From: Bradyrhizobium sp. 149
Lineage (GTDB): Bacteria > Pseudomonadota > Alphaproteobacteria > Rhizobiales > Xanthobacteraceae
Length of the DNA: 64,000 nt
Direction: 5' to 3'
Assembly: GCF_023073915.1 (NCBI RefSeq)
Contig: NZ_JADPKK010000005.1
Coordinates: forward strand, 62,001-126,000
Made by a program: the position numbers and the translations under genes. The notes below the pieces were generated by a model. That model was not told the origin of the DNA and did not search any database. It saw only the letters and a program-made list of their open reading frames with translations. Of the stretch, positions 1 to 64,000 are shown in pieces; position 1 is the first letter of the stretch, and each line of letters starts with the position of its first letter.

Positions 1-432
1 AATTTCGTGCAACAGCGCGAGCAGGATGGCGCCCGATCCGGTGCCGATATCCGCGATGCGGGGGGGATGAGATGGTTTCCATTCGCGAAGGATTTCGAGT
101 GCGAGCTCAATCACCGTTTCGGTATCGGGACGCGGCACCAGCGTCGCTTCCGACAGACGAAACGGCAGGCCCCAGAATTCACGCGTGCCGAGAATGCGGG
201 CGACCGGCTCGCCGGCGATGCGGCGCCGGGCATACCGCGCGAGCCGCGACGCCTCGGCTTCCGTGAGAAGGCGGGCGGCCTGTGCAACGAGGCCCGTGAG
301 ATCGAGACCGAGTGCCGCGCCAAGCAGGATACGCGCGTCGAGCTCGGCGTCGTCGAGCTGCGCCGATCTCAGTTGCGCCGCCAGCGCGCGCCGCGCGCTC
401 TCGATGGATAGTCCGGTGAAGGGATTGCTCAC
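1..432 (-). CDS. prmC: Release factor glutamine methyltransferase PrmC (N-terminal part, cut by window edge)
   Basis: PrmC (HemK) methylates the glutamine of the GGQ motif of release factors using S-adenosylmethionine. The first 144 codons are present, starting at a GTG 8 bases beyond the prfA stop, and the frame stays open to base 1. The visible part has the N-terminal helical domain (LDDAELDARILLGAALG) and the arginine-rich linker RYARRRIAGEPVARILGTRE. It then reaches the start of the methyltransferase fold with the SAM-binding IADIGTGSGAILLALL just before the edge. Position directly after prfA on the same strand is the usual prfA-prmC operon and supports the call. The catalytic NPPY motif lies outside the window. 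Confidence 0.93.
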   Translation of the reverse strand, partial: MSNPFTGLSIESARRALAAQLRSAQLDDAELDARILLGAALGLDLTGLVAQAARLLTEAEASRLARYARRRIAGEPVARILGTREFWGLPFRLSEATLVPRPDTETVIELALEILREWKPSHPPRIADIGTGSGAILLALLHEI

Positions 433-439
433 GCGCCGG

Positions 440-1525
440 TCACGCCGCCGCGCCCTGGGCTGCGAGCTGCGCGGCCTGGTGCTCGGTCGTTAGTGCGTCG
501 ATCAGCTCGCCGAGAGCTTCGCCCGCGATCACCTGCGGCAGCTTGTAGAGCGTCAAATTGATGCGGTGGTCGGTCACGCGCCCTTGCGGGAAATTATAAG
601 TGCGGATGCGCTCGCTGCGGTCGCCGGAGCCGACCTTCTCCTTGCGCTCGGCCGAGCGCGCCGCGTCGAGGCGTTGCTGCTCGGCGTCGTAGATGCGCGA
701 GCGCAGGATGTTCATGGCGGAAGCACGATTCTTGTGCTGCGAGCGGCTGTCCTGCATCATCACCACGATGCCGGTCGGGATGTGGGTGATGCGGATCGCC
801 GATTCGGTCTTGTTGACGTGCTGGCCGCCGGCGCCTCCGGCGCGCATGGTCTCGATACGCAAATCATCGTTCCTGATATCCACGTCGACCTCCTCGACTT
901 CGGGCATCACGGCGACGGTGGCGGCGGATGTGTGAATGCGCCCCTGCGTCTCGGTGTCGGGCACACGCTGCACCCGGTGCACGCCGGACTCGAACTTCAG
1001 CTTCGAGAACGCGCCGCGGCCCTGCACCTCCGCGATGATCTCCTTGTAGCCGCCGACAGTGCCTTCGCTCGCCGAGATCACCTCGACCTTCCAGCCCTGC
1101 AAGCTCGCGAAACGCTCGTACATCCGGAATAAATCTCCGGCGAACAGCGAAGCCTCGTCGCCGCCGGTGCCGGCGCGGATTTCCAGCACCACGTTGCGGT
1201 CGTCCATGGCATCTTTCGGCAGCAGCGCGAGGCGGATCTTCTGGACCAGTTCCTCGATCCTTGGCGTCAGCGCGTCGCGCTCGGCTTCGGCCATGCCGCG
1301 CATCTCCGCATCGCTCGCGGGATCGGCGATCAGTGCCTCGGTATCGGCGAGCTCCTTGACGGCCGAACGATAGGCCTTGACCGCTTCGATCAGTGGCGTG
1401 AGCTCGGCGAGTTCGCGCGTGATCTGCACATAGCGTTCGGAGGCGAGCTGACCGAGCGATTCGGCCTCGAGCGAGGCGTGATGCGCGAGCAGGACGTCCA
1501 GTTTGGCTTCGGGGAGTGACGACAT
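440..1525 (-). CDS. prfA: Peptide chain release factor 1
   Basis: RF1 recognises UAA and UAG stop codons and triggers peptide release on the ribosome. The 361-residue length is normal. The GGQ catalytic loop is at residues 233-235 inside [14 protein letters not shown]. The tripeptide anticodon region is P-D-T at 189-191 ([13 protein letters not shown]), the P-x-T type expected of RF1 rather than the SPF type of RF2. It lies between ptsP upstream and prmC downstream on the minus strand; prmC, whose product modifies the GGQ glutamine, begins 8 bases after its stop, so the two are likely co-transcribed. Confidence 0.98.
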
Positions 1526-1582
1526 CGGTTCAGTCTCAAAATGCGGAAAAGGGCGAAGCGGCAGGAAGGGGCGGCAGGCCCG

Positions 1583-3850
1583 CTACAACGCCAGACCTTC
1601 GGCCTCGGCAAATTCCGTCAGCTTCTGCCGGATCGAGACGCTGCCGGCCGGTGCGTCCAGCAACGGGCCGAGCATCGCTTCGGCCTTCTTCGCGTCGAGA
1701 TCGATCACCATCGCCTTGACCGGGCCGAGCGCGGTTGCCGAGAGCGACAGCGAGCGATAGCCCATCGCGATCAGGGCCAGTGCGCCGATCGGCTTCGACG
1801 CCATCTCGCCGCAGAGCGACAGCGATTTCTTCGCGGCATGCGACTTGCGCGCAATGTCGCGAAGCGCGCGCAGGATCGGTGCCGACATGGTGTCGAAGCG
1901 CTCGGAGACTTTTGCGTTGCCGCGGTCGACCGCGAACAGGAACTGGAACAGATCGTTGGAGCCGACCGAGATGAAGTCCACCTTCTTCAGGAGCTCGTCG
2001 AGTTGATAAAGCAGCGCCGGCACCTCGACCATGGTGCCGATGTCGATCCGCTCCGGCAGCGTGTGGCCGTGCTGGCGCAGATAGGTCAGCTCGCGCTCGA
2101 CCAGCGCCTTTGCCGCATCGAATTCACCCACCTCCGAGATCATCGGGAACATGATGCGCAGCGCGCGGCCGCCGCCGGCGCGCAAGAGCGCGCGGATCTG
2201 GCCGCGCAGCAGGCCGGGACGGTCGAGCCCGAGCCGGATCGCGCGCCATCCGAGGGCGGGATTCTCCTCGATCACCGCTTCCATATAAGGCAGCGCCTTG
2301 TCGCCGCCGATGTCGAGGGTGCGGAAGGTGACGGGCTTGGTGCCGGCGGCATCCAGCACCGTGCGATAGAGCGCGAGCTGGTCGCTGGTGCGCGGCAGGC
2401 TCTGGCCGACCATGAATTGCAACTCGGTACGGAACAGGCCGATGCCGGCGCTGCCGGTGTCTTCGATATGCGGCAGGTCGATCGCCAACCCGGCGTTGAT
2501 CATCAGCTCGACCTTCTGGCCGTCCTTGGTGACGCAGGGCAGATCGCGCAGCGCCAGATATTGCGCCTGGCGGCGGGCGCGGAAGCGCACGCGCTCGGCG
2601 AAGGCGGCCTCGACCTCCTGCGACGGCCGGACATAGATCGAGCCGGAAGTGCCGTCGACGATGATGGCGTCGCCGGGATCGGCGATACCAGGTGCGTTCG
2701 GCACTTCGCCGACTGCGGGAATCCCGAGCGCACGCGCCACGATCGAGACGTGGGAATTGGCGGTGCCTTCCTCCAGCACGATGCCGCGCAGGCGCTTGCG
2801 GTCGTAGTCGAGCAGCGCCGCCGGGCCCATCGCGCGCGCGATGACGATGGCGTTGTCGGGCAATTGCTCGCGCGAGGGCGCGTGATCCTGACCGACGAGC
2901 TGCCGCATCAGGCGATAGCCGAGATCCTCGAGATCATGCAGCCGGTCGCGCAAATAGGGATCGGTCGAGCGCAGCATGCGCGCGCGGGTGTCGGATTGCA
3001 CGCGCTCGACGGCGGCTTCCGCCGTGAGGCCGGTGGCGACCGCCTCGTGCAGCTTGTGCGACCAGCCCTGGTCGTTGGCGAACATGCGGTAGGCTTCCAG
3101 CACCTCGCGATGCTCGCCGCCCTCGGCGACGTCGCCGCGCTCCAGCATGCGGTCGAGATCGGCGCGCAGCTTGGCGAGCGCGGTGTCGAGCCGCTTGATC
3201 TCCTTGGGCAGGTCCTCGGCAATGTAGTCCTTGATGACGACGCGCGGTTCGTGCAGCACGACGTGGCCGAGCGCGATGCCTTCCGACAGGATGGCGCCGA
3301 CCTTCTGCGCCGAATGGCGGGCCGCGGGCTCATGGCCGGGCTGGGCCAGCGCAGACAGCTCGCCGGAGGCGATCAGCTCCGCCAGCACCATCGCGGTGGT
3401 CTGAAGCGCCTCGAGCTCCTCCTCGACATAGTTGCGCTTGGCGCGGTTCTGCACCACCAGCACGCCGAGCGTGTTGCCGGCGCGCAGGATCGGCACGCCG
3501 AGAAAGGAGTGGTAGATTTCTTCGCCGGTCTCCGGGCGGAACGAGAAGGCCGGATGGCTCTGCGCATCGCTCAAATTGAGAGGCGTTGCCTCGCTGGCGA
3601 CCAGACCGACGAGGCCCTCATGGGCGCTGAGCACGGTGTGGTGCACCGCCTCGCGGTTGAGACCTTCGGTGGCATAGAGCTCGAGCGTGTTGTCGATGCG
3701 CAGCACATAGACCGAGCACACCTCGGCCACCATGTTGGCGGCGATCAGCACCACGATCTTGTCCAGCCGCTCCTGGGCCGAGACCTGCTCCGCCATGGTT
3801 TCGCGGAGCCGTCTCAACAAGACGCGGGGACCTCCCGACGCGCTCCGCAT
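1583..3850 (-). CDS. ptsP: Phosphoenolpyruvate-protein phosphotransferase PtsP (enzyme I of the nitrogen PTS)
   Basis: Transfers phosphate from PEP to NPr in the regulatory nitrogen phosphotransferase system. The 755 residues comprise an N-terminal GAF sensor domain (about 20-165), the EI HPr-binding/phosphohistidine region with the active-site His367 in EEGTANSHVSIVARALGIP, and a C-terminal PEP-binding barrel (SVGSNDLFQFLFAVDRGN, then SLCGEMASKP with the catalytic cysteine). The GAF domain separates it from the sugar-PTS enzyme I. It lies downstream of lysC, an order common in Rhizobiales, and 57 bases upstream of prfA. ATG start at 3850; no stronger internal start was seen. Confidence 0.97.
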   Translation of the reverse strand: MRSASGGPRVLLRRLRETMAEQVSAQERLDKIVVLIAANMVAEVCSVYVLRIDNTLELYATEGLNREAVHHTVLSAHEGLVGLVASEATPLNLSDAQSHPAFSFRPETGEEIYHSFLGVPILRAGNTLGVLVVQNRAKRNYVEEELEALQTTAMVLAELIASGELSALAQPGHEPAARHSAQKVGAILSEGIALGHVVLHEPRVVIKDYIAEDLPKEIKRLDTALAKLRADLDRMLERGDVAEGGEHREVLEAYRMFANDQGWSHKLHEAVATGLTAEAAVERVQSDTRARMLRSTDPYLRDRLHDLEDLGYRLMRQLVGQDHAPSREQLPDNAIVIARAMGPAALLDYDRKRLRGIVLEEGTANSHVSIVARALGIPAVGEVPNAPGIADPGDAIIVDGTSGSIYVRPSQEVEAAFAERVRFRARRQAQYLALRDLPCVTKDGQKVELMINAGLAIDLPHIEDTGSAGIGLFRTELQFMVGQSLPRTSDQLALYRTVLDAAGTKPVTFRTLDIGGDKALPYMEAVIEENPALGWRAIRLGLDRPGLLRGQIRALLRAGGGRALRIMFPMISEVGEFDAAKALVERELTYLRQHGHTLPERIDIGTMVEVPALLYQLDELLKKVDFISVGSNDLFQFLFAVDRGNAKVSERFDTMSAPILRALRDIARKSHAAKKSLSLCGEMASKPIGALALIAMGYRSLSLSATALGPVKAMVIDLDAKKAEAMLGPLLDAPAGSVSIRQKLTEFAEAEGLAL

Positions 3851-4040
3851 GAACCGTCAATCTCCTCCGTCTGCCGGGGCCGAAAGGGCCCGCGGCGGCT
3901 CGCCCAGAAATCCAGAAAAACAATAAGTTTGCTCGTCCGGCGCCGGCCCCGGCGGACTGCCTGAGCCGAATCAGCACCGCCTTAACTGGGGCACAGTTTC
4001 TGGCAGCCCACCCTCTTCGCCGTATAGCGAATTGGGGCTT

Positions 4041-4095
4041 GTTTTGCCAAGCAAAACGCCTGCCAAACGCGAAAGTATGGACACCTTCGCGTTTG
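4041..4095 (-). terminator. Tandem hairpins between lysC and ptsP
   Basis: Two perfect inverted repeats lie downstream of the lysC stop: a 10-bp stem (4064-4073 with 4086-4095, CAAACGCGAA arms, 12-base loop) and a tight 7-bp stem (4041-4047 with 4051-4057, GTTTTGC arms, 3-base loop). Neither is followed by a U-run on the minus strand, so a classical intrinsic terminator is not shown. They could act as an attenuator, an mRNA processing site or a Rho-assisted terminator separating lysC from ptsP. Confidence 0.4.
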
Positions 4096-4120
4096 CTGCG
4101 ACCGCTAAGAGAAAAATAGC

Positions 4121-5377
4121 CTAAGCCTGATCGAGACCGTAGAGCGTGTGCAGGGTGCGCACCGCAAGCTCGGTATAGGCGGTATCGATCAAGACCGAGA
4201 ATTTGATCTCGGAGGTTGTAATGGCCCGGATGTTGATATTCCGTCCGGCGAGGGCCGAGAACGCCTGGGCGGCAACGCCGGCATGGCTGCGCATGCCGCT
4301 GCCGATCACCGAGATCTTGGCGACGTCGGTAGCGGTGTCGAGCCGGGCATAGTTGATCTGGCCCTTGGCTGCGGTGATCGTCTCCTTGGCCCTTGTGTAG
4401 TCGGCGGCCGGGACCGTGAAGGTGAGGTCGGTGGTCTTGCCGTCCTCCGAGACGTTCTGCACGATCATGTCGACGTTGATGTTGGCATCCGCGAGCGGGC
4501 CGAAGATCGACGCGGCCACGCCGGGCTTGTCCTCGATCTGGCGTACCGAGATCTGGGCCTCGTCCTTCGAAAAGGCGATGCCGGTGACGACGTGGCTTTC
4601 CATGATCTCCTCCTCGCTGCAGATCAGCGTGCCGGGCGGCTGGTTGGCATGCGGGTCGATATCCTCGGGCTTGTCGAAGCTCGAGCGGACGAAAATCGGC
4701 ATGTTGTGGACCATGCCAAGTTCCACCGAGCGGACCTGGAGCACCTTGGCGCCCTGGGAGGCCAGTTCCAGCATGTCTTCGAACGCGATCTTGTCGAGCC
4801 GGCGCGCCTTCGGCACGATTCGCGGATCGGTGGTGTAGACGCCGTCGACGTCGGTGTAGATGTCGCAACGGTCCGCCTTGACGGCGGCGGCGATCGCCAC
4901 GGCCGAGGTATCGGAGCCGCCGCGGCCGAGCGTGGTGATGCGGCTGGTCTCCGGATTGATGCCCTGGAAGCCGGCGATAACGGCGACCTCCTTGCGCTCC
5001 CTGAAGCGCTTGATGATCTCGCTGCCGTCGATGCCCTCGATCCGGGCCGAGGCATGGGCGTCGCTGGTCTTGATCGGGATCTGCCAGCCCTGCCAGGAAC
5101 GGGCCTGGATGCCCATGCCCTGAAGCACGATGGCGAGGAGGCCGGACGTCACCTGTTCGCCGGAGGCGACCACGGCGTCGTATTCGCGCGCGTCGTGCAT
5201 GGGCGAGGCCTCGGTGCACCAGGCCACCAGCTCGTTGGTTTTACCGGACATCGCCGAGACGACCACCGCCACTTCATGGCCGGCGTCGACCTCACGCTTC
5301 ACATGGCGTGCGACGTTGCGGATACGTTCGATGTTGGCGACGGATGTGCCGCCGAATTTCATCACGAGGCGGCTCAT
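4121..5377 (-). CDS. lysC: Aspartate kinase
   Basis: Phosphorylates aspartate, the first step to lysine, threonine and methionine. It has 418 residues. The N-terminal kinase domain opens with MKFGGTSVANIERI (conserved KFGGTSV at 7-13), followed by VVSAMSGKTNEL and the aspartate/ATP region TTLGRGGSDTSAVAIAAA. Two ACT regulatory domains follow (about 265-418; VTGIAFSKDEAQISVRQIED and AKISVIGSGMRSHAGV), so allosteric feedback by lysine and/or threonine is expected. The start at 5377 gives the canonical N-terminus. It is the first gene of the lysC/ptsP/prfA/prmC minus-strand block. Confidence 0.97.
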   Translation of the reverse strand: MSRLVMKFGGTSVANIERIRNVARHVKREVDAGHEVAVVVSAMSGKTNELVAWCTEASPMHDAREYDAVVASGEQVTSGLLAIVLQGMGIQARSWQGWQIPIKTSDAHASARIEGIDGSEIIKRFRERKEVAVIAGFQGINPETSRITTLGRGGSDTSAVAIAAAVKADRCDIYTDVDGVYTTDPRIVPKARRLDKIAFEDMLELASQGAKVLQVRSVELGMVHNMPIFVRSSFDKPEDIDPHANQPPGTLICSEEEIMESHVVTGIAFSKDEAQISVRQIEDKPGVAASIFGPLADANINVDMIVQNVSEDGKTTDLTFTVPAADYTRAKETITAAKGQINYARLDTATDVAKISVIGSGMRSHAGVAAQAFSALAGRNINIRAITTSEIKFSVLIDTAYTELAVRTLHTLYGLDQA

Positions 5378-5525
5378 GACGACGCGTGCATTCCCTCATA
5401 AGGATAAGTATGGTGACCCGCGCTGGACGGGTGCCTGCGATACCGACCGCGCGTATACAGAGGGGCGAGGCCGGGGGCAAGCGGGTTCCTGCGCTGGCCA
5501 ATCCGGCAATGGGTTAATCGAGGTT

Positions 5526-5993
5526 ATGGCGCGCTATATCGACGAGATCCTGCAACCGGGCGAACGGGTGCTGTATTCGACCAATGCGCACTGGATCTTC
5601 TATTTTCCGGCCATCGTGGCCTGGATCGTGGCCCTGGTCCTGTTCGTCCTGTCACGGCAGACCGCGGTCGATGGGCTCGTGATTCTATGTCTTATCGCCT
5701 CGGGGCTGGTGGCTCTCGCGGCCCTGTTCTGGACCGTGAAGGGCTGGTTCCATCGCTTTACCACCGAGACCGACGTCACCAATTTGCGGGTCGTGCACAA
5801 GACCGGCTTCATCAAGCGCCGCACCTTCGAGATGGCGCTGGACAAGGTCGAGAGCGTCGATGTGAATCAGACCATTCTCGGACGTATTCTCAACTATGGC
5901 GACGTGACCATCAACGGCGTGGGGGAAGGTCGCGAAACCATCCGGACCATCGCCTCGCCGCTCGCCTTCCGCAGTTCGATCACCACGCGGTAG
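5526..5993 (+). CDS. Small PH-domain membrane protein
   Basis: A 155-residue protein with two N-terminal transmembrane helices (about 25-45 and 50-70; FPAIVAWIVALVLFVLSRQ and VILCLIASGLVALAALFW). A bacterial PH-like (bPH_2) domain follows from about 80, with LRVVHKTGFIKRRTFEMALDKVESV and the typical LNYGDVTINGVGEGRETI strands. Such proteins are membrane-anchored with the PH domain in the cytoplasm; their biochemical role is not settled. ATG at 5526 was chosen over longer frames because it opens the conserved MARYIDEILQPGE segment. It is followed by ubiG after 14 bases. Confidence 0.85.
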   Translation: MARYIDEILQPGERVLYSTNAHWIFYFPAIVAWIVALVLFVLSRQTAVDGLVILCLIASGLVALAALFWTVKGWFHRFTTETDVTNLRVVHKTGFIKRRTFEMALDKVESVDVNQTILGRILNYGDVTINGVGEGRETIRTIASPLAFRSSITTR

Positions 5994-6007
5994 GACCGCA
6001 CGTAACC

Positions 6008-6781
6008 ATGAGCATGCAGCAAGATATTTCCGCTAGCGCAAGCCCGCATCCGGGCTCGACAGTCGACGCCGCCGAGATCGCAAAATTCTCAAAGCTCTCG
6101 GCCGAGTGGTGGGATCCCAACGGCAAGATGGCGCCGCTGCACCGGATCAACCCGTTGCGGCTCGGCTACATCCGCGACGCCGCTTGCCGCAAGTTCGAGC
6201 GTAACGCGCGCAGCCTCAACTGCCTCGGCGGTCTGCGCGTGCTCGACATCGGCTGCGGCGCCGGCCTGCTCTGCGAACCGCTGTCCCGCCTGGGTGCGCA
6301 AGTCATCGGCGTCGATCCGTCCGTCAGCAACATCGCGGCCGCGAAGCTGCATGCCGACAAGGCGCATCTGTCGATCGACTATCGCTGCACCACGGTAGAA
6401 GAGATCGACCCGCGCGAGCGCTTCGACATCGTGCTGGCGATGGAGGTGGTCGAGCACGTCGTCGATGTCGGCGTTTTCCTGAAGCGCTGCGCGGCGATGC
6501 TGAAGCCGAACGGGTTGATGGTGGTTTCGACGCTAAACAGGAACTGGAAGAGCTTTGCGCTCGCCATCGTCGGCGCCGAATACGTCCTGCGCTGGCTGCC
6601 CCGCGGCACCCACGAATGGAATAAGTTCGTCACCCCCGACGAGCTGACGAAATACCTGCTCGACAACCGTCTGGTCATCACCGAGCAGACCGGCGTCGTC
6701 TACAGCCCCTTCGCCGACAGATGGGGTCTCTCGTCAGACATGGACGTGAACTACATGGTGGTGGCGGAAGCCATGGTGTGA
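6008..6781 (+). CDS. ubiG: Ubiquinone biosynthesis O-methyltransferase UbiG
   Basis: Catalyses the two O-methylations of ubiquinone synthesis with S-adenosylmethionine. The 257-residue protein carries the family N-terminus EIAKFSKLSAEWWDPNGKMAPLHRINPLRL, SAM motif I LRVLDIGCGAGLLCEPLSRLG (about 75-95), the acidic motif VIGVDPS, and the motif EVVEHVVDVGVFL. The C-terminal FVTPDELTKYLLDN insert is also typical. Start ATG at 6008 follows the PH-domain gene by 14 bases; the longer upstream frame overlaps that gene and was rejected. Confidence 0.97.
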   Translation: MSMQQDISASASPHPGSTVDAAEIAKFSKLSAEWWDPNGKMAPLHRINPLRLGYIRDAACRKFERNARSLNCLGGLRVLDIGCGAGLLCEPLSRLGAQVIGVDPSVSNIAAAKLHADKAHLSIDYRCTTVEEIDPRERFDIVLAMEVVEHVVDVGVFLKRCAAMLKPNGLMVVSTLNRNWKSFALAIVGAEYVLRWLPRGTHEWNKFVTPDELTKYLLDNRLVITEQTGVVYSPFADRWGLSSDMDVNYMVVAEAMV

Positions 6782-6961
6782 ACTGCTTGTAGCCGCTGGC
6801 TCGTTTGTAAAAGGCAGGCCGCAGCAAAACACTGAAGGCGTCGTCCCGGCGAAGGCGGTGTTTCTTGCGAAGCATCGCTCCTATGACGTGGGCGTGATTG
6901 ACCTGCTTGAGTGCTGGCGGCACGTTGGCCGCAATCATTTGGCCCTCCCACCCATTCCCCC

Positions 6962-7861
6962 ATGTTCACCATCGCCAGCCTCTGGATTCCCTTCACCGTC
7001 ATCGCCGCGCTCGGCCAGGTCGTGCGCAATGCGATGCAGCGGTCGCTGACGAAGCCGCTGGGGACCTGGGGCGCAACCAATATTCGCTTCCTGTTCGGCT
7101 TCCCGTTCTCCCTTGTTTTCCTGGCAGCCGTGCTGGTCGCGACCGGCGATCATCTCGGCATGCCGCCGACCGTGTTCTGGCCGTGGCTGCTGCTTGGCGC
7201 CCTTAGCCAGATCGTCGCGACGGGGCTGATGCTGCTGGCGATGAACGACCGCTCCTTCGTGGTGACGACGGCCTATTTGAAAACCGAGGCGATCCAGACC
7301 GCGATCTTCGGCTTCGTCTTCCTCGGCGATCACCTGACCTGGCTGAAGGTGCTGGCCATCGTGATCGCGACCGTCGGAGTCGTCATCACCGCGCTGCGGC
7401 CCGGCGGCGAGAAGGGCTTTGCAGAGCTGAAACCGACGATCACGGGTCTCGTTGCCGCGGCAGCGTTCGCATTGTCAGCGGTCGGCTTCCGCGGTGCCAT
7501 TATCAATGTGCCTGATGTCTCCTTCGTGACGGCAGCATCGGTCACGCTGGTGCTCGGCCTGTTCGTGCAGACGCTGATCCTGACGGTCTATCTGCTCTGG
7601 CGCGCGCCGAAGGTGCTTCAGGCGATCCTCGGCTTGTGGAAGCCATCGCTGCTCGCCGGCTTCACGGGCGCCTTCGCCTCGCAGTTCTGGTTTCTCGCCT
7701 TCGCGCTGACGGCCGCCGCCAATGTCCGTACGCTCGCTTTGATCGAGGTGCTGTTCGCGCAAGGTGTGGCGTACTACTCGTTCAAGCAGCCGATCGCGCC
7801 GCGCGAGATTTTCGGCATCGTGCTGATTGTGATCGGCGTGGCGGCGCTGGTGGGAGTCTGA
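6962..7861 (+). CDS. DMT-superfamily (EamA-like) inner-membrane transporter
   Basis: A 299-residue integral membrane protein with about ten hydrophobic helices, organised as two similar halves as in the drug/metabolite transporter superfamily. Helices visible include LFGFPFSLVFLAAVLVATG, VLAIVIATVGVVITALRPG and IFGIVLIVIGVAALVGV. The segment DRSFVVTTAYLKTEAIQTAIFGFVFLGDHLT matches the helix-end EamA pattern. Substrate cannot be predicted. Start at 6962 (MFTIASLWIP) opens the first helix; upstream alternatives add a non-conserved stretch. It converges with the DUF1178 gene 7 bases downstream. Confidence 0.85.
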   Translation: MFTIASLWIPFTVIAALGQVVRNAMQRSLTKPLGTWGATNIRFLFGFPFSLVFLAAVLVATGDHLGMPPTVFWPWLLLGALSQIVATGLMLLAMNDRSFVVTTAYLKTEAIQTAIFGFVFLGDHLTWLKVLAIVIATVGVVITALRPGGEKGFAELKPTITGLVAAAAFALSAVGFRGAIINVPDVSFVTAASVTLVLGLFVQTLILTVYLLWRAPKVLQAILGLWKPSLLAGFTGAFASQFWFLAFALTAAANVRTLALIEVLFAQGVAYYSFKQPIAPREIFGIVLIVIGVAALVGV

Positions 7862-7868
7862 CGCCGCG

Positions 7869-8351
7869 TCAGTTCCGGTCTTCCGGCAGCGTCGGCAGCG
7901 GCGACACCTCGATACCCTCGTCGATCAGCGACTTTGCTTCATCGGGGGAGGCCTCGCCGTAGATCGGGCGGTGCTCCTTGTCGCCGTAATGCATCGCGCG
8001 AGCTTCGTTCGCAAAGCGCTCGCCGACATTGTCGGCATTCTTGACGATGTGATCGCGCAGCTCCTTGAGCTTGGCACGCAGCTCGCGCTCCTGCGCCATC
8101 ATCAGCGAGGTCGGTCCGGACGGCGCGGCCTCGGGCGTGGTCGCAGCCACAGGTTCTGGCGGCGGCGTAGCGCGTCCGCGGCCCTTCTTGCCGACGATGC
8201 GCGGCGCCATGATCGCCTTGTTGACCTTGGCCGAGCCGCAGATCGGACAGGTCACGAGCTTGCGCTTCACCTGCGAATCGTAGGCCGACGAGCTCTGAAA
8301 CCAACTCTCGAAGTCGTGGTTGCGGTCGCAGTGGAGTGCGTACCGGATCAT
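7869..8351 (-). CDS. DUF1178 family protein with zinc-ribbon-like N-terminus
   Basis: A 160-residue protein of unknown function. The N-terminus MIRYALHCDRNHDFESWFQSS followed by VTCPICGSAKVNKAIMAPRI is the DUF1178 signature and looks like a small zinc ribbon (Cys8 plus CxxC). A low-complexity Pro/Ala linker (about 60-85) and an Arg/Glu-rich helical C-terminus (RAMHYGDKEHRPIYGEAS) follow. Its ATG overlaps the stop of the upstream nitrilase-type gene by 4 bases (ATGA), so it is coupled to that gene and probably to grxC. Confidence 0.85.
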   Translation of the reverse strand: MIRYALHCDRNHDFESWFQSSSAYDSQVKRKLVTCPICGSAKVNKAIMAPRIVGKKGRGRATPPPEPVAATTPEAAPSGPTSLMMAQERELRAKLKELRDHIVKNADNVGERFANEARAMHYGDKEHRPIYGEASPDEAKSLIDEGIEVSPLPTLPEDRN

Positions 8352-9226
8352 GCCGATCCCCGCACCAGGTGCAGATGGTCCGGCCCGGCCTTGGGATCGG
8401 CGACGCCGAAGCGGCGGCCGTGCTGCAGCGAGGGGATTGCGCGGCGCGCGATCTCGACCTTGGCCGGGTCGATTTTTGCCATGATGATGCCGGGCTCGAC
8501 ATCGCCCTCGGCGAGGATCTCGCCCCAGGGATCGATGATCAGCGAATGGCCATAGGTCTCGCGCTTGTTTTCGTGCAGGCCGGCCTGCGCGGCGGCGAAG
8601 ATGAAGCACCCGGTCTCGATCGCGCGCGCACGAAGCAGCACATGCCAATGCGCTTCACCGGTCTTGCGGGTGAAGGCCGAGGGCACCGTGATGAAGTACG
8701 CGCCGCTTTCGGCCAGCGCGCGGTAGAGCGCAGGGAAGCGCAAATCATAACAGATCGTCAGCCCGACGCGGCCCCAGGGCAGGTCGGAGATGACGGCCGT
8801 CTCGCCCGGCTGGTAATTGGCGGATTCGCGATAGCTCTCGCCGTCCGGCAGCTCGATGTCGAACATGTGGATCTTGTCGTAGCTCGCGAGCACATTGCCC
8901 TCGGGCCCGATCAGGAAGGAGCGGTTGACCGCTTTTTCATCCGAAAAGCGCAGCGCCAGCGACCCGACGTGGATGTGGATCTTCAGTTCCGCCGCGAGCG
9001 CGCGGTATGCCCTCAGCGAGTTGTCGTCGTCCTGGCTCTGAAGGTGCTCGAACAGCGCCTTGCGGTTAAGCTGCATCATATTGCTGACTTCGGGCGTCTG
9101 GACGTAGTCGGCGCCGTTGGCCGCAGCCTGCCGGATCAGTTTGGTGGCCTGTTCAAGGCTGGGCTCGGGCATCAGCCCGGTGCGCATCTGCACCATGGCC
9201 GCCGTGAAAGTCCTGACCTCGCTCAT
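8348..9226 (-). CDS. Nitrilase-superfamily carbon-nitrogen hydrolase (NIT1/NIT2-like)
   Basis: Hydrolyses an amide-type C-N bond; NIT1/NIT2-like members repair deaminated glutathione or act as omega-amidase, but the exact substrate is not shown here. Of 292 residues, the Glu-Lys-Cys triad is complete: Glu46 (VQTPEVSNM), Lys118 (ASYDKIHMFDIELPDG) and Cys159 (GLTICYDLRFPAL). It is flanked by overlapping genes on both sides, grxC upstream (4 bases) and DUF1178 downstream (4 bases). The pairing with glutaredoxin would suit a glutathione-related role, which is an inference. Confidence 0.9.
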   Translation of the reverse strand: MSEVRTFTAAMVQMRTGLMPEPSLEQATKLIRQAAANGADYVQTPEVSNMMQLNRKALFEHLQSQDDDNSLRAYRALAAELKIHIHVGSLALRFSDEKAVNRSFLIGPEGNVLASYDKIHMFDIELPDGESYRESANYQPGETAVISDLPWGRVGLTICYDLRFPALYRALAESGAYFITVPSAFTRKTGEAHWHVLLRARAIETGCFIFAAAQAGLHENKRETYGHSLIIDPWGEILAEGDVEPGIIMAKIDPAKVEIARRAIPSLQHGRRFGVADPKAGPDHLHLVRGSA

Positions 9227-9498
9227 GACTCCGCCTTCACGTCGCCGAGCATGCCGTCGAGCTTGCCTTCGCGATCGAGCGCGTAGAGCTCGTCGCAGCC
9301 CCCGACATGGGTTCCGCCGATCCAGATCTGCGGGAAGGTCGAGCCTTCGCCGGCGCGATCGTACATCTCCTGGCGCCAGGACGGGTTCTTGGCGATATCG
9401 AACTCCGTGAAGCTCGCTTTCTTGCGGGTCAGCAGCGACCTGGCCGCGGAACAATAGCCGCAGCCCGGCCTGGTGTAGATCTCGACAGCAGCGGTCAT
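9223..9498 (-). CDS. grxC: Glutaredoxin 3
   Basis: Small cytoplasmic thiol-disulfide oxidoreductase using glutathione. In 91 residues it shows the dithiol active site CGYC at 13-16 (YTRPGCGYCSAARSLL), the cis-proline region STFPQIWIGGTHVGGCDELYAL, and the GG-C-D glutathione-binding segment. It overlaps the start of the nitrilase-type hydrolase by 4 bases (ATGA), so the two are translationally coupled. Confidence 0.96.
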   Translation of the reverse strand: MTAAVEIYTRPGCGYCSAARSLLTRKKASFTEFDIAKNPSWRQEMYDRAGEGSTFPQIWIGGTHVGGCDELYALDREGKLDGMLGDVKAES

Positions 9499-9544
9499 GG
9501 TGTCAGCGCTCTCATGTCACGAATTCATTGAATTATATGGGACT

Positions 9545-10348
9545 TCACCGGGCCTCGACAACCCGGGCAAAGACCAGCACGTCGACTTGGGCTGCCTTGG
9601 CGCGGAGCAGGGCCCGCGCACAGGCATCGAGCGTCGCACCCGACGTCAAGACGTCGTCGATCAGGACAATGCGCCGACCCTGGACGTCCGCCTGACGGTC
9701 CGGGGATACCTGGAATGCGCCCTGCACATTGGTGGCGCGCTGGGCTCGCGACAGGCCGATCTGCTGCTCGGTGGCGCGTACCCGGCGCAGCACCTCAGCC
9801 TTCACCTTCACCCCGCTCTGCCGCTCGACGATCCGCGCCAGCGCCCCGGACTGGTTGTAGCGGCGGCGCCAGGCCCTCCGCCAATGCAGGGGCACCGGCA
9901 CCAGCATGTCGGCCGCGGCGAGCAGCTCGCCGCCCGCGCGCGCCATCCAACGGCCCATGGCCGGCGCCAAATCGGCGCGGTCCTGGTATTTCAGCGCATG
10001 CACCAGGGTGCGCGCGACGTCGTCATAACGCACCGCGGCGCGGGCCCGCTGGTAGGCCGGCGGGCTCGCGATCGCCTCCATCGACAGCATGTCGGGGCCG
10101 GGGTCATAGACAAAGGGAATGCCGAGGCGCGGACAGTAGGGCCGTTCGATGAACGACAGCCGCGCCCAGCACGCCGCGCACACGCCCTCGCCGTCGACCG
10201 GCTCGCGGCAGGATACGCACAGCGTCGGCAGCGCGATGTCGAGCGCGAGCCGTGCCGCACGCGACAAGGCGTGGCGGCCGACCGTCCATGCGGCCCGAAG
10301 CGGCGCGGCGATGGAACGGGAGGGGGCGGCATCGGCGTCGGCTTCCAT
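9545..10348 (-). CDS. ComF family protein (phosphoribosyltransferase-like)
   Basis: ComF-type proteins have an N-terminal zinc finger and a C-terminal PRTase fold; in competent bacteria ComF helps import or process DNA, and in alphaproteobacteria the role is unclear. In 267 residues the Cys pairs CVSCREP and CAACW sit at about 43-65. The PRPP loop RIVLIDDVLTSGATLDACARALL is near 230-250, with YNQSGALARIVERQSGVKV before it. It converges with nothing directly, lying between grxC and a divergent methyltransferase gene. Confidence 0.88.
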   Translation of the reverse strand: MEADADAAPSRSIAAPLRAAWTVGRHALSRAARLALDIALPTLCVSCREPVDGEGVCAACWARLSFIERPYCPRLGIPFVYDPGPDMLSMEAIASPPAYQRARAAVRYDDVARTLVHALKYQDRADLAPAMGRWMARAGGELLAAADMLVPVPLHWRRAWRRRYNQSGALARIVERQSGVKVKAEVLRRVRATEQQIGLSRAQRATNVQGAFQVSPDRQADVQGRRIVLIDDVLTSGATLDACARALLRAKAAQVDVLVFARVVEAR

Positions 10349-10388
10349 GGGACGAGGCTAGCGCCGCACGGCAGGGGGCTCAAGCCTC

Positions 10389-10440
10389 GTTCCCCGGTCG
10401 GCGCAGCAGCCAAAGAGCGCAGCAGCGCGTCCGGGACACA
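10389..10440. repeat. Intergenic GC-rich repeat, copy A
   Basis: The stretch before the methyltransferase gene contains two direct copies of GCGCAGCAGC and ends with GCAGCGCGTCCGGGACACA (10422-10440). The reverse complement of those 19 bases recurs at 11335-11353 with a single mismatch. This resembles short dispersed repeats common in Bradyrhizobium intergenic DNA. Confidence 0.5.
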
Positions 10441-10485
10441 ACGGAGGTGATTGCCAGAACAACTTGGATCGGCGTAACCAGCGGC

Positions 10486-11334
10486 ATGGCTCAGACTCTG
10501 CAAACCCCGCCCGCTTTGTTCGATCGTGCTTTGCTCCATGCGCGGCAGCGGCGCGCGCAGGCGCAGGGCGAGGTCACCTTCCTGCTCGAGCGCGTCGCTG
10601 AAGACATGTCCGACCGGCTGGCCGCGGTGATGCGGGAGTTTCATGCAGCAGCCGATCTCTGGACGCCCGGCGAGGGTCTCGCGGTGCTGCACGCGCGACT
10701 GCCCTCGATCGAGCGCATTGAGCTCGATGCGTCGGGTGCGGAGAAGCTGCCCTTTGCACCGGAGAGCCTCGATCTCGTCGTGTCGGCGCTGGCGCTGCAA
10801 TTCGTCAACGATTTGCCGGGTGTGCTCGCGCAAATCCGTCGCGCGCTGAGGCCGGACGGGCTGTTGCTCGCCGCGATGATCGGCGGCGACAGCCTGACCG
10901 AGCTGCGTCAGGCCTTTGCCGCGGCGGAGGCCGAATGCGAGGGCGGTGTTTCGCCGCGTGTGGCGCCGTTCGCGGATTTGCGCGACGTCGGCGCGCTATT
11001 GCAGCGCGCAGGCTTTGCGCTGCCAGTGACCGATGTCGATCGCGTCGTGGTGCGCTATGCCAATGCGTTCGCCCTGATGCAGGATCTCCGTCGCATGGGT
11101 GCCGCCAACGTGCTGATTGAAAGACGGCGCAGGCTGTCGCGGCGCGCGACGCTGCTGCGCATGGCCGAAATCTACGCCGAACGCTTTGCCGATGCGGACG
11201 GCCGCATCCGCGCGACATTCGACATCATCTGGCTCTCCGGCTGGGCGCCGCATGCGAGTCAGCAGCAGCCGCTGAAGCCGGGTTCGGCCAAGGCGAGCCT
11301 GGCGGAGGCGGTGAAGAAGGCGAGAGGGGATTGA
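10486..11334 (+). CDS. NDUFAF5/BioC-like SAM-methyltransferase-fold protein with degenerate motif I
   Basis: A 282-residue class-I methyltransferase-fold protein resembling the bacterial counterparts of mitochondrial complex I assembly factor NDUFAF5. The later motifs are clear: LPFAPESLDLVVSALALQFVNDLPGVL, then IRRALRPDGLLLAAMIGGDSLTELRQAF and the C-terminal YAERFADADGRIRATFDIIWLSGWAPH. The glycine-rich SAM loop expected near residue 50-60 is not recognisable; that place reads LWTPGEGLAVLHARLP. Either SAM binding is altered or the protein is a non-catalytic member. ATG at 10486 opens the conserved FDRALLHARQRRAQ region. Assignment to complex I assembly is inference from family only. Confidence 0.75.
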   Translation: MAQTLQTPPALFDRALLHARQRRAQAQGEVTFLLERVAEDMSDRLAAVMREFHAAADLWTPGEGLAVLHARLPSIERIELDASGAEKLPFAPESLDLVVSALALQFVNDLPGVLAQIRRALRPDGLLLAAMIGGDSLTELRQAFAAAEAECEGGVSPRVAPFADLRDVGALLQRAGFALPVTDVDRVVVRYANAFALMQDLRRMGAANVLIERRRRLSRRATLLRMAEIYAERFADADGRIRATFDIIWLSGWAPHASQQQPLKPGSAKASLAEAVKKARGD

Positions 11335-11394
11335 TGTGTCCCGGACGCGCCGCAGCGCATCGCTGAGGAAGTGCTGCCCTGCGTCCGGGGCACA
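11335..11394. repeat. Intergenic GC-rich repeat, copy B (inverted relative to copy A)
   Basis: Begins inside the methyltransferase stop region with TGTGTCCCGGACGCGCCGC and carries an imperfect inverted repeat (GTGTCCCGGACGC at 11336-11348 with GCGTCCGGGGCAC at 11381-11393). It could fold into a long hairpin between the convergent methyltransferase and mutT genes and act as a shared terminator. The first 19 bases match the reverse complement of 10422-10440 except for one base. Confidence 0.5.
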
Positions 11395-11401
11395 GCACGT
11401 C

Positions 11402-11812
11402 TCACATCAGCAAATCGATCAAATGCGGGATCAGCGGAATGTCCGCGGGCGGCATCGGGTAGTCGCGCAGCTTGTTGGCGCGGACCCAGGCCAGGGTCTG
11501 GCCTTCGCGGGCCGTCACCTGCCCTTCCCAGCGCCGGCAGATATAGAGCGGCATCAGGAGATGAAAAGTCTCGTAGCCGTGGCTCGCAAAGGTCAGCGGC
11601 GCCAGGCAGGGTTCGGCGACGGTGATGCCGAGCTCCTCGTGGAGCTCGCGGATCAGGCTCTGCTCCGGGCGCTCGCCGGGTTCACACTTGCCGCCGGGAA
11701 ATTCCCAGAGGCCGGCCAGCGTCTTGCCCTCCGGGCGCTGCGCGATCAGGACGCGCTTGTCGGCGTCGACGAGGGCGCAAGCAACGACAAGGATCAGCTT
11801 GAGATCGGCCAT
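11402..11812 (-). CDS. mutT: (Deoxy)nucleoside triphosphate pyrophosphohydrolase, MutT type
   Basis: Nudix hydrolase that cleans oxidised dGTP such as 8-oxo-dGTP from the nucleotide pool. In 136 residues the full Nudix box runs from residue 40 to about 62 (GGKCEPGERPEQSLI followed by RELHEELGI), matching GX5EX7REUXEEXGU. The N-terminus MADLKLILVVACALVD and ALIAQRPEGKTLAGLWEFPG are typical of MutT. It converges with the NDUFAF5-like gene. Confidence 0.93.
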   Translation of the reverse strand: MADLKLILVVACALVDADKRVLIAQRPEGKTLAGLWEFPGGKCEPGERPEQSLIRELHEELGITVAEPCLAPLTFASHGYETFHLLMPLYICRRWEGQVTAREGQTLAWVRANKLRDYPMPPADIPLIPHLIDLLM

Positions 11813-11868
11813 GCGGCTTTCATTAGCCGCAATCGCCGTGCGGTTCTACCGGCTCGGCCGGCGATATT

Positions 11869-12420
11869 TCAGCTGCATGGGTACTGTACGGCGGAGGAAA
11901 CGCGCGGAAACAGATAATAGCTCTCGCCGATCGGGATAGTCCCGGTGATCGTATAGCCAAGGTTGGGCGTGTATTGATACGTCACCTCGCCGAGTATCAA
12001 CGATGTGTTGGACGGCGAGGGCGTGCCGAGGGCCGCCGGCAAAGTCATCTGCTGAGCTACTTTCCGCGGGGTGCCGTTGAGTGCTTTGCTCCAGGTCACG
12101 GTGGCTTTGCCGCTGGCGTCCGTGGATACTTCCGACACGACTACCGTCGTATTCGCTGTGGTATAGGGAGCGATCGTCGCTGCCGATGCGCCAAGCATGG
12201 TGCTTAGCGACGCGTCGGTGACGCACGCGTTTCGTGACACCAGATCCGCGACCGTGTGGGCGGTTTCGCTGACCTTGACGCTGATGGCGAGCCCGTTCCC
12301 CAGTTCGACGCCGCCCACATAGAGCAGCAGCATGAACGGCACCACAATGGCGAATTCCACCGCGGCCACCGCGCGCGTGTCGGCCCACAAGTTTCGCACG
12401 TGATGAAGCCTCCGGCTCAT
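11869..12420 (-). CDS. TadE-like pilus-assembly/secreted protein (second copy)
   Basis: A 183-residue protein with the TadE-like N-terminal signature: basic start, then TRAVAAVEFAIVVPFMLLLYVGGVELGNGL (invariant Glu in the hydrophobic helix, prepilin-like). The rest is an extracytoplasmic domain rich in Ser/Thr with two cysteines (NACVTD and a C-terminal PCS). ATG at 12420 overlaps the upstream TadE-like stop by 4 bases. It is the third gene of a three-gene TadG-TadE-TadE cluster. A role in Flp/Tad pilus or surface-adhesion biogenesis is inferred from family. Confidence 0.82.
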   Translation of the reverse strand: MSRRLHHVRNLWADTRAVAAVEFAIVVPFMLLLYVGGVELGNGLAISVKVSETAHTVADLVSRNACVTDASLSTMLGASAATIAPYTTANTTVVVSEVSTDASGKATVTWSKALNGTPRKVAQQMTLPAALGTPSPSNTSLILGEVTYQYTPNLGYTITGTIPIGESYYLFPRVSSAVQYPCS

Positions 12421-12977
12421 GAGTTGACAAAGGCCTCGTTCATGAAAGCCGTGGATGACATGATCAGGCGGCTGCCATTCGACTGGTTCGCCAGATTGAA
12501 GCCGAGCGGACCCAAGAAAACCGGCCATTGATACATCACCCGCACGACAACGATGTCGCCCTGATTGCCGGGGTTGAATTGCCAGACGTTCGTCACGTTG
12601 CCGCTGCCGTCAAAGGTCAGGGCTGGCGAGCCAGTGTTCGCCGAAGACCATGATCCGGCTACTTGGACGTCGATCATCAACTTGCTGCAGTCGAACAAGA
12701 TCACAACGTTGGAGCAGACTGCAGTGGCAAACTGGGCTTTGGTCATGCTCGCGGCCTGCGCCTGCCCCGTCAGGATCGCCCGGCTCGATTGGTTCACCAC
12801 TTGCTCCAGGAGCTGCTGGGCAAAGAAAACAAGGAAGGTCTGGATGATTGCGAGCAACAAAGCGATGAATGCCGGGCCGATCAGCGCGAACTCGACCGCG
12901 GTTGCGCCGTTCCGGTCGGCAAAGAACGCGCGCCAGCGGCGGCGTTTGGTTGTGGGCACAGCGTGCGCGGCGGTCAT
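12417..12977 (-). CDS. TadE-like pilus-assembly protein
   Basis: A 186-residue protein with an N-terminal cytoplasmic basic stretch (TTKRRRWRAFFADRNG), then the TadE helix ATAVEFALIGPAFIALLLAIIQTFLVFFAQ with the conserved Glu. The periplasmic/extracellular domain has two cysteines (AVCSNVVILFDCSKL). It follows the TadG-like gene by 11 bases and overlaps the next TadE-like gene by 4 bases. The three form a likely operon, but the secretion ATPase, platform proteins and Flp pilin are not nearby. Confidence 0.85.
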   Translation of the reverse strand: MTAAHAVPTTKRRRWRAFFADRNGATAVEFALIGPAFIALLLAIIQTFLVFFAQQLLEQVVNQSSRAILTGQAQAASMTKAQFATAVCSNVVILFDCSKLMIDVQVAGSWSSANTGSPALTFDGSGNVTNVWQFNPGNQGDIVVVRVMYQWPVFLGPLGFNLANQSNGSRLIMSSTAFMNEAFVNS

Positions 12978-12988
12978 GACTGCTTTCT

Positions 12989-14551
12989 CTACTGGGTCAG
13001 GCGCGGATCGGACGCGACCTTCAGGAACAGACTCTGGAGCGCGGACGTAATGTCGTCATCGGTCGCCACCTTTTTGTACAAATCGGGCGACGAGGCGCAG
13101 GCTTGCAGATTTGTCTCGATCTGGCTGGTCGAGCCGGTGGACGTGCTGTTGAAGGGGTAGATCCATGAATCGTACCAGCCGTTGGATTTATGGAGCGCCG
13201 AGTCGTCATATTCGGTGTAGATCACCGCGATTCGGATCTTCCTGTTCTTGATGGTGGTGCAGATCGCGGGGTCGAGCGGTTGCTGGCAGCGCTTACCAGT
13301 GAGTTTTTTATTGCAGGAGTTCGTGTACGGGTCGGTCGTAATGTTCACGTCCTCAAGGCCGTCGGTAACGAGGAAGACCACTTCCTGTGGCGTATCCTTG
13401 GCGACATTGGTGCCGTTGCCCGGAGTCGGCATGATCTTGTTGAGAGCGCTTAATCCGCCCGCGATGCTGGTGTCGGCGTCGCTATTATTGTTCGACGATG
13501 TCAGCCAGTTGTTCTTGTAGACCGGCAGGACCTGAATGTTGTCGGCTTTGCTCTGGATGGTCGCTACCGTGTAGCTGGTCGTCGTGGCGGGCGTCGTGGG
13601 CGTTTGCACCACCCCAGGTTTTCCGGAAGGTGCGAAGACCGCCGAACTGCTGCCGCTGGTCGGAGAATTGTTTAGAGCAGTATCGAAGGTATAGATCGCA
13701 ACCCCATACGTATTTCTGTTGATGCTCGATATCTGATATGCCGTATTCATCAGCGCTTTGACCGCTTGCGTTACCCGATCGATCCGTAACGTCAGGCCAA
13801 GATTGCGAGCAAGCTGGTAGTTATCAATCCCGCCTGGATTGCCCAGATTGTCCGCGGCAGGATTAGTCTGGTGGCATGCGAATCCGCATCCTTTCGTCCC
13901 GGTCGATGAATCGACCTGCTTTTGCGTGTTCGCGATCAGCGTTTTGATGTCGCTCGAGGTCGCGCCGATCGCCATGGAAGGCGAGGCGTCCAGCAAGAGA
14001 TAGAAATCGATGTTGGGCGCGCCCTGGTTGCGTGTCGCTGCCTGGCCTGCGAACGGCCAGCTCACCTGCTTGAGCACGCTCGGGAAGGCATTGTTTGCGG
14101 CCGCGGTGTAGCAAACCTGGACGTTGCGAACGACTTGGTTGTTTGAGTTGACAGGGTCAGCAAAGACTGAGTCGACGCCGGGGCAGGGAGCGTAGGTACA
14201 GTAGCCCGTTGTGGAGTCGGGTTTGCTGCAATTGACGGTGACCGTGAGAGTTGGGGGTGCCGCCAGGTTGTTGTTGCTGACCAGGCCATTCGCGGTGATG
14301 TTGAAAACGTTCTTCGCTGTAGTTTGGGCGACCTGCGGGCTCTTCTGCATCATCGTCGAGGTGACGGCGGCAACTGCGGCAGCATCGACGGCGGAGTCGA
14401 GATCGACCTTCATGTGCTGCGTATGCGTATAGTCCAGCGCCATGCCGAGCAGAAAGATTGTCGGAACCATCACAATTGCAAACATCACGGCGACGTTGGC
14501 CTTGCGATTTCTGGCAAAACGATACAACCAAGCGCGAAGCATGATCTTCAT
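12989..14551 (-). CDS. TadG-like protein with von Willebrand factor A domain
   Basis: About 520 residues. An N-terminal helix of TadG type (NVAVMFAIVMVPTIFLLGMALDY) is followed by a large extracytoplasmic region. A vWA domain begins around IDFYLLLDASPSMAIG (MIDAS DxSxS), with NTYGVAIYTFDTAL and VVFLVTDGLEDVN downstream. Several cysteines (CGFACH, SCNKKLTGKRC) suggest disulfides. Start 14551 (MKIMLRAW) was preferred to a longer frame that adds a Pro/Arg stretch; 14542 is also possible. It leads the TadG-TadE-TadE cluster; orphan clusters of this sort are frequent in Rhizobiales. Confidence 0.83.
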   Translation of the reverse strand: MKIMLRAWLYRFARNRKANVAVMFAIVMVPTIFLLGMALDYTHTQHMKVDLDSAVDAAAVAAVTSTMMQKSPQVAQTTAKNVFNITANGLVSNNNLAAPPTLTVTVNCSKPDSTTGYCTYAPCPGVDSVFADPVNSNNQVVRNVQVCYTAAANNAFPSVLKQVSWPFAGQAATRNQGAPNIDFYLLLDASPSMAIGATSSDIKTLIANTQKQVDSSTGTKGCGFACHQTNPAADNLGNPGGIDNYQLARNLGLTLRIDRVTQAVKALMNTAYQISSINRNTYGVAIYTFDTALNNSPTSGSSSAVFAPSGKPGVVQTPTTPATTTSYTVATIQSKADNIQVLPVYKNNWLTSSNNNSDADTSIAGGLSALNKIMPTPGNGTNVAKDTPQEVVFLVTDGLEDVNITTDPYTNSCNKKLTGKRCQQPLDPAICTTIKNRKIRIAVIYTEYDDSALHKSNGWYDSWIYPFNSTSTGSTSQIETNLQACASSPDLYKKVATDDDITSALQSLFLKVASDPRLTQ

Positions 14552-14847
14552 CCTAATCGCCGTGGGTCCCGGCAGAGGCAATTTCTCTGGCCGATCGGGG
14601 ATCGAGGACCGGGAGCGCAACCGGGCGGCCTCTGACGACCTCTCGGCAGAGCGGAACTTTGAAGATGGGCTGTTAAGTAAAGCTTACGCCGATGGCGCGA
14701 ACATGGATGGCCGAAAATCCGACGCTGCCGGATCGAGCGGCATCATTAACGAAGGCTAAATGCAGCCAGGAAATTGAAGCGAGTTCCTCGCCCGGCTGCA
14801 TGCTGGATCTCGCTCTCCCGCGGAGAACCAAGGCAGGGAGATCGGAT

Positions 14848-16089
14848 TTACGACCTGTAGTCCCCGTTGATCGCGACATACTCCTTAGTGAGGTCGCAGG
14901 TCAGCACGCGGTCGCGGCCCTTGCCGAGGCCGAGTGAGACCTTGATCGCGATCTCCGGCGCCTTCATTGCCTCCGACACCTGCGCCTCGTCGTAGTCGGG
15001 ATCGCGCGCGCCGCTCCTGGCGACGCGGATGCCGTTGAAGGAGATCGAGAGCTTGTCGCGGTCGGCTGGCTCGCCGGCCTTGCCGACCGCCATCACCACG
15101 CGGCCCCAATTGGCGTCTTCGCCGGCGATCGCGGTCTTCACCAGCGGCGAGTTCGCGATCGACATCGCGATCTTGCGCGCCGAGGCCTTGGTCTTGGCGC
15201 CCTCGACGGTGATCTCGACCAGCTTGCGGGCGCCTTCGCCGTCGCGGGCCACCTGCTCGGAAAGATTGGCGAGCACCAGGTTGAACGCCTTGACGAAGGC
15301 CTTCAGGCGCGGGTCGCTGGCGCGGCTGATCTTTGGCGCGCCGTGTTCGGCGGCAGCGCCGGTGGCAAAGGCCAGCAGCGTATCCGAGGTCGAGGTGTCG
15401 CCGTCGATCGTGACCGCGTTGAACGTGTCCTCGACGCCGCTCTTGAGCAAGGCTTGCAGCGCGGCAGGCGCGATCGGTGCGTCGGTGAAGATGAAGGACA
15501 GCATCGTCGCCATGTCCGGCGCGATCATGCCGGCACCCTTGGCCATGCCGTTGATGGTGACCTTGGCCTTGCCGAGCTTCACGGTCGCGGTCGCGACCTT
15601 CGGAAAGGTGTCGGTGGTCATGATCGCCTTGGCTGCCGCCAGATAATCGCCGGCCTCGGCGGTTTCTGCGAGCCGCCCGAGCACGCCGTCGAACTTGGTC
15701 GCGTCCAGCGGTTCGCCGATCACGCCGGTCGAGGCCAGGAAGATTTCCCCCTCGGTGCATCCGACGGCCTTGGCCGCGATCCTGGCGGTCAGCGCGGTGG
15801 AGCTGCGGCCGGTCTTGCCGGTAAAGGCATTGGCATTGCCGGAATTGACCACCAGCGCGCGCGCCTTGCCGCCCTTGAGTTTGGCACGGCACCATTCCAC
15901 CGGCGCGGAGGGGCATTTCGATTTGGTGAAGACGCCTGCGACCGCGGTGCCCTTGTCCATCACTGCGAGCAGAACGTCTGTGCGGTTCTTGTAGCGGATG
16001 CCGGCCTCGGCCGTCGCGAGACGGACCCCCGCGATCACGGGCATGTCGGGAACGTCTTTCGGGGCGAGGGGAGAAACGGAGGAGGACAT
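14848..16089 (-). CDS. argJ: Bifunctional glutamate N-acetyltransferase/ornithine acetyltransferase
   Basis: Recycles the acetyl group in arginine synthesis, transferring it from N-acetylornithine to glutamate. In 413 residues the self-cleavage site is visible as [13 protein letters not shown], with Thr195 as the new N-terminal nucleophile after processing into alpha and beta chains. Other family segments include [20 protein letters not shown] and VAINGDYRS at the C-terminus. It lies 100 bases downstream of the parvulin gene on the same strand, separated by a perfect 24-base hairpin. Confidence 0.96.
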
Positions 16090-16120
16090 CGGGGCGCCTT
16101 GGTGAGGTCTGGATATGCAG

Positions 16121-16144
16121 ATGGCCGGGCATTTGCCCGGCCAT
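16121..16144 (-). terminator. Perfect hairpin between the parvulin gene and argJ
   Basis: An 11-bp perfect inverted repeat (ATGGCCGGGCA arms) with a two-base centre lies 45 bases after the parvulin stop and 31 bases before argJ. There is no U-run, so it may be an attenuator, a Rho-dependent pause or a processing site. Confidence 0.4.
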
Positions 16145-16189
16145 TGCGACGTTAGATACTATCGGCGTCCGTGAAGTGACAGCGAATTC

Positions 16190-17122
16190 TTACTTCTTCG
16201 CCGGGGGCGCCATCTTGCTGTCGGCCGGCTTCGCATCGGAGGGCTTCGCCGCATCAGCCGGCTTGGCGTCCTTTGCCGCATCGGCCGGCTGATCCAGCCG
16301 CTCGACCTTGGCTTCCGCGCGCAGCTTGGCGACGTAGTCGGCCTGGGCCTTGCGGGTGACATACTGCTCGATCTGCGCCTTGACCTGCTCGAAGTCCGGC
16401 GCCTTGCGGCTGCGCTTTTCCTCGACTTTGATGACGTGCCAGCCGAACTGCGACTTCACGGGGTCGGAGATCTTGCCCGGCTCGAGCGCGAAGGCGATCG
16501 CCGAGAATTCCGGCACCATCTGCTCCTTGGTGAAGAAGCCGAGATCGCCGCCGTCGGCCGAGCCCGGATCCTTGGATTTCTTCTTGGCGAGCTCGGCGAA
16601 ATCGGCGCCCTTGTCGAGCTCGGCCTTCACCGCCTTGGCCTCGTCCTCGGTCTCGACCAGGATGTGGCGGGCGTGCACCTCCTGCTCGCCGGTGATCTGC
16701 TTGGAGGCCTCCTCATAGACCTTCTTCATCGCGTCCGGGGTGGTGGCGGCCTTGCCCTCGCCGGCGAGCAGACTGTCCATCAGCAGGCGGTTGCGGGCGA
16801 ACGCGAGGCGCTTCTTGAACTCCTCACCTTCGGCGACCTTCTTGTCCTCGGCCGCCTTGCCGACGATCTTCATGTCGATCAGGAAGGACAGGACGTTCTC
16901 GTCCTTGGTCGCGGGGTCCATCTGGGCGAGGCTCGGCCCAAGTTCCTCTTCGGCCATGGCGACGTCGCTCTTCTTGATCTCAGCGCCATTGACCTTCGCC
17001 AGCACCGGATCGTCGGCAGCCCGGCCGGGACCCGCGATCAGCGCCAGCGCAAGGCAGCCCACGAGGGCGGTGGCGAGGCCGAAGCGCAGGCCGGCTTTGG
17101 TTACCGGGAACGAGGTGGTCAT
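16190..17122 (-). CDS. Periplasmic parvulin-type peptidyl-prolyl cis-trans isomerase
   Basis: A 310-residue PpiC/PrsA/SurA-like foldase. A signal peptide is clear (KAGLRFGLATALVGCLALALIAGPGRA). An N-terminal helical chaperone domain precedes the rotamase domain (about 135-230), with VHARHILVETEDEAKAVKAEL, FAELAKKKSKDPGSADGGDLGFF and SQFGWHVIKVEEKR. The C-terminus has a charged low-complexity tail of repeated KPADAAK-like units. Start 17122 is preceded by AAGGA at a good distance, so the longer frame was trimmed. It lies divergent from secA, which suits a role in folding secreted proteins. Confidence 0.93.
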   Translation of the reverse strand: MTTSFPVTKAGLRFGLATALVGCLALALIAGPGRAADDPVLAKVNGAEIKKSDVAMAEEELGPSLAQMDPATKDENVLSFLIDMKIVGKAAEDKKVAEGEEFKKRLAFARNRLLMDSLLAGEGKAATTPDAMKKVYEEASKQITGEQEVHARHILVETEDEAKAVKAELDKGADFAELAKKKSKDPGSADGGDLGFFTKEQMVPEFSAIAFALEPGKISDPVKSQFGWHVIKVEEKRSRKAPDFEQVKAQIEQYVTRKAQADYVAKLRAEAKVERLDQPADAAKDAKPADAAKPSDAKPADSKMAPPAKK

Positions 17123-17477
17123 GGAAAATCCTTTTGTTGAAGCAGGGGGCTGCTCGAGCGGGGCGGACACTCGCCCAATTCAGGGGGCCTTGGCAACGCG
17201 AAAAGTCTGTCAAAATGATGAATTAGCCGCAATGCGCCCGCCGTTGACAAGGCCCTGACCGGACCATATCTCTGCCCGGTCGCGTCCATGGCGATGGCGT
17301 TTATTTTGCTGCGTTTTTTGGCCGTTGAACCAGACTTGCCCAACTCCCACCCATATGGCGGATGGACCCCTCGCAGTCCGGGTTCTGGGGCCACCAGGCG
17401 TCACGGTGAGTTGATAGGCAGACGGGTGACAACCTCTTGGCTGCAATGCGGTTGAATCGCGAACACAGGAACAAGGC
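17123..17477. promoter_or_regulatory. Divergent intergenic region with candidate secA promoter
   Basis: This 355-base gap between the parvulin gene and secA holds no convincing gene. A candidate sigma-70-type promoter for secA is TTGACA at 17244-17249, 17 bases before TATCTC at 17267-17272, leaving a leader of roughly 200 bases. Whether the leader has a regulatory structure could not be decided by eye. Confidence 0.4.
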
Positions 17478-20318
<2,841 letters not shown>

Positions 20319-20378
20319 GGCCGTATATTCCGCCTTCGCCGGAACGAAGTGAGTTGAGGGCGCGCGCTCAGCCGCCCC

Positions 20379-20837
20379 TCAATTCGAGCTGTCGATCAAG
20401 CTCTCCAGCAGGCGCTTCAATTCGCTCGTCGATTTGTCGCCGTAGCTCTCCAGGATGTGCTCCTCCTGGTCGACCGCGAGCGAGTTGAGCTTCTTGCTCA
20501 GCACCTTGCCGCGATCGGAGATGAACATCAGAACCTTGCGGCGATCGTTCGGGTCCTGCACGCGGTAGACCAGCGTGTCCGAGACCATGCGATCGATCAT
20601 CTTGGTCAGCGTCGGATGATTGAGCAGCACGGCATCTGCAAGCTCGCCCATCGAATGGCCGTTGCCATCCGACAGCACTTTCAGGATGCGCCACTGCTCG
20701 ACGGGCACGCCTTCCTTGCTCAACCGCAGTTCGAGCTGCCGGTTGATCTCCCGGTTGGCTTGCGCGAGCAGGTAGGCGAGGTGTTCGGTGATCGGGGTGT
20801 TCGGTTTTGCCACGGCTAAGACTTCGTCTTGACCCAA
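20379..20837 (-). CDS. MarR-family transcriptional regulator
   Basis: A 152-residue winged-helix protein. The DNA-binding region is GHSMGELADAVLLNHPTLTKMIDRMVSDTLVYRVQDPNDRRKVLMFISDRG (DxRR wing typical of MarR). The N- and C-terminal helices probably form the dimer interface. It is divergent from the AmiC-like gene, with an AT-rich palindromic region between them, so it probably autoregulates and controls the amide-utilisation genes. That control is inferred from position. Confidence 0.88.
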   Translation of the reverse strand: MGQDEVLAVAKPNTPITEHLAYLLAQANREINRQLELRLSKEGVPVEQWRILKVLSDGNGHSMGELADAVLLNHPTLTKMIDRMVSDTLVYRVQDPNDRRKVLMFISDRGKVLSKKLNSLAVDQEEHILESYGDKSTSELKRLLESLIDSSN

Positions 20838-20869
20838 ATGAGTGAATGTCTTGCAATCGATGCTGCATC

Positions 20870-20935
20870 TATATGCACTTCAATTCTTGAATATTCAATA
20901 TTTTCAAAATAGGATATTGCCCAACAAAAGGGCGG
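20870..20935. promoter_or_regulatory. AT-rich divergent control region with palindrome, likely MarR operator
   Basis: An AT-rich island in otherwise GC-rich DNA between the divergent MarR and AmiC-like genes. It contains the perfect 12-bp palindrome TTGAATATTCAA at 20887-20898, overlapping further AATATT/TTTTCAAAAT half-sites. This is the size and symmetry expected of a MarR-dimer operator and probably overlaps both promoters. Confidence 0.55.
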
Positions 20936-20991
20936 GTGCCGCGGCCGCCTGCTGAATGAGCTTTCAAGTCTGGTGTCAGACAGGAGTTGGC

Positions 20992-22179
20992 GTGCGCGCG
21001 ACGGTAAACTTCCCGGCTCACGGCGGTCCGGCGTTGCCGCCGTCCTTGCTGTTCAGGAATCTGTCGTCGTCGGCGGCGGATTTCGACCTGTCGCCGGTTG
21101 ACGCGCATCTCATGAAGCGTCGCGGCGCACGTAACAAGCTCCGGATCGGCGGCTTCATCTGCTGCACCGGCTCGCCCGGTGTTTGGGGTCCGTGCGCGAC
21201 AAGCAGCGCGCAGCTCGCGGTCGCCGAGATCAACAAGCGCGGCGGCATTCTCGGACGCGAGATCGAGCTTTCGATCTACGATGCCGGCGGCCCGATCGAC
21301 GAGATCCTGAGCCGCGCCGAGCAGGCGATCGCGTCCGATGAGGTCGACCTCATCGTCGGGCTGCATACCAGCGCGGTGCGGGTGGCGCTGCGCAAGGTCA
21401 CCACCCGCCACCGCATCCCCTACATCTACACGCCGGTCTACGAGGGCGGCGAGCAGACGCCGGGTGTCATGGCGATCGGCGAGACGCCGCGCTGGCAGAG
21501 CCGCCCGTCGATCCACTGGCTTGCCGACGTCAAGAAGGCGGCGCGCTGGTACCTGATCGGCAGCGACTATGTCTGGCCCTGGCAATCGCACCGCGCGGTG
21601 AAGCGCTACATCAAGGAGGCTGGCGGCCAGGTCGTCGGCGAAGAGTTCGTTCCGCTCGGCGAAGATAATCACGAGCCGCATCTGGAGCGCATCCGTGCAG
21701 CGAGGCCGGACGTCATCCTTATCTCGTTGATCGGCACCGACAGCATCACGTTCAATCGCGCGTTCGGCGAATGCGGGCTTGGCGCCACGACGCTGCGGCT
21801 GGCCGGGGCGATGGACGAGACCGTGCTGCTCGGAATCGGCGCCGACAACAGCGAGAATCTGTTCTGCGCCTCCGGCTATTTCCCCGGCATCGGATCGCGG
21901 GCCAACGACGATTTCCAGAGCCGCTATCGCGCGATGTTCGGGCCGAACGGCCCCCCGATCGGCTCGCTCGGTCAGTCCAGCTATGAGGGATTGCGCTTCC
22001 TCGAAGCCGTGGCGAACAAGGCGGGCACGCTAGCGATGGGGCCCATGCTCGCGGCCGGCCGCAACATCGTCTATGGCGGCGCGCGCGGCCCCGTCACCGT
22101 CAGGAACGGTCACACCCGGATGCAAATGTATCTTGCCGGGGCCGATGGCCTCGATTTCAAGCTGATCAAACCGGTCTGA
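20992..22179 (+). CDS. AmiC/urea-type periplasmic-binding-fold protein lacking a signal peptide (putative amide sensor)
   Basis: A Peripla_BP-fold protein of the AmiC/urea-binding branch: LRIGGFICCTGSPGVWGPCATSSAQLAVAEINKRGGILGREIELSIYD opens lobe 1. VDLIVGLHTSAVRVALRKV and RIPYIYTPVYEGGEQTPGVMAIGETP follow, then AARWYLIGSDYVWPWQSHRAVKRY in lobe 2. The N-terminus lacks a signal peptide, so a cytoplasmic ligand sensor like AmiC is more likely than a transporter receptor. GTG at 20992 is preceded by CAGGAG; ATGs at 20956 and 21112 have no good SD. It sits between MarR and the amidase; no AmiR-like antiterminator is visible. Confidence 0.75.
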   Translation: MRATVNFPAHGGPALPPSLLFRNLSSSAADFDLSPVDAHLMKRRGARNKLRIGGFICCTGSPGVWGPCATSSAQLAVAEINKRGGILGREIELSIYDAGGPIDEILSRAEQAIASDEVDLIVGLHTSAVRVALRKVTTRHRIPYIYTPVYEGGEQTPGVMAIGETPRWQSRPSIHWLADVKKAARWYLIGSDYVWPWQSHRAVKRYIKEAGGQVVGEEFVPLGEDNHEPHLERIRAARPDVILISLIGTDSITFNRAFGECGLGATTLRLAGAMDETVLLGIGADNSENLFCASGYFPGIGSRANDDFQSRYRAMFGPNGPPIGSLGQSSYEGLRFLEAVANKAGTLAMGPMLAAGRNIVYGGARGPVTVRNGHTRMQMYLAGADGLDFKLIKPV

Positions 22180-22223
22180 TGCCGGCGCGGCGATCCGCAC
22201 ACGCCCGAATCCAAAATAATACT

Positions 22224-22253
22224 TGAAAAGGAAAATATTTCCGTCTGTAATAT
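22224..22253 (+). promoter_or_regulatory. AT-rich promoter/operator candidate upstream of the amidase
   Basis: The gap before the amidase contains TTGAAA (22224-22229) and the near-palindrome GGAAAATATTTCC (22230-22242), followed by TGTAAT/TAATAT (22246-22253) at about sigma-70 spacing. The AT-rich symmetry resembles that in front of the AmiC-like gene, suggesting common regulation of both transcripts. Confidence 0.4.
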
Positions 22254-22345
22254 CGGCGTGAAGCCGACTGGCCCGCGCCGTGCAGGCGCTACCTGGAGGC
22301 TGCCGCCCAAAGCCAGGGATCACAAGAAGCCTCAAGGAGAGCGCC

Positions 22346-23860
22346 GTGACAGTTGCCCTTCCCACCCCAGCCCAACTTCGCAGCGTCGCCGAACAGTGCG
22401 GCCTTGCGCTGTCCGATGACGATGTCGCCTCGTTCCGCGGCCTGATGCAGGGCTCGATCGAAGCTTACAATCTCGTCGGAGCCATGCCCGACGAGGTGCC
22501 CGAGGTCAAATATCCGCGCACGCCGGGCTATCGGCCCTCGCCGGAAGAGAACCCGCGCAACGCCTGGTATCGCAAGTCGACCGTAAAAGGTGCGGCGAGC
22601 GGCAAGCTCAAGGGCAAGACGGTCGCGCTGAAAGACAACATCATGCTCGCCGGCGTTCCCATGATGAACGGCTCGGCGACGCTGGAAGGCTACGTCCCCG
22701 ATTTCGACGCCACCATCGTCACGCGCATGCTCGATGCCGGCGCCGAGATCGCCGGAAAAGTCCATTGCGAATCCTTCTGCATGTCCGGCGGCAGCCACAC
22801 CAATGCGGTCGGCGCCGTCCACAATCCGCACAAGATGGGCTATTCGGCCGGCGGCTCGTCGTCAGGCAGCGGCGTCGTCGTCGCGCTCGGCGAGGTCGAC
22901 ATGGCGATCGGCGGCGATCAGGGCGGTTCGATCCGCATGCCGTCCTCGTTCTGCGGCACCTACGGCATGAAGCCGACCTGGGGTCTCGTGCCCTACACCG
23001 GCATCATGCCGATCGAGGTGTTCGTCGATCACACCGGCCCGATGACGGCGACCGTGGCCGACAACGCGCTGCTGCTGGAGGTGCTGGCCGGTGACGACGG
23101 CTACGATCCCCGCATCAAGGCGCCGGAGGTCGAGGAGTACACCAAGGCGCTCGGCCAGGGCGTGAAGGGCATGAAGATCGGCATTCTCAAGGAGGGCTTT
23201 GAGCAGGCGACGGCGGAAGCGGCCGTCAACGAAAGCGTGCGAGAGGCCGCCAAGCGCTTTAGGGATCTTGGCGCCACGGTCGAGACCGTTTCGATCCCGA
23301 TGCATCTGGTGGGTCCGGCGATCTGGACGCCGATCGGCACCGAAGGCATGACCCAGACCATGATGTATGGCGACGGTTATGGCCTGTCCCGCTCCGATCT
23401 CTATTCGACCACGCTGATGGATTTCCATCGCGGCTGGCGGCGGCAGGCGGATTCACTGTCCGAGACCACAAAGCTGTTTCTGCTGCTCGGCACCTACATC
23501 AACAACAATTTCGGTCCCCGCTATTACGGCAAGGCCCTCAACATCTCCCGCCGCCTGACCGCGGCCTATGACAAGGCCTTCAAAGATTACGATTTGCTGC
23601 TGCTACCGACCACACCCATGAAGGCGACGAAGCTGCCGGAGCCCACGGCCAGCCGCGAGGACTATGTCGCGCGTGCGCTGGAGATGATCTCCAACACCGC
23701 GCCGTTCGACATCACCCACCATCCCGCGATGTCGCTGCCCTGCGGCATGATCGATGGCCTGCCCGTCGGCCTGATGCTGGTCGGCCGCATGTTCGAGGAA
23801 TCCACTATCTACCGCGCCGCCCACGCCTTCGAGCAGATCGGCGACTGGAAGAAGATGTGA
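22346..23860 (+). CDS. Amidase of the amidase-signature family
   Basis: Hydrolyses an organic amide to acid and ammonia. The 504-residue protein carries the Ser-cisSer-Lys triad at Lys96 (TVALKDNIM), Ser171 (GYSAGGSSSGSG) and Ser195 (GGDQGGSIRMP). As I recall these are the same residue numbers as in Rhodococcus nitrile-pathway amidases, so aliphatic or aryl amides are plausible substrates. GTG start at 22346 is preceded by AAGGAGAG; the longer frame overlaps the promoter. It leads into a five-gene ABC importer, implying uptake and breakdown of an amide as nitrogen or carbon source. Confidence 0.92.
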   Translation: MTVALPTPAQLRSVAEQCGLALSDDDVASFRGLMQGSIEAYNLVGAMPDEVPEVKYPRTPGYRPSPEENPRNAWYRKSTVKGAASGKLKGKTVALKDNIMLAGVPMMNGSATLEGYVPDFDATIVTRMLDAGAEIAGKVHCESFCMSGGSHTNAVGAVHNPHKMGYSAGGSSSGSGVVVALGEVDMAIGGDQGGSIRMPSSFCGTYGMKPTWGLVPYTGIMPIEVFVDHTGPMTATVADNALLLEVLAGDDGYDPRIKAPEVEEYTKALGQGVKGMKIGILKEGFEQATAEAAVNESVREAAKRFRDLGATVETVSIPMHLVGPAIWTPIGTEGMTQTMMYGDGYGLSRSDLYSTTLMDFHRGWRRQADSLSETTKLFLLLGTYINNNFGPRYYGKALNISRRLTAAYDKAFKDYDLLLLPTTPMKATKLPEPTASREDYVARALEMISNTAPFDITHHPAMSLPCGMIDGLPVGLMLVGRMFEESTIYRAAHAFEQIGDWKKM

Positions 23861-23885
23861 GCGAGGCATCGATGCAGGCGCACGG

Positions 23886-23944
23886 AACGCGTCAAAACAA
23901 CAATCCAGAGCCCCGTTCCGATTGCATCGGAACGGGAAAGGCTC
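23886..23944. repeat. Dispersed intergenic repeat with strong hairpin, between amidase and permease
   Basis: Starts with AACGCGTCAAAACAA (23886-23900), which recurs at 35563-35577, and contains an 11-bp perfect stem (23912-23922 with 23926-23936; CCCGTTCCGAT arms, loop TGC). It lies between the amidase stop and the first transporter gene, so it could lower downstream expression by termination or stabilise the upstream mRNA. Confidence 0.6.
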
Positions 23945-23950
23945 CGGCGC

Positions 23951-24808
23951 ATGGCTAACGCGTTCGTCGCGGCGTTCGAGATCCTGAGCTTTGGCGCGAT
24001 CATCGTCCTGATCGTGCTGGGGCTCGGGATCATCGCCAGCATGATGGGCATCTTCAACTTCGCCCAGGGCGAGTTCGTCCTGCTCGGGGCCTACATCACT
24101 TATCTCGCTTACGCCAAGGGCCTGCCGATTTGGACCGGCATGGTCGCAGCGCCCTTCGTAGTCGGCGCACTCGGCTTCATGCTGGAGGCACTGATCATCC
24201 GGCGTTTCTACGCAGCACCCATCGTCGCCATGCTCGGCACCTATGCGCTCGGCCTGATCATACGCGAATCCGTGCGCGGCCTGATCGGCGGCTTCTATCT
24301 CACCGTGCCGGAGCCGATCGGCGGCTCGATCGACATCGGCGCCATGCACATCTCGGCCTGGCGCTTCACCATCATCGTCATCACGGCGCTGGTGATGGTC
24401 TGCTGCTATCTCCTGCTGTCGCGCACGAACTTTGGCCTGCGCATGCGCGCCACGCTGGAGAACCCGTCGCTGGCGCGGGCCTCAGGCATCTCCACGCCCT
24501 TGATGTACGGCGCCACCTTCGCCTTTGGCTCGGCGCTTGCCGGCCTTGCCGGCGCGCTGATCGTGCCCGTGTTCAGTCTCTACGCCGATCTCGGCCTGCG
24601 CTTCCTGATCCAGGGTTTTGTCGCGGTCATGGTCGGCGGCGTCGGCTCCTTCATCGGGCCGGTCGCGGGCGCGGGCGTCATCGGCACGCTCAGTGCCGCA
24701 CTGCCCTGGGTGATGGCGCCGGTCGTGGCCGACGTCCTCGTCTTCGTTCTCGCCATTGTTTTCATCAAATTCCGCCCGCAGGGCCTCATCGCTGGAAAAG
24801 GGGTTTAG
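23951..24808 (+). CDS. Branched-chain amino acid/amide-type ABC transporter permease (LivH-like)
   Basis: A 285-residue inner-membrane permease of the hydrophobic amino acid/amide (HAAT) importer class. About eight helices are visible, starting with FEILSFGAIIVLIVLGLGIIASMMGIFNFAQGEFVLLGAYI, the conserved GxxNxAxGxxxxxGAY LivH motif. The cytoplasmic loop LRMRATLENPSLARASGI is the coupling-helix EAA-like region. First of five adjacent transporter genes downstream of the amidase; the substrate is presumably an amide or urea-like compound. Confidence 0.9.
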   Translation: MANAFVAAFEILSFGAIIVLIVLGLGIIASMMGIFNFAQGEFVLLGAYITYLAYAKGLPIWTGMVAAPFVVGALGFMLEALIIRRFYAAPIVAMLGTYALGLIIRESVRGLIGGFYLTVPEPIGGSIDIGAMHISAWRFTIIVITALVMVCCYLLLSRTNFGLRMRATLENPSLARASGISTPLMYGATFAFGSALAGLAGALIVPVFSLYADLGLRFLIQGFVAVMVGGVGSFIGPVAGAGVIGTLSAALPWVMAPVVADVLVFVLAIVFIKFRPQGLIAGKGV

Positions 24809-24812
24809 TCAC

Positions 24813-26030
24813 ATGTCCGATCGTACTCAGCTGTCCCGCCGCCGCTTTCTCTCCAATTTCGCTTTTGCCTCCGGCGCGGTCGCAACCGGCGTTGGCAGCT
24901 GGGTGATTCCGGCGCCCTGGGCCAATGCGGCCGAAGCCCCGATCAAGGTCGGCATCGCCACCGACCTCACCGGGCCGATCGCCTACGCCGGCAATGCCGA
25001 CGCCAACGTCGCCAAGATGGTGATCAAGGAGATCAACGCCGGCGGCGGTCTGCTCGGCCGTCCGCTCGAGCTCTATATCGAGGACACCGCCTCGAACGAA
25101 TCCGTCGCTGTCGGCAACGTCCGCAAGCTGATCCAGCGCGACAAGGTCGACATGGTGCTCGGCGGCATCACCTCGTCGATGCGCAACGCCATCAAGGACC
25201 CGATCGTCGCGCGCGGCAAGACCCTCTACATCTATCCGCAGCTCTACGAAGGCAAGGAGTGCACGCCCTATCTGTTCTGCACCGGGCCGACACCCGCGCA
25301 GCAATGCGACGAATTCATTCCCTGGCTGATCAAGAACGGCGGCAAGAAGTTCGCGCTGCCGAGCGCCAACTACGTCTGGCCGCACACGCTCAACGTCTAC
25401 GCCCGCAAGGTGATCGAGGCCAATGGCGGCGAGGTCGTGTTCGAGGAATATTATCCGCTCGACCAGGTCGACTTCTCCTCGACCGTCAACCGCATCATAT
25501 CCAACAAGGTCGATGTCGTCTTCAACACAGTTATTCCGCCCGGCGTCGGTCCGTTCTTCAAGCAGCTTTATGAAGCCGGCTTCCTCAAGAACGGCGGCCG
25601 TCTGGCCTGCGTCTACTATGACGAGAACACGCTCAACATCAACCAGGCCGCCGAGATCGAGGGTCTCGCCAGCTGTCTCGATTATTTCAAGGTGCTGACC
25701 AAGGAGAATCCGTTCGACGCAAAAATCCAGGCGGCTTACGAGAAGGATTTCCCGGGCAACTTCCTGTTCGCCGCCGGCAGTGCCGCGACCGGCACCTATC
25801 GCGGCCTGAAGCTGTGGGAAGCCGCCGTCAAGGAAGCCGGCAAGATCGACCGCGAGTCGGTCGCCGCCACGCTGGATCACGCCAAGATCGCCGAAGGCCC
25901 GGGCGGGCCGGCCGAGATGGTGCCGGGCAAGCGGCACTGCAAGATGAAGATGTACACCGCGGTCGCCAAGGGCGGGAATTACGAGATCGTCGGACGTAGC
26001 GACGGGCTCGTCGATCCCAAGGAGTGTTAA
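24813..26030 (+). CDS. ABC transporter substrate-binding protein, amide/urea type, Tat signal
   Basis: A 405-residue periplasmic receptor. The N-terminus SRRRFLSNFAFASGAVATGVGSWVIPAPWANAA is a twin-arginine signal. The mature protein is of the Peripla_BP_5 urea/amide-binding type (IKVGIATDLTGPIAYAGNADANVAKMVIKEINAGGGLLGRPL, TLYIYPQLYEGKECTPYLFCTGP). It is homologous to the cytoplasmic AmiC-like protein encoded upstream, so the locus has one sensor and one receptor of similar fold. Start 24813 lies 4 bases past the permease stop. Confidence 0.9.
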   Translation: MSDRTQLSRRRFLSNFAFASGAVATGVGSWVIPAPWANAAEAPIKVGIATDLTGPIAYAGNADANVAKMVIKEINAGGGLLGRPLELYIEDTASNESVAVGNVRKLIQRDKVDMVLGGITSSMRNAIKDPIVARGKTLYIYPQLYEGKECTPYLFCTGPTPAQQCDEFIPWLIKNGGKKFALPSANYVWPHTLNVYARKVIEANGGEVVFEEYYPLDQVDFSSTVNRIISNKVDVVFNTVIPPGVGPFFKQLYEAGFLKNGGRLACVYYDENTLNINQAAEIEGLASCLDYFKVLTKENPFDAKIQAAYEKDFPGNFLFAAGSAATGTYRGLKLWEAAVKEAGKIDRESVAATLDHAKIAEGPGGPAEMVPGKRHCKMKMYTAVAKGGNYEIVGRSDGLVDPKEC

Positions 26031-26036
26031 GGTGGA

Positions 26037-27143
26037 ATGCCGAAGTCGATGGGCGCGGTGAAACAGGTGATCCCCGCCAACACCGGCGGGGAGGCGGACG
26101 TCGCAATGGCTGAGCACGGATCAGCGAAGCAAGCCGCTCCGGGACGAAAGGTCTTGCCGATCGTGGAGGGCGTCGTGCTTGTCGCGGCGCTGGTCGCGCC
26201 GCTGCTGCTGCAGGACTATCTCACGGTGTTCGCGACGCGGGTGATCATCCTCGCGCTGTTCGCGCTGTCGTTCGATCTGGTGTGGGGCTATGCCGGCATC
26301 ATGAGTTTCGGCCAGGCGCTGTTTTTTGGCTCGGCGGGCTATGGCGTGGCGCTGCTCGCGCGCGACCTCGATATCACCAACATCTTTCTGGTGCTGCCTG
26401 CGGGCACGTTGATCGGGCTCACCTTTGCGCTGCTGCTGGGGGGCTTCCTGCTGCTGGGACGGCATCCTTCCAGCGTGATCTTCGTCTCCCTGGGCACGCT
26501 GACCGGTTCCTACGCCGCCGATCGGCTCGCGCGCGGCTGGTACTATCTCGGCGGGCAGAACGGCATCCCCTCGATTTCGTCGATGACGCTCGGGACCTAC
26601 GAATTCTCGGAAGGGCCGCCCTTCTATTATCTCGTGCTCGGCATCCTCATTGTGGTCTATCTCCTCTGCCGCTTCCTGGTGCGCTCGCAGTTCGGCCTTG
26701 CGCTGGCGGGTCTGCGCGAGAACGAGCAGCGCATCGCCTTCTTCGGCTACAAGGCGCAGCATCTCAAGGCGATCATTTTTGCGATCGGCGGCGCCGTCGC
26801 GGGTCTCGCCGGCAGCCTCTATGCCTTCCACGAGGGATTCGTCTGGCCCAACATGGTCGGCGTCGTCGTCTCGACGCAAGTCGTGCTCTACGTCCTGTTC
26901 GGCGGCTCTGGCACGCTGATCGGCGCCGTCATCGGCGCTGTCATCGTCGAGGGCGTCAGCTTCTGGCTGTCGGACAATTATCGCGAGGTCTGGCCGATCA
27001 TCCTTGGCGTGCTGCTGTTGCTCGTGATTCTGTTCCGGCCGCTCGGCCTGATCAGTTTTGTGCTGGGCGAGCGCGAGCGGGTCGGCAGCTTTGGTGGCAA
27101 GTCCAGGGCGACCGGAAAGGAGAAGCGCAATGCCGCTCCTTGA
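26037..27143 (+). CDS. Branched-chain amino acid/amide-type ABC transporter permease (LivM-like)
   Basis: A 368-residue second permease of the HAAT importer. It has about ten helices, with the LivM signature FDLVWGYAGIMSFGQALFFGSAGYGVALL and the coupling segment FGLALAGLRENEQRIAFFGYKAQHLKAIIFAIGGAVAGLAGSLYAF. The hydrophilic ends extend the usual length by a few tens of residues. ATG at 26037 follows a good SD (AAGGTGG). Its 3' end overlaps the start of the ATPase gene by 14 bases. Confidence 0.9.
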   Translation: MPKSMGAVKQVIPANTGGEADVAMAEHGSAKQAAPGRKVLPIVEGVVLVAALVAPLLLQDYLTVFATRVIILALFALSFDLVWGYAGIMSFGQALFFGSAGYGVALLARDLDITNIFLVLPAGTLIGLTFALLLGGFLLLGRHPSSVIFVSLGTLTGSYAADRLARGWYYLGGQNGIPSISSMTLGTYEFSEGPPFYYLVLGILIVVYLLCRFLVRSQFGLALAGLRENEQRIAFFGYKAQHLKAIIFAIGGAVAGLAGSLYAFHEGFVWPNMVGVVVSTQVVLYVLFGGSGTLIGAVIGAVIVEGVSFWLSDNYREVWPIILGVLLLLVILFRPLGLISFVLGERERVGSFGGKSRATGKEKRNAAP

Positions 27144-27864
27144 AGCCACAGGCGTCAAAAAAATTTTTGGCAAGCTCACCGCGCTCGATGGTGCCGCGCT
27201 CACCGTCGGCGAGAACGAGTTTCACGGCCTGATCGGCCCGAACGGCTCCGGCAAGAGCACGCTGATGAAGTGCATTGCGGGAGCCGAGGTGCCCACCCAG
27301 GGCAAGGTCTCCTTCGTCAACACCGATATCACCGCGTTCACGCCGACGGAGCGCGCCCGCGCCGGCATGAGCCTGAAATTCCAGATCACCAGCGTGCTGC
27401 CGTCGTTGACGCTCTACGACAACATCCTGCTCGCGCTGCAGGCGCAGTCCTCGCTGTTCGATCTCGTGTTCTCGCGCACCCGCGGCGCGCTGCACGATCA
27501 AGTTATGACCATGCTGACGCAATTTCGCCTGGCCGACCGCGCTTTCGACGCGGCCGCGGCGCTGTCGCATGGCCAGCAGCAATGGTTGGAGATCGCGATG
27601 GCGCTTGCCGGCAAGCCGAAACTTCTGCTGCTCGACGAGCCGACCGGCGGCATGAGCCTGGAGGAGCGGCGCGTCACCGGTGAATTGCTGCAGCCGATCA
27701 AAAAACATTGCTCCCTCGTCATCGTCGAGCACGACCTCGATTTCATTCGCGACATCTGCGATCGGTTGACCGTGCTCGACCAGGGCAAGGTGCTGGCATC
27801 AGGCACGGTGTCGGAGATCCAGGCCAACAAGGCCGTCCAGGAGATCTATTTGCGCCGTGCCTGA
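27130..27864 (+). CDS. ABC transporter ATP-binding protein (LivG-like)
   Basis: Energy-coupling ATPase of 244 residues. Walker A is GPNGSGKSTLMK (about 36-47), the signature region SHGQQQWLEIAMALAGKP, and Walker B LLLLDEPTGGMS; the switch histidine is in SLVIVEHDLDFI. The LSGGQ motif is a non-canonical LSHGQQQ form, as in some HAAT/urea transporters. The gene begins inside the livM-like gene and overlaps the next ATPase gene by 8 bases, showing one operon. Confidence 0.92.
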   Translation: MPLLEATGVKKIFGKLTALDGAALTVGENEFHGLIGPNGSGKSTLMKCIAGAEVPTQGKVSFVNTDITAFTPTERARAGMSLKFQITSVLPSLTLYDNILLALQAQSSLFDLVFSRTRGALHDQVMTMLTQFRLADRAFDAAAALSHGQQQWLEIAMALAGKPKLLLLDEPTGGMSLEERRVTGELLQPIKKHCSLVIVEHDLDFIRDICDRLTVLDQGKVLASGTVSEIQANKAVQEIYLRRA

Positions 27865-28552
27865 ATTTTTGGACATCAAGCATCTCGACGCCGGCTATGG
27901 CCGCAGCCAGGTCCTGTTCGACGTCAACCTCGGCATTCCCTGGCGCGGCGGTGTCGCCGTGCTCGGGCGCAACGGCGCCGGCAAGACCACGCTGATGAAG
28001 ACAATCGTCGGCGAGCTGCCGGCGTGGAAGGGCGAGGTCGCCTTCGACGGCCGCGACATCAGCCGCCGCGCGACCCAGGAACGCGTGCGCGCCGGCATCG
28101 GCTACGTTCCGCAGGAACACTCGGTGTTCGCGCGCCTGTCGGTGCGCGACAATCTCGCGGTCGGCTCGCTCGCGAGCAGGAAGGCCGACGCGGTCGACCA
28201 CGTGCTGACCATCTTCCCAAAACTCGGCCAGCGCCTCGACCAGCCCGCTGGCACGCTTTCCGGGGGCGAGCGCAAGATGCTCGCCATCGGCCGCGCCATG
28301 CTGGGTGATCCAAAACTGCTGCTGCTCGACGAGCCGACCGAAGGCGTCTGGATCGGCGTGATCGAGGAGATCACCGAGCGCCTGATCGAACTCGCGAAAA
28401 CCATCGCCGTCATCATCGTCGAGCAGCACCTCGACCTCGCGCTCCGCGTCGCCGATTACGCCTATGTGCTCGACCGCGGCCGCGTCGCGCTGCAAGGCGA
28501 GGCAGGCGAGGTGAGGGGCAATCCGGAGCTGCTGCGGTATCTGGCGCCGTAG
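27857..28552 (+). CDS. ABC transporter ATP-binding protein (LivF-like)
   Basis: Second ATPase of 231 residues. Walker A is GRNGAGKTTLMK, the signature LSGGERKMLAIGRAMLGDP, Walker B LLLLDEPTEGVW, and the switch histidine is in VIIVEQHLDLAL. The GTG start at 27857 overlaps the LivG-like stop. It ends the amide-importer operon; the gene after it is on the opposite strand. Confidence 0.92.
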   Translation: MPEFLDIKHLDAGYGRSQVLFDVNLGIPWRGGVAVLGRNGAGKTTLMKTIVGELPAWKGEVAFDGRDISRRATQERVRAGIGYVPQEHSVFARLSVRDNLAVGSLASRKADAVDHVLTIFPKLGQRLDQPAGTLSGGERKMLAIGRAMLGDPKLLLLDEPTEGVWIGVIEEITERLIELAKTIAVIIVEQHLDLALRVADYAYVLDRGRVALQGEAGEVRGNPELLRYLAP

Positions 28553-28586
28553 GTTGCGCTGATAGCGGCTCGCTAGCGTCGGACGC

Positions 28587-28991
28587 CTATGGCATGTTTC
28601 CGAGGAACGGATTGACAATGGTGAGGCCGCCGACATTACGGCCATGCTGCATATCTTCGCTGTAGAGCGTATCGCAGCCTGCCTCGATCGCGGCGGCGAC
28701 GATCAATGCATCGTAGAAAGCGAAGCCATCATCTCGTGCGAGCGCAAGAGCCGCACGGCTGATCTTTGCCGTCAGCGCGAACGCCGGATCGAGCGCATTG
28801 TCGATATCATCGAACACAAGCTCGATGTCGCGCCAGCTGATTCCCTGCTTCTTCCGCAAGACGTTTGCCAATTCGTTCAGGACTTGCACGCTGATGGTGC
28901 CGCCCTGGTCGATCAGGTCTCGAGAGATGGTTGCCTTGGTGCCAGTCTGCTGCGCGTAAACGAGAATGTTGGTATCCAGAAATGCCCTCAC
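28587..28991 (-). CDS. PIN-domain toxin (VapC-like ribonuclease)
   Basis: A 134-residue PIN protein, a metal-dependent RNase toxin of type II toxin-antitoxin systems. The acidic residues of the active site are all present: Asp6 (FLDTNILVYA), Glu40 (VQVLNELANVL), Asp94 (FAFYDALIVAAAIEAGC) and Asp113 (LYSEDMQHG). Its ATG overlaps the antitoxin stop by 4 bases (ATGA). tRNA or rRNA is the usual VapC target, but the target here is unknown. Confidence 0.92.
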   Translation of the reverse strand: MRAFLDTNILVYAQQTGTKATISRDLIDQGGTISVQVLNELANVLRKKQGISWRDIELVFDDIDNALDPAFALTAKISRAALALARDDGFAFYDALIVAAAIEAGCDTLYSEDMQHGRNVGGLTIVNPFLGNMP

Positions 28992-29224
28992 CGCTCGTTC
29001 GCCTCATCGCGATCGAACTTGTAGTCAGCAGGGAGGGGCGGCCAGTTGCGTGCGCGCATATTTTCGATTGCCCGCCGACGACGCTCTTCCCTGGTCTCGA
29101 CCTCGATCTTTCCCTTGTGGGCGGCGACGACGTCGAGTTCGTCGCCTTCCTTAAGGCTCAGTTCCTCGACCAAAGCCTTGGGCAGGCGAACTGCAAGGCT
29201 GTTGCCCCATTTGGAGACCTGCAT
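28988..29224 (-). CDS. AbrB/MazE-type (SpoVT-like) antitoxin
   Basis: A 78-residue swapped-hairpin DNA-binding antitoxin: MQVSKWGNSLAVRLPKALVEELSLKEGDELDVVAAHKGKIEVE is the AbrB fold. A charged C-terminal tail (REERRRRAIENMRARNWPPLPADYKFDRDEANER) should wrap the PIN toxin. The gene lies just before the PIN gene in the usual antitoxin-first order. A perfect palindrome 11 bases upstream of its ATG is the likely operator for autoregulation. Confidence 0.92.
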   Translation of the reverse strand: MQVSKWGNSLAVRLPKALVEELSLKEGDELDVVAAHKGKIEVETREERRRRAIENMRARNWPPLPADYKFDRDEANER

Positions 29225-29234
29225 CGCACACTCC

Positions 29235-29265
29235 CATGATATACAAAACCTATTTGTATATCATG
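29235..29265. promoter_or_regulatory. Palindromic operator of the PIN/AbrB toxin-antitoxin pair
   Basis: A perfect 13-bp inverted repeat, CATGATATACAAA (29235-29247) and TTTGTATATCATG (29253-29265), with a 5-base centre ACCTA. A further TATATATCAT half-site follows at 29270-29277. It starts 11 bases before the antitoxin ATG and is strongly AT-rich in GC-rich surroundings. It probably contains the promoter and is the binding site of the antitoxin or toxin-antitoxin complex. Confidence 0.8.
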
Positions 29266-29343
29266 AAGTATATATCATCGGAATTCAAGGCCCCCAGGCC
29301 GTCAACCGACGGAATACATGAAGAGTGAGGGACTTGCTCGCTC

Positions 29344-30927
29344 CTACTTCACCGCTCCAAACCGGCTGTCGAACGAGTTCGACTGCACCACCGGCGCGGC
29401 TCCCATGATCTGGGTCGCTTCACCCGCGCCATCCGACCCCGACGGCTTGAGCGCAGGACGGGTTGCGGCGAGGCGGGTGTCGGGCTTCGCAGGTTCAGCG
29501 GGCTTGGCGGCGGCAACGGCTGGCTTCGGCGCGTCCTTGGACGTGTCGCGACCCGGCACGAACCGGGTCACCGCGGCCTTCAGCCGGGACGCTGCGGTGG
29601 GCGGTGTCGTGGTCGTCGCGGCCGGGGCGACGGATGCCGTGGCCTGCGGCGTTGGCGTGGTCGCCGTCGCGTCGGCGTTGCCCACGCCCATCTTGCGGCC
29701 GAGATTCGAGAAGAAGCCGGATTTCTCGGGCGGAGCTGCGGTGGCGACGCGGGCGTTGGCGGCGGGCGCGCTGACGGCGACGACCGGCTCTTCCCGCGGC
29801 GAGGGCGCGGCTGCATCGAGATTCGGTTTCGGCGGATTGACGTGGCCGGGGATCGTGCCCGGTGCCTTCGCCATCGCCAGCATCTGCAAGGTCGTGCCTT
29901 CGGCGCCCTCCGACAGGCCGGTCGAGCCTTCCGGAATCTTCGCGGCAAAAATCTTGTTCATGCCGCCGTCGATGCCGGTGTTCATGCGCGCAACCGGCGT
30001 GCCGCGGGAAACCAGCTTGTTGTATTCGGCCTGATCGCGTGCATCCTTCTCGCGCACGGCGCTGACGATGTCCTCGGGGATCACATAGGCCGGACATTTT
30101 GCCGAGGCGTCGAACACCGGATCGCGCTTGGCGTCGGGCGGCTTCGCCGCGTCGAAGACGTACTTCTTCTCGCAGAAATCGACCTTCGGCTCCTGCCGCG
30201 TCACCTCGAAATGATCATAGCCTTCCTTGATCATCTTCCAGAACGGCATGTTCGGATTGTTCCGGTGCTTGGCCATGTTCACCGGCGTCATCTTGAAAGG
30301 AAAGGCCTGCAGCTGGAACGCCTTCTGGCCGCCGAAGAACGACTCGCGCCCAAGCGAATAGATCTCGGCGATCTGCTCGTCCGTCATCGCGTAGCAACCG
30401 CGCGACGAACAATCGCCATGCACCATCAGCTGCGAGCCGCTGCGGCCCAAGGCCTTGTCGAACGCGTTCGGATAACCCGTGTTGAACGACAGGTAATAGG
30501 CCGACTGCGGATTCATCTGGCTCGGATTGATCGAGTAGAATCCCTCCGGCGCCTGGCGGTCGCCTTCGCGCACCTTCGGGCCGAGGTCGCCCGACCAGCG
30601 GCAGATCGGATAGGTCTTGAGCAGCGCGAACTGGCCGTTGCGGGTCTGCTTCCAGACCTCGAGCTCGGCCTCCTGCTTGAAGAGGCGCACCAGGATCGGC
30701 GATTGCAGGTCCATGTCCTTCTCGGCCATCGCGGCGAGAAGTTTTGGCGGGACCGGCTGGTTGGCCTTGGCATTGGTCGCAAGCGAAACCTGGTCGGTGT
30801 CGCAGCCGGCCAGCACAAAGCTGGCGGCAAGCGCCACCGAAACCAAAAACGCGCGCGCAAGCGAACGAGAAATCAAGATGGACCCCACACCGTCCAGGGC
30901 ATCGCGCAAACCCCAATCTTGAAACAT
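29344..30927 (-). CDS. YafK-like L,D-transpeptidase-fold lipoprotein with long Pro/Ala-rich tail
   Basis: A 527-residue envelope protein. The N-terminal SLARAFLVSVALAASFVLAGC is a lipoprotein signal with the lipid-attachment Cys near residue 42. The YkuD/YafK catalytic region has His170 and Cys178 in MVHGDCSSRGCYAMTD. YafK-type enzymes cleave or form crosslinks between peptidoglycan and outer-membrane anchors, but the precise reaction here is unknown. Residues from about 370 onward are low-complexity Ala/Pro/Thr. The start is uncertain: GTG at 30888 or TTG at 30876 would give a more usual signal length. Confidence 0.85.
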   Translation of the reverse strand: MFQDWGLRDALDGVGSILISRSLARAFLVSVALAASFVLAGCDTDQVSLATNAKANQPVPPKLLAAMAEKDMDLQSPILVRLFKQEAELEVWKQTRNGQFALLKTYPICRWSGDLGPKVREGDRQAPEGFYSINPSQMNPQSAYYLSFNTGYPNAFDKALGRSGSQLMVHGDCSSRGCYAMTDEQIAEIYSLGRESFFGGQKAFQLQAFPFKMTPVNMAKHRNNPNMPFWKMIKEGYDHFEVTRQEPKVDFCEKKYVFDAAKPPDAKRDPVFDASAKCPAYVIPEDIVSAVREKDARDQAEYNKLVSRGTPVARMNTGIDGGMNKIFAAKIPEGSTGLSEGAEGTTLQMLAMAKAPGTIPGHVNPPKPNLDAAAPSPREEPVVAVSAPAANARVATAAPPEKSGFFSNLGRKMGVGNADATATTPTPQATASVAPAATTTTPPTAASRLKAAVTRFVPGRDTSKDAPKPAVAAAKPAEPAKPDTRLAATRPALKPSGSDGAGEATQIMGAAPVVQSNSFDSRFGAVK

Positions 30928-31236
30928 GATCGGACCGGAGACCCGGACCCGTCGCGACGGGCTTGTTCAGATCACGCTCCAGCGCTTATGCCCTGAAGCC
31001 ATTAATTAAAATTCTAACCTCCGGGTCATGTGGTCGCAACCCGAACGGGGATCACGAGCCCGTTGGCCCAAAGGCGTGGTCAACGAAGACTTAAACTGGG
31101 CTGAAACTTGGGCCTTGCGGCCAGACCGGTACAGAGATCGCTGATTTGGGCAAAAAAAGGGTTAACGCGGGGTTACTGCGTAGCTCTTCACCTCCCCCGC
31201 GAGCGGGGAGGGAGCGCACCACCGTTGCGGCCCGAA
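30928..31236. other. Non-coding gap with GC-rich hairpin near accA
   Basis: No gene is supported in this stretch between the YafK-like gene and accA. Near its right end is a hairpin (CCTCCCC at 31191-31197, GGGGAGG at 31205-31211), 26 bases after the accA stop. It could help end accA transcripts, although no U-run follows, and it resembles a dispersed repeat. An AT-rich patch (ATTAATTAAAATTCTAA at about 31001-31017) may contain the promoter of the YafK-like gene. Confidence 0.4.
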
Positions 31237-32199
31237 TCAGCCCAGTTTCCGGCCGATATCGAGGAATTTCTGCCGCCGCTGCTTGCGGATGGCGTCACCG
31301 TCGAGGCCGCGCAGCTCGTCAAAGGCCTTGGCGATGGCGTCGCCCGTGGTGGCGATCATGGCGGCGGGGTCGCGATGGGCGCCGCCGACCGGCTCCTTGA
31401 GAATGCTGTCGATCACGCCGAAGCGGAGCATGTCCTGGGCGGTGATCTTCATGTTGTTGGCGGCTTCCTGCGCCTTGGAGCCGTCGCGCCAGAGGATCGA
31501 GGAGGCGGCCTCGGGCGAGATCACGCTGTAGATCGCGTGCTCCAGCATCAGGACCTTGTTGGCGGTGGTGATGGCGATGGCGCCGCCCGACATGCCCTCA
31601 CCAGTGATGATGGCGACGTTCGGCACGGTCAGCGCCATGCAGGCATCGGTCGAGCGCGCGATCGCCTCGGCCTGGCCGCGCTCTTCGGCGCCGATGCCGG
31701 GATAGGCGCCGGCGGAATCGGCGAGCGACAGCACCGGCAGGCCGAACCGCTCGGCCATCTCCATCAGCCGCACGCATTTGCGATAGCCCTCGGGCCGCGC
31801 CATGCCGAAATTATGCTTGATACGGCTCTCGGTGGAATCGCCCTTTTCCTGGCCCATCACGCAGATGGCCTCACCGCGGAAGCGGCCGAAGCCGGCTACC
31901 AGCGCCTCGTCCTCGCCGAATTTGCGGTCGCCGGCGAGCGGAGTGAACTCGGTGATCAGGCCCTTGATGAAGTCGTTGAAATGTGGCCGCTGCGGATGCC
32001 GCGCGACCAGCGTCTTCTGCCACGGCGTCAGGTTCAGATAGAGGTCGGCCACCGCCTGCGCGGCCTTGTCCTCGATCCGCCCGATCTCCTCGGCGATGTC
32101 GCTGCCGGAGGCCGCAAGCGTCCTCAATTCGTCGAGCTTGGAATCGAGCTCGGCGACGGGCTTTTCGAAATCGAGATAGCTGCGCATCTGGTCTGGCAT
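31237..32199 (-). CDS. accA: Acetyl-CoA carboxylase carboxyltransferase subunit alpha
   Basis: Carboxyltransferase half that, with AccD, transfers CO2 from biotin to acetyl-CoA for fatty-acid synthesis. In 320 residues the family opening MRSYLDFEKPVAELDSKLDELR is followed by PQRPHFNDFIKGLITEFTPLAGDRKFGEDEALVAG and the oxyanion/CoA region LSLADSAGAYPGIGAEERGQAEAIA. ATG at 32199 was chosen; the longer frame adds a stretch unlike AccA. Confidence 0.97.
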   Translation of the reverse strand: MPDQMRSYLDFEKPVAELDSKLDELRTLAASGSDIAEEIGRIEDKAAQAVADLYLNLTPWQKTLVARHPQRPHFNDFIKGLITEFTPLAGDRKFGEDEALVAGFGRFRGEAICVMGQEKGDSTESRIKHNFGMARPEGYRKCVRLMEMAERFGLPVLSLADSAGAYPGIGAEERGQAEAIARSTDACMALTVPNVAIITGEGMSGGAIAITTANKVLMLEHAIYSVISPEAASSILWRDGSKAQEAANNMKITAQDMLRFGVIDSILKEPVGGAHRDPAAMIATTGDAIAKAFDELRGLDGDAIRKQRRQKFLDIGRKLG

Positions 32200-32400
32200 C
32201 AACTCAATATAGGGAGGACGGGGCGAGGCGGCGAAGCGGATTCGATGTCGCGGAAAGAAGTCTAGGTTCGTCAATGAGTTGGCTAGTGTGCTCGCAAGGA
32301 GCGCAGGCCAAATCAATCGTAAGGCCACGGCTCTTTCTGCGGAGATGTGGCCGAAGTCAAGGCGGTTTCGGGCTTGGCCTGCAGCTGGGTACGCCCAGCC

Positions 32401-33384
32401 CTACTTCTCCGCCAGCGGGTGCAGGTCGCGGACCAGGCTCTTCAGCCGCTCCTCGACCACGTGGGTGTAGATCTGGGTCGTCGAGATGTCGGTGTGGCCG
32501 AGCAGCGTCTGCACGATGCGCAGATCGGCACCGTTGTGAAGCAGGTGACTGGCGAAGGCGTGGCGCAGCACGTGTGGGGAGACCAGCCGGGCCTGGAGGC
32601 CCGAAGCCACCGCGAGCTCCTTCAGGTCGCGGGCAAAATGCTGCCGCGTCAGATGCCCGCTCTCGCCGAACGAGGGGAACAACCATTTCGAAGCCGCCAA
32701 GCTGTTCGTCTTGTCCGTCTTCGCGTTTATCTTGGCGGCCTCCGTCGCCGCGAGATAATCGGCCATCGCCTGACGCGAGGCCTCATTGAGCGGCACCAGC
32801 CGTTCCTTGTTGCCCTTGCCGCGCACCACGATCATGCGGGCGTCGCGCTTCGCGGCCGTGCGCGGCAGCGCCACCAGCTCGGAGACACGCAGGCCGGTGG
32901 CGTAGAGCACCTCGAGCAGGCAATAGAGTCTCAGAGAGCGCAGCCGTTTCGAGGGCGAGGCATCCTCCGCTTCGCTCAATTCCTTGGCGCGGCGGAGCAT
33001 GCGGTCGACATCCGCGATCGACAGCACCTTCGGCAGGCCGCGGCCGCGCTTGGGGCCGGACAGGATCGCCGCGGGATCGTCGGTTCTGATCCGTTCGCTC
33101 AGGAGGAAGCGATAGAGATGCCGCATCGCCGACAGCCGCCGCGCGACACTGGTGGACTTGAAGCCGCGCGTGTCGAGATCGGCGAGATAGTCGCGTAGCG
33201 TCTCCGTCGCCGCGTCCGCGAATGTATGGCCGACGCGGCCGAGAAACTCGGAGAAGTCGGTGAGGTCGCGGCGGTAGGCATCAAGCGTATTGGGGCCGGC
33301 GCCCTGTTCCGCCGCGAGCATGTCGAGGAACAGGCCGGTGAGCTTGGCGTCTGAGGGCTTGTTAGCGGAAGATCTGGCACGCAT
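32401..33384 (-). CDS. xerD: Site-specific tyrosine recombinase XerD
   Basis: With XerC resolves chromosome dimers at dif. The 327-residue protein has an N-terminal SAM-like core-binding domain (FLDMLAAEQGAGPNTLDAYRRDLTDF). The catalytic domain has Arg in LYATGLRVSELVAL, Lys in VRGKGNKERLVPL, HxxR in SPHVLRHAFASHLL, and His and the nucleophilic Tyr in LLGHTDISTTQIYTHV. Neighbours are accA and, in reverse orientation, aroKB, the normal chromosomal setting, so it is the housekeeping enzyme and not a phage integrase. Confidence 0.94.
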   Translation of the reverse strand: MRARSSANKPSDAKLTGLFLDMLAAEQGAGPNTLDAYRRDLTDFSEFLGRVGHTFADAATETLRDYLADLDTRGFKSTSVARRLSAMRHLYRFLLSERIRTDDPAAILSGPKRGRGLPKVLSIADVDRMLRRAKELSEAEDASPSKRLRSLRLYCLLEVLYATGLRVSELVALPRTAAKRDARMIVVRGKGNKERLVPLNEASRQAMADYLAATEAAKINAKTDKTNSLAASKWLFPSFGESGHLTRQHFARDLKELAVASGLQARLVSPHVLRHAFASHLLHNGADLRIVQTLLGHTDISTTQIYTHVVEERLKSLVRDLHPLAEK

Positions 33385-33401
33385 GCCCGGCAGCCTAGCG
33401 C

Positions 33402-33548
33402 CTATTTCTTGAGAAATTTGTCCGGCGGGATCGTCACCGTCATTTCCCGCGGCTTGGGATTGACGAAGTTCGCCAGCGCGAAGACCACGCCATAGACGAC
33501 GCCGGCGATCACGGCGACGACCGTCAGGAAGCGGAACAGGCTGGGCAT
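33402..33548 (-). CDS. Small conserved single-pass membrane protein
   Basis: A 48-residue protein consisting of one hydrophobic helix (FRFLTVVAVIAGVVYGVVFALANF) followed by a polar tail with NPKPREMTVTIPPDKFLKK. It lies 17 bases upstream of xerD on the same strand and opposite to aroK. The TIPPDKF tail is the kind of conserved C-terminus seen in small rhizobial hypothetical proteins. Function unknown. Confidence 0.7.
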   Translation of the reverse strand: MPSLFRFLTVVAVIAGVVYGVVFALANFVNPKPREMTVTIPPDKFLKK

Positions 33549-33732
33549 CGGCAAGATCTCGGAGAGGGTCTCGGTCAGGGGCTTGGCGGGCAAATTAACC
33601 AATGAAATCATCCAACACGTTCGCCGTTTCGTGGCAAGAGTCCTCTGGCGAGGGCCCCTGCGGGGTCGTATAGGTGGCCAAAGGATGCCGCCTTTGGCGG
33701 CAGATCGAGCGAGACCCATTCGAGCGAGACAA

Positions 33733-34356
33733 ATGTCCGACGCCGCGTTGCCGATCCAAGCTTCGCCTGAGGCCGACATCCTGTCGGCGCTCGGGACGCG
33801 CTCGATCGTGCTCGTCGGCATGATGGGCGTGGGCAAATCCACCATCGGCCGCCGCATGGCTCTCAGGCTCAAGCTGCCCTTCGTCGACGCCGACACCGAG
33901 ATCGAGGCGGCAGCCGGCATGACCATACCGGAAATCTTCGAGCGCCACGGCGAGCCGCATTTCCGCGACGGCGAGGCCCGCGTGATCGCGCGTCTGCTCG
34001 ACGGCGGCCCCATCGTGCTGGCGACCGGCGGCGGCGCCTTCATGCGCGAGGAGACGCGGAGCCGCATCGCGGCGAAGGCGATCTCGATCTGGCTCAAGGC
34101 CGACCATGATGTCATCATGCGCCGCGTGCGCCGGCGCGCCGACCGTCCGCTCCTCCAGACCCCCGATCCCGAGGGAACCGTGACGCGCCTGCTCACCGAG
34201 CGCGAGCCGGTCTACGGCAAGGCCGACCTGACCATCGCCTCGCGCGACGTGCCGCACGACAAGATCGTCGAGGAGACCATCGAGACGCTGCGCGCGCATC
34301 TTTGCGGCGAACAGGCGTCCCCGCCACCAGCCGACGTCGCGAGTGCCGTACGATGA
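33733..34356 (+). CDS. aroK: Shikimate kinase
   Basis: Phosphorylates shikimate in aromatic amino-acid synthesis. In 207 residues: P-loop VGMMGVGKSTIGRRMA (about 28-43), shikimate-binding PFVDADTEIEAAAGMTIPEIF, the GGGA loop ATGGGAFM, and lid RADRPLLQT. The ATG at 33733 follows the upstream stretch RARPIRARQ of a longer frame. Its stop overlaps the aroB ATG by 4 bases (ATGA), so aroK and aroB are coupled. Confidence 0.96.
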   Translation: MSDAALPIQASPEADILSALGTRSIVLVGMMGVGKSTIGRRMALRLKLPFVDADTEIEAAAGMTIPEIFERHGEPHFRDGEARVIARLLDGGPIVLATGGGAFMREETRSRIAAKAISIWLKADHDVIMRRVRRRADRPLLQTPDPEGTVTRLLTEREPVYGKADLTIASRDVPHDKIVEETIETLRAHLCGEQASPPPADVASAVR

Positions 34357-35501
34357 CCGCGCCTTTGAAACATTCCGATCCTGTCAATGTGAAGGTCGCG
34401 CTCGGCGATCGCGCCTATGACATCGTCATCGGCCGCGGCGTGCTGGCCTCGCTCGGCGAGCGGGTCGCGCGTTTGCGCCCCGGCGTGCGCACCGCGATCG
34501 TGACGGATCGCACCGTCGCGAAATACTGGCTCGAACCCGCCGAGGCATCACTCGCCGCCGGGGGCATTCCGACATCGCGCATCGTCGTCGAGGAAGGCGA
34601 GATCTCCAAGACCTATGCCGGCCTCGAAAAGGTCAGCGAAGCCCTGATCGCCGCGAAAATCGAGCGCAACGATCTCGTCATCGCGCTCGGCGGCGGCGTT
34701 GTCGGCGATCTCGCCGGCTTTGCCGCGGCAATCCTGCGCCGCGGCGTCGACTTCGTGCAGGTGCCGACCTCGCTGCTGGCGCAGGTCGATTCCTCCGTCG
34801 GCGGCAAGACCGGCATCAACTCGCCGCAGGGCAAGAACCTGCTCGGCGCCTTCCACCAGCCGGTGCTTGTGATCGCCGACACCGCCGTGCTCGACACGCT
34901 GTCGCCGCGGCAATTCCGCGCCGGCTATGCCGAGGTCGCCAAATACGGCGTGCTCGGCGACGAGGCCTTCTTTGCCTGGCTGGAGAAGAACCATTCCGAC
35001 ATCTCGAAGGGCGGTTCGGCGCGTGAGCATGCGATCGCGACCTCCTGCCGCGCCAAGGCCGGCGTCGTCTCGCGCGACGAGCGCGAGACCGGCGAGCGCG
35101 CACTGCTCAATCTCGGCCATACGTTTGGCCATGCGCTCGAAGCCGCGACCGGTTTCTCCGATCGCCTGTTTCACGGCGAGGGCGTTGCGATCGGCATGAC
35201 GCTGGCGGCGCAGCTCTCGGCCAGGCTCGGCATGATCGGCGAAGCGGATGCGACGCGGGTCGAGCGTCACCTCATCGAGGCCGGCCTGCCGACGCGCTTA
35301 CAGGACATCGCGGGCTTCGCGCAGGAGGGGCTTGCCGATGCCGACGCGCTGATGGCGCTGATGGCACAGGACAAGAAGGTCGAGCGCGGCAAGCTCACCT
35401 TCATCCTGCTGGAGGCCGTGGGGCGCGCCGTCATCGCGAAGAACGTCGAGCCGGCTCCGGTGCGCGACTTCCTGAAGGACCAGCTCGCGCAAAGGTCATG
35501 A
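34353..35501 (+). CDS. aroB: 3-Dehydroquinate synthase
   Basis: Converts DAHP to 3-dehydroquinate using NAD and a divalent metal. It has 382 residues with the NAD region LVIALGGGVVGDLAGFAAA, the metal/substrate segment VPTSLLAQVDSSVGGKTGIN, and the His ligands in GHTFGHALEAATGF and LFHGEGVAIGM. It is translationally coupled to aroK upstream and followed by a CNNM/CBS gene after a repeat. Confidence 0.97.
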   Translation: MTAPLKHSDPVNVKVALGDRAYDIVIGRGVLASLGERVARLRPGVRTAIVTDRTVAKYWLEPAEASLAAGGIPTSRIVVEEGEISKTYAGLEKVSEALIAAKIERNDLVIALGGGVVGDLAGFAAAILRRGVDFVQVPTSLLAQVDSSVGGKTGINSPQGKNLLGAFHQPVLVIADTAVLDTLSPRQFRAGYAEVAKYGVLGDEAFFAWLEKNHSDISKGGSAREHAIATSCRAKAGVVSRDERETGERALLNLGHTFGHALEAATGFSDRLFHGEGVAIGMTLAAQLSARLGMIGEADATRVERHLIEAGLPTRLQDIAGFAQEGLADADALMALMAQDKKVERGKLTFILLEAVGRAVIAKNVEPAPVRDFLKDQLAQRS

Positions 35502-35521
35502 CGCGCGGCTGAACGGCGTGA

Positions 35522-35587
35522 GAGCGTTTTCGAGCGAAGTGGGTACCGGTTCGCGTCAAGAAAACGCGTCAAAACAAGCAACCAGAG
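35522..35587. repeat. Dispersed intergenic repeat between aroB and the CNNM gene
   Basis: Contains GAGCGTTTTC (35522-35531), a central GTGGGTACCGGTTCGCGTC, then GAAAACGC, forming an inverted repeat GCGTTTTC/GAAAACGC, and ends with AACGCGTCAAAACAAGCAACCAGAG, of which 22 of 25 bases match 23886-23910. The arrangement matches a repeat family often found between Bradyrhizobium genes. Confidence 0.6.
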
Positions 35588-35593
35588 TGGTTC

Positions 35594-36898
35594 ATGGATT
35601 GGCTCGGATTCACCATCGTCATTCTCTGCCTGCTCGTCTCCGGCTTCTTCGCCGCGAGCGAGACCGCGCTGACTGGCGCCTCGCGCGCCAGCATGCTGCG
35701 GCTCTCCAAGCAGGGTAATCGCGACGCGGACGTCGTCTCACAGTTGCTCGACATGCGCGAGCGCCTGATCGGCGCGCTGCTGCTCGGCAACAACATCGCC
35801 AATATCAGTGCATCCGCACTGGCCACCAGCATCTTCACGGCCTGGTTCGGCGACGTCGGCGTGCTCTATGCCACCGGCTTGATGACGGCACTGGTCGTGA
35901 TCTTCGCCGAGGTGCTGCCCAAGACCATCGCGATCAACGCGCCAGATCGCATGGCGCTTGCGGTAGCGCGCCCGATGCGGCTGACGATGTACGTGCTGGG
36001 GCCGCTGCTGCGGATCGTGGAAGTCATCGTGCGGCTGTTGATGCGCCTGTTTGGCCTTGCCGGCGAGCACCAGGCGATCCTGTCGCCGACCGAGCGCCTC
36101 CGCGGTGCGGTCGACCTGCTGCATCATGAAGGCAAGTTCGAGAAGCAGGACCGCGACATGCTCGGCGGGCTGCTCGATCTGCGCGAACTCCAGGTCTCCG
36201 ACGTCATGATCCATCGCACCGAGATGACGATGATCAACGCCGACCTGCCGCCGGAGGAACTGGTGCGCGAGGTGCTGGCGGCCGAATACACCCGCATCCC
36301 GCTGTGGCGCGAGAAGCCGGAAAATATCATCGGCGTGCTCCACGCCAAGGATCTGTTGCGCGCGATCCGCGCGGCCGACGGCGACACCTCGCGCATCGAC
36401 GTCTCCACCATCGCGTTGCCGCCCTGGTTCGTGCCGGAAATGCGGCCCGTCTCCGAGCAGCTCAAGGCGTTCCGCCGCCGCAAGACCCATTTCGCGCTGG
36501 TCGTCGACGAGTACGGCGAAGTCGAAGGTCTTGTGACCCTGGAAGACATTCTGGAAGAGATCGTCGGCGACATCTCCGACGAGCATGACGTCGTGGTCGC
36601 CGGCGTGCGCGCCCAGCCGGACGGCTCGGTCGTCGTCGACGGCTCGGTGCCGATCCGCGACCTCAACCGCGCCATGGACTGGCACCTGCCCGACGAAGAG
36701 GCAACGACCGTCGCCGGCCTCGTCATTCACGAGGCGCGCTCGATCCCCGATCGCGGCCAGAGTTTCACCTTCCACGGCTTCCGCTTCCGCGTCCTCCGCC
36801 GCGAGCGCAACCGCATCACCGCGCTCCGTATTTCACCGGTGCCGCGCGAGACGGAAATGGAGGAAGCCAAGCGGCGGCGGGCAGGGACGTCGTTTTGA
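35594..36898 (+). CDS. CNNM-domain, CBS-pair membrane protein (HlyC/CorC family)
   Basis: A 434-residue protein of the CorB/CorC (cyclin-M-like) family linked to divalent metal, usually Mg2+, homeostasis. The N-terminal DUF21/CNNM membrane domain has GFFAASETALTGASRASMLRL and LLGNNIANISASALATSIF. Two CBS motifs (about 210-330; VMIHRTEMTMINADLPPEELVREV and VDEYGEVEGLVTLEDILEEIVGDI) precede a CorC_HlyC domain (GSVPIRDLNRAMDW to RITALRISP). It begins 7 bases after the repeat. Confidence 0.93.
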   Translation: MDWLGFTIVILCLLVSGFFAASETALTGASRASMLRLSKQGNRDADVVSQLLDMRERLIGALLLGNNIANISASALATSIFTAWFGDVGVLYATGLMTALVVIFAEVLPKTIAINAPDRMALAVARPMRLTMYVLGPLLRIVEVIVRLLMRLFGLAGEHQAILSPTERLRGAVDLLHHEGKFEKQDRDMLGGLLDLRELQVSDVMIHRTEMTMINADLPPEELVREVLAAEYTRIPLWREKPENIIGVLHAKDLLRAIRAADGDTSRIDVSTIALPPWFVPEMRPVSEQLKAFRRRKTHFALVVDEYGEVEGLVTLEDILEEIVGDISDEHDVVVAGVRAQPDGSVVVDGSVPIRDLNRAMDWHLPDEEATTVAGLVIHEARSIPDRGQSFTFHGFRFRVLRRERNRITALRISPVPRETEMEEAKRRRAGTSF

Positions 36899-36902
36899 CG
36901 CG

Positions 36903-37187
36903 CTAGCTCCCGCCTTCTCCCGGCGCTTGCGCATGGATTGCCAGCGCGTGCACGCTGCCGGAGAGTTCCGCGGCCAGCGCCGAATTTATCATGCGGTGGC
37001 GATCGACCCGGCTCTTCCCTTTGAAGGCCTGAGACACGATATATACGCGGAAGTGCGTCTCGCCGCTCGGCCGATGGCCGGCGTGGCCCTCATGCAAATG
37101 TGACTCGTCGACGACCTGCAGGCTTTCCGGCGTGAAAGCTTCCTGCAACTTGTTGCTGATAGTGTCTCTGATGGCCATCTGGGTCAT
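36903..37187 (-). CDS. BolA family protein
   Basis: A 94-residue BolA/IbaG-like protein acting with monothiol glutaredoxin in Fe-S delivery or as a morphogene. The fold signature is IRDTISNKLQEAFTPESLQVVDESHLHEGHAGHRPSGETHFRVYIVSQAF with HR (VDRHRMINSALAAEL) and the invariant His in HALAIHAQAP. Start 37187 (or 37178) was taken rather than the longer upstream frame. It is divergent from the J-domain gene. Confidence 0.92.
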   Translation of the reverse strand: MTQMAIRDTISNKLQEAFTPESLQVVDESHLHEGHAGHRPSGETHFRVYIVSQAFKGKSRVDRHRMINSALAAELSGSVHALAIHAQAPGEGGS

Positions 37188-37294
37188 TACGGTGCGAGAT
37201 CGCTCTCCGTTATTTGCATAGTCTGGGCTATGCTTTCCAGCTAATTGCAATGTCAAGACTTGAAGGTTTTTGCATTGCGTAGTCAAAGTCAGCC

Positions 37295-37930
37295 ATGCCG
37301 ATCGATTCATCAAAGTTCTTCGACTCCATCCGGGTCAAGCCGAAAGGCAAGCAACCGGAGGTGAAGCCGCGCGACGCCGTGGTCAACTGCGAATGGACCG
37401 GGTGCCAGAACAAGGGCGCCCATCGTGCGCCCAAGGGTCGCGATAACCAGCGTGAGTACTGGCACTTCTGCCTGAACCACGTGCGCGAGTACAACCAGAA
37501 CTACAATTTCTTCTCCGGCATGAATGCCGACGCTGTCGCGCGCTATCAGAAGGATGCGCTGACCGGCCATCGTCCGACCTGGAAGATGGGCGCCAATGGC
37601 GGCGTCAAGAAAGGCGCGGAGGCCGAGATCGACGGCGCCTTCGATCCGTTCAGCATGTTCCAGGAGCTCAACGGCCGCACCGGCTGGCGTGCCGGCCCGC
37701 AGGCCGCGCCGAAGGCCGAGACGCGCAAGATCATGAACGCCGAGCGCAAGGCGCTCCAGGTGATGGGCCTCGGCCCCGACTCCACGCTCGCCGACGTCAA
37801 GTCGAAGTACAAGGCGCTGGTGAAGCAGCATCACCCCGACGCCAACGGCGGCGACCGCTCCACCGAGGATCGCCTGATCGAGATCATCAAGGCGTATAAT
37901 TATCTGAAGACCGTGGTGCGCGAGGCGTAG
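37295..37930 (+). CDS. J-domain (DnaJ-like) protein
   Basis: A 211-residue protein with an unrelated N-terminal region (about 1-140; CEWTGCQNKGAHRAPKGRDNQREYWHFCLNHVREYN, possibly a zinc-binding module with Cys and His) and a J domain at the C-terminus. The J-domain HPD tripeptide is in VKQHHPDANGGDRSTEDRLIEIIKAYNYLK. This architecture, J domain at the end, is typical of the alphaproteobacterial DnaJ-like protein paired with BolA. Likely an Hsp70 co-chaperone, client unknown. Confidence 0.88.
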   Translation: MPIDSSKFFDSIRVKPKGKQPEVKPRDAVVNCEWTGCQNKGAHRAPKGRDNQREYWHFCLNHVREYNQNYNFFSGMNADAVARYQKDALTGHRPTWKMGANGGVKKGAEAEIDGAFDPFSMFQELNGRTGWRAGPQAAPKAETRKIMNAERKALQVMGLGPDSTLADVKSKYKALVKQHHPDANGGDRSTEDRLIEIIKAYNYLKTVVREA

Positions 37931-37951
37931 GCCTCGCGCCGGCCCCATTCC

Positions 37952-39046
37952 TCATTCCTTCGGCATCGCCCCCACATAGGACGAGCTCGGCCGGATCAGC
38001 CGCCCCGTGCGCTGCTGCTCGCGCGCATGCGCTGTCCAACCGGCGGCGCGGGCCACCGCGAAGATCGGCGTGAAGGCCTGCCTTGGAATCGCCAGCGCAT
38101 CGAGCAGGATCGCGGTGAAGAACTCCACATTGGTCTCCAGCGGCCGGTCCGGGTTCTTCTTGCGCAAGGCGCCGCGGATATAGGCCTCGACCTCGCCGGC
38201 AAAGGGCAGGTCGGCTCCATGCGAGGCGAGCGCCTCGATCGCGGTCTTGAGCACGTCGGCGCGCGGATCGCGCACGCGATAGACGCGGTGACCGAACCCC
38301 ATCATCCGCTCGCCGCGCGCCAGCGCCGCATCCACCCAGGTCTGGATGCGCTCGCGCGAGCCGATCGCGTCGAGCATCTCCAGCACCGGCTCCGGCGCGC
38401 CGCCATGTAGCGGACCCGTGAGCGCGCAATAGCCGGCGGTGATCGCGGCGAACAGATCGGCTTGCGTCGAGGCGACCACGCGCGTGGCGAAGGTCGAGGC
38501 GTTCATGCCGTGATCGCAGACGGTGACGAGATAGGCGTCCAGCGCGGTGACCTCGCGCGTTGCCGGCGCGCGCCCATGCAGCATGCGGAGCGTATCGGCG
38601 GCGTGGCTCACGCTCGGATCGGGCGCGACCGGGTCGAGCCCTTTGACGCGCCGGACGAGCGCGCCTGCGATCACGGGAAACGCACCGACGATGGTTGCTT
38701 CATGCTCCAGCCCGTGCTCCGCGCGAAGTCCCGCGACCGCCGCGCGAAACCCGTCCACGATGCCCATGCCGCTTGTCGCCGGCAGCAGGTCGGCCAATCG
38801 CGCGAAAGCGCGTTCGCGCGCGGCGCCGAGATTCGCCCGCACATTGGCTTCGCTCAGCGTGGTCTTGCTGGCGCCGTTCCAGAGCCGGGCGGTGACGCCC
38901 TCAAAGCTCGACTGGCTCGCCAGTCGGCCGACATGCTCGCCGGCGATGATCAGCTCGCCGCGCTCGCCGTCGACATGACTCAGCACGGTTTCGGCCGCAG
39001 GAACGCCGTCCAGCCCGATCTGGCTCTTGGTGAGGTGGATGTTCAT
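37952..39046 (-). CDS. Citrate/2-methylcitrate synthase-family protein
   Basis: A 364-residue protein of the short citrate synthase group, condensing oxaloacetate with acetyl- or propionyl-CoA. The catalytic region has GPLHGGAPEPVLEMLD (His), MMGFGHRVYRVRDPRA (His and Arg) and ETNVEFFTAILLDALAIP. In the last motif Glu replaces the usual Asp (NVD), as in some actinobacterial CitA proteins. Divergently arranged with a second, HTH-bearing homologue 79 bases away. ATG at 39046 opens IHLTKSQIGLDGVPAAETVLSHVDG. Confidence 0.88.
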   Translation of the reverse strand: MNIHLTKSQIGLDGVPAAETVLSHVDGERGELIIAGEHVGRLASQSSFEGVTARLWNGASKTTLSEANVRANLGAARERAFARLADLLPATSGMGIVDGFRAAVAGLRAEHGLEHEATIVGAFPVIAGALVRRVKGLDPVAPDPSVSHAADTLRMLHGRAPATREVTALDAYLVTVCDHGMNASTFATRVVASTQADLFAAITAGYCALTGPLHGGAPEPVLEMLDAIGSRERIQTWVDAALARGERMMGFGHRVYRVRDPRADVLKTAIEALASHGADLPFAGEVEAYIRGALRKKNPDRPLETNVEFFTAILLDALAIPRQAFTPIFAVARAAGWTAHAREQQRTGRLIRPSSSYVGAMPKE

Positions 39047-39094
39047 GGCCCAAATCTCCGTTTTGCTACCCAGCGAAAGGTCGGGCCTCTCGAC

Positions 39095-39124
39095 AGATTG
39101 ATCAATCTTGATTACATAAATCAA
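39095..39124. promoter_or_regulatory. Paired palindromes between the divergent citrate synthase genes
   Basis: In the 79-base gap: a perfect 14-bp palindrome AGATTGATCAATCT (39095-39108) and an adjacent inverted repeat TTGATT (39108-39113) / AATCAA (39119-39124). Both share a TTGAT/ATCAA half-site, giving four half-sites in 30 bases. This is a plausible operator for the HTH domain of the neighbouring protein. Confidence 0.65.
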
Positions 39125-39125
39125 T

Positions 39126-40352
39126 ATGAAAAATTCTGAGGAGCTCTATCTCTCGGCCCGGGAGGCCGCCGCCGAGCTCGCGATCTCGCCGGCCACCCTC
39201 TACGCCTATGTCAGCCGCGGCCTGGTCCGCTCCGAGCCGACGCCGGACTCGCGCAAGAACCGCTATCGGGCCGAGGACGTCCGGGCGCTGAAGGAGCGCC
39301 GGGTGCCGTCGCCGGAGCCGCGCGGCCTGCGCAGCTTCGATGCCGATTTGCCGGTGATGGATACGGAGATCTCGACCATCACGGAGGACGGCGCGATCTA
39401 TCGCGGCGTCAATTGCGTCGATCTCGCCGAGAACGACACGCTGGAGCACACGGCGACGCTGCTGTGGGACGTCTCTGGCGTCGATCCGTTCGCGCCGGAC
39501 AATCTTCCCGCGGTATCCGATGAGATGCGCTTGATCGCGCAGGCCGCGCGCCGCGCCGCGCCGATTGATCGCGCCATTGCTGTGCTGGCGCTCGCATCGA
39601 GCGCCGATCCCCGCGCTTTCACCCGCGCGCATGATGGACGTGCGATGGTCGGTGCGCGCATTGTCCGGCTTCTGGTCGCGACCATGCTCAATACGGAGCC
39701 GTCGGCCGAGCCGTTGCACCAGCAGATCGCAACAGCCTGGGCCCCCGACCACAAGCACGCGGCCGATCTCATCCGCCGCGCGCTGGTTCTGCTCGCCGAG
39801 CATGAATTGAACGCCTCCACCTTCACCGCGCGCTGCGCGGCCTCGACCGGCCTCAATCTTTATGACTCCGTCATCGCCGGCCTCGCCGCGCTGAAGGGGC
39901 CGAAGCACGGCGGCGCCGGCGTGCTCGCCTCGCAGCTCGTCAAGGCACTGGTGGATCGTGACGTCGAGCCAATGGTCCGCGAACGCGTTGCACTCGGCGA
40001 ACGCTTTGCCGGCTTCGGTCACGGCGTCTACAAGCGGGGCGATCGGCGCGCGCAGTCGCTCCTGAATGCTCTGTCCCGCGCCGGCGCGCCACGAAAATTC
40101 ACTCGTGAAGTGCCGGAGCGGATCGCGGAGGCGACCGGCGAGCTCGTCAACATCGATTATGCGCTCGCCGTTCTGGTGCACGCGCTGCGCCTGCCCGGCG
40201 GCAGCGAGCTCGCGCTGTTCGCGATGGCGCGCAGCGTCGGCTGGATCGCACATGCCAGCGAGCAGCTACAGCACGGCAAGCTGATCCGCCCGCGGGCGCG
40301 TTATGTCGGGCCGGCGCCGGGGCGGAGGACGACGATGGAGCCGAAGACCTGA
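39126..40352 (+). CDS. Citrate synthase-family protein with N-terminal helix-turn-helix domain
   Basis: A 408-residue fusion. Residues about 8-55 form a MerR/excisionase-like DNA-binding helix-turn-helix (LSAREAAAELAISPATLYAYVSRGLVRSE, then RYRAEDVRALKERR). The remainder is a citrate synthase domain with His near 261 (GPKHGGAG), His near 299 (GFGHGVYKRGDRRA) and Asp344 (VNIDYALAVLVHALRLPGG). Catalytic residues appear kept, so it may be enzyme and regulator or a metabolite-sensing regulator. Its start lies 1 base after the palindromic operator, suggesting autoregulation and control of the divergent synthase. Confidence 0.87.
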   Translation: MKNSEELYLSAREAAAELAISPATLYAYVSRGLVRSEPTPDSRKNRYRAEDVRALKERRVPSPEPRGLRSFDADLPVMDTEISTITEDGAIYRGVNCVDLAENDTLEHTATLLWDVSGVDPFAPDNLPAVSDEMRLIAQAARRAAPIDRAIAVLALASSADPRAFTRAHDGRAMVGARIVRLLVATMLNTEPSAEPLHQQIATAWAPDHKHAADLIRRALVLLAEHELNASTFTARCAASTGLNLYDSVIAGLAALKGPKHGGAGVLASQLVKALVDRDVEPMVRERVALGERFAGFGHGVYKRGDRRAQSLLNALSRAGAPRKFTREVPERIAEATGELVNIDYALAVLVHALRLPGGSELALFAMARSVGWIAHASEQLQHGKLIRPRARYVGPAPGRRTTMEPKT

Positions 40353-40466
40353 CCCGGCCCCATGGATTAGCGCGGTTCACGGCGACAGGAGAAGCGCTTA
40401 ATTGCTTTCCGTGCTGTCCACCCCCGGGCAGACTTGCAGCATGTCCTATCGCCCCGGGAGCCATTC

Positions 40467-41831
40467 GTGTCGCAAGCCGTCCTACCCAGCCGAAGCCGAG
40501 ACCTTCGCACGCCCGCAGAACTCACGGCGACCATCGCAACGGCGTACGAGCGCATCGAACGTGACCAACACCGCAATTGCTGGATCCATGTGAGGCCGAT
40601 CGGAGAAGCGCTGGCGGACGCTGAGGCTCTCGCGCGGCGCGCCGCGCAAGGCGAATTCCTGCCGCTCCTGGGTGTGCCTTTCGGCGTGAAGGACAACATT
40701 GACGTGGAGGGCATGCCAACCACGGCGGCTTGTCCGTCATTCGCCTATGTTGCGGAACGATCGGCCCGGTGCGTCGAGCGCCTCGTCGCAGCGGGCGCAA
40801 TCTGTCTCGGCAAGACAAACCTGGATCAGTTCGCCACCGGGCTCTCCGGCGCCCGGTCACCTTACGGCGCCTGCCCGAGTGCCGCTGACGATCGCTATGT
40901 CTCGGGAGGGTCGAGCTCCGGCTCGGCTGTCGCCGTGGCCGCCGGCCATGTTGCTTTTTCACTCGGAACCGACACCGGCGGCTCGGGCCGGATACCGGCA
41001 GGTTTCAACGGCATCGTCGGAATCAAGCCGACGGTCGGGTTTGTCTCATCGCGAGGGCTCGTCCCGAACTGCCCGACCATCGATTGTCCGTCGATCTTTT
41101 GCAATTCCGCAGCCCAGGGCAAACTGTTGCTGGAGCTCGTTGAGGGCTTTGATGAAGAAGATCCCTACAGCCGCAAGGCGCTCGGCCCGCCATCTGCTTT
41201 CCCCCGGGAATTCCGCTTCGGACGCATTTCCGGTGGTCAGCTGAATTCATTCGGCATGCCCGAATGCGACGCGCTCTACGAACAGGCTTGCGAAAGGCTT
41301 GTGGGGTTGGGAGGCCGGGCCCTCGAGATTGACTTCACGCCTTTCGCCGAGGCCGGCGAGATGCTGTTTTCAGGGCCCTGGATCGCTGAACGCCATGCGG
41401 CGATCAGCAAGGTCTTCGATATCGATCGGGGCAATTTGCTGGAAGTGACGCGCAAGGTCCTGCATTCTGCAGCGCAGTTTACGGCGGCAGATGCGTTCGC
41501 CGCGCAACACCGTCTCCTGCAGCTGCGGCGGCAGGTCCAGTTACTCTTCAAACAGATGGACGTCCTCGTGGTGCCAACCGCGCCGCGTCCCTTCACGATT
41601 GCCGAGATGCTGGAGGATCCCATCACTCTCAATAGCCGTCTTGGTCACTATTCCTACTTCGCCAATCTTCTGGACCTGTGCGCGGTGGCGCTTCCCAATG
41701 CAACGCTCCCGGCCGGCATGCCCATGGGGGTCACCCTGCTGGCACCCGCATGGCAGGACCACGCCCTCCTGGACTTTGCCTCGCGATGGCAGCCGGACGA
41801 TGGCGGCGCTCTCTTCGGTCTGAAAGTGTAG
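40467..41831 (+). CDS. Allophanate hydrolase-like amidase (amidase domain only)
   Basis: A 454-residue amidase-signature enzyme closest in pattern to allophanate hydrolase (AtzF/DUR1,2). The triad is Lys75 (FGVKDNIDVEGMPTTAACPSF), Ser149 (VSGGSSSGSAVAVAAG) and Ser173 (GTDTGGSGRIPAGFNGIVGIKPT). The late segment SRLGHYSYFANLLDLCAVALPNATLPAGMPMGVTLLAP matches allophanate hydrolases. The family's C-terminal domain, about 150 further residues in AtzF, is absent, and no urea carboxylase is nearby. GTG at 40467 has a GGGAG SD; a TTG at 40434 is less likely. Confidence 0.82.
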   Translation: MSQAVLPSRSRDLRTPAELTATIATAYERIERDQHRNCWIHVRPIGEALADAEALARRAAQGEFLPLLGVPFGVKDNIDVEGMPTTAACPSFAYVAERSARCVERLVAAGAICLGKTNLDQFATGLSGARSPYGACPSAADDRYVSGGSSSGSAVAVAAGHVAFSLGTDTGGSGRIPAGFNGIVGIKPTVGFVSSRGLVPNCPTIDCPSIFCNSAAQGKLLLELVEGFDEEDPYSRKALGPPSAFPREFRFGRISGGQLNSFGMPECDALYEQACERLVGLGGRALEIDFTPFAEAGEMLFSGPWIAERHAAISKVFDIDRGNLLEVTRKVLHSAAQFTAADAFAAQHRLLQLRRQVQLLFKQMDVLVVPTAPRPFTIAEMLEDPITLNSRLGHYSYFANLLDLCAVALPNATLPAGMPMGVTLLAPAWQDHALLDFASRWQPDDGGALFGLKV

Positions 41832-41866
41832 AGCTTCGGTCCTGATTCAATCAGAACCGAAGCTCT
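41830..41866. terminator. Bidirectional terminator overlapping both stop codons
   Basis: A 17-bp stem with one mismatch (AGAGCTTCGGTcCTGATT at 41830-41847 with AATCAGaACCGAAGCTCT at 41849-41866) sits between the convergent amidase and Crp/Fnr genes. The amidase TAG (41829-41831) and the Crp TAG (41865-41867) lie within its ends. It can fold in both transcripts and probably terminates both. Confidence 0.8.
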
Positions 41867-42590
41867 AGACGAGTTCGAGATCGAGCGCGCGCAAATTCAG
41901 AATGACGATCAGGCCCCTGTCGTAGCGGATGATGCCTCTCGCCTGCATGCGCGAAAGCTGCACCGTGACCCATTGTCGTGTCGCTCCGATCAGGTTGGCG
42001 AGATCGCCATGGGTGAACGGAATGCCGATCACGATCTCGCGGCCCTGCTGCGATCCGTAGATCTTGGAGAGAAAGATCAGCAGGCGCTGCAACCGCTCGG
42101 TCACCGACCGCGTGCCGAGCATTTGCGCCATGGCCGAGTAGCATCTCGCCTTGAAGGCCAGCGCGTCCAGAAGTGCTACCGCGATGGTCCCCGACTGAAG
42201 CGCAAGTTCGCGTAGAGCGAGGCCAGGCAGAAACAGCAGCCGGCAACGCTCAACTGCAACCGAAGACCACATATGCGCTCCGGCGCCGAAAAGGTCCGGC
42301 CCGCCGACGAAATTGCCGCCAAACCAGTAGGCGAGCGTCACCTCACGCCCGGAGGGGGCCGCATAATAGCTGCGGATCCGGCCGGATTCGATCAGATAGA
42401 TGCCGCTCTGCGTGTCTCCCTGACGCCAGATATGGTTGCCGGTGTCGAGAATCTCGTGACGACCGATTGCAAGCACGCGACGCCGGTCAGGCTCACTCAA
42501 CGGATCGAGTAAACCCGGCAGCGACCTGACCAGAGTATCCGACTCGGCCAGCATGATCCCGGCCGTAGCCCTGTGAGTTGCCGCTGACAT
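41865..42590 (-). CDS. Crp/Fnr-family transcriptional regulator
   Basis: A 241-residue regulator with an N-terminal cyclic-nucleotide-binding fold (about 25-140; EILDTGNHIWRQGDTQSGIYLIESGRIRSYYAAPSGREVTLAYWFGGNFVGGPDLF). A C-terminal winged helix follows (GIPFTHGDLANLIGATRQWVTVQLSRMQARGIIRYDRGLIVI). No Fnr-type cysteine cluster is evident, so the signal is not oxygen via Fe-S. ATG at 42590 has GAGGGAG upstream and was preferred over 42623. It may control the neighbouring amidase or ABC genes; that is inferred from position only. Confidence 0.87.
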   Translation of the reverse strand: MSAATHRATAGIMLAESDTLVRSLPGLLDPLSEPDRRRVLAIGRHEILDTGNHIWRQGDTQSGIYLIESGRIRSYYAAPSGREVTLAYWFGGNFVGGPDLFGAGAHMWSSVAVERCRLLFLPGLALRELALQSGTIAVALLDALAFKARCYSAMAQMLGTRSVTERLQRLLIFLSKIYGSQQGREIVIGIPFTHGDLANLIGATRQWVTVQLSRMQARGIIRYDRGLIVILNLRALDLELV

Positions 42591-42743
42591 CTGCCCGCTC
42601 CCTCGCAGCTGGAGCAGATCCATTCAAGAGCCGTGCCAGCACGCCCTCGGCTAGGACGTGTACTCATAAACGTCGGCTCACCAACGCAAAGCGGAAGTCT
42701 TCCACCTCGGGCGTCATCGGCGGCTTGTGACCCATTGCGGACG

Positions 42744-43109
42744 TTAGTTGCTTCGTCCTCCGCGTTTTCGTGCAAAGAGTATCAGTAGAGGATATGCCAG
42801 CGCGAGAATGAAGATTGCGTCGAACAAGTAGACGGTTATTCCGCGCGCGAACGATGCTGAGGCGCCGAACGTAAACTCTCGCGCGTTAGAGAACAGTATC
42901 GGCAGGTTGAGAACGTTCGACATGAAGTCACCGACCCAGCCACCTACGCAAGCGAAGCGTTGCTGTCCCTCGGACCAGCCGCAACCCATGGATTTTAGTA
43001 TAGGGTAAGCGGCAAGCTCCAAGGGGACCACAACGACCGCAACTCCCACGATGCATAAGCAGAGCAGGCTCACAACTCGAAAAACCTTGAGTATTATCGA
43101 CCCCGCCAT
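42744..43109 (-). CDS. Hypothetical small membrane protein
   Basis: A 121-residue protein, not recognised. Two hydrophobic stretches are clear: VVSLLCLCIVGVAVVVVPLELAAYPIL and the C-terminal GITVYLFDAIFILALAYPLLILFARKRGG with a basic tail. A central loop has two cysteines (GCGWSEGQQRFACVGGWVGDFM). No start has a convincing SD; 43109 is the first Met before the hydrophobic helix, and 43199 is the longest alternative. Base composition is slightly AT-richer than its neighbours. Confidence 0.5.
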   Translation of the reverse strand: MAGSIILKVFRVVSLLCLCIVGVAVVVVPLELAAYPILKSMGCGWSEGQQRFACVGGWVGDFMSNVLNLPILFSNAREFTFGASASFARGITVYLFDAIFILALAYPLLILFARKRGGRSN

Positions 43110-43313
43110 TCGCCAAGAGTACCAATGTACATCGCCAGTTGCGACTGTCATTGATTGGTTGATCGAACGGCATCGGGGTGCGGTAAACGGACCCTTCACG
43201 GCGGATGAGCTTCTGCTTCTGGCCTATCTGCGACCTCGGAGACCATCCGTTATTCCGCCGCTACTGGCGGTAAACCGGCCATCAGGCGGTCAGCCGCTTG
43301 ATGGGTACATGCC

Positions 43314-44183
43314 CTATGTCACCGTTTCCATCTGCTCGAAGGCCTTGCGGCCTTCGGTCCGGATCAGATCAAGGCAGTCCCGCTTGAGGGCGAGATAGGC
43401 GGGGTCGGTCAGGATGGCGCTGGAGCGCGGGCGCGGCAGGCCCACGGAAAGATCCCGCAGGATTCGGCCCGGCCCGGCGCTCATGATCAGCACGCGATCC
43501 GACAGGAGAATGGCTTCGTCGATATCGTGGGTGACGAAAACGATGGTGGCGTTGATCCGGTCGCGAAGCTCGAGAAGGTTGTCCTGCATCACCGCCCGGG
43601 TCTGCGCGTCCAAGGCACCGAACGGCTCGTCCATGAGCAGGACACGCGGCTGGTTTGCGAGGGCGCGAGCAATCGCCACCCGCTGCTGCATCCCGCCTGA
43701 AAGCGTATGCGGATAGGCGTTCGCGAATTTTGTCAGTCCGATCATTTCGATCAGATCGTCGGCGGTCCGCAGCGCCTCCGCTTTCGACTTGCCGAGCGCG
43801 CGCGGCCCGTGAGCGATATTACGGCGCACCGATTTCCACGGAAACAGATGCGGCTGCTGGAAGACCATCCCGATATCCGGTCGCGGTGCCAGCATCGGCT
43901 CGCCAGCCACCATGACCTGGCCTTCGAACGGCCTCTCGAGGCCCGCCATCGCATTCAAAAGCGTAGACTTGCCGCAGCCCGAGGGACCAACGAGCGAGAC
44001 GAATTCGCCCGACATGACCGCCAACGACACCCGGTCCACCGCAATAACCTGCCCGCGCCGCACATCGAAGACGATGCTTAAATCCTCGACACGGATGATC
44101 GCTTGTGGGGTTGCCGATGAAGGTGCGGGCGCTGCATCCACCAGCCGAAGCGGTGGGGGCGGACGAAGCGGGTTGTGCATCAT
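43314..44183 (-). CDS. ABC transporter ATP-binding protein, taurine/nitrate/sulfonate type
   Basis: A 289-residue ATPase. Walker A is GPSGCGKSTLLNAMAG (about 68-83), the Q-loop lies in VFQQPHLFPWKSVRRNIAHGPRALG, the signature is LSGGMQQRVAIARALANQP, and Walker B is VLLMDEPFGALDAQTRAVM; the switch His is in FVTHDIDEAILLSDRVLIM. It belongs to the SsuB/TauB/NrtD group. ATG at 44183 overlaps the permease stop by 4 bases; an in-frame ATG at 44192 is an alternative. Last gene of the three-gene importer. Confidence 0.92.
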   Translation of the reverse strand: MMHNPLRPPPPLRLVDAAPAPSSATPQAIIRVEDLSIVFDVRRGQVIAVDRVSLAVMSGEFVSLVGPSGCGKSTLLNAMAGLERPFEGQVMVAGEPMLAPRPDIGMVFQQPHLFPWKSVRRNIAHGPRALGKSKAEALRTADDLIEMIGLTKFANAYPHTLSGGMQQRVAIARALANQPRVLLMDEPFGALDAQTRAVMQDNLLELRDRINATIVFVTHDIDEAILLSDRVLIMSAGPGRILRDLSVGLPRPRSSAILTDPAYLALKRDCLDLIRTEGRKAFEQMETVT

Positions 44184-44959
44184 CGCCACCATACGGCACG
44201 TTCGGCAATTGCTGCGAAGGAACGATCGGCGATGAATGAGAGCAATCCGAGCGCGGCGAGCCCTCCCATGACCTGTCCGGTCTGCATATTCTGTTGCGCA
44301 ATCTCGATCCGGTAGACGATGCCGGCAAACGCGCCGGCCAGCTCAGCGGCAACCAGCGTGTAAAAGGAGATGCTTACGGCGGTGCGCAGGCCGACCACGA
44401 TGTAGGGAAGCGCGCCCAGCAGGACGATCTCCGACAGCATCTGCCGACGTGGCGTGCCGAGCATCTGCGCGGCGCGAATGAGCCCGCGATCGACCTTCTG
44501 CACGCCGATATGAGTCGCGAGCCACACGGTGAAGAACACACCCCAGACGACCAGAAACAGCTTGCCGGCCTCCGACAGGCCAAACCAGAGGATCACGATC
44601 GGCACAAAGGCGATGGGAGGGATCGGGCGGAGAATATGGAACAGCGGGGACAGCAGGCTTGAAACCAGCCGGAACTGGCCTGTCAGGACACCGAGCATGA
44701 TCCCACCCGCGGTGCCGATCAAAAACCCCGCAGTGACGCGGAAGAGGCTTGCGGAAAGGTCCTCGAAAAACTGACCGCTATGGATCCAGTCAAGGACGGC
44801 GACAGCCACCGTCGAAGGTGGCGGAAAGAGCACGGCGTTGACGATCCGCGATCTCGCAATCAATTCCCAGACGCCGACGAAGGTTGGGACGGAGAGCACG
44901 CCGACAAGCACGCTCAGGCGTCCGGCCGCGTTCGCACGGTTGCGCCCGCCAATGCTCAT
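44180..44959 (-). CDS. ABC transporter permease, taurine/nitrate/sulfonate type
   Basis: A 259-residue inner-membrane permease with about six helices (SVLVGVLSVPTFVGVWELIA at the start, LFLVVWGVFFTVWLATHIGV later). The cytoplasmic coupling segment AAQMLGTPRRQMLSEIVLLGALPYIVVGLRTAVSISFYTLVAAEL is the EAA-type motif. ATGA overlaps couple it to the receptor gene upstream and the ATPase gene downstream. Confidence 0.92.
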   Translation of the reverse strand: MSIGGRNRANAAGRLSVLVGVLSVPTFVGVWELIARSRIVNAVLFPPPSTVAVAVLDWIHSGQFFEDLSASLFRVTAGFLIGTAGGIMLGVLTGQFRLVSSLLSPLFHILRPIPPIAFVPIVILWFGLSEAGKLFLVVWGVFFTVWLATHIGVQKVDRGLIRAAQMLGTPRRQMLSEIVLLGALPYIVVGLRTAVSISFYTLVAAELAGAFAGIVYRIEIAQQNMQTGQVMGGLAALGLLSFIADRSFAAIAERAVWWR

Positions 44960-45957
44960 GGATTGGCCGACAGCGTCACGCGCGCGGGATCGAGCGCCTT
45001 CAGCGATGCCGTCGCAATGACCTTCGAGAAATCGGGCATCTCCGCTCCGGGCGGATGATTGCCGGTCTCCAGCCGCCAGGCAGCGTGCGTTTTCAGCGTC
45101 TCGAGCAGCTTGTCGTCGAGCCGCACATGATAGATGTAATCCGACCAGATCGCCGCCAATTCGTCGCGCTTCATGCCGGTTGCTGCGGCAACAATGTCGA
45201 TCGCTTCGTTCGGATGAGCCTTGACCCAGCCTTCAGCCTCAATGAGGGCAGCCAGGAATTTGCTGACGACCGCGGGGTTTGCCTCCAGATAGGACCGCGT
45301 CACAACGATGTTGAAGGTCTCCGAGTAGACCCCCTTGGTGTCGAGCAGGACGGCACCCTCGCCAAGAGCCTTCTTTGCATTTGCCACGTGCGGCTCCCAG
45401 GTGTCGAAGGCATCAATGCTCCCCGCCGCCAGCGCGGGAAGCATCTCCTGTGGGCGAAGATTGACGAGCGTAACGTCCTTGGCGGTCAGTCCCGCCGCTT
45501 TCAGCAGAACCGATGTGTAGACCTCGCTGCCTGTCCCGGCCGTGAAGCCGATGCGTTTACCGCGCAAATCGGCTTTCGTTCTGATTGCGGCGGACGCGGC
45601 CGTCATTGTCTTCAGATCCGAATATTCCATGCCGGCGACGAAGGCGATTGACTGCCGGGCCATCGCGGCCGCCGTGACCGGAGCTTCGGCGGTCGTTGCG
45701 ATATCCGCGCCTCCGCCCACCACCGTGTCGAGGCACTGCTTTCCGCTCGTGAAATTCGAGACGGAAATATCGAGTCCCTGCTTGGCGAAGAGGCCGTTCG
45801 TCTTGGCGACGATTGCGAGGGCCGAAATCGGCGCCAGATTCTGCGCAAGCCGCGCCTTCAGCACGTCTTCGGCTGCAGCCGGAGAGCCGGGGTTCAAGAC
45901 GCCCGCACATGCCGAGATCGCAAATAAGACCGTGCGAAGAGCTGTTTTCGAGCGCAT
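44956..45957 (-). CDS. ABC transporter substrate-binding protein, SsuA/NMT1-like
   Basis: A 333-residue periplasmic receptor with signal peptide MRSKTALRTVLFAISACAGVLNPGSPAAA. The mature part starts DVLKARLAQNLAPISALAIVAKTNGLFAKQGLDI. The SRPBCC-unrelated NMT1/SsuA-type fold shows VVGGGADIATTAEAPVTAAAMA, LRGKRIGFTAGTGSEVYTSVLLKAAGL and IDAFDTWEPHVANA. Substrate among taurine, sulfonate, nitrate or pyrimidine-like compounds is not decided. ATG at 45957 was chosen over a longer frame. First gene of the importer operon. Confidence 0.9.
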   Translation of the reverse strand: MRSKTALRTVLFAISACAGVLNPGSPAAAEDVLKARLAQNLAPISALAIVAKTNGLFAKQGLDISVSNFTSGKQCLDTVVGGGADIATTAEAPVTAAAMARQSIAFVAGMEYSDLKTMTAASAAIRTKADLRGKRIGFTAGTGSEVYTSVLLKAAGLTAKDVTLVNLRPQEMLPALAAGSIDAFDTWEPHVANAKKALGEGAVLLDTKGVYSETFNIVVTRSYLEANPAVVSKFLAALIEAEGWVKAHPNEAIDIVAAATGMKRDELAAIWSDYIYHVRLDDKLLETLKTHAAWRLETGNHPPGAEMPDFSKVIATASLKALDPARVTLSANP

Positions 45958-46222
45958 GCAACCATCCCCGTCGTGTCGGCGGCCGCAAGGGCCAGCCTCT
46001 GATTGGGCGAGGGTCATCCGAAGGCAACGCGCCGTGAAGCAATTAATCGACAAGCTGTGCCGCTGACAAAAGTTTGCGCATCGTGGAAGCGCAGAGGGCC
46101 GCAATTTGGGCAGCAGGGAGCTCCATGCGCCTGCTTCTTGTGCTGCGTGCAACGCAGGCTATCCGGCGGCCGTGCTTGAGAAGGGCAAAGTCGAGGCTGC
46201 GGTGCTTAGGCTCGGCATCGCA

Positions 46223-46882
46223 TCAAGCCCGCGTCTTCGCCGCCGCGACACCGCTGCCGTGGCGGCGACGGATGGTCCAGATCGCCAGCGCCAGAACGAT
46301 CGCTATGCCGACCACGCCGAGGATCCAGATGTGTTTGCCGATATGCTCATGGTGCGGGAGACCGGCATATTCATGCAGCGCCGAGACCGCCAGAACACCC
46401 GGCAGCACGTGCGCGGGCGCCCAGACCAGGATCGCCGGGATGTTGATGGCGTAGAAGCGGGCCGGAGACATGCCGAGCGCGCCGGCGGTGACCGGGACGA
46501 ACGCCCGGATCGGCGGCACGAAGCGGGCGAAGAACACCGCCCAGCTGCCGAAGCGATGGAAGAAGTTCTCGCTCTGCTCGACGACGCGGGGATAATTGGT
46601 CAGCGGCCAGGTGTTGAGGATCTCCCGTTGCTGCCGGTGCCCGATCCAGTAAGCCGAACCATCGCCGAGCACGGCGCCGAGCGCCGCCGCCAGCAACACC
46701 CATTGCAGCTTGAGCTCGCCGCCCGGGACCAGGGCGCTCAGCGCCAGGATGATGGTCGAGCCGGGGATCACCGAGCCCACCACCGGAACTGCCTCCAGCA
46801 GGGCCGCCAGGAACAGGGTCAGATAGGCCAGCCACGCATGGGCCGAGACGAATGAAATGAGGGGATCGAGAAAGGACGTCAC
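46223..46882 (-). CDS. DedA-family membrane protein
   Basis: A 219-residue DedA protein; the family is linked to lipid-carrier (undecaprenyl phosphate or phospholipid) flipping and membrane homeostasis. It shows the conserved LEAVPVVGSVIPGSTIILALSALV, LGAVLGDGSAYWIGHRQ, FARFVPPIRAFVPVTAGALGMSPARFYAINIPAILVWAPAHVLPGVLA and four to six hydrophobic helices. GTG at 46882 opens the conserved helix; the longer frame to 46930 is less likely. A short tail of basic residues closes it. Confidence 0.9.
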   Translation of the reverse strand: MTSFLDPLISFVSAHAWLAYLTLFLAALLEAVPVVGSVIPGSTIILALSALVPGGELKLQWVLLAAALGAVLGDGSAYWIGHRQQREILNTWPLTNYPRVVEQSENFFHRFGSWAVFFARFVPPIRAFVPVTAGALGMSPARFYAINIPAILVWAPAHVLPGVLAVSALHEYAGLPHHEHIGKHIWILGVVGIAIVLALAIWTIRRRHGSGVAAAKTRA

Positions 46883-47178
46883 GTCGTCTCTGTGGTGGGA
46901 TCGGACTTTTGGGGTTCGAACCCTACACAAGTAACCAGCGGCGGCAAAAGTGCCACCCGTATGGGCAGGACCCTGCCTCGGATCAAAATTTGAGCGTGAT
47001 TCGCAGGGCAGCCTTCCAAAAATCGCGTTCCTTGCCTATCTAAATGAAAAGACAGCGGAACTTTGATTGGGGCGCGGGCTTCTGCCCGCACGTTGTCTCT
47101 GATAGGTTCGCAGCCGCACCCAGCCGCAGCCAACGTGCAATAACTGGTCTCGGGATCGCCCGGGACCTCGGAGGATTG

Positions 47179-48177
47179 ATGACGACCGCCGCGATGTCCA
47201 AAGTTGAGGAAGTTTCCGGTTTGCCCGATATGAAGGTGTCGGTGCGCCAGGTGTTCGGGATCGACAGCGATCTCGAAGTCCCGGCCTATTCCGAAGTCGA
47301 TCCTCACGTGCCCGAAGTCGATTCCGACTACCGCTTCGATCGCGCAACCACGCTCGCCATTCTCGCCGGCTTCGCCCACAACCGCCGCGTGATGGTCACA
47401 GGCTATCACGGCACCGGCAAATCCACCCATATCGAGCAGGTCGCTGCGCGGCTGAACTGGCCCTGCGTCCGCGTCAACCTCGACAGCCACATCAGCCGTA
47501 TCGACCTCGTCGGCAAGGACTCGATCGTGGTCCGCGACGGCAAGCAGGTCACCGAATTCCGCGACGGCATCCTGCCCTGGGCGCTCCAGCATAACGTCGC
47601 GCTGGTGTTCGACGAATACGACGCCGGCCGGCCGGACGTGATGTTCGTGATCCAGCGCGTGCTGGAGGTCTCGGGACGCCTGACCCTGCTCGACCAGAAC
47701 AAGGTGATCAAGCCGCATCCGGCGTTCCGGATGTTCTCGACCGCCAACACCGTCGGCCTCGGCGACACCTCGGGCCTCTATCACGGCACCCAGCAGATCA
47801 ACCAGGGCCAGATGGACCGCTGGTCGATCGTCACCACGCTGAACTACCTCAGCCATGACGAGGAAGTTGAAATCGTGCTGGCCAAGGCCAAGCACTATCG
47901 CACCACGGAGGGCCGCGACATCGTCAACAAGATGGTTCGCCTCGCCGATCTCACCCGCAACGCCTTCGCCAATGGCGATCTGTCGACCGTGATGAGCCCG
48001 CGCACGGTGATCACCTGGGCCGAGAACGCCGACATTTTCAGCGACATCGGATTTGCGTTCCGGGTCACCTTCCTCAACAAGTGCGACGAGCTCGAACGTC
48101 CGCTCGTCGCCGAGTTCTACCAGCGCTGCTTCAACGCGGAGCTGGCGGAATCCTCGGTAAACGTGGCGCTCAGCTGA
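47179..48177 (+). CDS. cobS: Cobaltochelatase ATPase subunit CobS
   Basis: AAA+ ATPase that, with CobT and CobN, inserts cobalt into hydrogenobyrinic acid a,c-diamide in aerobic vitamin B12 synthesis. In 332 residues: N-terminal [27 protein letters not shown], Walker [20 protein letters not shown] (about 74-92), Walker [18 protein letters not shown], and sensor [26 protein letters not shown] at 47179 is preceded by GGAGG. It is separated from cobT by one repeat. CobN is not in the window. Confidence 0.95.
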
Positions 48178-48192
48178 TCTCTCTCGCGATAT

Positions 48193-48310
48193 GTCGTCCC
48201 GGCGAACGCCGGGACCCATACCGCGAGGTCTCTCGGTGAAGCGAAGCTGATAGTTTTCCCTGACGCAACAACCGTCGGTGGCTATGGATCCCGGCCTTCG
48301 CCGGGACGAC
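48193..48310. repeat. Dispersed palindromic repeat between cobS and cobT
   Basis: A 118-base element whose ends are a perfect 14-bp inverted repeat (GTCGTCCCGGCGAA at 48193-48206; TTCGCCGGGACGAC at 48297-48310). The inner flanks GGGACCCATA and TATGGATCCC also mirror each other. It belongs to a widely dispersed Bradyrhizobium intergenic repeat type and reaches to 12 bases from the cobT ATG. Confidence 0.75.
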
Positions 48311-48322
48311 GGTGAGATCGAG

Positions 48323-50227
48323 ATGAGCACCACCTCCAACTCCAAATTCCGCAACACCAAGGAAGCCCCGACCGAGCCGTTCAAGCGCTCGGTAGCGTCG
48401 TGTCTTAAGGCGATCGCCAAGGCGCCCGAGCTCGACGTCAGCTTCGCCGCCGAGCGCCCCGGGCTCGCGCCGGGCAAGGCGCGGCTGCCCGAGCCCGCGC
48501 GAAAAATGACCAAGCGCGATGCCGCGATCGTGCGCGGCCACGCCGACTCGATCGCGCTCAAGCTCGCCTGTCACGATCCGAAGCTGCATCGCAAGCTGAT
48601 GCCCGGCAATCCGCAGGCGCGCGGCGTGTTCGAGGCGGTGGAGCAGGCCCGTGTCGAGGCGATCGGCGCGCGCCGCATGGCGGGCGTTGCGAAAAATCTC
48701 ACCGCGATGCTCGACGACCATTTCCATCGCGGCAAGTTCGACGAGATCACCGACCGCGCCGACGCTCCGCTCGCGGACGCGCTGGCGATGCTGGTGCGCG
48801 AGCGCCTCACGGGCATGGCGCCGCCGACCGCCGCGAAGAAAATGGTCGATCTCTGGCGTCCCATTCTCGAAGACAAGATCGGCAGGCGGCTCGACCGGCT
48901 CGATACCCTCGTCGAGGACCAGACCAGGTTCGGCGATGCCGTGCATGATCTGTTGACCGCGCTCGATATCGGCGACGAGCGCAGCGCCGACAGCGAAGAC
49001 GATGACGAAAACGACGAAAACCAGGACGGCGACAACGATCAGTCCGGCTCCGAGGGCTCGCCCGATTCCGACGCCGCCCAGGAGATGAGCGCCGATCAGG
49101 CGCAGGCGTCGAGCGAGGAGATGAGCGAGAGCGCGATGGAAAGCGCGCAGGCCTCGACCTCCGACACCTTCGACGACGGCGAGCTCGGCGACGACGAGAC
49201 GCCGGGAGAGGCGACGCGGCCGAATTCGCACGGCAAGAACGAGCCGCGTGGGCCGGAATATCACGCCTTCGCCCCGAAGTTCGACGAGATCATCGCCGCC
49301 GAAGACCTCTGCGACCATGACGAGCTGGAGCGGCTGCGCGCCTATCTCGACAAGCAGCTCGCGCATCTGCAGGGCATCGTCGCCCGTCTCGCCAACCGGC
49401 TGCAGCGCCGGCTGATGGCGCAGCAGAACCGCGCCTGGGAGTTCGATCTCGAAGAGGGCATCCTGGACCCCGCGCGCCTGTCCCGCGTGGTGACCGATCC
49501 CTATCACCCGCTGTCCTTCATGCACGAGAAGGAGGCGACCTTCCGCGACACCGTGGTGACGCTGCTGCTCGACAATTCCGGCTCGATGCGGGGACGCCCG
49601 ATCACGGTGGCGGCGACCTGCGCCGACATCCTCGCCCGCACGCTGGAGCGTTGCGGCGTCAAGGTCGAGATTCTCGGCTTCACCACGCGCGCCTGGAAGG
49701 GCGGGCAATCGCGCGAGGCGTGGCTTGCCGCCGGCAAACCGGCCAATCCCGGCCGCCTCAACGATCTCAGGCACATCATCTACAAATCGGCGGATGCCCC
49801 GTGGCGTCGTGCCCGAAAAAACCTCGGCCTGATGATGCGCGAGGGGCTGTTAAAGGAGAACATCGACGGCGAGGCGCTGGACTGGGCGCACAAGCGCCTG
49901 CTCGGCCGGCCCGAGCAGCGCAAGATCCTGATGATGATTTCGGACGGCGCGCCGGTCGACGATTCCACGCTGTCGGTCAATCCCGGCAACTACCTCGAGC
50001 GACACCTGCGCCACATCATCGAGGAGATCGAGACCCGCTCGCCGGTCGAGCTGATCGCGATCGGCATCGGCCATGACGTCACGCGCTATTATCGCCGCGC
50101 GGTGACGATCGTGGACGCCGAAGAGCTCGGCGGCGCCATCACCGAAAAGCTTGCCGAGCTCTTCAGCGAGACCAACACCGCGCCCACGCAACCGGCCAAT
50201 CGCCCGCGCCGCAAACTGCATTCGTGA
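48323..50227 (+). CDS. cobT: Cobaltochelatase subunit CobT
   Basis: A 634-residue partner of CobS in the aerobic cobalt chelatase. An N-terminal helical region is followed by a strongly acidic low-complexity linker (about 215-300; [20 protein letters not shown]). The C-terminal von Willebrand A domain has the MIDAS motif [15 protein letters not shown] near residue 413. The same VWA/AAA+ pairing is seen in magnesium chelatase BchD/BchI. Its TGA overlaps the GTG of the next gene (GTGA). Confidence 0.94.
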
Positions 50228-51294
50228 GCACATCCTCATCCCGCCGCAGCTTCATCGCCCACGCGGCGGCGGGATTTTCCACTCTCGCGCTTTCTCGCCT
50301 GGCGCAGGCGCAGCCCGTGGCCGAGCCGCCGCTCACGTCGCAGATCGAGCACGTCGTCGCTGCGCCCGTCAGCATCGAGGTCAACGCGCGGCCGATTCCC
50401 AATTTCGAGCCGCGCGACCGCGCGCGCACGCGCTTTGGTTCGCTGGAATATCGCAGCGGCCTGGTGCTGACCTCGCCGCACCGCGGCTTCGGCGGCCTGT
50501 CCGGCTTCCGCTTCCTCGATACCAAGGGCGAGCGCTTTCTCGCCATCTCCGACCAGGGCACCTGGTTCACCGGGGTCATCCGCTATTCCGGCAACAAGCT
50601 GGCGGGTCTCGACGACGTCGAGGCTGCGCCGGTGCTCAATGCAGCGGGGCGGCCGATCACGGAGAAGCGGCTGTGGTACGATACCGAGTCGCTCGCGCGT
50701 GACGGCGACCTCGTTTATGTCGGGCTCGAGCGCGTCAACCAGATCATGCGGTTCGATTTGTCGAAGGGCGGGACCCGCGCCCGCGGCGAGGTGCTGCAGA
50801 CGCCGCCGGCGGTGCGGAAACTGCCCTATAACAAGGGGCTCGAGGCGCTGGTGTTTGTCCCCAAAGGGCAGCCGCTGTCGGGCACCTTGATCGCGCTGTC
50901 GGAGGGCGGCTTCGATGCCGACGGCAATCTGATCGGATTCTTGATCGGCGGCCCCACGCCGGGCCAGTTCAGCATTCGCCGCACCGACCAGCAGCTCATC
51001 AGCGACGCCGTGCTGCTGCCCTCGGGCGATCTGCTGATCCTCGAACGCAAATTCTCCTGGTTCACCGGCGTCGACATCCGCGTCCGCGCCATCCCCCTGA
51101 AGTCGATCGCGCCCGGCGCGGTGGTCGACGGCCCCGTGCTGTTCAAAGCGGATCTCGGCCAGGAGATCGACAACATGGAAGGCATCGACGCCCATTTCAC
51201 GCCCGAGGGCGAGACCGTGCTGACGCTGGTGTCAGACGACAATTTTTCGATGCTCCAGCGCACGCTGCTGCTGCAATTCACGCTGGCGGAGTAA
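50224..51294 (+). CDS. Phytase-like/esterase-like periplasmic protein, Tat signal
   Basis: A 356-residue secreted protein of the esterase-like phytase-domain family. The twin-arginine-like N-terminus [26 protein letters not shown] marks export. A beta-propeller-like mature region follows ([63 protein letters not shown] turns). Phosphatase activity is not certain. GTG at 50224 overlaps the cobT stop, so it may be translated with cobT. Confidence 0.78.
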
Positions 51295-51419
51295 GGCGGC
51301 CCGGCGCGCGTCCGCAATGCATGACGCTACGGGCCGCCATTCCCCCCGCGCGGCTGGCAATCCGCGTTTGCCTCACTACACTCCCTGCATCGCCCTCCAT
51401 CCTTCCGGAACTCCCCCGC

Positions 51420-52532
51420 ATGAGCGTCCTGTTTTCCCCGATCAAGCTGCGCGGCCTGACGTTGAAGAACCGCATCGTGGTGTCGCCGATGTGCCAATAT
51501 TCGGCCGACGACGGCGTCGCCACTGACTGGCACTTCACCCACATCAACAATCTCAGCCTGTCGGGCGCGGCGATGTTCTGCATCGAGGCGACCCATGTCG
51601 AGGCGATCGGCCGCATCACCCCGGGCTGCCTCGGGCTCTACAGCGATGCCGCCGAGGCCGCGCTGAAGCAGATCCTCAATTCGGTGCGGAAGCATTCCTC
51701 CACCGCGGTCGCGATGCAGCTCGCCCATGCGGGCCGGAAAGCGTCGAGCGCGCGGCCCTGGGACGGCGGCCAGCTGATTCCGCAGAGCGAGGGCGGCTGG
51801 CAGACCGTGGCGCCATCCGCGCTGCCGCACAAGGAGGGCGAGGCCGCGCCGCTGGCGCTCGATGCCGCCGGCCTCAGGCGCATCCGCGACGCCTTCGTCG
51901 ACAGCGCCAAACGCGCCGATCGGCTCGGCATCGACGCGATCGAGCTGCACGGCGCACACGGCTATCTCCTGCATCAATTCCTGTCGCCGATCTCCAACAG
52001 GCGCACCGACGAATATGGCGGCTCGCTCGAGAACCGCATGCGCTTCCCGCTGGAGGTCTACGACGCGGTCCGCGCGGTGTTCCCGCACGACAAGCCGGTC
52101 GGCATGCGGGTGTCGTCGACCGACTGGGTCGAGGGCGGCTGGGACCTAGCGCAGACCATTGAATTCGCCAAGGCGTTGAAGGCGCGCGGCGTCGACTGGA
52201 TCGATGCCTCCTCCGGCGGCGTCTCGCCGCTGCAGAAGATCACGCTCGGGCCCGGCTACCAGGTGCAGTTCGCAGATAGCATCAAGCGCGAGACGGGACT
52301 TCCGACCATCGCCGTCGGCCTGATCACGGACGCCAGGCAGGCCGAAGAGATCGTCGCATCCGGCAAGGCCGACATGGTCGCGCTCGCCCGCGGCATGCTG
52401 TACGACCCGCGCTGGGGCTGGCACGCCGCAGCCGAGCTCGGCGGCGAGGTCGAAGCGCCGCCGCAATATTGGCGCTCGCAGCCCTCGACTCAGAAGGCGC
52501 TGTTCGGCAAGACCACGTTCGGGGCGCGGTGA
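51420..52532 (+). CDS. Old Yellow Enzyme-family NADH:flavin oxidoreductase (YqjM-like)
   Basis: A 370-residue FMN-dependent ene-reductase of the YqjM/XenA branch. It shows FSPIKLRGLTLKNRIVVSPMCQYSADDG (with the flavin-tuning Cys), the substrate-binding pair in IELHGAHGYLLHQFLSPISNRRTDEYGG, and VGLITDARQAEEIVASGKADMVALARGMLYDPRW for the FMN phosphate. ATG at 51420 opens MSVLFSPI. The physiological substrate is unknown; activated alkenes are typical. Confidence 0.93.
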   Translation: MSVLFSPIKLRGLTLKNRIVVSPMCQYSADDGVATDWHFTHINNLSLSGAAMFCIEATHVEAIGRITPGCLGLYSDAAEAALKQILNSVRKHSSTAVAMQLAHAGRKASSARPWDGGQLIPQSEGGWQTVAPSALPHKEGEAAPLALDAAGLRRIRDAFVDSAKRADRLGIDAIELHGAHGYLLHQFLSPISNRRTDEYGGSLENRMRFPLEVYDAVRAVFPHDKPVGMRVSSTDWVEGGWDLAQTIEFAKALKARGVDWIDASSGGVSPLQKITLGPGYQVQFADSIKRETGLPTIAVGLITDARQAEEIVASGKADMVALARGMLYDPRWGWHAAAELGGEVEAPPQYWRSQPSTQKALFGKTTFGAR

Positions 52533-52642
52533 GGGGAGCCCCTCACCACCTGCCTCTCACGCATCCGTCACGCCTCTCACCTTCCACCTTCCGCAAATCT
52601 GGCCTAACCTTGCGCGCGTCCAACGCCTCACGGAGGCCGGCC

Positions 52643-53050
52643 ATGCGGTTTCGTATCCGGAAAGCTGCCCACGTCATCGAGCGCGTGGGGCTTGCGATGG
52701 CAGGCGCGGCGTGCGGGCTGTTCGTCGGCGCTTATGTCGGATCGGCCATTCCCGCGCTCACCACCGAGGGCTTCCTGCTGCTGATGATGGCGCTGGGCTT
52801 CGTCGGCTTCTATCTCGGCATCGACACGCCGCAGCTGCCGTTCGACGAGGCGCACAGCGAAATCGACGCCGCGGAACTGATGAGCTCCGCCGGCACGCTC
52901 TGCGCCACGCTCACCGCGCTCGCCTCCGTCGCCATCATCGTGCTCCGCCTCGAGCCGCATATCGCGTGGAGCTGGTTCGCTCTGTTCGGCTGGATCGCAG
53001 GCGTCGCGATGCAGATCGTCGCGGGCGCGAAGGCGAGAATGCGGAAGTAG
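52643..53050 (+). CDS. Hypothetical multi-pass membrane protein
   Basis: A 135-residue protein with about four hydrophobic helices (IERVGLAMAGAACGLFVGAYVG, GFLLLMMALGFVGFYLGI, TLCATLTALASVAIIVL, WSWFALFGWIAGVAMQIVAG). A short acidic loop (DEAHSEIDAAELM) lies between. ATG at 52643 is preceded by GGAGG. No family recognised with confidence. It converges with the PilZ gene. Confidence 0.65.
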   Translation: MRFRIRKAAHVIERVGLAMAGAACGLFVGAYVGSAIPALTTEGFLLLMMALGFVGFYLGIDTPQLPFDEAHSEIDAAELMSSAGTLCATLTALASVAIIVLRLEPHIAWSWFALFGWIAGVAMQIVAGAKARMRK

Positions 53051-53061
53051 GAGGGTGCTGT

Positions 53062-53307
53062 CTAAAACACCACGCCGACTTTCGTGCCGCGCTTCCACGC
53101 CACGCGGCAGCGCTTTTTCGTGTTGACGTGCAGCAGCTCGAATCTGTCGGGGATCTTCACCTGGCCGCCGAGATCGACGCAGGCGCCGCCGGGCGAATAG
53201 TCGATCAGCGTGCAGGGGATCACCGGCGCGCGCGGGTCGGTGATGATCTTGGCCTGGCGGGACACCAGGCCGGCGGGTTTGACCCGGGCATGTCGGCGCG
53301 GATGCAT
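53062..53307 (-). CDS. PilZ-domain protein
   Basis: An 81-residue single-domain protein. The RxxR-like start (HPRRHARVKPAGLV) and the D/NxSxxG motif (CTLIDYSPGGACVDL) are the PilZ c-di-GMP-binding signature, although the arginine spacing is not classical. The remainder VNTKKRCRVAWKRGTKVGVVF matches PilZ strands. ATG at 53307 has GGAGGAGA upstream. It may act as a c-di-GMP responsive adaptor; partner unknown. Confidence 0.85.
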   Translation of the reverse strand: MHPRRHARVKPAGLVSRQAKIITDPRAPVIPCTLIDYSPGGACVDLGGQVKIPDRFELLHVNTKKRCRVAWKRGTKVGVVF

Positions 53308-53467
53308 TGGCACTCTCCTCCAATTCCGCGGGATCGCGCGGTGGTCTTGTCGATGATGCAGAGGAGTTGATTCGATCCGGCTAAGGCGGCCTTGAGAATT
53401 TTAATGAAAAGTGTCGGCGAATGGAGAAAGCGGCGGTAGCGTGGTGCGGCGGCGGTCCGCGCCCCCC

Positions 53468-54787
53468 TCACACCACCAGCTCCACCTCCGGCGCCCCCAC
53501 ATGCGGCGGCACCGGCATCGGCACGGTCACATAATCCTTCGGCAAATTCACCGGCCGGTATCCCGGCTCGACCGCCATCCGCTTCAGGACGCTTTCGTGC
53601 ACATGCGCGCCGTCGGGAATGAGGCGCGGTTCGCAATCGGGGATGTAGAATCCCAGAAACACCTTCCGCTCCGGCCATTCCTTGTACTTGGCCGGCTTCG
53701 GCACATACTCCAGCACGCGCCAGAGCGCCGTCATGGAATTGTGCAGGATGCCCGTCTTGCCGGTGTAAGCGGGCTCCACGTATTGGAACGGTGAGTTCTT
53801 GCGTTGGACGCCCCAGGCCAGCTGGTTCACGGTGCGCGGGTTGAAGTTCAGCCCCGCCTTCGTCGCTTCCTCGATCATCCAGATCAGCGAATATTTGGAC
53901 TCGCCGCTCTCGGCCTCCGGATAGCCGCCGCCGACATCACTGTGCACGCCGGCGAACCACACCTGCAAAATGTCCTGCGGCTCCTTCTTCTCGTCGGGCA
54001 CGTAGCGGTTGCGCCAATAGTCCTGCGGCTCGTCATACTGCTTGAGGCGGAACATGCAGCGCTGCTCGTCGATCGCGATCGCCTGGCGAAAGATGTTGAC
54101 GCTCGGATTGCGCAGCGTGAAGGCGAGCTCCTCCAGGCTGAACACGAGGAAGAAGACGTCGCGCCGCGGCACGATCACGCTCGCCACCGTGTCCCAGACG
54201 CCGATGAAATGGATGGTCGGCCAGCGCGTCGAGGTGATGCGCGCGAACTGCGCGGCGAGGTCGAATTCGTCTTTCGGCAGCGGTCCCTGATCATCGACGT
54301 CGATATTCTTGAGGTCCTCGATGTCGTTGCCGCGCCCGGTGCCGGAATATTGCTTGTAGGCGACGAGGCCACTGCCTGCGAGGTTGGCCTGCTCCGGCGA
54401 GATCAGGCCGATCTTGTGGATCAGCCCCGCCAGCACCCGAACCGTGTAAGCACCGCGCGAAAAACCGAACAGATAGATCTTGTCGCTGGGCGCGTAGTGC
54501 TGGACCAGGAAGCAATAGGCCGCCAGCGTGTTGTCATCGAGCCCGTAGCCGGTGGCGAGCCCCAGCACCAGATTGACGTTGGCTTTCCAGCGCTGCCACG
54601 TCGACGGCTCCGTCACGGTGCCGACCCCGGGATCGTAGAACACCATCTGCCGCGGCGACGTCTTGCCGGTCTTGCGCAGGCAGCGATACAGCTTCAGGAC
54701 GTTGGAGATGTTCTCCGAGATCTCGTTGCCGGTGCCGTCACAGCAGATGACGAGATTTTTCGGCTCGGATTTGGGTTCGTGATCCAC
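53468..54787 (-). CDS. DUF2235 alpha/beta-hydrolase protein
   Basis: A 439-residue protein of the DUF2235 family, which includes type VI secretion Tle1-type phospholipases and housekeeping hydrolases. The family start LVICCDGTGNEISENISNVL and nucleophile elbow KIYLFGFSRGAYTVRVLAGLI (GxSxG) are clear. FIGVWDTVASVIVPRR and QVWFAGVHSDVGGGYPEAESG supply the Asp and His regions. No VgrG, PAAR or immunity gene adjoins it, so a secreted effector role is not supported. GTG at 54787 has a strong GGAGGG. Confidence 0.87.
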   Translation of the reverse strand: MDHEPKSEPKNLVICCDGTGNEISENISNVLKLYRCLRKTGKTSPRQMVFYDPGVGTVTEPSTWQRWKANVNLVLGLATGYGLDDNTLAAYCFLVQHYAPSDKIYLFGFSRGAYTVRVLAGLIHKIGLISPEQANLAGSGLVAYKQYSGTGRGNDIEDLKNIDVDDQGPLPKDEFDLAAQFARITSTRWPTIHFIGVWDTVASVIVPRRDVFFLVFSLEELAFTLRNPSVNIFRQAIAIDEQRCMFRLKQYDEPQDYWRNRYVPDEKKEPQDILQVWFAGVHSDVGGGYPEAESGESKYSLIWMIEEATKAGLNFNPRTVNQLAWGVQRKNSPFQYVEPAYTGKTGILHNSMTALWRVLEYVPKPAKYKEWPERKVFLGFYIPDCEPRLIPDGAHVHESVLKRMAVEPGYRPVNLPKDYVTVPMPVPPHVGAPEVELVV

Positions 54788-54926
54788 GATACGTCCCTCC
54801 GGGTGATGCTACCCGGGCGAGTATAGCGGAAAAGGGTGGGGGAGAGGAGACGACGGTGGTGCTTCTCTCGCCTGGGGGCAGAGCTATCGCATATGAAGAA
54901 ACATATGGCCGAAAGCTCGACTGCGG

Positions 54927-55059
54927 CCATCCTTCGAGACGCCCCCCTGCGGCGGGCCCTCAGGATGAGGGATGAGTGTGCGGCAGCATTTCAGCGCACA
55001 CAGATGCCGCTACGCCTCATCCTGAGGAGACCGCGAAGCGGTCGTCTCGAAGGACGAGG
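54927..55059. repeat. Dispersed palindromic repeat upstream of DUF2235 and next to the 44-residue gene
   Basis: Contains CCTTCGAGAC (54931-54940) mirrored by GTCTCGAAGG (55044-55053) and CCTCAGGATGAGG (54958-54970) mirrored by CCTCATCCTGAGG (55015-55027), so the element can fold into a large hairpin. It resembles a widespread rhizobial intergenic repeat. Confidence 0.7.
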
Positions 55060-55080
55060 CGCCCGGCCTCTCTCCGCCCG

Positions 55081-55215
55081 CTACTTCTTCTTCCCCTGGC
55101 CGATCTCCGGCTGCCAGGCCGCATCCTTGCGGCTGGGGGCCGCGGCGCTCGGCTTGATCTTGTCCTTCTTCGGCTTCTTGGTCTCGCGATTGCTGCGTTG
55201 CTGTCCCTTGGCCAT
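55081..55215 (-). CDS. Small lysine-rich conserved hypothetical protein
   Basis: A 44-residue, very basic protein, MAKGQQRSNRETKKPKKDKI followed by KPSAAAPSRKDAAWQPEIGQGKKK. It has an AGGAGG-type SD (revcomp of CTCCTCC about 8 bases upstream). Similar small lysine-rich proteins occur across rhizobia; function is unknown, nucleic-acid binding is conceivable. Confidence 0.65.
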   Translation of the reverse strand: MAKGQQRSNRETKKPKKDKIKPSAAAPSRKDAAWQPEIGQGKKK

Positions 55216-55593
55216 GATGTCCGTCTCCTCCTGGGTTTCGAGTTCGTCTCTCTGGTCTCGACGTCGTCCGGTGCGAGATTGGCGCTGCGAGTGTCGCGGG
55301 CGCGGCGACGACGTGCCTCTGCCCGAGCCATCGAAGTCCGCCGCTGCGCACGCGAGGCGCGCAAGATGCAGCGCAACATCGACCTCGCGGCAATTGCGTG
55401 AGCTGCGCTGACGCGATCCAGCGTACGCCCGCGCCAGGCCGATTGCGAGGACAAAAACGCCGCGCACGCGCGCCGCGACGCGGCCTTAAGTGCCGGCCCG
55501 CGCTGACATAATGCTGGCTATTGCCGCGTAACGGGCGCATGCTTTGCGGCAGCTGGCGTCGGTTGGGGCTCCTTCTTTGCGAAAGGCAGGCGC
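55216..55593. other. Intergenic stretch without convincing gene
   Basis: This 378-base region between the lysine-rich small gene and the 87-residue gene is very GC-rich. Frames are open on both strands but show no family signature or SD. AAAGG lies before the ATG at 55594. No repeat or structured RNA was recognised. Confidence 0.4.
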
Positions 55594-55857
55594 ATGACCA
55601 TCCGCTCGCGGCGAGAAACCATCACCTTCAAACATCCATTCCACATCCGCGGCATCGAGCGCGAATTGCCGGCCGGCGCCTATGAGGTCGTCACCGACGA
55701 GGAGATGATCGAGGGCCTGTCGTTCGCGTCCTATCGCCGCGTCGCCACCATGATCACGGTGCCCGCCGAAGGCGTGCGCGGTGCGGTGGAGATGCTGTCG
55801 ATCGGCTCGGTCGACCTGGCGGATGCCCAACGTATCGATGCGAGTGCCAATGACTGA
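55594..55857 (+). CDS. Conserved hypothetical protein (87 residues)
   Basis: An 87-residue cytoplasmic-type protein: MTIRSRRETITFKHPFHIRG, then IERELPAGAYEVVTDEEMIEGLSFASYRRVATMITVP. Alternating beta-strand pattern, no helix-turn-helix or membrane segment. It overlaps the next gene by 8 bases, so the two are likely co-translated. No function can be offered. Confidence 0.7.
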   Translation: MTIRSRRETITFKHPFHIRGIERELPAGAYEVVTDEEMIEGLSFASYRRVATMITVPAEGVRGAVEMLSIGSVDLADAQRIDASAND

Positions 55858-56146
55858 AATCCCCGTCGATCTCGACAGCCACCGCGGCATGGCCGCCCAG
55901 AAGGCAACCGATCTGCGCCGCGCGCTGGCCGACGTCGAGGCCCAGGTCAGGGAGCTGCGCGAGCGCGAGGCCGAGCTCGAAAACCGCATGATGTCGGTGC
56001 CCGCCACGTCCTGGCCGGAGGCCGCCGTGAAGGCCCGCCATCTGCTCAACCTCTATGCCGCGGGCCTGCCCGCCGAGGACACCCGCCACCGCGCGCTGGT
56101 AACCGCGCTGTTCGACGATTTCGCCAGACTGAACGGCGACAACTGA
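55850..56146 (+). CDS. Conserved hypothetical coiled-coil protein (98 residues)
   Basis: A 98-residue protein with a predicted coiled coil (ALADVEAQVRELREREAELENRM), then a helical end AAVKARHLLNLYAAGLPAEDTRHRALVTALFDDFARL. ATG at 55850 overlaps the stop of the preceding gene. The coiled coil suggests dimerisation, function unknown. Confidence 0.68.
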   Translation: MTEIPVDLDSHRGMAAQKATDLRRALADVEAQVRELREREAELENRMMSVPATSWPEAAVKARHLLNLYAAGLPAEDTRHRALVTALFDDFARLNGDN

Positions 56147-56163
56147 AGCCAACCAACTCAGGC

Positions 56164-56308
56164 GTCGTCCTGGCCGAGTGCCCAATTGCGCACGGGGCCA
56201 GCACCCATAACCACCGAAGCGACTTGTTGTGCATGCTTGTGCCACAGCGTGCTTCGATAACGCTGACCGGCGTCCCCCGTGCGCAATCGCGCACAAGGCC
56301 GGCACGAC
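56164..56308. repeat. Dispersed palindromic repeat before the DUF1488 gene
   Basis: Its two 30-base ends (56164-56193 and 56279-56308) are inverted copies matching at 24 of 30 positions and share ATTGCGCAC. The inner part has CACCCATAACCACCG, as in a dispersed rhizobial repeat. It ends 24 bases before the DUF1488 ATG. Confidence 0.65.
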
Positions 56309-56332
56309 CCGCCGACACAAAAGGAGTCCCCC

Positions 56333-56611
56333 ATGACCCTCACCAGCAGCCGCTTCATCGCCCACGACCAGGACCGCGGCATCGTCCAGTTCTCGATGCA
56401 GGACGGCCCCAAGGAGGTCGCCTGCGCGATCTCGACCTCCGCCATGGATGACCTCGAGCGCGGCCCGCGCGCCCGGCCGAGCGAGCGCGAAGAGCAGTTC
56501 ACGCGCCTGCGCGAGCGCATCGAAGCCTGCACCGGACGCAAATATCAGGCAACGGAGTTCGAGGGCACCCCGCCGGGGATCGTGCTGCGGAGCATTGATT
56601 TTCGGGGGTAG
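56333..56611 (+). CDS. DUF1488 family protein
   Basis: A 92-residue protein of the DUF1488 family: VQFSMQDGPKEVACAISTSAMDDLE, then EEQFTRLRERIEACTGRKYQATEFEGTPPGIVLRSIDF. ATG at 56333 has AAAGGAG upstream. Its TAG lies at the left boundary of the AT-rich island. Function unknown. Confidence 0.75.
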   Translation: MTLTSSRFIAHDQDRGIVQFSMQDGPKEVACAISTSAMDDLERGPRARPSEREEQFTRLRERIEACTGRKYQATEFEGTPPGIVLRSIDFRG

Positions 56612-56836
56612 GGGGAGATCGACGCTGACGAACGCCATCCGCCAAGGCGACGTTCTGCCCGTTTTGGGTAAGCAGCGAAAGACCGACGAACTTCAGAGGT
56701 TCTTGCCGATCTCATCGGCGATACATCACGTCAGATAGTAAGCCTTGGACTTCAGTCTTGTGCTGGAGGTATGTCACTTCTCGACAATTTCACCGGTGTG
56801 AGTACACCCGGCTATCAATGTCATGACCTTAGTGAG

Positions 56837-58006
56837 CTAGCCATATGCGTCGCCCGTAAGCAACAGGGCTGAAATCTCCGGGCGCGACGCTAGCAAGGAG
56901 TCGATGCTGGCAACGTACCGTCTTGGCTCCGCATAAGGGATAGCCACGCTGGATACTCGATCTGCAGAGATCATCTTCATCTCAAAGCACGCCAGCGCGC
57001 TTCCGATGGTCATCAACTTGCTCGCCAAGGGCGTGACAACTAAGCGACAGCCTCCGACTATCTTTAGCGTGTTTCTGTACCGTTCCATAGCTCCAAGCAG
57101 TTGCCTATACATTTGAAAAGGATGGGCCTCGTTAGCATACATGATGTTAGACAAGGGCGTTTCGCGTCGTGCAAACAATATGCTGTCATACTCGACCAAT
57201 AGCATATCGCCTCTTCTTGGATTCTTCGATGGATAAGGCAATATCGGACATATTTCCGCGTCAGACGGGATGAGTTCTTCGATCTTGCGAACCTGAGCTA
57301 GGCGATTCTCACCAAGAATGGGTAACCACACCAGCGGTAGATCTCGCAAAGCTTCCGATTGCAACGCTTCGGAATACCCAGGGATCAAGACAAGGTCGTT
57401 GCTTGGATCTTCAGAACTTATAAGGCTGTCGAGCGCGGCGTCTTCGCCCACGAGCACTTGAAGCGAGGTGCCGTTCGCGGCTAGCTCGGATCCGTCCTTG
57501 CAGGTAGGCAATAATTTTGCAAGGAGGCTGAGTAGAACGGTGAGATATGCGATACGAGGTAGCGAGCTTACATCAAGGACAATATCTGTTTGGCTGTCCA
57601 CGAACCTGAGAACGTCGTCAGCTACTTGTCTCAAGCCAATCGTCGCGCTGACTTCATCTTCTCCCACGGAGGACCGACCGAAAGTTATCGAATGGCAGCT
57701 CCCGATTTCTGAGAAGCATTCTTCCAACTCGGACTTGTTTTTTCTAGTTTGGGCCTTCAATTCCTCGGACATCTGATAGCTCGAAAAGCCAATTAGAATA
57801 AGTTGAGCATTCTGAACTTCACATCCGGACTCGCGAATCCTTGCGACATACTTGGACATCACAATAGCTGCCCTGGCATCAAAGCCGGCGCCCGTAATAT
57901 AGAGTAGGTTGAACTTCTTGCTGCTCTTCTTTCGGTCCGCGAGGACCTGATCCCAAAGATCTTCCACTTCAGGTCCTCGCCTAAACACATAGTTCTTCCA
58001 GATCAT
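56837..58006 (-). CDS. Unrecognised protein of the island operon, Rossmann-like N-terminus
   Basis: A 389-residue protein I could not place in a family. The N-terminal segment KKFNLLYITGAGFDARAAIVMSKYV and VQNAQLILIGFSSYQ look like a Rossmann-type beta-alpha start with a glycine loop. A second conserved-looking stretch is TDIVLDVSSLPRIAYLTVLLSLLAKL. Later LRDLPLVWLPILGENRLAQV and NTLKIVGGCRLVVTPLASKLMTIGSALACF hint at further alpha/beta layers. It starts with ATG immediately after the TAA of the ATPase gene (TAAATG), so it is the fifth and last gene of the operon. Could be the effector or a nucleotide-binding partner; not shown. Confidence 0.75.
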   Translation of the reverse strand: MIWKNYVFRRGPEVEDLWDQVLADRKKSSKKFNLLYITGAGFDARAAIVMSKYVARIRESGCEVQNAQLILIGFSSYQMSEELKAQTRKNKSELEECFSEIGSCHSITFGRSSVGEDEVSATIGLRQVADDVLRFVDSQTDIVLDVSSLPRIAYLTVLLSLLAKLLPTCKDGSELAANGTSLQVLVGEDAALDSLISSEDPSNDLVLIPGYSEALQSEALRDLPLVWLPILGENRLAQVRKIEELIPSDAEICPILPYPSKNPRRGDMLLVEYDSILFARRETPLSNIMYANEAHPFQMYRQLLGAMERYRNTLKIVGGCRLVVTPLASKLMTIGSALACFEMKMISADRVSSVAIPYAEPRRYVASIDSLLASRPEISALLLTGDAYG

Positions 58007-59926
58007 TTAGGCGACCTCTAAGCCGAGACCACGTGAAGGCTGCAGGCCAAACTCCATCCATTCAACTAAGGCCTGAGCTGATGTGTCCTGCCAACCTCCA
58101 TACTGGAGCGGCAGGTCGTAGTGCGCACAGAGCGTTCTGTTTAGGTAGAAGACTGTGCCCCCTTCACGAGATGTGCTCGCGCTGCTCTCCCGCGGTACGA
58201 GAAGATTTTCGGCCACGCATTCAAACAAAACTTGGCGAAGGGTACCAAAAAGGAAATCTGAAGAATCTGGAGTTCGTTTGAGTCTGGAAATCTCGCTATT
58301 GGAGAGGCGAACGCCCGTGACGCCCGGCGCATAAGGGGCATTGATGGAATAAGTCTTCTCTCGGCAAAAGACGCCAACAGCGTCAAGGAGCCGTTGAGCT
58401 AAAGTGCCCTCGCTGTGGCTTTGTGGAATGAAATCTCTCTTCTTGCTCGCAGCATCCCGTAGCCTCTTTTCTTGCTCCCGGGGTTGCAATTGAGGCTGAG
58501 TTTGGCGTCGTAAAATTTGCTTCGCTTTCATGCCCTCATACAGCGCAGCCGCCAAGTTGAGAAGCTCCTCAGGATTGTTCGTTGCCATGGCGCAGAGTCG
58601 GTCTATGCCATAATAGTAGGGAAGCTTGACTTCTCGGTGAACGAATATTTCGGCGGCGGATTGCACTGACGAGCTGTCGCGCTCGTCTAATTCATCTTCT
58701 GATAAGGGAACCAATTCGAAGGAAAGTTGCTTATTCGCTTCGTCCCGTGCCACTAAAATCCGCGTAATGTAAAGATCCGTCAAAGCTTGTGGGTTGATGG
58801 AGCTTGGTCGTTGCGAAGCTCTTGCCAGCCACTCCCTATAGCGGAGGTTGTCACGCAAGCGACTCATGTTCGACTCGAAAATCGCTTTGGCTTGAGCGTA
58901 AGCCTCTTCAATTTCCGACGAATTAAGGTTGTCCGATAGATACTGAGCAAATGAGCCGGCGGGTACAGTCGTTTGCTGGGCGAATCTTCGATCAAGAATG
59001 TTTTGTGCGAAGATCGCGAACTGTTGGCCACTTCGTCCTCCCCAAAGTTCTTCCAGGGGATAGTCGCGTATATCACGACCTTCGCGCGCGCCTTGGGAAA
59101 GAAACGAATCGATGAATGCTATGCTCCTGCTCGCAACCCAGATCGGAATGGACGGTCTGATGTTTACTAGTTCATCCAACAAGAGTGTGCGTTGGCTCTT
59201 GCGGAGCTTCTGTGTGTCGTCGATCATTAATAAGCGCTTTGGCGCAATTGTTCTTCCATTATGGATGAACTTAACTGCCTGGAGCCACAAGACGGCTTCA
59301 AAGCGAACCTGGGACGGGGTTCTGATGTTGGGCGACGAAATTATCGAATCTAGCAAGCTGTAGATCTCGCGCTCGCGCTGCTCCGCCCAAGCGATCATCT
59401 CAAGCGCAGTATCATGGAGTGGAATTGAACTAAGTTCGTTCGCGGGGGGCTGATATTCGAGGCGGATGTCCTGCAGGACGTCGCTGGCTACGCCCTCGAT
59501 GAGATCAGGTAAGCTACGGAGAGTTCTCAAAACAATGCGGGTGTCGAGCAGCGCTCGAAACATGCCTTCTTTGACAGAGGAGACGCCGGGCGGAATATCT
59601 GCATAACCTGCGGCGCAGGAGAGATAGACACCAAGCAGTTGAGGGCCTCTTTCTTCATCTAGGACTCCCCACTCAATCAGTTGGCGATAGGACTCGGCTT
59701 GCGTGGGACGTGCATGCCAAAAGGCTCGCAGCGCGTTTGGAGTGAATGCTCTTAGAATCGTAGTCTTCCCGCCCCCCGGTGGACTTCTGAAAACGTGGAC
59801 GGCGCCCTCTAGACAATCCTCCTCAAGCTTCTCGAGGACTTTGGGGGAAAAAAGATGCACGAATTCCTGATCCGAGGTCGTCCGCTCGGACATCCGCTCT
59901 AGAAAGGGGTTTGCGCGATATGCCAT
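58007..59926 (-). CDS. P-loop (ORC/CDC6- or STAND-like) ATPase of the island operon
   Basis: A 639-residue ATPase with Walker A SPPGGGKTT at residues 48-56 and Walker B KRLLMIDDTQ near 240. Sensor-like segment IPIWVASRSIAF follows. The N-terminus NPFLERMSERTTSDQEFVHLFSP resembles AAA proteins of ORC-CDC6/STAND type. A long helical C-terminal half (about 330-600) may bind a partner. Its ATG overlaps the preceding stop by one base (TAATG), indicating coupling to the PRTase-like gene. It may be the switch of the system. Confidence 0.85.
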   Translation of the reverse strand: MAYRANPFLERMSERTTSDQEFVHLFSPKVLEKLEEDCLEGAVHVFRSPPGGGKTTILRAFTPNALRAFWHARPTQAESYRQLIEWGVLDEERGPQLLGVYLSCAAGYADIPPGVSSVKEGMFRALLDTRIVLRTLRSLPDLIEGVASDVLQDIRLEYQPPANELSSIPLHDTALEMIAWAEQREREIYSLLDSIISSPNIRTPSQVRFEAVLWLQAVKFIHNGRTIAPKRLLMIDDTQKLRKSQRTLLLDELVNIRPSIPIWVASRSIAFIDSFLSQGAREGRDIRDYPLEELWGGRSGQQFAIFAQNILDRRFAQQTTVPAGSFAQYLSDNLNSSEIEEAYAQAKAIFESNMSRLRDNLRYREWLARASQRPSSINPQALTDLYITRILVARDEANKQLSFELVPLSEDELDERDSSSVQSAAEIFVHREVKLPYYYGIDRLCAMATNNPEELLNLAAALYEGMKAKQILRRQTQPQLQPREQEKRLRDAASKKRDFIPQSHSEGTLAQRLLDAVGVFCREKTYSINAPYAPGVTGVRLSNSEISRLKRTPDSSDFLFGTLRQVLFECVAENLLVPRESSASTSREGGTVFYLNRTLCAHYDLPLQYGGWQDTSAQALVEWMEFGLQPSRGLGLEVA

Positions 59927-61047
59927 TAGGTTTGCCGATGGCGGCTTACTCTGGGAAATAGTCCAAAGAATTGGTAGTCTTCTGGACCCCAGAGAGCATA
60001 GACCGAATTGTTTGGCGTATTGTGTGACAAGACAAGAGGAAGGGAGCAGTTAGCGAACCCGAGCCGCGCGCTCTCTGTCCCTCCGACTGAGATGTGCCGA
60101 TCCGACGCTCTGTCATCATAGTACTTCGGTTTCGAAAGCATGCTCATTAAAGCTGGGTCCGTTGACGGCGAAAGAGCGATACTCTTCTCAATAGGGCAAA
60201 GGACGTGAAGCTTTAGCGGCTTGAACCCTTGTTCGGACGTGAAACGTTCGGACCAATATTCGATATGATCAATTGCTTGGCGGGTCGCGACGTATAGTAG
60301 CAGATACACTTCGTAGTAGTCAGGATCTATCAGGTCGCCGCTATAAATACGTTCGTAGATTTTTTTGATTTTGCCCTTGAATCGTCTGTCTTTGGTGTCG
60401 AAGCGAATATAGGTATTACCGCTTCCGGAGAAGTCATCCACTAGCCAAATCAAACTGAAGCGCGGTGGGATGTAGTCGCTGGGATGAAGGACCGAGGATG
60501 ATTTTAGGGATACCTTTAGTTCCTCCAACATATCTTCGGCTTTGGCTTCCCCCAATTCGTATGCTTGCCAGATCTGTTCATTGCTAATCGCTCCGTTACT
60601 GGCACGACGCAGATCGTTGGTGTGCGCTCCGTCACTCAGACCGAGGTAGAGTGACTGTATGCGCAACTGCTCGAAACGTGGCAGGCTCATTAGCTGCCCA
60701 ACACGGTATGGTGGAATGCCACTCTCTTCGGCGATCAGCTTCAGGCGCTCCTGAACAATTACGTCGGGGTAGGCGAGTTGAACGAGATGCGCAATTTCTT
60801 GTTCGGATATGAACACTAACCGATCGCGAACAAATGAGAGTGCTTCGGCCCGATCCTCATGGTCGAATTGCTGAAGCCAAAGCGCGAGGCTTTCAACAAA
60901 CTGCTTTCCGGGACCAAATTGTTGATACTGATTGTATTTGTGGTCGGCGAGTAGTTGCAAGACAGGGACATTGCGTCCGACCTCTTCTGGGTCGCTCCAG
61001 CGCATGATCTGCGCTAGGAGAACTTGGGCGTTAACGTCTTTCAACAT
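59926..61047 (-). CDS. Phosphoribosyltransferase-like protein of the island operon
   Basis: A 373-residue protein with a PRPP-loop-like motif LVDDFSGSGNTYIR at about 202-215, acidic pair plus SGSGNT as in type I phosphoribosyltransferases. A long helical N-terminal region (1-190) precedes the catalytic fold. I recall a family name PRTase-CE for conflict-system PRTases of this look, but could not check. Start ATG at 61047 has GGAGA five bases upstream; the longer frame to 61065 overlaps the SIS-HAD gene more. Substrate unknown. Confidence 0.8.
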   Translation of the reverse strand: MLKDVNAQVLLAQIMRWSDPEEVGRNVPVLQLLADHKYNQYQQFGPGKQFVESLALWLQQFDHEDRAEALSFVRDRLVFISEQEIAHLVQLAYPDVIVQERLKLIAEESGIPPYRVGQLMSLPRFEQLRIQSLYLGLSDGAHTNDLRRASNGAISNEQIWQAYELGEAKAEDMLEELKVSLKSSSVLHPSDYIPPRFSLIWLVDDFSGSGNTYIRFDTKDRRFKGKIKKIYERIYSGDLIDPDYYEVYLLLYVATRQAIDHIEYWSERFTSEQGFKPLKLHVLCPIEKSIALSPSTDPALMSMLSKPKYYDDRASDRHISVGGTESARLGFANCSLPLVLSHNTPNNSVYALWGPEDYQFFGLFPRVSRHRQT

Positions 61048-62974
61048 CGTTCTCCAAAAAATCAAAACGAAACGTTTGGTCGTTGTTCAGTTTGAGTCGG
61101 TCAAGATACCAAAGTGTTGCGTCTAGATCGCGCTTATAGCGCGGCGCGAGTTTCCAACCTCGATCAATGCGCCTTGATGGCAGGTCCACACTCAGCGAGA
61201 AGCGGTGCTGTAGCAATGATGAGTCGTTGCCTGGCCAAGCTCCAAGGTCGCCCATTGTTACAACTTCGTACGGGTCCATCCGATGAGTTTGGACTATGTG
61301 CGCGACTATGTGAGATTTACTTACGCCTCGGGATAGGATGTCTACCGAGTGCTTGCTCTTCAATACTGTGCCAGATTCTAATCCCGCCTGCTTCAATGCA
61401 TCGGCAATAACGAACCACATATTGTCAGCGCTGACGCCGTTTTCGAAGCGAATGCTGAGTTGATGCGGCGCATTAGCTCTAATTCGCGATATAGGGACGC
61501 CTTGAGAGCGCAAATTGAGTACGATACGTTTGGCATGGATCAAGAACTCGCTCAGTTCTGTAACGCGCTGTATCTCATCCGATAAAGCTCCAATCCAGCC
61601 GCCGTTGTATAGAGCCAGCCGAAACATTGGCCACAGCCCTTTATCAACCGTGTCCCTCAGGTGATCGCGAACTGAGTCGCCTCGGCCGGATGCGATACCC
61701 ACAATCATACCCGCCTTAGTGATACGGTTCAGGTGTTGCAAAATTTCCGACCCCGGAGGGAGATCAACCTTGTTGGAGCTACAGAGCGTGCCATCATAAT
61801 CAAAAACGATTGCCCGGAAGTCCCTCGTAGAAAATTCCTGCTCAATCTCCTCCAATGCCCTCCGAATCTTGCCGCTGTTACGGGGCGAAGGCCAATGCGC
61901 GCCAAGGACCTCATATTTTGATTGCTCACCTCTAATTCCAGTTTCTTGCGGCGGCGGGATTAGCGATGATAGCTCGGCATAATAGAGCTGGCGGCCTAGG
62001 GGGGAAACGTTGGGCTTCGCAATGTTTCTCTTCGCCTCATTTGCTATTCTCGAAACTAAATGCATTCCCGCAACGAGACCCGCAATCAAATCGTTGGGAG
62101 TCGAACCGGGCATTGGAATCGTGAAGATGGGCACTGCGTCTGGGATTTGCGGTTTCATATCGAGCCACAGGGCTTCAGTGCTCGGTTCAGTTAGGACAAG
62201 CAGAGCACAGTCCCGCGTTCTCTCGGTCAACCAAAGGTGTCTGCCATGCGCGAAGGAACGGAAGTCGGCTAGCTGCGAAAATAGGAGCGCAGATTCGGAA
62301 AATTTTGATTCCAGATCTTCCGCGATTGGGCGAAGCTTGGGCGAAAATACGATGATGAGGCCGCGCTTATTTGCCGTCCTCGTAACAAACTCCTTGGCGG
62401 TATAAAGAAATTTGTCGAGAGGCTGGCCCGAGTAGTAAATGTTTTGTAGATCTAAAGAGGCAGGCTTTTGTCGATCCAATTCTGAAAAAGCGCGAGCAAC
62501 TAGCGATGCGTCCAGTATCAAGCTGTTGGTTGCTAAGTATCCATCCTTGTCACTTAGCTCAAAGACGTGTGACGTCACGTCGTTCAGCGTAGCCGCGAGT
62601 TCCATAAGGGGGCTGGAGTGTCGATTGGTAATGACGTGGACTGCTCGCGAACTGTGTTCGCGGGCTCGCTTCAATGCTTCTAGTATGTCGGGATTTTTGC
62701 CCTCTGCAGAGATAATGAAGATAGGGCTCGTTGCTGCCAAGGTCGGATTGCAAATCAATTCGAGCGGGGTAATCGAACGAGAAACTCGGCCAGTATAGGC
62801 TTCGTGTAAGCTGCATAGAAGTGAAGCGACCGTAAACGAGCCGCCCGAGCCGACCGCGATTAGACTAAACTGACTAGCTCCCGCGATAGCGGATTTGAGC
62901 TTTGTGAGTTCAGCTGATGCCGATCGATTAAGACTGGTCTGCAGTTTGGATAACTCTTCCTCGTAGGGCGTCAT
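61031..62974 (-). CDS. SIS-SIS-HAD fusion protein of the island operon
   Basis: A 647-residue fusion. The first SIS (sugar-phosphate isomerase-type) domain starts around 36 with LIAVGSGGSFTVASLL; a second SIS-like unit spans about 203-300 (LIIVFSPKLRPIAEDLESKF). From about 385 a HAD phosphatase follows with motif I VFDYDGTLC (Asp392/Asp394), motif II IASGRGDS (Ser429) and motif IV MGDLGAWPGNDSSLL (574-588). Cof-type cap features lie between. The tandem suggests handling of a phosphosugar and its dephosphorylation. Its 3' end overlaps the PRTase-like gene by 17 bases. Confidence 0.85.
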   Translation of the reverse strand: MTPYEEELSKLQTSLNRSASAELTKLKSAIAGASQFSLIAVGSGGSFTVASLLCSLHEAYTGRVSRSITPLELICNPTLAATSPIFIISAEGKNPDILEALKRAREHSSRAVHVITNRHSSPLMELAATLNDVTSHVFELSDKDGYLATNSLILDASLVARAFSELDRQKPASLDLQNIYYSGQPLDKFLYTAKEFVTRTANKRGLIIVFSPKLRPIAEDLESKFSESALLFSQLADFRSFAHGRHLWLTERTRDCALLVLTEPSTEALWLDMKPQIPDAVPIFTIPMPGSTPNDLIAGLVAGMHLVSRIANEAKRNIAKPNVSPLGRQLYYAELSSLIPPPQETGIRGEQSKYEVLGAHWPSPRNSGKIRRALEEIEQEFSTRDFRAIVFDYDGTLCSSNKVDLPPGSEILQHLNRITKAGMIVGIASGRGDSVRDHLRDTVDKGLWPMFRLALYNGGWIGALSDEIQRVTELSEFLIHAKRIVLNLRSQGVPISRIRANAPHQLSIRFENGVSADNMWFVIADALKQAGLESGTVLKSKHSVDILSRGVSKSHIVAHIVQTHRMDPYEVVTMGDLGAWPGNDSSLLQHRFSLSVDLPSRRIDRGWKLAPRYKRDLDATLWYLDRLKLNNDQTFRFDFLENDVERR

Positions 62975-62980
62975 GATGTT

Positions 62981-63580
62981 TCATTTTGTTTTGCGCTGTT
63001 GACCTGAACCCGGTTTATTCTCTCGCTTGCTACCCGTAGCTTTTGTTTTCTTCGCTCGAACCTTTGAGGGGCTGGCTTGTGCCGAGAGTTCGGCCCTTAA
63101 CTCCATCAGCATTAAGCCGAGCATATTTTGCCCCTGTCCGTTGACCTCGCCCCACAGCCGATTGACCGCGTTGTTTACACGCCCGGCCTCGACCAGCCGA
63201 GCAGATCCAGTCGAGAGGAGAACTGAGGCAAGGTTCGGATGTTGAAGGAATTTGGCCCGTAGAACTGCTCTCATTCGATCGAACTTAATCGACTGCCAAT
63301 CGGGCACGACATCCCAAATGTATAGGCCGTGGGCAGCCATCGCCGCCAACGCCGGTGTTGGTGCAGCTAGAATCCAATCGCGAACTGCCGGCTTCAGAGC
63401 CTTGCCTGCTTGATAAGCGTGTTCAGCGGTTGGGTATGTCTTCCCGTCGAATTCTATCTCGCAACGAAACAAGTTGCTGAAAATTCCGTAGGGACGTTCG
63501 TTCGCCCGATAGAACTTTATCGGCTCTTCGTTCGTAGTCGATGTGATCTTCGATTTCTTTCTGGAAGTCTGGCTTCGCAC
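62981..63580 (-). CDS. NADAR-domain protein, first gene of the island operon
   Basis: A 199-residue protein with a NADAR (YbiA/RibX-like) domain: FYRANERPYGIFSNLFRCEIEFDGKTYPTAEHAYQAGKAL. Conserved-looking residues include Gly32, Ser35-Asn36, Pro50-Thr51, Glu53-His54 and Gln57. Some NADAR proteins remove ADP-ribose from guanine, and others act on riboflavin intermediates. The C-terminal 35 residues are lysine/serine-rich (SKVRAKKTKATGSKRENKPG), suggesting nucleic-acid contact. The start is GTG at 63580 with only a weak SD. It ends 6 bases before the SIS-HAD gene. Confidence 0.87.
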   Translation of the reverse strand: MRSQTSRKKSKITSTTNEEPIKFYRANERPYGIFSNLFRCEIEFDGKTYPTAEHAYQAGKALKPAVRDWILAAPTPALAAMAAHGLYIWDVVPDWQSIKFDRMRAVLRAKFLQHPNLASVLLSTGSARLVEAGRVNNAVNRLWGEVNGQGQNMLGLMLMELRAELSAQASPSKVRAKKTKATGSKRENKPGSGQQRKTK

Positions 63581-63610
63581 TTCGAATCTCTACTCAGCTG
63601 TGAGTTTAGA

Positions 63611-63616
63611 ACTATA
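63611..63616 (-). promoter_or_regulatory. Possible -10 element of the island operon
   Basis: On the minus strand TATAGT lies about 31 bases before the NADAR GTG in an AT-richer stretch. No good -35 hexamer is seen at 17 bases, so the promoter assignment is weak. Confidence 0.25.
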
Positions 63617-63725
63617 CAGCAGCGAGTGAGGCGACGGAGGGCAAGCCTATGAGATACTCGTCGATGTTGTGGATACCGCAACAGCCATTTCTTGGGGGTA
63701 GTGCTGGCAGCTGAAGTGTAGCTGT

Positions 63726-63763
63726 CCAAAAACAAAAACGGCCGGATCTTCCGATCCGGCCGT
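63726..63763 (-). terminator. Intrinsic terminator of rpmB
   Basis: Perfect 11-bp stem (63738-63748 and 63753-63763, ACGGCCGGATC arms) with a four-base loop. On the minus strand it is followed by TTTTTGTTTTT, a classical U-tract. It lies 68 bases after the rpmB stop and forms the right boundary of the AT-rich island. Confidence 0.9.
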
Positions 63764-63830
63764 CTCGCAACACTCTCTCCGGCTAAAGCCTACGCCTCGC
63801 GACGCAAGCCCTCGCCCAATTCGAAAATTC

Positions 63831-64000
63831 TTAGCTCGCCTTCTTCGCCGGCGCGGGCGTCGGGCCGACCTTCTTCTGGATGGCGCGCTTCAGATCGAGG
63901 GCGCGCGGCGACAGCACGGCGGCCTTGGCCTTGAGCAGGAAGGGATCGAGGCCGCCATTGTGGTCGACGCTCTTGATCGCGCTGGTGGAGACACGCAGGC
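63831..64000 (-). CDS. rpmB: 50S ribosomal protein L28 (C-terminal part, cut by window edge)
   Basis: The last 56 codons of a minus-strand gene, reading [20 protein letters not shown] then [21 protein letters not shown] and a C-terminal [14 protein letters not shown] before TAA. The [16 protein letters not shown] segment is the L28 signature. It is followed by an intrinsic terminator; the N-terminus lies beyond base 64000. Confidence 0.93.

Follow-up and report, generated by a model that had tools for sequence, protein, structure and literature searches.

The five-gene operon described here, from Bradyrhizobium sp. 149, belongs to a real conserved unit composed of a SIS-HAD protein, a PRTase, an ATPase and a CARF protein, with a NADAR protein and/or a sugar kinase alongside. 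From its gene content and genomic setting, we consider the gene set likely to be a phage-defense system. The reading that we favor, with a probability of about 0.45, is that a triple-CARF protein senses a nucleotide-like ligand and, via an ORC-type ATPase, switches on a predicted nucleotide-attacking PRTase-CE. The operon lies in a 64-kb window (the whole stretch of 64,000 nucleotides that was analyzed), in which an ORF check confirmed all five reading frames, each on the minus strand. Its features, in window coordinates, are as follows.

62981..63580, minus strand: gene 1, NADAR N-glycosidase / ADP-ribosyl hydrolase family protein (199 aa, GTG start)
61031..62974, minus strand: gene 2, tandem-SIS phosphosugar isomerase/deaminase fold fused to an HAD-IIB phosphatase (647 aa)
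61952..62974, minus strand: tandem SIS part of gene 2, fold-aligned over residues 1-341, including Glu227 and His243
61055..61819, minus strand: HAD-IIB part of gene 2, about residues 386-640 by profile matches, with D392/D394, S429, K553 and D576/D584
59926..61065, minus strand: gene 3, PRTase-CE family phosphoribosyltransferase-like predicted effector (379 aa as listed)
58007..59926, minus strand: gene 4, ORC-CDC6-like AAA+ ATPase (639 aa)
56837..58006, minus strand: gene 5, triple-CARF (CARF6) predicted nucleotide sensor (389 aa)
63735..63766, minus strand: terminator-like hairpin of 14 pairs, at the right border of the insertion slot
56615..63730, no strand: insertion slot (hotspot) filled by the operon, with borders at 56614-56621 and 63724-63730

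Layout, conservation and genomic setting

A sequence-only reading of this DNA had described tightly packed genes in the order NADAR, SIS-HAD, PRTase, ATPase and a fifth gene, and the ORFs and junctions agree with it. The NADAR/SIS-HAD junction is a 6-base gap, the SIS-HAD and PRTase genes overlap by 35 bases (counting the PRTase as listed, from a TTG, and not from the internal Met at which its homologues begin), the PRTase and ATPase genes overlap by 1 base, and there is no gap between the ATPase and CARF genes. The block is also AT-richer than its flanks, as that reading had noted, with a GC content of 0.50 to 0.56 versus 0.61 to 0.71 in the surroundings. The identities that it had given to the first four proteins (NADAR, tandem SIS plus HAD, PRTase-like and P-loop ATPase) are backed by Pfam matches and by the SIS fold. 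However, the fifth protein, which it had left as unrecognized and Rossmann-like, proved to be a triple-CARF protein, and its description of the system as undescribed was an overstatement, given that names already exist for the PRTase-CE, ORC-CDC6-like and CARF6 families. An action on a ribosylated nucleotide, be it synthesis, sensing or destruction, as suggested there, would fit these protein families. The PfkB kinase of related loci and the loose tie of NADAR to the other genes had escaped that reading. A terminator scan was weak by itself, because 10 terminator-like sites were found in the region where 7.9 were expected, and a promoter scan returned fewer sites than were found in shuffles.

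That the five genes form one unit, as had also been proposed, is borne out by their neighborhoods elsewhere. The earlier reading had held that scattered homologues with no shared neighborhood would defeat its conflict-system idea, and such scattering was not what the loci showed. The PRTase, ATPase and CARF genes are adjacent, in that order and on one strand, in all 47 loci that hold all three, and the five-gene order of the window was seen again in 28 of 43 loci, a recurrence far beyond chance. The other 15 loci include nine from kinase-bearing clades, with a different order or set (L035-L042 and L044), and five truncated at contig ends (L022, L026, L027, L029 and L043). A Pelomonas locus (L033), in which SIS-HAD and PRTase are short and the ATPase and CARF searches have no match, looks decayed and was therefore left out of the 47 triads. 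The triad count excludes 22 loci that repeat others and keeps two pairs of near-copies (L018/L025 and L020/L021). The SIS-HAD protein is found in every clade and the kinase and NADAR are each optional, and NADAR, the kinase or both are present in every retained locus that no contig end interrupts. The CARF and SIS-HAD searches pick the same 5 of 398 same-phylum genomes, and 10 of 195 genomes in a second set are carriers (the Bradyrhizobium genome itself being included in both counts). Pairwise identities among the SIS-HAD, PRTase, ATPase and CARF proteins correlate with r values of 0.955 to 0.990, and those of the kinase with this core at 0.897 to 0.989. The gene set occurs in scattered bacteria, in one archaeal genome bin and on plasmids, the host names being uncertain because many carriers are metagenome bins. 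Sixteen of 72,556 plasmid records carry the system, seven of which are predicted to be conjugative (neighborhoods were read in 5 of the 16), and no match was found among 50,697 phage records.

The operon fills a slot at whose borders flank homology to five relatives ends and then resumes. The slot was read in these five, out of 21 relatives that matched at the left flank, and between the same borders it holds a Lamassu system, a Lamassu remnant, a Hachiman-like helicase, an AAA_15 ATPase and one unrecognized insert. At a threshold of 1e-10, PADLOC gave 98 model matches per 89 flank proteins in a first batch and 142 per 104 in a second (104 of 168 listed proteins), versus 16 per 99 control proteins; the counts are of models matched, not of proteins. 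A defense role, which had been proposed earlier, is well supported because of these shared-slot inserts, the flanks rich in defense models, the patchy distribution and the plasmid carriage. We found no description of the whole gene set in the literature searched, which excluded the two papers that bear on it most closely (Nicastro et al. 2023 and Makarova et al. 2020).

The PRTase, ATPase and CARF triad

Both the PRTase and the ATPase lie far above the gathering cut-off of 27 bits for their conflict-system families and cover the profiles almost fully (66.4 bits to PRTase-CE, PF24390, and 103.5 bits to ORC-CDC6-like, PF24389). The PRPP-loop residues D210, D211, S215 and G216 are kept in 50 of 50 aligned PRTases. 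Among 48 ATPases, a relaxed P-loop, PG.GK[TS], is present in 47 and the strict form, G....GK[TS], in just 13; the window ATPase reads SPPGGGKT. The PRTase-CE family was reportedly named by Nicastro et al. in 2023 (NAR), the likeliest earlier description, and is said to be a predicted nucleotide-degrading effector there. The window PRTase also matches PADLOC PRTase_III-A (E value of 8e-15) and thus falls in the same family as the retron PRTase. PRTases are reported to act as effectors in retron III-A (PMC12548924), and a defense system that works against T7 and lambda pairs a PRTase with DprA (PMC9122126). However, neither a reverse transcriptase nor DprA is found among the five genes, which rules out membership in retron type III-A, and gating would fall instead to the ORC ATPase and CARF.

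Gene 5 matches the PADLOC CARF6 profile (CARF_CARF_CARF, PDLC01910) over its full length, with 346 bits and an E value of 5e-104. The family reportedly goes back to Makarova et al. in 2020 (NAR). In addition to this match, the window protein shares the CARF/SAVED fold; PADLOC, however, files the sensor alone, and none of its models hits the SIS-HAD protein or the ATPase here. In a VIA-align fold comparison, the predicted model is nearest to Csm6, Can2 and Csa3, and its best matches are CARF and SAVED chains, several of them solved with cyclic nucleotides. The fold assignment was taken from these rows instead of the Foldseek ranking, which is headed by KaiC and NKCC1 at a TM of ~0.2. No effector domain fused to the triple CARF was found, and PDB-chain profile searches with the PRTase and with the CARF protein gave nothing useful.

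We propose that the three proteins would sense and kill as one unit, since none of their 47 loci separates them and since, on Sinorhizobium meliloti plasmid pRRI128_5, two copies of the triad surround one set of SIS-HAD, kinase and NADAR genes (with the PRTase of the second copy split over two frames). The triple-CARF protein, which is predicted to bind a nucleotide-like ligand, would act through the ORC-type ATPase to turn on the PRTase-CE; the most likely outcome would be abortive infection, with nucleotides lost or damaged.

Sugar-phosphate enzymes and the CARF ligand

The SIS-HAD protein matches Pfam Hydrolase_3 above the curated cut-off (40.2 bits), and its SIS part, although below threshold in Pfam (14.1 versus 25 bits), is clear by fold, being close to NagB-II, GlmS and FrlB. 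E227 and H243 align with the E..HG of NagB-II and 2aml, and both are kept in 50 of 50 sequences. In the HAD part, D392, D394, K553, D576 and D584 are likewise kept in 50 of 50, as is an S or T at position 429, and a motif II pattern that allows no Thr fits 39 of 50; several phosphosugar phosphatases are among the closest models and chains. Distant clades carry an extra PfkB sugar kinase, for which the nearest NCBIfam models include ribose-1-phosphate kinase (12 of 12 kinases) and ribokinase (8 of 12), with scores under the listed cut-offs. The fructoselysine 6-kinase model is matched by 6 of 12 (E values of 5e-6 or weaker), and the match to the rfaE model is weak (1.7e-6 at best). A SIS isomerase, a PfkB kinase and an HAD phosphatase make up the ADP-heptose pathway (GmhA-HldE-GmhB), and a PfkB and SIS pair, of the deglycase type, serves in fructoselysine breakdown (FrlB-FrlD). 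The gene set shares the SIS isomerase or deglycase and the PfkB kinase with both pathways, and the HAD phosphatase with the former, but this is a working likeness only; the kinase matches are weak, and the setting in the window is one of defense.

In the reading that we favor, the SIS-HAD protein, with the kinase where present, would serve as a small-molecule arm that would isomerize, phosphorylate or dephosphorylate a sugar phosphate and so make or clear the ligand (or product) of the triad. We suggest such a ligand-handling role because Pfam, PADLOC and NCBIfam profile searches found neither a CD-NTase nor a Cas10 among the five genes. A sugar-derived CARF ligand is a guess, since known CARF ligands are, to our knowledge, all made by cyclases. 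A fuller version, possible but doubtful, is a CARF immunity that does without a cyclase. Here the SIS-HAD enzyme, joined in the other clades by the ribokinase-like kinase, would produce a messenger (a phosphosugar or a ribosyl-nucleotide) for the triple CARF to read; the attack would fall to the ORC ATPase and the PRTase, and an interchangeable NADAR would remove signal or damage. If true, immune messengers would gain a new chemical class. A compact, widespread operon that ties a CARF protein to sugar-phosphate enzymes and a PRTase, in the window without a cyclase, makes the question of what triggers CARF sensors outside CRISPR and CBASS directly testable with five or six genes.

The SIS-HAD, kinase and NADAR proteins could equally be effectors or repair enzymes. 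An unlikely arrangement of this kind is a catabolic effector chain, in which the PRTase-CE would split the glycosidic bond of nucleotides, the kinase, SIS and HAD activities would dead-end the released ribose phosphate, and NADAR would strip further N-glycosides, so that nucleotide pools collapse irreversibly in the infected cell. The nucleotide degradation reportedly predicted for PRTase-CE and the ribose-1-phosphate kinase and ribokinase matches of the kinases agree with such a chain. However, a killing enzyme has no need of sugar-product processing, the SIS-HAD protein is constant where the kinase and NADAR are optional, and the HAD part has phosphosugar phosphatases among its nearest models and chains. 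Chp, a CARF-HAD protein of type III CRISPR (PMC12715507), speaks for the chain in that it depletes ATP and IMP, and for the sensing model that we favor in that its HAD phosphatase is gated by CARF. Substituting conserved HAD residues, however, left toxicity in place, so that HAD activity need not be the weapon in Chp. Like Chp, the operon brings together a CARF domain and an HAD phosphatase, but Chp fuses the two, has transmembrane helices and depends on Cas10 signaling, whereas in the window the genes are separate, the HAD part is fused to SIS, and no CRISPR gene occurs among the five.

NADAR and the remaining alternatives

Gene 1 scores 88.7 bits against Pfam NADAR (PF08719, cut-off of 35.1) and 76.7 against the riboflavin-intermediate N-glycosidase model TIGR02464 (cut-off of 73.7). 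E53, K60 and E131 are kept in 42 of 42 aligned sequences and, mapped by spacing, appear to correspond to E43, K50 and E125 of a solved NADAR; the window protein would thus have the Glu of the YbiA type in place of the Asp of the DarT1 type. NADAR identities barely correlate with those of the core genes (r values of 0.21 to 0.30), and NADAR has therefore probably been exchanged between clades; given this scant codivergence and the TIGR02464 match, it may be an optional passenger. One NADAR subfamily (at least 49% identical) accompanies systems whose remaining proteins drop to identities of 17-29%, which points to a shared substrate. Because NADAR is apparently exchangeable, it probably meets a shared chemistry rather than a partner protein. 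Within the sensing model that we favor, it would serve as eraser or antidote by hydrolyzing a ribosyl or ADP-ribosyl adduct at its N-glycosidic bond, and a shared substrate would offer a handle for finding the chemistry.

NADAR might instead erase what the PRTase writes, as in DarT1/NADAR, although we regard this as distinctly unlikely. During infection, the PRTase would put a phosphoribosyl (or ADP-ribosyl) group on nucleobases or nucleic acid, NADAR would remove it, and the FrlB/NagB-like SIS-HAD and the kinase would clear rearranged ketosamine adducts. The invariant E/K/E positions, the SIS fold and the PfkB-SIS pair of fructoselysine breakdown, echoed by the 6-kinase matches, are in keeping with this, as is the report that NADARs strip ADP-ribose from guanine and pair with DarT1 (PMC11543638). 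The operon resembles DarTG1 in having a NADAR beside a predicted nucleotide-attacking transferase; however, a PRTase takes the place of the ART-fold DarT, the NADAR appears to be of the YbiA type, and no ART-family match (hence no ADP-ribosyltransferase) was found among the five proteins, which rules out DarTG1 membership. Moreover, NADAR is missing from 11 of 55 loci, all of which have the kinase (in 7 of these the sequence extends for more than 2 kb on both sides), so that the eraser is not always beside the gene set. Two other candidates were rejected: the DS-32 NADAR anti-phage protein (NF053876; 59.2 bits versus a cut-off of 240) and the PADLOC candidate PDC-M42, for which the five genes show just a weak M42C match (22.7 bits, to NADAR).

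An improbable alternative is that the operon is an accessory of cyclic-oligonucleotide immunity, its CARF protein reading messengers from a Cas10 or CD-NTase elsewhere and gating the PRTase, with the sugar enzymes peripheral. The CARF and SAVED chains solved with cyclic nucleotides would suit such a role, and a SMODS cyclase is present in 2 of 12 carrier genomes, in one case on the system's own contig, ~8.5 kb away (G528:C38), which also counts against the favored reading. However, the Bradyrhizobium genome itself gave no SMODS and no Cmr2 match, its sole PF22335 match is below the cut-off (the same model also matches in E. coli), and the SIS-HAD protein, the constant partner, would be left without a role. 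A type III CRISPR accessory is likewise improbable, the Cmr2 and PF22335 searches of this genome having returned no Cas10-like match above the cut-off. Finally, a metabolic island for sugars, riboflavin damage control or cofactor salvage, with no part in defense, is very improbable: NADAR, SIS, HAD and PfkB are metabolic folds, and NADAR exceeds the riboflavin N-glycosidase cut-off, but such an island has no place for the CARF, ORC-type ATPase and PRTase-CE core, which, together with the hotspot, leads us to reject it as the main reading, and the defense-rich setting and the patchy, plasmid-borne distribution also speak against it.

The operon and its insertion slot

The five genes of the window operon, which the sequence-only reading had put forward as a candidate undescribed conflict or nucleotide-modification system, lie in a block with a GC content of 0.50-0.56 against 0.61-0.71 in its surroundings. 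Pfam, PADLOC (defence-system models) and NCBIfam identify their products as NADAR, a HAD-IIB protein with a weak SIS match (SIS-HAD), a PRTase-CE protein, an ORC-CDC6-like ATPase and a CARF6 triple-CARF protein, the closest protein relative of the last being that of Bradyrhizobium sp. 76 (97% identity).

Features of the window
63580 to 56837, minus strand: block of five ORFs, neighbours abutting or overlapping
63735-63766, minus strand: 14-pair terminator-like hairpin, with the slot's right border directly behind it
57191-57253, minus strand: CPILPxPSxNPRRGD stretch of the CARF protein (residues 252-272)
53468-54787, minus strand, about 2 kb past the slot: protein with a T6SS Tle1-like phospholipase domain (PF09994, 274 bits)

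Left-flank homology to relatives stops at window 56614-56621, and that of the right flank resumes at 63724-63730. Slot contents were examined in 5 of the 21 relatives with a left-flank match, and all five carried other inserts, of 1.6-4.7 kb, between the same two borders. Insertion next to a terminator may define the site. A short piece in the slot of G402 (L106:4561-4830) resembles, by eye, the window Tle1-like protein sequence.

Slot inserts in five relatives
G418: LmuABC and a DUF4917 protein
G402: LmuB remnant
G408: HamB-like helicase and an unmatched partner
G406: AAA_15 ATPase and an unmatched partner
G405: unmatched 423-aa ORF

Two batches of proteins flanking the system in its carriers matched 98 (89 proteins) and 142 (104 proteins) PADLOC models at 1e-10. 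The corresponding figure was 16 for 99 control proteins, drawn from other parts of the contigs that hold 10 of the 13 first-batch loci; these figures count models, many of which may match one protein. Among the flank matches listed (25 per batch) are components of Gabija, Hachiman, AbiE, PD-T7-1, type I restriction, DRT and Mokosh. We consider it probable (about 0.85) that the operon is a defence system. PRTase-CE, ORC-CDC6-like and CARF6 are families already named; their combination with SIS-HAD, PfkB and NADAR was not recognised in the literature searched, the two likeliest sources lying outside its coverage.

A conserved triad with variable partners

A scan of genome contigs gave 43 loci, in which gene order was assigned with profiles made from the five window proteins; the window order, NADAR>SIS-HAD>PRTase>ATPase>CARF, was found in 28. 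More distant clades combine SIS-HAD, PRTase, ATPase and CARF with a PfkB kinase (PF00294; motif D[TS].G[AS]GD in 20/20 sequences), in three further orders: SIS-HAD>PRTase>ATPase>CARF>kinase, SIS-HAD>kinase>PRTase>ATPase>CARF and PRTase>ATPase>CARF>SIS-HAD>kinase. PRTase, ATPase and CARF are all present in 47 of the 55 loci kept, and in all 47 this triad is adjacent, on one strand and in fixed order. NADAR occurs in 42 of the 55, the kinase in 20 and both in 9, and in 9 loci NADAR adjoins the kinase on the opposite strand. Only L026 and L027, each truncated by a contig end, have neither; of the 11 loci with the kinase and no NADAR, 4 have a contig ending near the set and 7 have more than 2 kb on either side.

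On the Sinorhizobium meliloti plasmid pRRI128_5, a single SIS-HAD-kinase-NADAR set is flanked by two triads, an arrangement that sets the triad apart from a putative small-molecule arm. One of these triads, the second, may be damaged, since its PRTase (L122:12889-13976) is spread over two overlapping frames of 315 and 73 aa.

Several minor features accompany these loci. A small helix-turn-helix regulator adjoins NADAR in kinase-bearing loci, annotated as such in the pRRI128_5 locus (L122:12424-12771) and recognised by eye in two others (L038:17586-17927 and L039:17310-17669). The kinase (L037:14830-15903 and relatives) carries a zinc-finger-like CPxC motif in 15 of 20 sequences, those of L048, L062, L067, L068 and L069 lacking it. 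The Pelomonas aquatica locus (L033) has short SIS-HAD and PRTase genes, a NADAR still of full length and no ATPase or CARF match with the system profiles; it is apparently a decayed copy. In L049 (G026:C144), the SIS-HAD match contains one in-frame TAA, yet a 640-aa open frame spans most of it.

Divergence and distribution

Pairwise identities of SIS-HAD, PRTase, ATPase and CARF (the core four) are correlated at 0.955-0.990 with one another and at 0.897-0.989 with those of the kinase, all values from 500 shuffles per pair falling below 0.44. For NADAR against the core four the correlation is 0.21-0.30 (shuffle maxima 0.20-0.26, surpassed in 3 of 4 pairs), and against the kinase 0.87 (n=9; shuffle maximum 0.61). 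NADAR identity is 0.61-0.65 between clades and 0.62 inside the window clade, whereas that of SIS-HAD drops from 0.62 inside the window clade to 0.25-0.29 between clades. The simplest reading of these identities is that NADAR has been swapped between systems. The other reading is that constraint holds its identity at a floor; the lowest NADAR identity is 49%, against minima of 17-29% for the core proteins. The NADAR tree does not decide between exchange and constraint: its drawn branches mix the clades (4 changes where 2 would suffice), a single change per group is all that the well-supported ones require, and compared with shuffles the clade labels are clustered for the window clade and clade B, less so for clade D.

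The distribution is rare and patchy. Of 398 genomes from the phylum, 5 carry the system, as do 10 of 195 from the genus (the own genome counted in both), and a CARF search of a same-sized genome draw returned the identical five genomes. Carriers, many of them metagenome bins, comprise Pseudomonadota, Trichlorobacter, Paenarthrobacter, one member of the Acidobacteriaceae, one of the Chloroflexota, two Planctomycetes and one Thermoplasmata bin. The system is present on 3 viral contigs, was found in none of 50,697 phage records, and lies on 16 plasmid records, 7 of them predicted conjugative; it was confirmed in all five plasmid neighbourhoods inspected. On these 16 records SIS-HAD is annotated as a HAD hydrolase (7), hypothetical (5) or a sucrose-6-phosphate hydrolase (4).

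Possible division of labour

A PRTase occupies the effector position of retron III-A (PMC12548924) and another stands beside DprA as a defence effector (PMC9122126); Chp, an effector of type III CRISPR, is a HAD phosphatase under CARF control whose toxicity survives substitutions in conserved HAD residues (PMC12715507); and NADAR proteins cleave N-glycosidic ADP-ribose or riboflavin intermediates (PMC11543638). By analogy with these PRTase effectors, with Chp and with NADAR chemistry, we tentatively suggest that CARF would act as sensor, the ATPase as switch and the PRTase as effector, while SIS-HAD, the kinase and NADAR would process the ligand or a product, which would be a sugar phosphate or a ribosyl compound.

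A cyclase-made CARF ligand is unlikely in the own genome, since there is no cyclase among the five window genes and no SMODS cyclase in that genome (SMODS was found in 2 of 12 carriers), Cmr2 exceeded the cut-off in none of the 12, and PF22335 did so in 3. These last matches we tentatively read as GGDEF-like because they score about 31 bits or less and E. coli matches too.

The CPILPxPSxNPRRGD stretch is among the best-conserved parts of CARF across all clades, with P254 and P257 in 48/48 and R264 and D267 in 47/48 aligned sequences. We know of no CARF motif that it matches; it is a candidate ligand site or partner contact.
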